21,553 nt of DNA from a virus. The position numbers and the translations under genes were made by a program. Below the pieces are notes generated by a model. That model ran no database searches. It worked only from the letters and a program-made list of their open reading frames with translations, and had not been told where the DNA came from. The stretch spans positions 1-21,553 of IMG/VR virus record IMGVR_UViG_3300010430_002587. One strand, written 5' to 3'. This document shows positions 1-21,553 of the stretch, in pieces. Position 1 is the stretch's first letter, and each line of letters opens with the position of its first letter.

Positions 1-1024
1 GCGCTTCAAGAAGAGAGGGATGGAAGGTGTAGGTAGGTTCGGTGGAGGGCACAAGGAGCTTTGGAACAACCACTTGATAGCCACTGCTGCGATGTTCCAC
101 TCCAGGCTTAAGAACGGCGACCCTGAGATTAGGCGCTACCTTTCCGCAGTCAAGTTGCTCATGTTCGATGAAGTCCACCACTTAGGCACAGCGCCCTCCT
201 GGCAGGCCGTAGCTAACGCGTGTCCTGCTCCTAGGCGCTTCGGGTTCTCTGGCTCACCGTGGGCCTCTGGGCTGCCCTACGTCGATCTTAGCGACGATAA
301 GGGTTCGAAGTTCGCAGACCTACGTGTAGCTGAACAAGTAGGGGAGACATTGGTCTATATCCCATCTAAGATGCTACGGGAAATGGGCGTAATCATCGAT
401 CCACGTATTTTCGTGGTGCCTATTTCCGAGCCCAAAGGATTAACGAGCAACCCCTTTCCTCGCTGGCACTGGGTCTACAAGAACGGTATAATCGAGAACG
501 AACACCGTAACAATCTCATTGTTGAAGCGGCGTGCAAGCTCCACGAGAGGGGACACCGTACAACCATCTTAGTTGTTTCAATCCCTCATGGAAAAGCGCT
601 GCTAGAACAGCTACATGATAAGGGCCTCAACGCCGCCTTCACGAAGGGCGATGATGAGGTCTTTGTGTATACAGGCAAGAAAACTAAGTCTCTGAAAGAG
701 GCTGGTGAATCATATCGTGATGCATTTCTGGCAGAGGAACTTGATGTGCTAATTGGATCCGTAGTCATTGACGAAGCCGTGGACCTACCCGGTATGACAG
801 CGTTGATCCTGGCCGGTGGGATGAAGAGCCCCATCAGGGCCGTGCAGAGGGTAGGTAGAGCTATCCGAACCCATGATGGAAAAGATGACGCAATCATCTT
901 GGACTTCAGGGATAAGCAGCACTACTTTTTAGACAATCACACGAACAAACGGCTAGGCATTTACGCAGCCCACGAGTATGACTATGTGGAATGCTCGTGG
1001 GACGAGTTGTGGGAGCAAGTATGA
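1..1024 (+). CDS. SF2 DEXH-box DNA/RNA helicase, 5'-truncated
   Basis: The reading frame is open from the first complete codon (base 2), so the N-terminal part, including Walker A (motif I), lies outside the window. Seen: motif II DEVHH at about 167-181, a motif III-like FGFSGSP (240-260), and near the C-terminus QRVGRAIRT (about 842-868), the motif VI of superfamily 2 helicases, followed by ILDFRD. The order II-III-VI with a RecA-like second domain matches phage SF2 helicases of the UvsW/RAD25-like type, ATP-driven translocases that remodel branched DNA. I infer a role in replication fork or recombination intermediate processing because it sits just upstream of the replisome genes. The internal ATG at 20 is not taken as the start since homologous-looking sequence continues upstream. 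Family call is firm; the exact subfamily is not. Confidence 0.88.
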   Translation, partial: RFKKRGMEGVGRFGGGHKELWNNHLIATAAMFHSRLKNGDPEIRRYLSAVKLLMFDEVHHLGTAPSWQAVANACPAPRRFGFSGSPWASGLPYVDLSDDKGSKFADLRVAEQVGETLVYIPSKMLREMGVIIDPRIFVVPISEPKGLTSNPFPRWHWVYKNGIIENEHRNNLIVEAACKLHERGHRTTILVVSIPHGKALLEQLHDKGLNAAFTKGDDEVFVYTGKKTKSLKEAGESYRDAFLAEELDVLIGSVVIDEAVDLPGMTALILAGGMKSPIRAVQRVGRAIRTHDGKDDAIILDFRDKQHYFLDNHTNKRLGIYAAHEYDYVECSWDELWEQV

Positions 1025-1242
1025 GTCCTGTGAATAAGCTCGTGCTGCCGCCGCGTGACTACATTCATTCTGTAATGATGGCTCGATCACACGAGATTAC
1101 ACACCACAAAGGGGAGCGCTGTGTCTGCGGAGATAACCAAGAGCGAGTTTTGGAAGAGCGTAGAGGAGTGCGCCAAGATCGTAGCCACATGGCCAGAGTG
1201 GAAGAAGGCAGGCGTCATAGCGAGGCCGGTGAAGGACAATGA
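1021..1242 (+). CDS. Doubtful small ORF (73 aa) overlapping the next gene
   Basis: An ATG at 1021 overlaps the helicase stop as ATGA, the junction used by many genes here, and opens a 73-codon frame. Its N-terminal half includes a CVCG pair, but from 1121 it shares DNA with a better supported frame (1121-1270) and its own second half turns very Arg/Glu/His-rich, typical of a shadow reading. Without it 1025-1120 would be a rare non-coding gap in this tightly packed window. No family recognised. It may be real only in its first part, or not at all. Confidence 0.25.
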   Translation: MSPVNKLVLPPRDYIHSVMMARSHEITHHKGERCVCGDNQERVLEERRGVRQDRSHMARVEEGRRHSEAGEGQ

Positions 1243-1270
1243 ACCCACCAAGGATGCTGGACCGCTTTGA
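1121..1270 (+). CDS. Small hypothetical protein (49 aa), GTG start
   Basis: Starts at GTG 1121 behind a clear Shine-Dalgarno (AAAGGGGAG, 1108-1116) and ends at TGA 1268-1270. The product begins MSAEITKSEF and carries a central Trp-Pro-Glu-Trp-Lys (WPEWK) motif at residues 24-28, within an amphipathic helix that starts E-F-W-K-S-V-E-E-C. My recollection is that short phage proteins with a similar helix plus WPEWK/R exist, but their function is unknown to me. The end overlaps the next gene (1239) by 32 nt. It is easily missed because it is under 60 codons. The good ribosome binding site and protein-like composition favour this frame over the competing 1021 frame. Confidence 0.6.
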   Translation: MSAEITKSEFWKSVEECAKIVATWPEWKKAGVIARPVKDNEPTKDAGPL

Positions 1271-1466
1271 AGAGAAGCACGGGGGCTACGAAGAGATACT
1301 GGACAACTATCTCATCTGGGCGTGCCGCGTAAACAAACACAATAACAAAGCCAAGAGGGAAGCTGACCGATACCAACAGCTTCTCAGAAAACACGATAAG
1401 CTCATCTGGCTTGTGATGGGCTACAACGAAGGCATTAAAGCAGTAAAGGAAGGGAAAGTAAGTTGA
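1239..1466 (+). CDS. Small basic helical protein (75 aa), unknown function
   Basis: ATG at 1239; a nearby AAGGA (1232-1236) is close for a ribosome binding site, so ATG 1254 is an alternative start. The 75-residue product is highly charged and predicted mostly helical (EEILDNYLIWACRV, then Lys/Arg-rich READRYQQLLRKHDK), with no Cys cluster or membrane segment. It ends at TGA 1464-1466, overlapping the TTG start of the DnaB-like helicase, so the two are probably translationally coupled. Placement just ahead of helicase and primase suggests a replication-associated accessory, but nothing in the sequence proves this. Confidence 0.7.
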   Translation: MNPPRMLDRFEEKHGGYEEILDNYLIWACRVNKHNNKAKREADRYQQLLRKHDKLIWLVMGYNEGIKAVKEGKVS

Positions 1467-2908
1467 GTGACGTATACCCATATGGGCCAGAGTTTCAGGA
1501 AGGTGTCTGTGCCCTATACTGTCAGGATCCGGGATTCAGGAGGCAATACAATGATGTAGTTAGTTCCGACTACTTCGATGATGACGCCTGCATTCATATC
1601 ATTCGCGTTGCCAAGAAGATTTATGCGAAGGGTAGGATCGTAACTAAGGCAGCTATTGAAGCTGACTATGTTGACGCGAGGACCGCTGGGGCCTTTACCG
1701 CTCCTAGGAACAAGAAGTTCCAGAAGCAGTTTAAGGAGATGCTCAACTACATCTTCGATGAGGAGCTTGACCACCTCCAGCACATTCCCGATCTAGTAGT
1801 TACGTTCGCACGTAACCAGGCTGTAGCAGACGCTTGCCACAAGATCGTAGGCATCCTAGACAAGGGAGGGAACCTAGAAGGGGCCAAGTCCATCATGGAC
1901 AAGGCGCTCATGGTAGGAGCGGCCCGTGACCTAGGACACGATTTCTATGAGTCGGCTGCTGAGATTGGGATGCTTAAGAAGAGCCTCATGCATGATGTGG
2001 CCAACAAGGTTCCCACAGGGCTGCCAACGCTAGACGCGAACATGCGTGGTGGTCTGAGTATTGGTGAGCTTGGTATGGTCATTGGTCCAACAGGGCGTGG
2101 TAAGTCCATCGTGCTTGTCAACCTAGCAGCCAAGGCTCTACTAGAGGGTAAGAAGGTTGTCTACGTCACGTTCGAGCTATTCGAGCACGAGGTCTTGCTA
2201 CGCTTCCTTCAGAATCTAACAGGCTGCACAGACGAAGAGGTGATTGAGGAAGATGATGAATTCCGTGCTGGGCTAAACGGACTCCTTAAGAAGCACAAGC
2301 ACAACCTCAAGATCAAGTATTTCCCACCCGGCACGTTGTCTTCGATGCAGCTACGTGCGTACCTGTCTCGTCTGCAGGCTGTAGAGGGCTGGAGCCCTGA
2401 CCTTCTCATTTTGGACGACGCTGACTCTATGCGTATCCCTAAGCCAGGGAAGGCAGACAGTGCTAGCGCAGCTACTTATCAGGCGCTTGGAGTTTTGTAC
2501 TCGGATATCATTGCGCTCTTGGTAGACTTCACGTGCGCCAGCTGGGTGGCGTGCCAAGCTACAAGGACGGCATTCGATGCAGAGGTTGTTGACCTTAGTC
2601 ATACAGCGGACAGCTTCAAGAAGGCTCACAAGGCCAACATGGCTCTCGCTGTATGCCAGACTCCTGAAGAGGGTGAGCGTGATGAGGCCAGACTCTTCAT
2701 CGCTAAGGCGCGTGCCTACAAGAGTGGCTACTTTGTTCCGATCAAGTTCGAGAAGAGCATCATGCTTGTCTCTGAGCGCGAGTCTAGGGTTAAGGCTCGA
2801 ATGATGAAGAATGATAGCAGAGCCACAGAACTAGACGGTGACACGAAGAAGAAGAAAGTAGCAAAGAGGCGCAAGAAGACAAGTGGACTTGCGAGCTTAT
2901 CTCGGTGA
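1463..2908 (+). CDS. DnaB-like replicative DNA helicase (481 aa)
   Basis: Hexameric RecA-fold (superfamily 4) helicase expected to unwind the replication fork 5'-3'. Seen: an N-terminal helical region (about residues 1-175), then the phrase VPTGLPTLDANMRGGLSIGE typical of DnaB ATPase domains, Walker A GPTGRGKS (208-215), the TFEL segment at about 237-240 where DnaB proteins carry their catalytic Glu region, and Walker B LLILDDAD (D318/D319). The C-terminus is Lys/Arg-rich. Start is TTG 1463 in a TTGA overlap with the previous stop; AAGGAAGGGA at 1446-1455 provides the ribosome binding site. The 3' end overlaps the primase start by 26 nt, so helicase and primase, fused in T7 gp4, are here separate but coupled genes. 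Confidence 0.92.
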   Translation: MSDVYPYGPEFQEGVCALYCQDPGFRRQYNDVVSSDYFDDDACIHIIRVAKKIYAKGRIVTKAAIEADYVDARTAGAFTAPRNKKFQKQFKEMLNYIFDEELDHLQHIPDLVVTFARNQAVADACHKIVGILDKGGNLEGAKSIMDKALMVGAARDLGHDFYESAAEIGMLKKSLMHDVANKVPTGLPTLDANMRGGLSIGELGMVIGPTGRGKSIVLVNLAAKALLEGKKVVYVTFELFEHEVLLRFLQNLTGCTDEEVIEEDDEFRAGLNGLLKKHKHNLKIKYFPPGTLSSMQLRAYLSRLQAVEGWSPDLLILDDADSMRIPKPGKADSASAATYQALGVLYSDIIALLVDFTCASWVACQATRTAFDAEVVDLSHTADSFKKAHKANMALAVCQTPEEGERDEARLFIAKARAYKSGYFVPIKFEKSIMLVSERESRVKARMMKNDSRATELDGDTKKKKVAKRRKKTSGLASLSR

Positions 2909-3860
2909 GCCTTACGAGCACGTAACAGGCGATGAAATACGATACTGCTGCCCTGACTGTCAGAAACGTGGTCGTGGAGAGGACACAAAGTTCCATCTTT
3001 ACTTCAATCGGCGTAGTGGACTATTCTTTTGCCAACGATGTGAATCTAAAGGACATGTATCGTTCTTTACCAAGGGAGATGATAGTGCTCCTTATGGGGA
3101 GTCCGACGACGGCAATAGACTGTCTAGGATGGAAGCGTTACGCTCTCGGTTTACTCCACAAGCACCTGTTAAAGAAGAGCCATACGCCGTATCTGGGTTT
3201 CCTACGGATTACGTATCCATCTTGGACTATCCGCACTCGCAAGCTGTCAGCTACTTGGAATCTAGAGGAGTTGACTACGAGCTAGCCATTCAGAGAGGGC
3301 TAGGGTTCGGGCGTGAGAAGAACAGAGGCAGGGTCTTCTTCCCAGTCTTTGATATAGAAGACAAGAGCAAGTGCATCTTCTGGGTAGCTAGGAGCTACAC
3401 CAACCTAGATCACAAGAACTGTGAGTGCTGGCTTTGCAAATACAAGTATACGAACGCTCCTGATGTTAAGCGTCGTTACTTCGTTTACGGGTTAGAGTTC
3501 TGCGATGATAGTGATACGTGCTGCATCACAGAAGGTGCTTTGTCTGCTCTTAACGCAGGACAGAACGCTATAGGGACATTCGGCAAGTATGTAACAGACG
3601 AGCAGCTGAATCTTTTGTCAGACCGCTTTGATAGGATTCAAGTGGCGTTGGACCCAGACGCTTACAAGAAAGCCTATTACCTGATGAAGCGATTGTTGGG
3701 GAGGGGCCACTATGTGGAGTGGGTTCCCCTGCCGAGCAAGAAGGATCCTGGCGACCTAGGCGAGGATCATATGATGTATCTGAGAGAAGACGAAGCGGTT
3801 CCTATTACGCGGTCAACGTTAAGTGAAGTGTTGCTAAGCGGTGTAGGTGAGCTAGAATAG
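2883..3860 (+). CDS. DNA primase: zinc ribbon plus Toprim domain (325 aa)
   Basis: Synthesises RNA primers for lagging-strand DNA. Seen: an N-terminal zinc ribbon with C23-x2-C26 and C50-x2-C53, then a Toprim domain with catalytic Glu in ITEG (E217) and the DPD pair (D257, D259), the arrangement of T7 gp4-type and bacterial DnaG-type primases. Length matches a primase half without helicase domain, the helicase being the preceding gene. GTG 2883 is chosen because it starts just before the zinc ribbon; it overlaps the helicase gene by 26 nt. Odd: an extra Cys cluster C180-x-C182-x2-C185 between ribbon and Toprim core, possibly a second metal site. Function is firm at the domain level. Confidence 0.92.
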   Translation: MDLRAYLGEPYEHVTGDEIRYCCPDCQKRGRGEDTKFHLYFNRRSGLFFCQRCESKGHVSFFTKGDDSAPYGESDDGNRLSRMEALRSRFTPQAPVKEEPYAVSGFPTDYVSILDYPHSQAVSYLESRGVDYELAIQRGLGFGREKNRGRVFFPVFDIEDKSKCIFWVARSYTNLDHKNCECWLCKYKYTNAPDVKRRYFVYGLEFCDDSDTCCITEGALSALNAGQNAIGTFGKYVTDEQLNLLSDRFDRIQVALDPDAYKKAYYLMKRLLGRGHYVEWVPLPSKKDPGDLGEDHMMYLREDEAVPITRSTLSEVLLSGVGELE

Positions 3861-3869
3861 CGGGATCGA

Positions 3870-6839
3870 ATGACTGACCTACCTGCCTGCACCAAGTGCC
3901 CTCTGTACAAACACGCGACGAGTGTCTTGGTCCCGAGTAAGGGTTCTGAAGAACCTACCATCTTGTTCGTAGGTATCGCACCCGGCTGGAAAGAAGATCA
4001 GGAAGACGAAGCCTTCGTAGGTAAGCCAGGCAAGAAGCTGATGGAGCTTCTACGTGAGTCTGGTGTAGACCTAGACATGTGCCGGTTCACAAACCTTGTT
4101 CGATGCATCCCGTGGAAGAGCACGAAGGATCAGGACAGGACCAGGGAGCCGAACGAAGACGAGATATCAAAGTGCTCCAGCTATCTCCTAAAGGAGATAG
4201 CGATGTATGAGCCAAAGATCATTGTCCCTCTTGGAAAGGTGCCAGCAGGCTACTTCCTTCCACATATGAAGGACAAGATGAAGATCACCAAGGTCAGCGG
4301 TGTATCCTTCAACTGGGTCCATCCTACCACTGAAGATGAGTATACGGTTATTCCTACGCTGCACCCAGCAGCGTTGACACGCAGCGACCACTGGAAGTCC
4401 AAGGTGATGGAGGCATTCAATCTCATCAACCAATTGGCTACAGGAAGGTCTGCAGCGGATATCTTCGAAGACTGCGAGTATGAGTATCTAGATACCATCG
4501 ATAAGGTAGCTGCCTATGTAGATAAGGTGATTGCTGCTTACGAGAAGGATCCTGATACCGTTATCTCTGTTGATGCTGAGACCGGCTTCAAAGATCCTTT
4601 GCCAGAGGATTACGAGATTGATCGCTTCTCTGTTCTTCTCAATCCATTCAACCCTTACCACACCCTGATATCACTGCAGCTGAGCTACCTTCCTAAAGAA
4701 GGGGCGTTGATCCCGTTCTGGCATAAGGACAGTCCGTTCAAGGACTATGCGTCCATCGCTAGTATCGCTGAGCACATACAACGTCTAGTTGATGTAGTTC
4801 CAGTCATCGGACAGAACTTCAAGTTCGACTATCAAGTGCTTTACGTAATGCTCGGAGTCGTAGTAAAGCACTTCCTGTTCGACTCGATGTTGGCCCAGTA
4901 TCTTATCTACCAGAAGAGCCAGCCACTCAATCTAGAGTCTATGGCAGGCATGTATGTAGACATGCCGTTCTTCAAGAGCGAGATGCATAAGGCCCTAGAA
5001 GGTATCCCTGAGGAAATCAGGCACATGGGATACGTGGACCTGGACAAGCTCATCCGTTATGGCTGCGGAGACTCTGACGCTGTTGTGCGGCTCTACCGAT
5101 ACTGGCGTCCGATCTTGGAGGACAACGGTCTCTGGGATGTCTACCAGGACATTCTAAGGGACGCTACGGTGTCCTACTCTAAGATAGAGACCAACGGAAT
5201 GATGATCGATTCTGAGCGCCTAGAGAAGCTCAGGGTTGATTACACGAAGGAGCTTAACCAGCTTCTACGAGATATCCGTAAGTCAGACTACATCAAGCTT
5301 CTAGATGAGATTCGTCTTGAGGACTACTACAAGAAGGAAGAGCTAGGCTACGCAAGGGAGAATGCCAAGCGCGATGAGATTGGTAAGCCTCACGTAAAGC
5401 GCAAGAAGTATTCGGCTGAGGCGTGGGAAGCTAGAGAGCAAAAGATCATCGAGAAGCTAGCATTCAAGCCAAGCTCCTCAGATCAACTACGGTTGTTGTT
5501 CTACGACGATAGACTGATGGGATTCTCCTCTGATGGTAAAGGTCAGACGAAGAGCAAGCAAATCTCTGCGGACAAAGCTGCTCGTAAGAAGATCCTAGAA
5601 GACGCTCACAACGAAACAGCCTGGCTTAAGGAGAACGATCCAGACGATGACGAATCCATCGAAGCTCTGGAAGAGTGTGTATACCTCGTAGAGTCTATCA
5701 ACGATTGGGTAGGTAAGAACAAGCTTTACACTGCTTACATCAAGAAGGCTCCTGTGCTAATCCATGACAAGGGAGATATCAAGAGGGCCTGGCCTATCCC
5801 TCTGCCGCCTGAGGTATGCACTTGGTGCTTCCACGCCAACTTTAAGATCCACGGAACGGACACAGGACGTTTGTCTTGTGAGCATCCTAACCTACAACAG
5901 ATGCCACAGAAGTCTCTTATCAAGTGGATGTTTGTCTCTAGGTGGAAGGAGCAAGGTGGTGTTCTTCTTCAGGGTGACTACTCTCAGGCTGAGCTACGTG
6001 TAATCGCTAAGCTCGCTAATGAGACAGCAATGCTTGATGCATTCAACCGTGGAGAAGATATCCACATGTTTGTAGCTACGCTGGTCTTCGGTGCGCTGGG
6101 AATACCAGCGGATAAGATCACTAAGAAGATGCGTGGTATTGCTAAGCGTGCCTCTTTCGGGATTATCTACGGACAAGGTGCTAAGGCTTTGGCGTATGGG
6201 TTCGGAACTACGGTAGAAGAGGCTAAGGAAATCATCGCTACCCTCTATAGAGTCTTCCCCAACCTAAGAGGTTGGATGGATTCTAAGATCCAAGAGGCTA
6301 AGGACGAAGGACTCGTCACGACTCCAATGGGTCGTATCCGTTGGATAAAGCACGCTACGTCACGAGATGAGTTTACAGCTGCTGAAGCTGCTCGTAAGGC
6401 TGTGAATACCCCTATTCAATCAGCTGCTTCCGACTGGACGCTTTGTGCGCTAAACGCCATACAAAAGCGCTTCGATGAAGAGGGTCTTAGGAGTCTGATC
6501 GTAGCTACGATCCATGACTCGATCATGGTAGACGTATACCCTGGTGAGATGCAGATCGTCATGGAAATCATGCATGATGAAATGGTAGTCCAGATTCCTG
6601 AGCGGTTCGAATGGATCAAGGGAGTGCTGCCTAAGACTGACTTTGAGTTTGGCGTCAACTGGCAGGCGATGACAGATATCGAAACACAGACTGACCTAAG
6701 CTACAAGATCAAAGGTGAGTTTAAGGACATCAAGGGTAACCTAAAGCAGCTTTATCTATGTGGGGATGTAGAACAACTCGATGCTTACGTAGATGCAGAC
6801 AGCCCTGAAAACTCCTGGGCATTGGTGGACATAGGATGA
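3870..6839 (+). CDS. UDG-like domain fused to family A DNA polymerase with 3'-5' exonuclease (989 aa)
   Basis: Three domains in order. (1) Residues 1-about 190: uracil-DNA glycosylase superfamily, type 4/5, with the four Cys expected for a 4Fe-4S cluster (C7, C10, C79, C102), a GIAPG motif (35-39) followed by AFVGKPG, and HPAAL (H165). (2) About 225-415: DEDDy 3'-5' proofreading exonuclease with D235-x-E237, N316-x3-D320 and Y397-x3-D401. (3) C-terminal polymerase: motif A D703-YSQAELR, motif B R755-x3-K759-x3-F763-x3-YG, motif C H882-D883-S884. It is the main replicative polymerase of the phage. Odd points: Ile36 where family 4 UDGs have Glu, and Ser after the motif C Asp where E. coli Pol I has Glu. 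Phe at motif B (rather than Tyr) predicts discrimination against dideoxynucleotides. Nine bases separate it from the primase gene. Confidence 0.95.
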   Translation: MTDLPACTKCPLYKHATSVLVPSKGSEEPTILFVGIAPGWKEDQEDEAFVGKPGKKLMELLRESGVDLDMCRFTNLVRCIPWKSTKDQDRTREPNEDEISKCSSYLLKEIAMYEPKIIVPLGKVPAGYFLPHMKDKMKITKVSGVSFNWVHPTTEDEYTVIPTLHPAALTRSDHWKSKVMEAFNLINQLATGRSAADIFEDCEYEYLDTIDKVAAYVDKVIAAYEKDPDTVISVDAETGFKDPLPEDYEIDRFSVLLNPFNPYHTLISLQLSYLPKEGALIPFWHKDSPFKDYASIASIAEHIQRLVDVVPVIGQNFKFDYQVLYVMLGVVVKHFLFDSMLAQYLIYQKSQPLNLESMAGMYVDMPFFKSEMHKALEGIPEEIRHMGYVDLDKLIRYGCGDSDAVVRLYRYWRPILEDNGLWDVYQDILRDATVSYSKIETNGMMIDSERLEKLRVDYTKELNQLLRDIRKSDYIKLLDEIRLEDYYKKEELGYARENAKRDEIGKPHVKRKKYSAEAWEAREQKIIEKLAFKPSSSDQLRLLFYDDRLMGFSSDGKGQTKSKQISADKAARKKILEDAHNETAWLKENDPDDDESIEALEECVYLVESINDWVGKNKLYTAYIKKAPVLIHDKGDIKRAWPIPLPPEVCTWCFHANFKIHGTDTGRLSCEHPNLQQMPQKSLIKWMFVSRWKEQGGVLLQGDYSQAELRVIAKLANETAMLDAFNRGEDIHMFVATLVFGALGIPADKITKKMRGIAKRASFGIIYGQGAKALAYGFGTTVEEAKEIIATLYRVFPNLRGWMDSKIQEAKDEGLVTTPMGRIRWIKHATSRDEFTAAEAARKAVNTPIQSAASDWTLCALNAIQKRFDEEGLRSLIVATIHDSIMVDVYPGEMQIVMEIMHDEMVVQIPERFEWIKGVLPKTDFEFGVNWQAMTDIETQTDLSYKIKGEFKDIKGNLKQLYLCGDVEQLDAYVDADSPENSWALVDIG

Positions 6840-7105
6840 GCCAAGTAGATTACCGAGCGCTTCAGAGGCGCACACTGGACGCCTGTAGGAAAGAGGGATG
6901 GGATAGAGGCTGGAAAACAGCTGGGTGTTGTCTACACCTAGAGTGCAGCGAATTCATTGAGGCTCTTCGTGGTAAGCACGGAGACCCTATCGAAGAGGCA
7001 GGCGATGTATTATTCGTGCTTCTTTCGATGCTAGCTGACTATGATATCTCCATTGATGAAGTAGCTTGCGCTCTTGAGATGAAGATGGACAGTAAAGGTC
7101 AGTAG
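6836..7105 (+). CDS. MazG-like nucleotide pyrophosphohydrolase (89 aa)
   Basis: All-alpha NTP pyrophosphohydrolase family, which hydrolyses (d)NTPs to NMP and pyrophosphate. Seen: HLECSEFIEALRG (E36, E39) followed by DPIEEAGDVLFVLL (E53/E54, D57), the ExxE...ExxD metal-binding pattern of MazG folds. At 89 residues it is a minimal single domain. Start ATG 6836 overlaps the polymerase stop as ATGA, so translation is likely coupled to the polymerase. Role is inferred: dNTP pool cleaning or modulation of the host (p)ppGpp response, as proposed for other phage MazG proteins. A second MazG-like gene is at 16,412. Confidence 0.85.
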   Translation: MSQVDYRALQRRTLDACRKEGWDRGWKTAGCCLHLECSEFIEALRGKHGDPIEEAGDVLFVLLSMLADYDISIDEVACALEMKMDSKGQ

Positions 7106-7614
7106 TGGAAGCCGACGACCTTAAAGAACTAGGCTACGACCAGATAGCAGCACACTTCTCAGACAAGGCATTAGAGATTGAGGATACGATACCTAGCTTG
7201 ATGGAGCCCTTGCTTTACGCAGCTAAGGCAGTGCTAGCTCTGAAGAAGCTTAACGGTCGTAGAGCGTTCAGCATCGTACACCTAGAACGATGGCGTATGA
7301 GCTACCCGTGGGTTGTCTATGCCAAGGGTCGGTTAGGTGAGACTGTAGCTACGCTAGACTCTGATGTAAAAGACCTAAAGAGCGATCTACAAGAGGAAGC
7401 TTTTAAGTCTTTGGGGCGTAGAGGAATAAAGATATCTGACGAAAAGGTTCAAGGTCAAATAAGAACCAATAAGGAATTCCGAGAGAAGGAACGCCAGTTG
7501 TCAGACCTCCGTGCTATACTTTCCCACGTGCTGGATCACTGTGAGCAGTACAAGTTAATCAAGGACGTTTTGGTTCAAGAGTCAACGTTAATGAAGCGTA
7601 TGACGGCTCACTGA
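7105..7614 (+). CDS. Putative UvsY-like recombination mediator (169 aa)
   Basis: No catalytic motif. The product is helical and charged: an N-terminal half rich in Leu/Ala (MEPLLYAAKAVLALKKL), a WRMSYPWVVYAKGRL segment, and a C-terminal half (about residues 100-165) with the pattern IKISDEKVQ..I..N.EF.EKERQLSDLRAIL...L..CEQYK.LIKDVLVQE. This resembles T4 UvsY-type mediators, where a helical segment carries repeated Leu/charged heptads. The stronger argument is order: it precedes a gp32-like ssDNA binding protein and a RecA/UvsX-like recombinase, the three partners that work together in T4. The identity is inference from pattern plus context. GTG 7105 overlaps the preceding TAG by one base, with AAAGGT just upstream. 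Confidence 0.6.
   Translation: MEADDLKELGYDQIAAHFSDKALEIEDTIPSLMEPLLYAAKAVLALKKLNGRRAFSIVHLERWRMSYPWVVYAKGRLGETVATLDSDVKDLKSDLQEEAFKSLGRRGIKISDEKVQGQIRTNKEFREKERQLSDLRAILSHVLDHCEQYKLIKDVLVQESTLMKRMTAH
7512..7520 (+). promoter_or_regulatory. Candidate extended -10 promoter upstream of the ssDNA binding protein gene
   Basis: Inside the 3' part of the UvsY-like gene, TG-C-TATACT fits an extended -10 element (TGn plus TATAAT with one mismatch), about 135 bp before ATG 7655. No convincing -35 hexamer is seen at 16-18 bp. The codon use and strong ribosome binding site of the downstream gene would be consistent with its own promoter, but the call rests on nine bases. Confidence 0.25.
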
Positions 7615-7654
7615 ACGGGATCGCCCAGAAAAACGCGACGAAGGAGGCCACATC

Positions 7655-8833
7655 ATGGCTAAACTAAATCTGAAAAAGATCAAGGCGAAAGCCGACGAAA
7701 TCAAGAAGAAGGAGAAGGAGCGGAAGGATAAGAAGTCTGATGACTCTGCCTTCATCAACAAGCTCCCCGTGGGAACCATCGAGGTTCGTCTTCTTCCACC
7801 CTGGTCCAGTGCTGGCGAGCTAGCGAAGGAGATTTACACTCACTTCGGTCTACCTCCTGGTAACACGACTGTTGTTGACATTGAGAAGACGTTCCCCAAG
7901 TTGGGACTCATTGACCCCATTACGGAGGTTCTTGAGGACTTCAAGGACGACCTCGATGTGTCTCGTCTTTGGTCTAAGCCAACTCCGAAGATCAATGTCT
8001 ATATCCCTGATAGCGATATCAACCAGGAGAACGATGAGTTTTCCGAGTCTCACTTGGGTAAGGTGAAGATTCTTGCACCGTCTGGCGGAACCTACAACCA
8101 GATCGTGAAGATGATTTCCAACCCGCGTATTGGTGATATCACTGATCCTGATGAGGGATACAACATCACCATCGAGAAGACTGTTGGTAAGAAGTGGCAG
8201 GATACCCGCTACGCTGTCCAGCTTGCTCCACCGCTCGGTCCTATTCACGACGACGAGGACGAGCAGGAGCGTATCTTGGAGAAGACGTGGGATCTGGACA
8301 AGATTTTCCCGGCTCCTGATGATGCTAAGGTCGCTGAGGTGGAGACTGTTGCCAAGGCTCTGCGTAAGCACCTTGAGAAGCAACTCCGTGCCGCTGGTGG
8401 CGTTCCCACGCGTCGTAGCAAGGCTCGTAAGGCCCGCGACGAGGAGCCTGAGGACGAGGAAGAGCCAGAGGACGAGGACGTTGCTGAGGAGGAAGAGGAG
8501 GAAGAGGCTCCCCCGCCTAAGAAGCGCAAGAAGGCTAAGGCGAAGAAGAAGGTTCGTCGTCGCAAGCCTGCTGACGATGAGGACGAAGAGGAGTCAGACT
8601 CGTCTTTTAGTCCTGCGGAGGTAGATGAGGAGCCTCCGACCCCTTCCCGCCGAAGTTCCTCTAAGAAGAAGAAGAAGAGTAAGGCTAAGAAGAAGGCAAA
8701 GCCAGCGTGCTTCGGTGACGCTGATGTCTTCAAGATCGATGACGATCAAGCCGAAGCCTGCAACGCGTGTATCTGGGAGGTTCCATGCGTGCAGACCCAA
8801 AAGAAGAGCGGAACTTTCTGCCACGTAGAGTAG
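7655..8833 (+). CDS. gp32-like single-stranded DNA binding protein with Lys/Glu-rich tail and Cys motif (392 aa)
   Basis: Residues 1-30 are a basic leader (many Lys). LPVGTIEVRLLPPW (about 37-50) is the phrase seen at the start of the OB-fold core in T4 gp32-like proteins, and the core continues to about residue 245. Residues about 250-350 are low complexity: acidic runs (EDEEEPEDED, EEEEEEE) alternate with basic ones (KKRKKAKAKKK, KKKKKSKAKKKAK). The last 40 residues hold CFG (C352), C369-x2-C372 and C378, a Cys motif that could bind zinc. AAGGAGG at 7641-7647, seven bases before ATG 7655, is among the strongest ribosome binding sites here. Codons are skewed to CTC/ATC/AAG/GAG and nearly lack CTA and CTAG, unlike neighbours, as expected for an abundant protein. 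Role: coating ssDNA for polymerase and recombinase. Confidence 0.8.
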   Translation: MAKLNLKKIKAKADEIKKKEKERKDKKSDDSAFINKLPVGTIEVRLLPPWSSAGELAKEIYTHFGLPPGNTTVVDIEKTFPKLGLIDPITEVLEDFKDDLDVSRLWSKPTPKINVYIPDSDINQENDEFSESHLGKVKILAPSGGTYNQIVKMISNPRIGDITDPDEGYNITIEKTVGKKWQDTRYAVQLAPPLGPIHDDEDEQERILEKTWDLDKIFPAPDDAKVAEVETVAKALRKHLEKQLRAAGGVPTRRSKARKARDEEPEDEEEPEDEDVAEEEEEEEAPPPKKRKKAKAKKKVRRRKPADDEDEEESDSSFSPAEVDEEPPTPSRRSSSKKKKKSKAKKKAKPACFGDADVFKIDDDQAEACNACIWEVPCVQTQKKSGTFCHVE

Positions 8834-8840
8834 GGTGACA

Positions 8841-10253
8841 ATGGCTAGGGCAAAGAAGAATCCAACTGAGGAACCGAAGAAGCGCAAGAGCACTAAGAAG
8901 ACTCCTACGGAGCTTCCTACGGCTGAAAAGCACAGCTTTGATCCTCGTGAGTTAGCGAAGAAGATTTCCGAGAGCATCAACAAGGGCAAGAAGGAAAAGA
9001 ACAAGCGGGAACGCCCAGTTCGATCCGGTGCCGATGCTGACAACGCGGATATCATTCGCTACATCTCAATGGGAACTTCTGCCCTAGACGCAGGAACGGG
9101 TGGTGGATTTCCCTGCGGGCGTGTGAGCATGGTTTACGGTGCTCCGTCCGCAGGGAAGTCCCTGCTACTTGAAAGCGCCATCCTGACAGCACAGATACGT
9201 GATGGTATTGGAGCCATCATTGACTCTGAGCATACCTTCAATAAGGCTCGTTTCTCTGCCAAGGGTGGGCATGTCCCAAGCGTCCTATTCATGGACGCTG
9301 CATCCCTTGAGCAGGGTTTCGAGTACATTGAAAAGACGATCAAGGCTCTTATCGCTGAGCCATCGTTGATAGGACAGCCCATCGTTGTAGGCTGGGATAC
9401 CATCAATACAAACCAAACAAAGAACAAGGCCAGTGGCAACGAATATGCTGCTGGCATGATGGAGGCACCCCGAGTTATCTGGGATGGCTTCCGTCGCGTA
9501 ACTGAGCTAATTGCTTCTAGCAACGTAGCCTTCGTAGTGCTTAATCAAGTCTACGGAGACAAGGTTCCTCCTGGTGGTCGAGGGCTCCAGTTCTACTCCT
9601 CTCAGATTCTGTATCTAGAGGAAGAGGATCGTTACTACAGCCACCGAACGAAGAAGTATGGAAAGATCCTTAAGGCTGAGATTCGTAAGAACAAGTCTAA
9701 CCCACCACTAGATGATGTAATTTTCTTCTGCTGTGACTCTGTTGGTGTAGACGATACGATGTCGATTTTCTACAACCTACGGAAGCGTGGTAAGGGCGCT
9801 AGAGTAGTAGACCCTGGAGTTTTCAAGGGTGGTGGTAGTTGGACCAACTATGAGATGGTTACTGGAGAGAAGATATCCTGGCAGGGTGAGAAGGGCTTCT
9901 ACAACAAGACCATAGAGGTTCCTGGCTTCATCGATGAGCTAGCGTCCAAGCTATGGACATTATGGCCCCCCGCAGATCCAGCTACTATTGAGGCTGATGA
10001 AGAATACGTTCAGTTCTACAGTCGAGATAATGACTGGGTTGCTGAAGGTGAACGCTACGCACACTGCCTAATCTCAGACCATCAATGTCCAGTTAACACG
10101 TGGAAGCAGTGCCGCTCCAAGTTCTGGACAGAGTGCGAATTCGAACTAAAAGATGTTACCCCACTAGAGCGTGTTTATCACGATCCGCCAGACTTTGATG
10201 CCGCAACCGTAGAGGTTGAGGAAGAGGAAGAAACCGAGGAAGATGACGAATAA
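8841..10253 (+). CDS. RecA/UvsX-like recombinase (470 aa)
   Basis: ATP-dependent strand-exchange protein. Seen: basic N-terminal extension (about 60 residues, many Lys), then ISMGTSALDAGTGGGFPCGR and Walker A GAPSAGKS (100-107), the RecA signature IDSEH (catalytic Glu E130), Walker B VVGWD (D186), and FVVLNQ...GGRGLQFYSSQ, which corresponds to the RecA L2/KFYAS region that binds ssDNA. After the core there is a roughly 110-residue extension with four Cys (AHC, QC, QC, EC) and a Glu/Asp-rich end. ATG 8841 is preferred over the in-frame GTG 8835 because AGGGTG (8832-8837) can then serve as ribosome binding site. It follows the ssDNA binding gene by seven bases. UvsX-like versus Sak4-like assignment is open; length and IDSEH favour the RecA/UvsX side. 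Confidence 0.85.
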   Translation: MARAKKNPTEEPKKRKSTKKTPTELPTAEKHSFDPRELAKKISESINKGKKEKNKRERPVRSGADADNADIIRYISMGTSALDAGTGGGFPCGRVSMVYGAPSAGKSLLLESAILTAQIRDGIGAIIDSEHTFNKARFSAKGGHVPSVLFMDAASLEQGFEYIEKTIKALIAEPSLIGQPIVVGWDTINTNQTKNKASGNEYAAGMMEAPRVIWDGFRRVTELIASSNVAFVVLNQVYGDKVPPGGRGLQFYSSQILYLEEEDRYYSHRTKKYGKILKAEIRKNKSNPPLDDVIFFCCDSVGVDDTMSIFYNLRKRGKGARVVDPGVFKGGGSWTNYEMVTGEKISWQGEKGFYNKTIEVPGFIDELASKLWTLWPPADPATIEADEEYVQFYSRDNDWVAEGERYAHCLISDHQCPVNTWKQCRSKFWTECEFELKDVTPLERVYHDPPDFDAATVEVEEEEETEEDDE

Positions 10254-10473
10254 TTCTGGGCCGCACGTTAATGTGATGCTGTTCAAAAACATCAAAACAG
10301 ATCAGGGAACAGAAATTGAAGAAGGATCTTCCGGGGTGCTTGTCGAAAGGTTTGGAGAAGGCTTCATCCTTGAGTTTGCACTAGAGGACGAAAACCTCGT
10401 AGGTGGTAAACGGTTTGAAACAGTCTGCTTAGGTGCGGACTGTTTTGCCGTTACTGGCTACCAAGAAAACTAA
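10243..10473 (+). CDS. Small beta-rich protein (76 aa), possibly DUF4926/SH3-barrel like
   Basis: ATG 10243 is chosen over in-frame GTG/ATG codons further up because GAGGA (10,236-10,240) lies just before it; this gives an 11-nt overlap with the recombinase gene. The product alternates hydrophobic strands and turns: VNVMLFKNI, TEIEEGSSGVLVERFGEGFILEFAL, then RFETVCLGADCFAVTGY. The G-S-x-G-V-L-V-E-R-x-G-x-G-x-x-L-E-F pattern resembles small SH3-like barrels such as DUF4926, but this is a weak resemblance. Function unknown; it ends the recombination block and is followed by a non-coding gap. Confidence 0.7.
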   Translation: MTNNSGPHVNVMLFKNIKTDQGTEIEEGSSGVLVERFGEGFILEFALEDENLVGGKRFETVCLGADCFAVTGYQEN

Positions 10474-10495
10474 TAGCGAGTCAGCCTAAATAAGG

Positions 10496-10501
10496 TATAG
10501 T
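10496..10501 (+). promoter_or_regulatory. Possible -10 element in the gap before the VWA gene
   Basis: The 56-nt gap 10,474-10,529 contains TATAGT, one base from TATAAT, about 29 bases before ATG 10530, and the strong ribosome binding site AAGGAGG (10,514-10,520). No recognisable -35 hexamer is found 16-18 bp upstream. The gap itself is unusual in this packed region, which is the main reason to suspect a transcription start here. Confidence 0.25.
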
Positions 10502-10529
10502 GCCTTCAGCGAAAAGGAGGACTACAAGC

Positions 10530-12596
10530 ATGATGATTACGCACATGGCAAGCAGCACTGACCCTAAGGCTGTTGTCATCCCAGACGAGCGCCAGCAGTA
10601 TCTGATCGACTTCCTACAGAAGCTTGACAGAATGATGACTGGTCTTCCACTACGTCTTATCGTCAAGAACATTGGTGACCAGCATGGGTGGGCTGAGACT
10701 GATGGTAAGCGCCTTTGGATGGACTGGAATGTCCTGCGCAGGCCAATGAGGACTGAGACCCGTCTAGGGCTCAACTACCATGAGATTGGTCACTGTTACT
10801 ATGGTGACCCGCACTATGACCGTGACGTAGCTGACATGAAGCTGGCTTCCAACATCTTGTTGGACTGCCGCGACGAAACCCTGTTTGCTACTACGTATCC
10901 AGCGGTTATTCCGTACTTCGTATCGATGGTGCAAGAACTACTCATCAACAACCGTGGTCTGGAGGACTGCTCTAACATCTGGCCACTGCTTTATGGCAGG
11001 AAGTATCTCCCGTCCCCAGTTCGCTTCGTTTCCGCCCCTAGGTCTCACCCTCAGTGGGTAAAGGATACCAGCGCGGTTATCGACAAGTTCGTTATGCTGG
11101 CTCCAGAGCGTGCTAACGTTCCTGAGATGTTGGAGCTTACGAAGACGTTCCACGAGCAGCTACAGAGCTACCCAGGACACTCTCCGTTGGTGAATCCCGG
11201 TGGTGGTCGTCTTATTCGTGGCAGCCGTAAGGTGGTTAACGATATCTCTGATGAGATTCGTAGGAAGATCACCATCACCATTGACGCAGATCGTGGTGAG
11301 CTTAAGAAGCGGTTGCGGCTGCGTAAGGATGCTAAGGGAACTGCTGCGTCTGGTATCGGTAGTGGCGCAGCCTCTGGATCCAAACGTGATGTTGAGAAGC
11401 TTCTGGAAGAGGTTGATGTTGAAATCATTGAGCGTGTTTCCAATCGCTCTGGCGATATCACTACAGAGACCAAGACCCAATACCTTGGAACTGAAGCAGA
11501 GACTGTAGAGGTTGGTGATGACATCACGCCACGTGGTGACAGTGAGCTAGAGACCGAACATGCGGATAACGCCTCCAGTGGTGGTGCCATTGGTGGTGTC
11601 GGTGGTGCTGGTGGCGGGAGCTTACAAGCTGTCGAGTTGATCGAAGAAGATGATGACGATGTTGAGTTCACTGAGTATGTCTGGGTAGGCACTGATCTAG
11701 ACAATAGTTGGAAGCACGGTAAGGATCGGCTCAACCGGTTCAAGGATGTGCTAACTACCGATTCGGTTAAGGACATCGTTAGAAGTCTTGAGGCTGAGGT
11801 TCTGTTCGACACAGACCAGCTTGCTAAGGCTGGTTGGGATGGCTTCGGTGCAGTCACTGCCCACCTAAGGGGTATCCGCGACACCTTCGATAAGGACCTA
11901 CAGTTGTCCGCTAGAACGCTTCGTAAGCGCCACGCGTTAGGCAAGCGAGGGTCTGTATCCATGAAGGCAGCTATGAAGGCTGAGCGTCTACCAGACAACA
12001 GCATCTTCAGCAGCAGCACTAACTATCTAACGCGCCACAAGTTGGAGCTTGAAGTAGTGATGTTGATTGACGCCTCTGGCTCAATGGACAAGGTTATTCA
12101 ACAAGCCATGAAGGTTCAGTGGGTCATCGGATCTGCGTTCGAGAAGCGTGGAGCTAAGGTTACGCTCATTCCATTCAACAACAAGGCTAGGGATCCCCTC
12201 AAGGGACGTGACGACAAGTTCTCTGACAGGATCTTCCCATACTGCCCAGCGAGCGGTGGGACACAGCCCACAGCGGCTCTATCAACCGCTCAGGAGATTT
12301 TCGAGAAGTCTGGTAACAGGATGAAGCTCCTGTTCATTCTCACCGATGGTGCTTGGAACAACGCTCACTGGAGCCACAAGATCATCGATAACATGAATCA
12401 CCGTGGCGTCATGTCTGTGCTTATCTTCATGGGAGGAGACGCGCACGATATGTCCTCGATGAAGAAGACTCACTATCACCACTGTAAGGAAGGGTTCCGA
12501 GTCAGTGGGATGAAGAAGCTATTGCCTGAAATGCGCAAGACCTTCTTGAAGGAATTTAACAAGGCGATTGTTCGCACATTGAGGCGTTACTACTAG
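10530..12596 (+). CDS. HExxH metallopeptidase-like / von Willebrand factor A protein, CobT-like (688 aa)
   Basis: Two recognisable ends. N-terminal: LNYHEIGHCYYGD with H84-E-x2-H88, the HExxH zinc-peptidase motif, in a region rich in helices (as in DUF2201-type putative metallopeptidases). C-terminal: a VWA domain with complete MIDAS, D514-x-S516-x-S518, T578 (in GGTQP) and D606 (in ILTDG), which binds a divalent metal and a protein ligand. Between them lie a charged helical region and a Gly/Ser-rich hinge (about 11,571-11,622). This is the layout of CobT-like partners of MoxR/CobS AAA+ ATPases, and such an ATPase is the next gene. Cobalt chelation is not implied since no corrin genes are present. 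ATG 10530 follows AAGGAGG by nine bases; an in-frame GTG at 10,500 lies before that site and is rejected as start. Confidence 0.85.
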   Translation: MMITHMASSTDPKAVVIPDERQQYLIDFLQKLDRMMTGLPLRLIVKNIGDQHGWAETDGKRLWMDWNVLRRPMRTETRLGLNYHEIGHCYYGDPHYDRDVADMKLASNILLDCRDETLFATTYPAVIPYFVSMVQELLINNRGLEDCSNIWPLLYGRKYLPSPVRFVSAPRSHPQWVKDTSAVIDKFVMLAPERANVPEMLELTKTFHEQLQSYPGHSPLVNPGGGRLIRGSRKVVNDISDEIRRKITITIDADRGELKKRLRLRKDAKGTAASGIGSGAASGSKRDVEKLLEEVDVEIIERVSNRSGDITTETKTQYLGTEAETVEVGDDITPRGDSELETEHADNASSGGAIGGVGGAGGGSLQAVELIEEDDDDVEFTEYVWVGTDLDNSWKHGKDRLNRFKDVLTTDSVKDIVRSLEAEVLFDTDQLAKAGWDGFGAVTAHLRGIRDTFDKDLQLSARTLRKRHALGKRGSVSMKAAMKAERLPDNSIFSSSTNYLTRHKLELEVVMLIDASGSMDKVIQQAMKVQWVIGSAFEKRGAKVTLIPFNNKARDPLKGRDDKFSDRIFPYCPASGGTQPTAALSTAQEIFEKSGNRMKLLFILTDGAWNNAHWSHKIIDNMNHRGVMSVLIFMGGDAHDMSSMKKTHYHHCKEGFRVSGMKKLLPEMRKTFLKEFNKAIVRTLRRYY

Positions 12597-12604
12597 CGGA
12601 AAAA

Positions 12605-12613
12605 TGGTCTAAT
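12605..12613 (+). promoter_or_regulatory. Candidate extended -10 promoter before the AAA+ gene
   Basis: In the 64-nt gap 12,597-12,660, TG-G-TCTAAT matches an extended -10 with one mismatch to TATAAT. The same bases can form a weak five-pair stem (TGGTC...GGCCA with a TAATA loop, including one G-T pair), so they might instead be a minor hairpin. No clear -35. The gap also holds the AAA+ ribosome binding site GGAGG (12,648-12,652), eight bases before ATG 12661. Confidence 0.25.
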
Positions 12614-12660
12614 AGGCCAGTCGAAGTAAACCACCACCCAAAGAAACGGAGGATGACAAC

Positions 12661-13752
12661 ATGACACAACTTCCCGATATCACCGGACACGTTGACCAGA
12701 ATCGAAAGAAGAGGGCTCGTCTGGCTCTCATGGACTTGCTGGAGGTTCCGCCCATCAGTTGGTTCGATACCTACATTACCCGCACCCTTCCGGGTGGCTA
12801 TAAGGACATTGACGTGTTCGTGCAGGCTTGCCTGCTCCAGCGCGCTACTCTGCTCTTCGGCCCAACCGGTGCTGGTAAGACCCTAGTGGGTCTCGCTGTC
12901 GCTGCTTTCTTGAAGCGGCGTTACTCGTCCATCAACTTCCACGGAGGCGTTACGGCTGACGCCTTCATTGGTCGCTGGATTCCGTGCTCGCAGTCCGGTA
13001 TGCCCACCATTGAAGAGCTTCGTAAGAAGTTTGATGGTGACAGCAACTTGGTGAACGCTTATATCCACAAGTACAGGATCAACTACAAGTGGGTTGATGG
13101 TCACCTGACCGACTTCTTCCGCAACGGTGGTGTCCTCGATCTTGCGGAAATCAACATGGCTCCTCCGTCTGTGACAGCGTTCCTGTTCCAGATGTTGGAC
13201 GACCGTTCGCAGATCGTGCTGGACGACAAGGATGGCGAGGTTGTCCACGCCCACCCTGACTTCTGGTGCATCGGTAACTACAACGAGGGCTACGCTGGCA
13301 CTGAGGAGTTGAACGACGCGCTGCTTCGTCGCTTCCCTGTCAAGTTCTCCTGGGGTTACTCCGACGAGGTTGAGAACGCTCTCATCTCCAACGAGGCTGT
13401 CAAGAAGGTAGCTACTAAGCTCCGTGAGTCGGACGAGTGCCGTAAGGACATCGGAACTGCTGACCTGAAGAACTTCTGCGAGAACATCGATCTGTTCGGT
13501 GCTGACCTTGCTGGAGAGATGTTCGTCGCTGGGTTCGATCCGCACGAGCGCCAGGCTGTGGGAGAGGTTGTCCGCAACGAATTCTCCAGCTTGGCCTCCA
13601 CGCTTCAGCAGCAGGCAGAGCAGGAAGCTATGGAAGCTGATGCTGCCTGGGGTGCCGGTCTCGGACAGGCTGCCGCCACTGCCGCCACTGCTGCCGCTGT
13701 TGCTGCTGCTGCTGCCGCTGCTACGCCTCCTGGGGACACGCCACCGTTCTAA
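12661..13752 (+). CDS. MoxR/CobS-type AAA+ ATPase (363 aa)
   Basis: AAA+ chaperone-like ATPase expected to form a ring and remodel a target selected by a VWA partner. Seen: Walker A GPTGAGKT (67-74), FHGGVTADAFIGRW (pre-sensor loop region), then G-G-V-L-D-L-A-E-I-N-M-A-P-P where MoxR proteins read LLDEINRAPP, sensor 1 CIGNYNEG, and LNDALLRRFPVKF with the arginine finger position. Odd: aligned this way, the Walker B Asp is Ala162 while the catalytic Glu (E163) is kept. The C-terminus is a poly-Ala stretch with PPGDTPPF. Codons prefer C/G endings and CTA/CTAG are almost absent, in contrast to the adjacent VWA gene. Strong ribosome binding site GGAGG at 12,648-12,652. It is followed directly by a terminator, so the VWA and AAA+ genes form one block. 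Confidence 0.88.
   Translation: MTQLPDITGHVDQNRKKRARLALMDLLEVPPISWFDTYITRTLPGGYKDIDVFVQACLLQRATLLFGPTGAGKTLVGLAVAAFLKRRYSSINFHGGVTADAFIGRWIPCSQSGMPTIEELRKKFDGDSNLVNAYIHKYRINYKWVDGHLTDFFRNGGVLDLAEINMAPPSVTAFLFQMLDDRSQIVLDDKDGEVVHAHPDFWCIGNYNEGYAGTEELNDALLRRFPVKFSWGYSDEVENALISNEAVKKVATKLRESDECRKDIGTADLKNFCENIDLFGADLAGEMFVAGFDPHERQAVGEVVRNEFSSLASTLQQQAEQEAMEADAAWGAGLGQAAATAATAAAVAAAAAAATPPGDTPPF
13669..13723 (+). repeat. GCN (Ala) trinucleotide-rich tract at the end of the AAA+ gene
   Basis: An imperfect run of GCC/GCT/GCG codons broken by a few ACT and one GTT encodes an Ala/Thr-rich tail just before PPGDTPPF. Such a tract can slip during replication and would be expected to vary in length between relatives. 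It lies outside the AAA+ domain and is probably a flexible linker. Confidence 0.6.
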
Positions 13753-13759
13753 GGAACAC

Positions 13760-13790
13760 GCTGGGGGCCTTCGGGCCCCCAGCAGCGTTT
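13760..13790 (+). terminator. Hairpin terminator with UUCG loop
   Basis: A perfect 10-bp GC-rich stem (13,760-13,769 with 13,774-13,783) closed by a C(UUCG)G tetraloop, a very stable cap. It starts eight bases after the AAA+ stop codon and is followed by AGCGTTT, a poor T-tract. It probably ends transcription of the VWA/AAA+ block or protects its 3' end, and it sits only eight bases ahead of the tRNA. Confidence 0.85.
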
Positions 13791-13791
13791 A

Positions 13792-13865
13792 GGGCCCATA
13801 GCTCAGTTGGTCAGAGCACGCGACTCATAATCGCATGGTCGGGGGTTCAAGTCCCTCTGGGCCCA
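13792..13865 (+). tRNA. tRNA with CAU anticodon, most likely tRNA-Ile2 (AUA-reading)
   Basis: Full cloverleaf by hand: acceptor GGGCCCA (13,792-13,798) pairs perfectly with TGGGCCC (13,858-13,864); D-arm GCTC...GAGC (13,801-13,817); anticodon arm 13,819-13,835 with loop CTCATAA, anticodon CAT at 13,826-13,828; five-base variable region; T-arm with TTCAAGT loop (13,846-13,852); discriminator A13865. CCA is not encoded (TTG follows). CAU could be Met, initiator or Ile2. The anticodon arm and following bases (GCGACTCATAATCGC.TGGTCG) closely match what I recall of E. coli tRNA-Ile2, whose C34 is converted to lysidine by host TilS, so Ile2 is favoured. It would support AUA codons, which occur in these genes (for example codon 19 of the primase). 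Confidence 0.93.
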
Positions 13866-13876
13866 TTGGAGTAGGC

Positions 13877-14206
13877 ATGATAAAGGTTGATGATAGAGGC
13901 TACGCTACCCAGTACGACAAGGATGGGAAGATTGTAGCTCACTATAATCGTGACGACATGCTGATGCTGCATCGCACGTTTGAGAACCGCTATTGGCCTT
14001 ACGCAAAGAATGTAGTTGACCCTAACGTAGAGGAAGCAGCTAAGGCAGCTTTCATCGAAGCTTGGGGCTACTACAAAGAAGCTTTTGAGAGGAAGCTGAG
14101 GGCTATGGAGCGTAAGTATGACAGACTGTGCATCTGCCACCACTGTCAGGGGCCTCGCTTCAAAGATGAATACTGCACATCTAATTCGCCTGGATGTGAC
14201 CTATGA
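13877..14206 (+). CDS. Hypothetical protein with C-terminal Cys cluster (109 aa)
   Basis: ATG 13877 follows GGAG (13,868-13,871) eleven bases after the tRNA end; an earlier in-frame GTG/ATG would run through the tRNA and is rejected. The N-terminal part has GYATQYDKDGKIVAHY, a beta-hairpin-like repeat of aromatic/Gly turns, then a helical middle (VEEAAKAAFIEAWGYYKEAFERKLRAMERKYD, residues 51-82). The C-terminus carries C85, C87, C90, C100 and C107, likely a small zinc site. No family recognised. It overlaps the next gene as ATGA. Confidence 0.75.
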   Translation: MIKVDDRGYATQYDKDGKIVAHYNRDDMLMLHRTFENRYWPYAKNVVDPNVEEAAKAAFIEAWGYYKEAFERKLRAMERKYDRLCICHHCQGPRFKDEYCTSNSPGCDL

Positions 14207-14538
14207 CTAAAAAGCGAGACGGTTCATTCGTAGCGTGGATGATAGCCATGATGTGCTCACTGTTCGCGCTGTGCATTTCTTCAGGGTTGGTCTTCACTAG
14301 GAGGACTGAGTGGAACTGCTCCAAGCAGGGGCACCACTACACGTCTCGTTACGAAACAAAGCCGATGGTAGACAAAATTACCATCGAAACAGTAGCGAAG
14401 CAGTTTCCTAACTATGAGACACGCCGGGAGCGCGTGTTGGATAACATGGCTACAAAGAAATACATCTGTGACGTATGCGAATACTGCGGAGATAGAATCT
14501 GGGCAACCAATGGCAAGAACACAAAAGATACTCGTTGA
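14203..14538 (+). CDS. Small membrane protein with cytoplasmic or external Cys site (111 aa)
   Basis: Positively charged N-terminus (MTKKRDG) followed by a hydrophobic span at about residues 9-31, a membrane anchor or uncleaved signal; no lipobox is evident. The soluble part has C39 with H44/H45 and then C89-x2-C92-x2-C95, suggesting a metal-binding knuckle formed between the two ends. ATG 14203 overlaps the previous stop (ATGA). The 3' end overlaps the HAD gene by 29 nt. Function unknown. Confidence 0.7.
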   Translation: MTKKRDGSFVAWMIAMMCSLFALCISSGLVFTRRTEWNCSKQGHHYTSRYETKPMVDKITIETVAKQFPNYETRRERVLDNMATKKYICDVCEYCGDRIWATNGKNTKDTR

Positions 14539-14887
14539 CTTCGATGGAGTCATTCACCGCTACGATTCAGGCTGGCAGGGCGTAACCGTCATTCCAGATC
14601 CACCTGTCGATGGTGTTAAAGAAGCCATCGCAGACCTTATGAAGGAGTACCAAGTCTATGTGTTTTCGACTCGCGCTGCTGATAGCGATGTTGGCGTTGC
14701 TGCTATTCAGTCTTACTTAGACAAACATGAGATAGAAGTAAGCGGTGTAGTTAAGAAGAAAATCCCTGCAAGCTTGCTTATTGACGACCGAGCGTTTAGA
14801 TTCAATGGAGATTGGGGTGAGGTGCTTGAATTCGTTGGGAGTCCAACAGCTTTCACCCCTTGGAACAAGATACCGAAAGGAGATTAG
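14510..14887 (+). CDS. HAD-superfamily phosphatase (125 aa)
   Basis: Seen: motif I VDFDGVI with nucleophile D10 and acid D12, motif II-like VFSTR (Ser/Thr), and a C-terminal K-IPASLLIDDRAFRFNGDW that supplies the Lys and the acidic motif IV (IDD). The compact size with no cap domain fits small phage HAD proteins that act on nucleotide or polynucleotide phosphates; the substrate cannot be told from sequence. ATG 14510 places motif I ten residues from the start, as usual for this family; upstream in-frame ATG 14414 would add a tail encoded inside the previous gene and is not needed. A ribosome binding site is weak, so translation may depend on the 29-nt overlap with the preceding gene. Confidence 0.85.
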   Translation: MARTQKILVDFDGVIHRYDSGWQGVTVIPDPPVDGVKEAIADLMKEYQVYVFSTRAADSDVGVAAIQSYLDKHEIEVSGVVKKKIPASLLIDDRAFRFNGDWGEVLEFVGSPTAFTPWNKIPKGD

Positions 14888-14889
14888 AT

Positions 14890-15276
14890 ATGGGTTTTGT
14901 AGCGTCGATGCTTAAGACCAGCACTCTACTGAACGGACTCCTGCAAAAGGATGCAGGAACACTCACACTCTCAGAGTTGGACAGGCTCCAACAATACGTG
15001 AACAAGGGAAGGTCACTCGTGTTGCTGAAGGAATACCCCCAGCTGGAATCCATCTTTGGAATTCACGCTCTGGGAGATAGGACAGAGGTCACGGACATTT
15101 TGCTCTGCTTCATCGAAGAGGGCGGAACCATTGGGTCTGATCTGTTCAGGCGGATGGTGCATGGAATGATTGATCGTCGCAAGCTGTCGCCTGCGGTCAT
15201 CGATGTTCTACAGCGGAACCAGTTCTTGCTGCCTCCTCCGATCCCGTCCACTAACCTCGATGGTGTCTCTGTATGA
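14890..15276 (+). CDS. Hypothetical helical protein (128 aa)
   Basis: ATG 14890 is chosen because AAAGGAG (14,876-14,882) stands seven bases before it; an upstream ATG at 14,860 in frame lies inside the HAD gene and lacks such a site. The product is helical: LSELDRLQQYVNKGRSLVLLKEYPQLESIFGI, a TEVTDILLCFIEEGG segment, then DRRKLSPAVIDVLQRNQFLLPPPIP with a Pro-rich end. No motif or family recognised. It overlaps the next start by ATGA, so the two are probably co-translated. Confidence 0.75.
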   Translation: MGFVASMLKTSTLLNGLLQKDAGTLTLSELDRLQQYVNKGRSLVLLKEYPQLESIFGIHALGDRTEVTDILLCFIEEGGTIGSDLFRRMVHGMIDRRKLSPAVIDVLQRNQFLLPPPIPSTNLDGVSV

Positions 15277-15734
15277 CCACGGCAACTGAGACCTTGCCTG
15301 TAGTCAATCCTACGCGTGCTCACCCAACCGGTGTCTACGTCTACCACAACGCTAACGATGGTGTTGCTGTAGCTCTTGAGCTAGGTGTTGGTGGTGGCGT
15401 TACAGCAGCGCTTGCTGTCTGCTCCCCAAGGGACCAGTACAGTAAGACACGTGCTCAACAGATCCTGAGGGCTCGTCTAGCGACTCGTCGCTTCACTAGC
15501 ACTGACCCCGCTCGGGTGGCTCTGACGTTCCAGCTGGGCGTTTACAAGGGCACCAAGTTCAAGGATGAGGTGTTTACACCCATTATGGACTATGTGCGGG
15601 ACAATGCGTATTTATTCATGGCGCAGTATCGGCTTGGGCTGACGGCTGGGCGAACTAACCGAAGAGAGTTGTTGCGTGGTTTCGTCCAAGAAATCATCAA
15701 GATCAGAAGCTACGACCAAGCCCACCTTAGCTGA
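15273..15734 (+). CDS. Hypothetical protein (153 aa)
   Basis: Starts in an ATGA overlap with the preceding gene. The N-terminal half is Gly/Val/Ala-rich with strand-like character (GVYVYHNANDGVAVALELGVGGGVTAALAV), the C-terminal half is helical and basic (KTRAQQILRARLATRRF, then YRLGLTAGRTNRRELLRGFVQEIIKIR). No catalytic motif, membrane span or Cys cluster. It forms a small translational unit with the 14,890 gene. Function unknown. Confidence 0.75.
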   Translation: MTTATETLPVVNPTRAHPTGVYVYHNANDGVAVALELGVGGGVTAALAVCSPRDQYSKTRAQQILRARLATRRFTSTDPARVALTFQLGVYKGTKFKDEVFTPIMDYVRDNAYLFMAQYRLGLTAGRTNRRELLRGFVQEIIKIRSYDQAHLS

Positions 15735-15747
15735 GAGGAAGCTTCCT

Positions 15748-15963
15748 ATGAGTCCAGAAGACGCGAAGCGTATTCAAGAGCTTCTGGACTCTAAGAACTG
15801 TGCCGGGGTAAACATAGAGTTGAACCCTAGAACAGGAAAGCTCACGTGGGGCTGCGCACATTGTGGCGCAGCCCCAATCCTTTTGGCTAACAAGTGCGAT
15901 GGTGGTTCTCTCTTCCCTGGGAAGCGCTGTAAAGAAAGGACTAACTTCGATGAACGAATGTAG
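15748..15963 (+). CDS. Small putative zinc-binding protein (71 aa)
   Basis: ATG 15748 sits eight bases after GAGAGGA (15,733-15,739); an in-frame GTG at 15,676 would need a long overlap with the upstream gene. C36-x2-C39 (in WGCAHCG), C50 and C61 could form a four-Cys zinc site. The segment coding for the CxxC knuckle is itself a perfect inverted repeat (see 15,847-15,886), so the codons there serve both protein and RNA structure. The 3' end overlaps the next gene by 14 nt. No family recognised. Confidence 0.65.
   Translation: MSPEDAKRIQELLDSKNCAGVNIELNPRTGKLTWGCAHCGAAPILLANKCDGGSLFPGKRCKERTNFDERM
15847..15886 (+). promoter_or_regulatory. Terminator-like hairpin inside a coding sequence
   Basis: An 11-bp perfect stem (15,847-15,857 with 15,866-15,876; eight-base loop) is followed by ATCCTTTT. 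This has the shape of an intrinsic terminator or attenuator but lies within the frame of the 71-aa protein, about 75 bases before the next start codon. It could attenuate transcription when ribosomes are absent, or mark an mRNA end or processing site. Structure is seen; function is inference. Confidence 0.5.
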
Positions 15964-16201
15964 ATACCGTATCGGAGATGCTGTATTGTCTGCAGCAGTG
16001 TTTATGTGCTTGATAGGCATGTCCATCGCACTAGGCGCTACAGAGCACTGGGCATGGTTTACTCCCGGTGGCTTTCTGCTTGTAGTCTATATCTTCGGTG
16101 CGCTAATGAACCGCAGAGAGCGTAGGTTAGAGGCTATCCAACAGATCAGACAACAGAGGCAGCTAGCGCTAGGCGTGCCGCCTGATGAGGCTATGCAATA
16201 A
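15950..16201 (+). CDS. Small two-span membrane protein (83 aa)
   Basis: ATG 15950 follows AAGAAAGGA (15,932-15,940). Two hydrophobic stretches, about residues 9-30 and 38-56, are joined by a short loop (GATEHWAWFTPG), giving a hairpin in the membrane; the C-terminal tail is Arg/Gln-rich (NRRERRLEAIQQIRQQRQ) and probably cytoplasmic. Stop and next start overlap as TAATG. Size and topology resemble holin-like or superinfection-type small phage membrane proteins, but no lysis genes are near, so no function is claimed. Confidence 0.7.
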   Translation: MNECRYRIGDAVLSAAVFMCLIGMSIALGATEHWAWFTPGGFLLVVYIFGALMNRRERRLEAIQQIRQQRQLALGVPPDEAMQ

Positions 16202-16419
16202 TGCCCTTCTCTGATGGTAATTGCTTCATTTGTGGCACACCAGCAATCGTATGCTCATGGGATGACATTCACGATAAGACAGAGTACCGCTGCGCTCAAT
16301 GTTCTATCGATGAGGTTAAGGCCAACATTGATAAACATCCGTGGTGGAGCAGAATCATGGACAAGATAAGCAGGAAGAAGAAGGCTAAGCTAGCCTTACA
16401 GGAGTTGCTAGATGACTAA
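16201..16419 (+). CDS. Small zinc-knuckle protein (72 aa)
   Basis: C8-x2-C11 and C31-x2-C34 form a typical four-Cys zinc ribbon in the first half; the second half is basic and helical (SRIMDKISRKKKAKLALQELLDD). Zinc ribbon plus basic helix would suit nucleic acid or protein binding. Starts in a TAATG overlap with the previous gene and itself overlaps the MazG-like gene by eight bases. Confidence 0.72.
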   Translation: MPFSDGNCFICGTPAIVCSWDDIHDKTEYRCAQCSIDEVKANIDKHPWWSRIMDKISRKKKAKLALQELLDD

Positions 16420-16891
16420 TACAGCATATGGTTTCGGGGATACATACCCTGTCGCTGAGATGAACTACGATGGGTTCACCCAGTATCAGCAGTTCACTGG
16501 CACTACGGATAAGGCGGGGACCAACCTCAACACTGTCCTAGGGATGGCTGGTGAGGTTGGTGAGATTCTCGGCAAGGCCAAGGGACTTACCTTCAGGGAT
16601 AATGTCCCTAACATCGATGAGGTAATCGGTGATCTAGTAGTTTGTGCTCTGTCTTGTGAGAGTCTGAAGAAGGAAACTCGTGTCAAGAGCCTTGAGGCTA
16701 TCTCCTTCGATAAGCTCTCTTCGGAGGACAGGGTTGCTCTAGCTAATGAGGCAGCCGATGTTGTCTGGTATCTTGCGCGTTTTTGTGACAGGCTTGGCGA
16801 GGATTTCGGCCAAGTAATGAAGAGGAACGTAGACAAGCTTTCGTCTCGTAAGCAGCGTGGCGTTCTACATGGTAAGGGAGATAACAGATGA
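16412..16891 (+). CDS. MazG-like nucleotide pyrophosphohydrolase, second copy (159 aa)
   Basis: Seen: GMAGEVGEILGKAKG (E48, E51) and ANEAADVVWYLARFCDRLG (E113, D116), the ExxE/ExxD metal site, then N-x-DKLSSRKQRG, the conserved ending of MazG-like proteins. Between the two halves a roughly 50-residue insert (about 60-108) with charged helices makes it longer than the minimal 6836 gene, from which it differs widely. ATG 16412 lies eight bases after AGGAG. Expected reaction: (d)NTP to (d)NMP plus pyrophosphate; the substrate is not readable. Confidence 0.85.
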   Translation: MTNTAYGFGDTYPVAEMNYDGFTQYQQFTGTTDKAGTNLNTVLGMAGEVGEILGKAKGLTFRDNVPNIDEVIGDLVVCALSCESLKKETRVKSLEAISFDKLSSEDRVALANEAADVVWYLARFCDRLGEDFGQVMKRNVDKLSSRKQRGVLHGKGDNR

Positions 16892-17592
16892 AGCTTGGTC
16901 CTGAAGCTATCAAACAGATGTATCCGCAATTCGCTAATGCTGAGTGTGAGCAGCATGGTGAGCAGCGTAGGGCTAACGTTCCGCAGCATCTGAGGGGTGT
17001 GTTCGCTAACCGTCCTGACTCTAGCTGGGTATGCTCTGCGTGCGTGGATGAGGCTAAGAAGCAGTACACTGAGACACAGAGAGCTTTGCGCCAGCAGAAG
17101 CATCAGGAGAAGGAGAACCGACGTGCAGCTATAAAGCAGGCACGAGAAGATGCAAAAAATGCTGATAAGGCACTTGCTGAGTATGTCGCAAGCTGTCAAA
17201 ATGCTGTTGAAGCAGTGAAAGCTGCAGAGGGTAAGCTAGAGACAACTAGGAGTAAGGTCAGAGCAGCAAAGAGCAAGACAGCAGGAGCAGAGCAGAGGCT
17301 GGTGAAGGCTAAGGAAGACTATCACGCACATGCATCGGCGGTCCTCCAGCTTGAAGAGCTTAGCGCGCAACAGTTTGAGGAGCTAGATTGTGCCGACGCT
17401 GACGTAGCTACGTGCTACAATGTTCTGCAAGGTAAGTTGGACGAGACAGACGCCTTGTGGGAATGCCTTGGAAAGGCAGCGAAAAAGAAGCGTGACAAGT
17501 CAAGCAAAAAAGCAGCCCTGGGTCTCCTACGTGAGCATCAACAAGCTGCTGAAGAAGTACAAAGCACAGGAGAACAAGAACAAGCCGAATGA
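16888..17592 (+). CDS. Coiled-coil protein with N-terminal Cys/His site (234 aa)
   Basis: ATGA overlap with the MazG-like gene and a good AGGGAG (about 16,875-16,880). C20-x2-H23 and C49-x2-C52 may bind zinc in the first 55 residues. Residues about 55-155 are Lys/Glu/Ala/Gln-rich with heptad-like spacing (KQYTETQRALRQQKHQEKENRRAAIKQ and following), a long coiled coil; the tail is Glu/Gln-rich. No enzyme motif. The last 100 bases overlap the probable start of the next gene, itself coiled-coil, suggesting paired expression and possibly a physical complex. Function unknown. Confidence 0.75.
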   Translation: MKLGPEAIKQMYPQFANAECEQHGEQRRANVPQHLRGVFANRPDSSWVCSACVDEAKKQYTETQRALRQQKHQEKENRRAAIKQAREDAKNADKALAEYVASCQNAVEAVKAAEGKLETTRSKVRAAKSKTAGAEQRLVKAKEDYHAHASAVLQLEELSAQQFEELDCADADVATCYNVLQGKLDETDALWECLGKAAKKKRDKSSKKAALGLLREHQQAAEEVQSTGEQEQAE

Positions 17593-18661
17593 TGTTCTTC
17601 CTCCTAAGGTAAATCAGGATGTGCCTGCTGTTGCTAAGCACTGGCATATGAAGGCTAAGTGGGCAAGAAGGAAAGAAGGTGCTGAGATGGGAAAGAAGAA
17701 GTTTACAGTAGATCCCAAGATTTACGAGGGTGTTCGTGCTGGACTAGCGGCAGCTAGGGCAAAGCAGGCTGGCAAGAAGCCAGTCGGCTCTAAGACTATC
17801 TGCATGGACATCGAGCGTGTCAACCAGCGCTTGTTTACTCTTCCTGATTTCCTAGAGGAGCACCAGGTTCATACAGCTGCTGTGTCATTGAACGGCACTA
17901 ACTGTGTTGAGTCCAGGGATTTTACTATCTCTGGTAACATCCTCAACTGGGTATCCGACAGGAAGCTATACAAGTCTGATGTAATAGGCGTCCGCTACTC
18001 TCTCCTAGAGCTTGGTAGTGTTCCGTTTGTGCCAGTCACATCCTTCCAGGCTATCAACGGTATTCCAATCCAAAGCCTCAACAAGTCTTTGGGTGGTCTA
18101 GCTGAGAAGCTAAGCAGGGTTGAGAGTGCTCTGAAGACTGATACCAAGAGCTTGAAGCGCAAGCTTGCTGATGTTGAACTAACTGTCGAGAGTCTGGACA
18201 CGGACTACGATGACGTTCTCCACCAGGTTGGAGCAATCAATGAGTCCGTCAACAACCTAGAGGAGTTGGCGGTTCAGGAGATGGCAGTAGAGGAAGCAGA
18301 AGTCGAAGAGCCCCAAGCAGAGGAGGACGAAGAGATGATTGCACCAGGTGTGAAGGTATGGCACCGCTTGTCTGAAGAGGGTCCGTGGATCGTCGTTCAG
18401 CCAACCGTGCTTAACGTAAACAGTAGGCAAGAGGGTGGTGATGAGAACCGCTTCAAGCAGAGCTACGTCGAGCTAGCTTGGACCGTTCAGACACCAGATG
18501 GTGTTAGGGACTTCGCTGAGGTTGTCCTAACGACCCGCACGCCTAAGAAGGCCAGCATGTCTTGGTCTAAGAAGATCGCCATAGGAGTGGCAGGAGTAGC
18601 TACAGCAGCGGCTGTAGTTCATGCTCCACTGATCCTCAAGTTGCTTGGGTTGATCCAGTAA
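17492..18661 (+). CDS. Coiled-coil protein with C-terminal membrane anchor (389 aa, start uncertain)
   Basis: The frame is open from before 17,420. GTG 17492 is taken because the sequence after it (QPWVSYVSINKLLKKYKAQE, then HWHMKAKWARRKEG) looks protein-coding although it overlaps the previous gene by 101 nt; ATG 17687 (MGKKKF) has a better ribosome binding site (AAGGTG) and is the main alternative. Then a globular section, a coiled coil at about residues 196-260, an acidic stretch (VEEAEVEEPQAEEDEE), a compact beta-like domain (MIAPGVKVWHRLSEEGPWIVV...), and a final hydrophobic span at about 362-385 ending four residues from the stop. It is therefore a tail-anchored protein facing the cytoplasm by the usual rule. 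No known family. Terminator follows. Confidence 0.72.
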   Translation: MTSQAKKQPWVSYVSINKLLKKYKAQENKNKPNDVLPPKVNQDVPAVAKHWHMKAKWARRKEGAEMGKKKFTVDPKIYEGVRAGLAAARAKQAGKKPVGSKTICMDIERVNQRLFTLPDFLEEHQVHTAAVSLNGTNCVESRDFTISGNILNWVSDRKLYKSDVIGVRYSLLELGSVPFVPVTSFQAINGIPIQSLNKSLGGLAEKLSRVESALKTDTKSLKRKLADVELTVESLDTDYDDVLHQVGAINESVNNLEELAVQEMAVEEAEVEEPQAEEDEEMIAPGVKVWHRLSEEGPWIVVQPTVLNVNSRQEGGDENRFKQSYVELAWTVQTPDGVRDFAEVVLTTRTPKKASMSWSKKIAIGVAGVATAAAVVHAPLILKLLGLIQ

Positions 18662-18664
18662 GTA

Positions 18665-18690
18665 GGGGGAGGGTAACCTCCCCCGCTTCT
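18665..18690 (+). terminator. Hairpin terminator with GTAA (GNRA) loop
   Basis: A perfect 8-bp stem, GGGGGAGG (18,665-18,672) with CCTCCCCC (18,677-18,684), closed by a GTAA tetraloop and followed by GCTTCTGT. It begins four bases after the stop of the tail-anchored coiled-coil gene and lies in one of the few gaps. The T-tract is weak, as in the terminator at 13,760. Confidence 0.85.
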
Positions 18691-18707
18691 GTATGTACTG
18701 AAGACTA

Positions 18708-18923
18708 ATGACTGACTATGAAGAGAACCCCCAAGACATAGACGACATCGTAAACCACAAACCTTTCCTATGGATGTTCGATAGGAAGAGGACAATGATC
18801 TACCACTACTCCAAGGGCGAGTGGGGTGAGATTAGGTGGGACTTTGGGTTCCTCTGTGGTTTAGGTCTTGGAGCACCGATCTATTTGATACTGTATACGG
18901 TGTTAACTTACGCAACTGGATGA
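18708..18923 (+). CDS. Small tail-anchored membrane protein (71 aa)
   Basis: Begins MTDYEENPQD, acidic, then a Trp/basic section (FLWMFDRKRTMIYHYSKGEWGEIRWD) and a C-terminal hydrophobic span at about residues 48-69 (FLCGLGLGAPIYLILYTVLTYA). First gene after the terminator; ribosome binding site weak (TGAAGA about 18,699). Four bases separate it from the DUF3310 gene. Function unknown. Confidence 0.68.
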   Translation: MTDYEENPQDIDDIVNHKPFLWMFDRKRTMIYHYSKGEWGEIRWDFGFLCGLGLGAPIYLILYTVLTYATG

Positions 18924-18927
18924 CTGT

Positions 18928-19227
18928 ATGGCTCAACAACCGACTGTTCCTGCTCCACCAAAACGCATCTACAAAGGCAACGATCCTAGGACCAAGGGAA
19001 CCCCTGGCTCTGGCGAGGTAGTAAGCCACCCTAACCACTACACCTTCGGTAAGTTCGAAGTCATTGATGTTCTCTATGACTGGCAGCTTGAATACCCCCT
19101 GGACAACGTGCTTAAGTACGTAGCCAGGGCTGGTAAGAAGGGTGGTCCTGAGAAGATGCTGGAAGACCTCAAGAAGGCCCAGTTCTACCTCAACTACTAC
19201 ATCGATCAAAAGGAGAAGGGCGAATAG
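18928..19227 (+). CDS. DUF3310 family protein (99 aa)
   Basis: After a Pro-rich leader (about 30 residues) the sequence VSHPNHYTFGKFEVIDVLYDWQ, then NVLKYVARAGKK and LEDLKKAQFYLNYYI, matches the DUF3310 pattern HPxHY...GxxEvId...N..KYi.RaGkK...eDLkKA..YL. The family is common in phages, often labelled nucleotide kinase by transfer, but it lacks a P-loop and its biochemical role is not established to my knowledge. The TAG stop overlaps the GTG start of the next gene by one base. Confidence 0.88.
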   Translation: MAQQPTVPAPPKRIYKGNDPRTKGTPGSGEVVSHPNHYTFGKFEVIDVLYDWQLEYPLDNVLKYVARAGKKGGPEKMLEDLKKAQFYLNYYIDQKEKGE

Positions 19228-19397
19228 TGAAGGACATCTCCACGCCTAAGCTGGTCATTATCTGTCTTACCGCTGTGTTATGCTTCGGTATCCTAGCGTG
19301 GGCTATCACTAGGGAGAGTGAGATAAGCGCTGTAGAGCGCATCGAGCACGATAAAGAGCGCCCTCGTAAGTTCTGGGAGAAAGAGCCTGGTAAGTGA
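19227..19397 (+). CDS. Small single-span membrane protein (56 aa)
   Basis: GTG 19227 overlaps the DUF3310 stop by one base, with AAGGAGAAGG (19,209-19,218) as ribosome binding site. Product: short N-terminus KDISTPK, a hydrophobic span at about residues 9-27 (LVIICLTAVLCFGILAWAI), then a charged tail (TRESEISAVERIEHDKERPRKFWEKEPGK). The GTGA junction with the next gene supports real translation. Too short for standard long-ORF calling. No family recognised. Confidence 0.68.
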   Translation: MKDISTPKLVIICLTAVLCFGILAWAITRESEISAVERIEHDKERPRKFWEKEPGK

Positions 19398-19645
19398 GCA
19401 AGACCATCTGGATCTTCAGTTGTTACAACGAGAGTGGTGACCGATGGGTGTGCGGCTACTTTAACAAGAAGCCTACGGAAAAAGAGCAACACGCTTACTT
19501 CAAGAAGAACTACAATTACGAATATGCTTGCACAGATGATGGAGAAGATGATCCTGTCTGCTACATCCACTGGGATCTAGTGGAGCTTAATCGAGAGAAG
19601 CTCCCACCCCCTTTGCCTAAGAAACAGTGGTCGAGAAGTCTATGA
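19394..19645 (+). CDS. Hypothetical protein (83 aa)
   Basis: GTG 19394 overlaps the previous stop (GTGA). The product starts SKTIWIFSCYNESGDRWVCGYF, strand-like with aromatic residues, then NKKPTEKEQHAYFKKNYNYEYACTDDGEDDPVCYIHWDLVELNREKLPPPLPKKQ. Three or four scattered Cys and many Tyr/Trp; no motif recognised. The stop overlaps the exonuclease start as ATGA, placing both in one unit. Confidence 0.65.
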   Translation: MSKTIWIFSCYNESGDRWVCGYFNKKPTEKEQHAYFKKNYNYEYACTDDGEDDPVCYIHWDLVELNREKLPPPLPKKQWSRSL

Positions 19646-20613
19646 CAACCGTTCTAGTTGATGGGCACCACATGCTCCATCGGGTAGCTTTCATACCCGA
19701 GCTACAGAAGCTCTCCACACGTAAGGGTGTCCCCACAGGCCCCTGCTTCGGCTTCCTCAGAGTCCTCAGGGCCACGCTGAATCGCTTCAAGGCCACAGAC
19801 TGCATAGTCGTCTGGGACAGCGGTAGGAGCGCTTACAGGCAGAAGCTCTACCCAGAATACAAGGCTAACAGAGATGAAGGTGATAAGCCTGCTGCTCTAG
19901 ATAACATTGATGACCAGAAGGATATCCTTCAAGAGGTTCTACCGTATCTCAACACTAAGCAACTAATCATTGGTGGCTACGAAGGTGATGACCTTCTAGC
20001 TCTACTAATCGAGACACTAGAGGATGAAGACGATAGGATAGTCGTAGTTACAGGGGACAAGGATCTGCTCCAGCTAGTAAGGCCAGGTGTTGATGTATAC
20101 CGCCCAATTGCTGACCAACTTGTTACTGACTTTGATTTCACTACTCAAGTCGGGGTTCCTGTTTCTCTTTTCACACTGCGTAAAGCTCTTGTAGGAGATA
20201 AGTCTGACAACATCGATGGTATACGTGGCGTCGGTGAGAAGACAGCTAACAAACTATTAGAGGAAGTCTACGCTGATGAGGATGGCTGGTGGCAGGACAT
20301 CGAACTTGCCGAAGACCTAAGTGAGTTTAAGGAGCACTGCGCTGAGCACAAAGGCAAGACAGCCAAGCGTATTGCAGAAGACTGGCCAGTAGTTACTCGC
20401 AACCTTAAGCTCATGGATATCATAAACTACTTCCCTTTCACAACCAAGGACCGTAAGAAGGCCAAAGCTGTTGTAGAGATGGATATTCGTGGGATGGCTA
20501 CAGACATTGAGTTAATCAAGATGTTGGGTAAGTGGGAGTTCCACGATTTCACATCTAAGTTCATGCAGTGGATTCGCCCGTTTAAGAGGCTGTCGTGCGT
20601 CTCGACCATATAG
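19642..20613 (+). CDS. 5'-3' exonuclease, FEN/PolI N-terminal domain family (323 aa)
   Basis: PIN-like fold nuclease that removes RNA primers and 5' flaps. Seen in order: LVDGHHMLHR (metal ligand D7), VVWDSGRSAYRQKLYPEYKANR, EGDDLLA and VTGDKDLLQL (acidic metal cluster), and GDKSDNIDGIRGVGEKTANKLL, the helix-hairpin/H3TH DNA-binding motif. This supplies the 5' nuclease that the UDG-polymerase fusion lacks, as in many phages with separate genes. ATG 19642 is preferred over in-frame GTG 19627 because it makes the usual ATGA junction and has GAGAAG eight bases before. The 3' end overlaps the VOC gene by 19 nt. Confidence 0.92.
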   Translation: MTTVLVDGHHMLHRVAFIPELQKLSTRKGVPTGPCFGFLRVLRATLNRFKATDCIVVWDSGRSAYRQKLYPEYKANRDEGDKPAALDNIDDQKDILQEVLPYLNTKQLIIGGYEGDDLLALLIETLEDEDDRIVVVTGDKDLLQLVRPGVDVYRPIADQLVTDFDFTTQVGVPVSLFTLRKALVGDKSDNIDGIRGVGEKTANKLLEEVYADEDGWWQDIELAEDLSEFKEHCAEHKGKTAKRIAEDWPVVTRNLKLMDIINYFPFTTKDRKKAKAVVEMDIRGMATDIELIKMLGKWEFHDFTSKFMQWIRPFKRLSCVSTI

Positions 20614-21161
20614 CCTATAGAGTAGTTGACCGATGGAAGACAGCCGAGTTCTTCATCAAAGCATTTGGTTACACCATGCAGGAAGAGTTTAAGCCTTACG
20701 GTGACGACTCTGTTCAGTGCATAGCGCTACGTCCATCGGAGCGACAGGAGCTTGAGTGGGTTCCGTTCCTCATCTCCTACGGTGGTCCTCCTGAGGCTAT
20801 GCATCCAGTTAAGTATCACCTAGCGCCTGAGATTTTCATCTCAGATGGTAAACCTGATTCAGTCGTTGGAAAATGGGTCAAAGATCGTAATGGCATAGGA
20901 GGCATTCACCATTTAGCATATGAGGTGTACGACGTACAGGAGGAAGTTGATCGCTGGCTTGAGAAGGGTTGGGGAAACTTTCTATCTGATGACGTTCTTA
21001 CATGTCCTGGCATTAAGCAAATCTTCTCGGAAGAGATGGGAATTACTGGTGGGATGATCTTTGAGTTTATAGAGCGTCGTGCAGACCGTGGGTTCTGCAA
21101 GGAGAACGTTAAAGCTCTGATGGATAGCACCAGAAAGAACAACGATGCCGGTAACGATTGA
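20595..21161 (+). CDS. VOC-superfamily (glyoxalase/dioxygenase fold) protein (188 aa)
   Basis: Two vicinal-oxygen-chelate modules: LDHIAYRVVDR with H5 opens the first and IHHLAYEVYDV with H106 opens the second at the matching position; IFEFIE with E157 (or E160) gives the usual late acidic metal ligand. The pattern resembles methylmalonyl-CoA epimerase, glyoxalase and 4-hydroxyphenylpyruvate dioxygenase relatives; the reaction cannot be deduced. GTG 20595 is required to include the first strand and follows AAGAGG (20,584-20,589). It overlaps the exonuclease gene by 19 nt, so it is part of the phage unit and not a stray insertion. VOC genes are uncommon among phage replication genes. Confidence 0.82.
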   Translation: MRLDHIAYRVVDRWKTAEFFIKAFGYTMQEEFKPYGDDSVQCIALRPSERQELEWVPFLISYGGPPEAMHPVKYHLAPEIFISDGKPDSVVGKWVKDRNGIGGIHHLAYEVYDVQEEVDRWLEKGWGNFLSDDVLTCPGIKQIFSEEMGITGGMIFEFIERRADRGFCKENVKALMDSTRKNNDAGND

Positions 21162-21384
21162 AGAGTTTGATGGCCCTAACAGAAGAAGGAGGAAGCGTAA
21201 CGTGAGTGATGATAGTGGTGGAGGTGGTTGCTCTTGTGTTGGGTTGGTCTTGTTCATCTTAATGATCTGGTCGTTGTGGTTTGGGCTACCAATGCCTGGC
21301 AATAAGAAGATCAACATTGACATCTTCCCTCCTCGTATCTGGGACATGAACGAGGTTCCAAATGGAAACCCTGCCGGGAGATGA
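21145..21384 (+). CDS. Small single-span membrane protein with Arg-rich N-terminus (79 aa)
   Basis: ATG 21145 overlaps the VOC gene by 17 nt. The N-terminus has a RRRRKR cluster (residues 13-18), then DDSGGGGCSC and a hydrophobic span at about 32-50 (VGLVLFILMIWSLWFGLPM), then a soluble end INIDIFPPRIWDMNEVPNG. By the positive-inside rule the N-terminus is cytoplasmic and the last 30 residues external. The CSC just before the span might be acylated, though no lipobox or signal peptide is clear. Function unknown. Confidence 0.65.
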   Translation: MPVTIEEFDGPNRRRRKRNVSDDSGGGGCSCVGLVLFILMIWSLWFGLPMPGNKKINIDIFPPRIWDMNEVPNGNPAGR

Positions 21385-21553
21385 CCGATCACAGGAAGAG
21401 TGGATCTGTGATAAGTGCGCTTGTGGACATGACAGACTTTTCCATCTAAAACCTGACCATAGTGGTGATGGTGAATGTCGCCACGAAGATTGTGTGTCCT
21501 TCTTGATGGGTACAGTAGGAACTAGGTGCCATAGATTTGAACTAAAGGGTCAC
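21362..21553 (+). CDS. Cys/His-rich putative zinc protein, 3'-truncated (64 codons seen)
   Basis: ATG 21362 opens a frame that runs off the window end without a stop. It encodes C16-x2-C19-x-C21-G-H23, H28, H33, C39, H41, C44 and C56-H57, a dense set of metal ligands of the type CxxCxCGH...H...C..HxxC...CHxF found in small phage zinc proteins. It overlaps the previous gene by 23 nt; no strong ribosome binding site is seen (GGAA at about 21,365 lies inside). The C-terminal end is unknown. Confidence 0.65.
   Translation, partial: METLPGDDRSQEEWICDKCACGHDRLFHLKPDHSGDGECRHEDCVSFLMGTVGTRCHRFELKGH

Follow-up and report, generated by a model that had tools for sequence, protein, structure and literature searches.

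The sequence analyzed here is a virus record of 21,553 bases (IMG/VR record IMGVR_UViG_3300010430_002587), which is an incomplete genome and is referred to in its whole length as the window. According to profile matches, its genes represent a phage replication region: a helicase, a DnaB-like helicase, a primase, a DNA polymerase A with a UDG domain, a gp32-like SSB, and UvsX/RecA are encoded upstream of two adjacent genes, and the two are followed by a tRNA-Met gene and, further on, by MazG-like and 5'-3' exonuclease genes. The first of the two genes encodes a protein combining an HExxH motif with a VWA domain, and the second encodes a MoxR-type AAA+ ATPase (Table 1). Both genes are regarded as real on the basis of their family matches, and each has a strong ribosome binding site of its own, as described in the initial annotation. 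The residues listed there for the HEIGH motif (H84 and H88) and for the MIDAS (D514, S516, S518, T578, and D606) are all present, with numbering from the ATG at 10530. A terminator had also been assigned to the end of the pair; a strong GC-rich hairpin is indeed found there, but a T-run on the plus strand is absent, and a terminator-like score was obtained only on the minus strand.

Table 1. Features of the gene pair and its surroundings, with positions in the window.
Feature	Position	Strand	Basis or remark
Shine-Dalgarno AGGAGG, VWA gene	10515-10520	+	Read directly, 9 nt before ATG 10530
Zincin-VWA protein, 688 aa	10530-12596	+	ORF; Pfam VWA E=1.9e-7; tblastn relatives; AF2 model
N-terminal zincin-like domain, residues about 17-216	10578-11177	+	AF2 pLDDT 87, pTM 0.83; best PDB neighbours zinc metallopeptidases
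HEIGH motif, H84/E85/H88	10779-10793	+	Within predicted helix 75-91
D112 (candidate third zinc ligand) to E116	10863-10877	+	Predicted helix 101-122; conservation of position 112
Low-confidence linker, residues 222-435, partly acidic	11193-11834	+	Mostly pLDDT under 50
VWA domain core, residues 506-655	12045-12494	+	Pfam; structural neighbours
MIDAS DxSxS, D514-S518	12069-12083	+	T578 at 12261, D606 at 12345
Shine-Dalgarno CGGAGG, AAA+ gene	12647-12652	+	Read directly, before ATG 12661
MoxR-type AAA+ ATPase, 363 aa	12661-13752	+	AAA_5 E=4.8e-18; phrog_249 E=8.7e-30; PDB Midasin, NorQ, CbbQ
Walker A GPTGAGKT	12859-12882	+	Sequence
Walker B end, A162-E163	13144-13149	+	Ala in place of Asp; catalytic Glu present
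GC-rich hairpin 3' of the pair	13760-13783	+	10-bp stem, fold z = -2.9
tRNA-Met (CAT)	13792-13865	+	ARAGORN; also downstream of the pair in sister L349

Domains of the two proteins

Foldseek searches with the full-length model of the first protein gave VWA domains, and the N-terminal domain was folded alone. Its AF2 model consists, in order, of a helix, three strands, the helix carrying HExxH at the place of the zincin active site (residues 75-91), and a next helix (101-122). Selecase, abylysin, jannalysin, M48 peptidases, ZMPSTE24, BlaR1, Spartan, Wss1, LTA4 hydrolase, and ArdC are found among its PDB neighbours, and zincins account for nearly all the leading ones. Since these matches are modest (best Foldseek E 0.16, Z about 6.5), the call of a zincin fold leans on the motif and on the near-universal occurrence of zincins among the top matches. 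Structure prediction, which had been proposed as a check of the N-terminal domain, gives a predicted peptidase fold around HEIGH, together with a candidate third zinc ligand (D112, below). No match to PF13203, the DUF2201 metallopeptidase-VWA family, was obtained in the scans or in the record, and a distant homology to it may exist.

The VWA domain with its preceding helix superimposes best on the Rea1/MDN1 MIDAS domain (Z 20.9, rmsd 2.9, 202 residues) and also resembles the NorD VWA domain (Z 17.8, rmsd 4.6, 220 residues), and each MIDAS residue is kept in 58-59 of 60 aligned relatives. The ATPase is thus adjoined by a VWA protein with an intact MIDAS. It belongs to phrog_249, the phage CobS-like AAA+ family, and its nearest relatives by sequence are Midasin, NorQ, and CbbQ; with an intact Walker A and the catalytic Walker B Glu it is an AAA_5-type ATPase, in agreement with the initial assignment to the MoxR-type P-loop AAA+ proteins. 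Its Walker B reads LDLAEIN, with Ala before the catalytic Glu at the position where relatives mostly have D or N, and this replacement could impair ATP hydrolysis. Ahead of WVDG the ATPase has about 28 inserted residues, which are absent from the other aligned relatives. Both peculiarities are seen also in L349, the sister of the analyzed pair described in the next section.

Relatives of the pair and conservation of the zincin site

Close relatives are present in Gordonia and Brevibacterium phages, and more distant ones in DSL-LC01, Sixama, Phendrix, Haloarcula virus HCTV-16, RHEph10, S-SCSM2R, Vibrio phage JSF27, and SSU5-type phage-plasmids. The plasmids gave no match to the analyzed VWA protein, and about 1000 plasmid records carrying the pair were found through relatives of one phage protein. 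In IMG/VR, a scan with the analyzed VWA protein alone gave no match; among the alignments used as queries, A1 and A2 were too divergent and the smaller A3 and A4 were effective. The scans collected 104 window-like, 19 Rhizobium/SSU5-like, and 68 cyanophage-like distinct proteins, and the N-terminal domains of the window-like and Rhizobium types are related to each other (hhalign prob 97.9, E 4.6e-13). The survey of gene neighbourhoods suggested earlier showed the two genes to be a conserved unit. Of the window-like relatives, 102/104 have the AAA+ gene no more than 500 bp away, and the locus also contains it in 19/19 Rhizobium/SSU5-like and 58/68 cyanophage-like relatives. Because other neighbours are found in phages of Staphylococcus, Acinetobacter, and Microbacterium, the AAA+ gene also exists outside the pair: its relatives in the former two adjoin a different protein of ~290 aa without HExxH or MIDAS, and those in Microbacterium phages adjoin rIIA/rIIB.

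HExxH was found in 103/104 window-like, 18/19 Rhizobium/SSU5-like, and 68/68 cyanophage-like proteins, where the window-like set, collected by patterns with HE (GLNYHE) or LEDQRIE, is biased for HExxH, and patterns outside it gave the Rhizobium-like, cyanophage-like, and cellular sets. Two apparent cases of proteins without the motif were rejected, L118 being a cut contig and L259 a split or short ORF. Since HExxH occupies the equivalent place in 189 of the 190 full-length distinct viral relatives and the model has a zincin-like topology, the motif is no chance match.

The one natural loss is L349, whose VWA and AAA+ proteins have 52% and 71% identity to those of the window, and whose gene order and downstream tRNA-Met are the same. 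The two VWA proteins share the conserved C-terminus RTLRRYY and are grouped at 100/100 support, and the branch leading to them is long (3.55 changes per column). In L349 the motif reads NYQQLAR as compared with NYHEIGH in the window, H/E/H having become Q/Q/R by several independent base changes, while MIDAS and Walker A are intact. Because HExxH was lost and MIDAS and ATPase were kept, proteolysis is not needed for persistence of the pair in this lineage and is, as judged from the sequences, dispensable there.

The relatives have N-x-L-E-D-Q-R-I-E in the second helix. At position 112, all 188 HExxH-bearing viral relatives with a readable motif have D/E, 79 cellular CobT proteins have Q/N/R, and L349 has S; the acidic residue was thus lost exactly where HExxH was lost, in both lineages without it. 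This covariation and the place in the next helix make D112 the best candidate for the predicted third zinc ligand. With E116 four residues on, it resembles the ExxxD pattern of M48-type gluzincins. The analyzed protein keeps D112 and E116 but departs from nearly all relatives at positions 111 and 115, with L in place of E and D in place of I. E111 was rejected as the third ligand for two reasons: cellular CobT keeps it despite having no HExxH, and the analyzed protein and that of Vibrio phage JSF27 have HExxH without it.

Probable role of the pair

We consider it reasonably probable that the pair forms a remodelling machine of the MoxR-VWA type, equipped with a zincin domain, and that this phage machine serves replication or nucleotide metabolism. 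The AAA+ protein would form a hexameric ring on which the VWA domain of the partner would dock, and the long flexible linker and the N-terminal zincin domain would hold a client, which may be remodelled through pulling and twisting powered by ATP. The analogy is with NorQD, in which a finger of the VWA domain reaches into the AAA+ pore and a linker is twisted at the expense of ATP (PMC13036017). The nearest structural neighbours of the VWA domain, Rea1/MDN1-MIDAS and NorD, are both partners of AAA+ modules and support this reading, and the long linker and the conserved C-terminus would fit it by the analogy with NorQD. Cleavage of the client by the zincin domain, with putative metal binding and catalysis, is probable as well in most phages; in the lineage of the analyzed pair the cut would be optional, as suggested by the lost active site of L349, and the site of the analyzed protein appears formally complete (H84, E85, H88, and D112) with departures from the consensus. 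In the record and in annotated relatives the pair lies in the company of polymerase, helicase, primase, recombinase, SSB, or sliding-clamp genes. This neighbourhood, the one line of evidence on the client, weakly points to replication or nucleotide metabolism as the process in which the client, a protein of phage or host, most likely takes part. The initial annotation had proposed a remodelling or targeted proteolysis machine; the conserved pairing and the predicted peptidase fold speak for such a machine, and its proteolytic part has been weakened for this lineage by L349. Of the two observations named there as refuting the proposal, neither was made.

A possible though rather doubtful reading is that in the analyzed lineage the N-terminal domain is already a pseudopeptidase that serves as an adaptor only, with HEIGH as a relic. 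This is a sub-case of the remodelling machine, and the confidence given to the one does not exclude that given to the other. The changes of E111 to L and I115 to D in the analyzed protein, Q/Q/R in L349, the long branch to both, and the parallel loss in cellular CobT are consistent with a relic, but H84, E85, H88, D112, and E116 all remain, and drift would not keep them long.

It is improbable that the pair is a chaperone and processing protease for virion assembly, as was proposed for the same architecture in jumbo phages (Iyer et al., 2021; PMC7824862) with the analogy of the Acidianus two-tailed virus (ATV), whose ORF892 is among our structural matches. The pair adjoins replication genes in the record and in annotated relatives, no structural gene family is prominent among 93 neighbour proteins in a PHROG tally, and L349 does without catalysis. 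We likewise give little weight to targeted proteolysis or anti-defence, in which the AAA+/VWA module would pick a host protein and the zincin would cut it. Even very divergent phages have kept HExxH and an acidic residue at position 112, and the PDB neighbours include ArdC and the DNA-protein crosslink proteases Spartan/Wss1; against this, L349 lost the motif and kept the rest. The anti-defence device of the initial annotation gained no result specifically in its favour, and no association with defence genes was seen. More speculative still is the idea that phage 'CobST' works as a zinc protease driven by a motor and serves phage replication or nucleotide metabolism; it might, for example, mature or reactivate the adenosylcobalamin-dependent ribonucleotide reductase (RNR) that many relatives encode nearby, and CobT of the cellular cobaltochelatase would then be a relative whose protease site was lost.

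The least probable reading, and in our view a poor one, is that of a viral cobaltochelatase helper, in which the AAA+ protein would be CobS and the VWA protein CobT, raising the cobalamin supply with host CobN (Liu et al., 2021). As judged by sequence, the phage proteins are distant kin of CobT through RHEph10, whose N-terminal domain matches Pfam CobT PF06213 (E=6.5e-6) and whose VWA domain matches CobT_C PF11775 (E=4.9e-35). Since hhalign comparison with the cellular CobT N-terminal domain is weak (prob 0.7% for the window-like type and 16.6% for the Rhizobium type), homology in this domain rests on the match of RHEph10 to PF06213; the analyzed protein itself matches no CobT model, including these two. 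An adenosylcobalamin-dependent RNR is located 1.9-7.4 kb downstream, in convergent orientation, in 22/22 long window-like-clade records measured, but this is not independent evidence because the records constitute one syntenic clade. A B12 link is also not general, since no RNR was found in Gordonia phage records and the RNRs of cyanophage-like and SSU5 records, of about 770 aa, are below the class II cut-offs. A search of 39 viral records that carry the pair gave no CobN, and CobN is also missing from the E. coli control genome, though the pair, with HEVAH, is present on phage-plasmids of E. coli; a chelatase role is therefore unlikely in general. The analyzed record, a fragment, gave no CobN either, and in a Caulobacter control CobT was present and CobN gave no match. 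HExxH, kept in nearly all phage proteins, is absent from 80/80 cellular CobT proteins, all alphaproteobacterial or close, which were collected with an approximate CobT VWA sequence as bait, only real sequences returned being used. The warning in the initial annotation that chelatase labels would be misleading is thus well founded.

Comparison with known systems

The analyzed pair is a divergent member of a widespread and already described phage pair, to which the wrong label of vitamin B12 machinery is usually attached. The expectation of an undescribed system was not borne out. Two-subunit MoxR chaperonin was the name used in an earlier Bacillus phage paper (PMC2147016), and the architecture sits in PHROGs phrog_249, 459, 1576, and 5298. 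The two readings of 2021 conflict: MoxR with a metallopeptidase-vWA protein in group 2.2 jumbo phages (Iyer et al., 2021; PMC7824862), and viral cobST in tailed viruses of 8 orders, for which the peptidase label was deemed mistaken and hijack of host CobN was proposed (Liu et al., 2021; PMC8651126). The pair is abundant, belonging to the cyanophage core genome (PMC8651126) and occurring in plasmids and archaeal viruses, and the present comparison separates the readings by data that are new here: the HExxH of the zincin site kept in 189/190 full-length phage relatives and missing from all 80 cellular CobT proteins, the absence of CobN from the 39 viral records, and the natural loss of catalytic residues in L349. 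It sharpens the probable role of the pair without making the pair new, and because of these three results, protease, chelatase, and pure remodelling become directly testable by point mutants.

Among cellular systems, NorQ/NorD, CbbQ/CbbO, and Midasin resemble the pair in AAA+ sequence (NorQ, CbbQ, and Midasin) and in VWA fold (NorD and Midasin). We know of no zincin domain in them. CobS/CobT of alphaproteobacteria are distantly homologous in the CobT N-terminal domain and VWA, as found through RHEph10, and differ in the missing HExxH and in position 112. Among viral systems, the jumbo-phage pair (ASV44729.1/ASV44728.2; PMC7824862) is alike by its published description, as a MoxR AAA+ protein and a vWA protein with an N-terminal metallopeptidase, whereas the analyzed pair lies in a replication module in the order VWA to AAA+. 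Viral CobST of HCTV-16, cyanophages, and RHEph10 has homologous N-terminal, VWA, and AAA+ domains with an intact HExxH, and is read as cobaltochelatase in PMC8651126, whereas our data favour an intact zincin site. The closest annotated relative is the pair of the Gordonia and Brevibacterium phages Hanem, GMA6, and Cantare (30-35% identity in AAA+ and 28-32% in VWA over the matched parts), which differs in the order AAA+ to VWA and is labelled CobT-like or hypothetical.

The pair and its downstream region

The window's sister record, L349, has NYQQLAR (4096-4116 of L349) in place of the NYHEIGH of the window's zincin-VWA protein, a natural loss of HExxH, and the remainder of the system is intact. 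Stretches resembling GTATAGTG and GGTCTAATAGG, which are possible phage promoters, precede both genes of the pair and are also present in L349. An adenosylcobalamin-dependent ribonucleotide reductase is found 1.9-7.4 kb downstream of the pair in all 22 measured records of the L220-L348 set (G002-G024), and is convergent to the pair in every one of them.

Other features of the window

A tRNA-Met lies immediately 3' of the pair. The next listed ORF overlaps this tRNA, so the ATG near 13877 is probably where that ORF really begins. DNA polymerase A and a 3'-5' exonuclease domain are joined in a single chain with an N-terminal uracil-DNA glycosylase domain, and a VOC protein is encoded within the phage replication region.

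Features of the window outside the pair genes
Feature	Position	Match
DNA polymerase A	3870-6839	
Uracil-DNA glycosylase domain of DNA polymerase A	residues 23-177	PF03167
Stretches like GTATAGTG and GGTCTAATAGG	10494-10501 and 12606-12618	
tRNA-Met	13792-13865; with the probable start of the next ORF, 13792-13878	
ORF overlapping tRNA-Met	listed from 13835	
Glyoxalase/dioxygenase-superfamily (VOC) protein	20595-21161	PF13669, E=2.4e-7

Related genes in other settings

In Microbacterium phages Zooman and Cece (L015, L008), a related AAA+ gene has no adjoining VWA partner and is directly followed by rIIA-like and rIIB-like genes. In Acinetobacter AM24 and Staphylococcus Stab23 (L010, L014), the protein of 280-300 aa after the related AAA+ gene contains neither HExxH nor DxSxS. 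For the cobaltochelatase subunits, the CobT family was found in the control genome of Caulobacter vibrioides, where CobN gave no match, hinting that cellular CobT has a role outside cobalt insertion.
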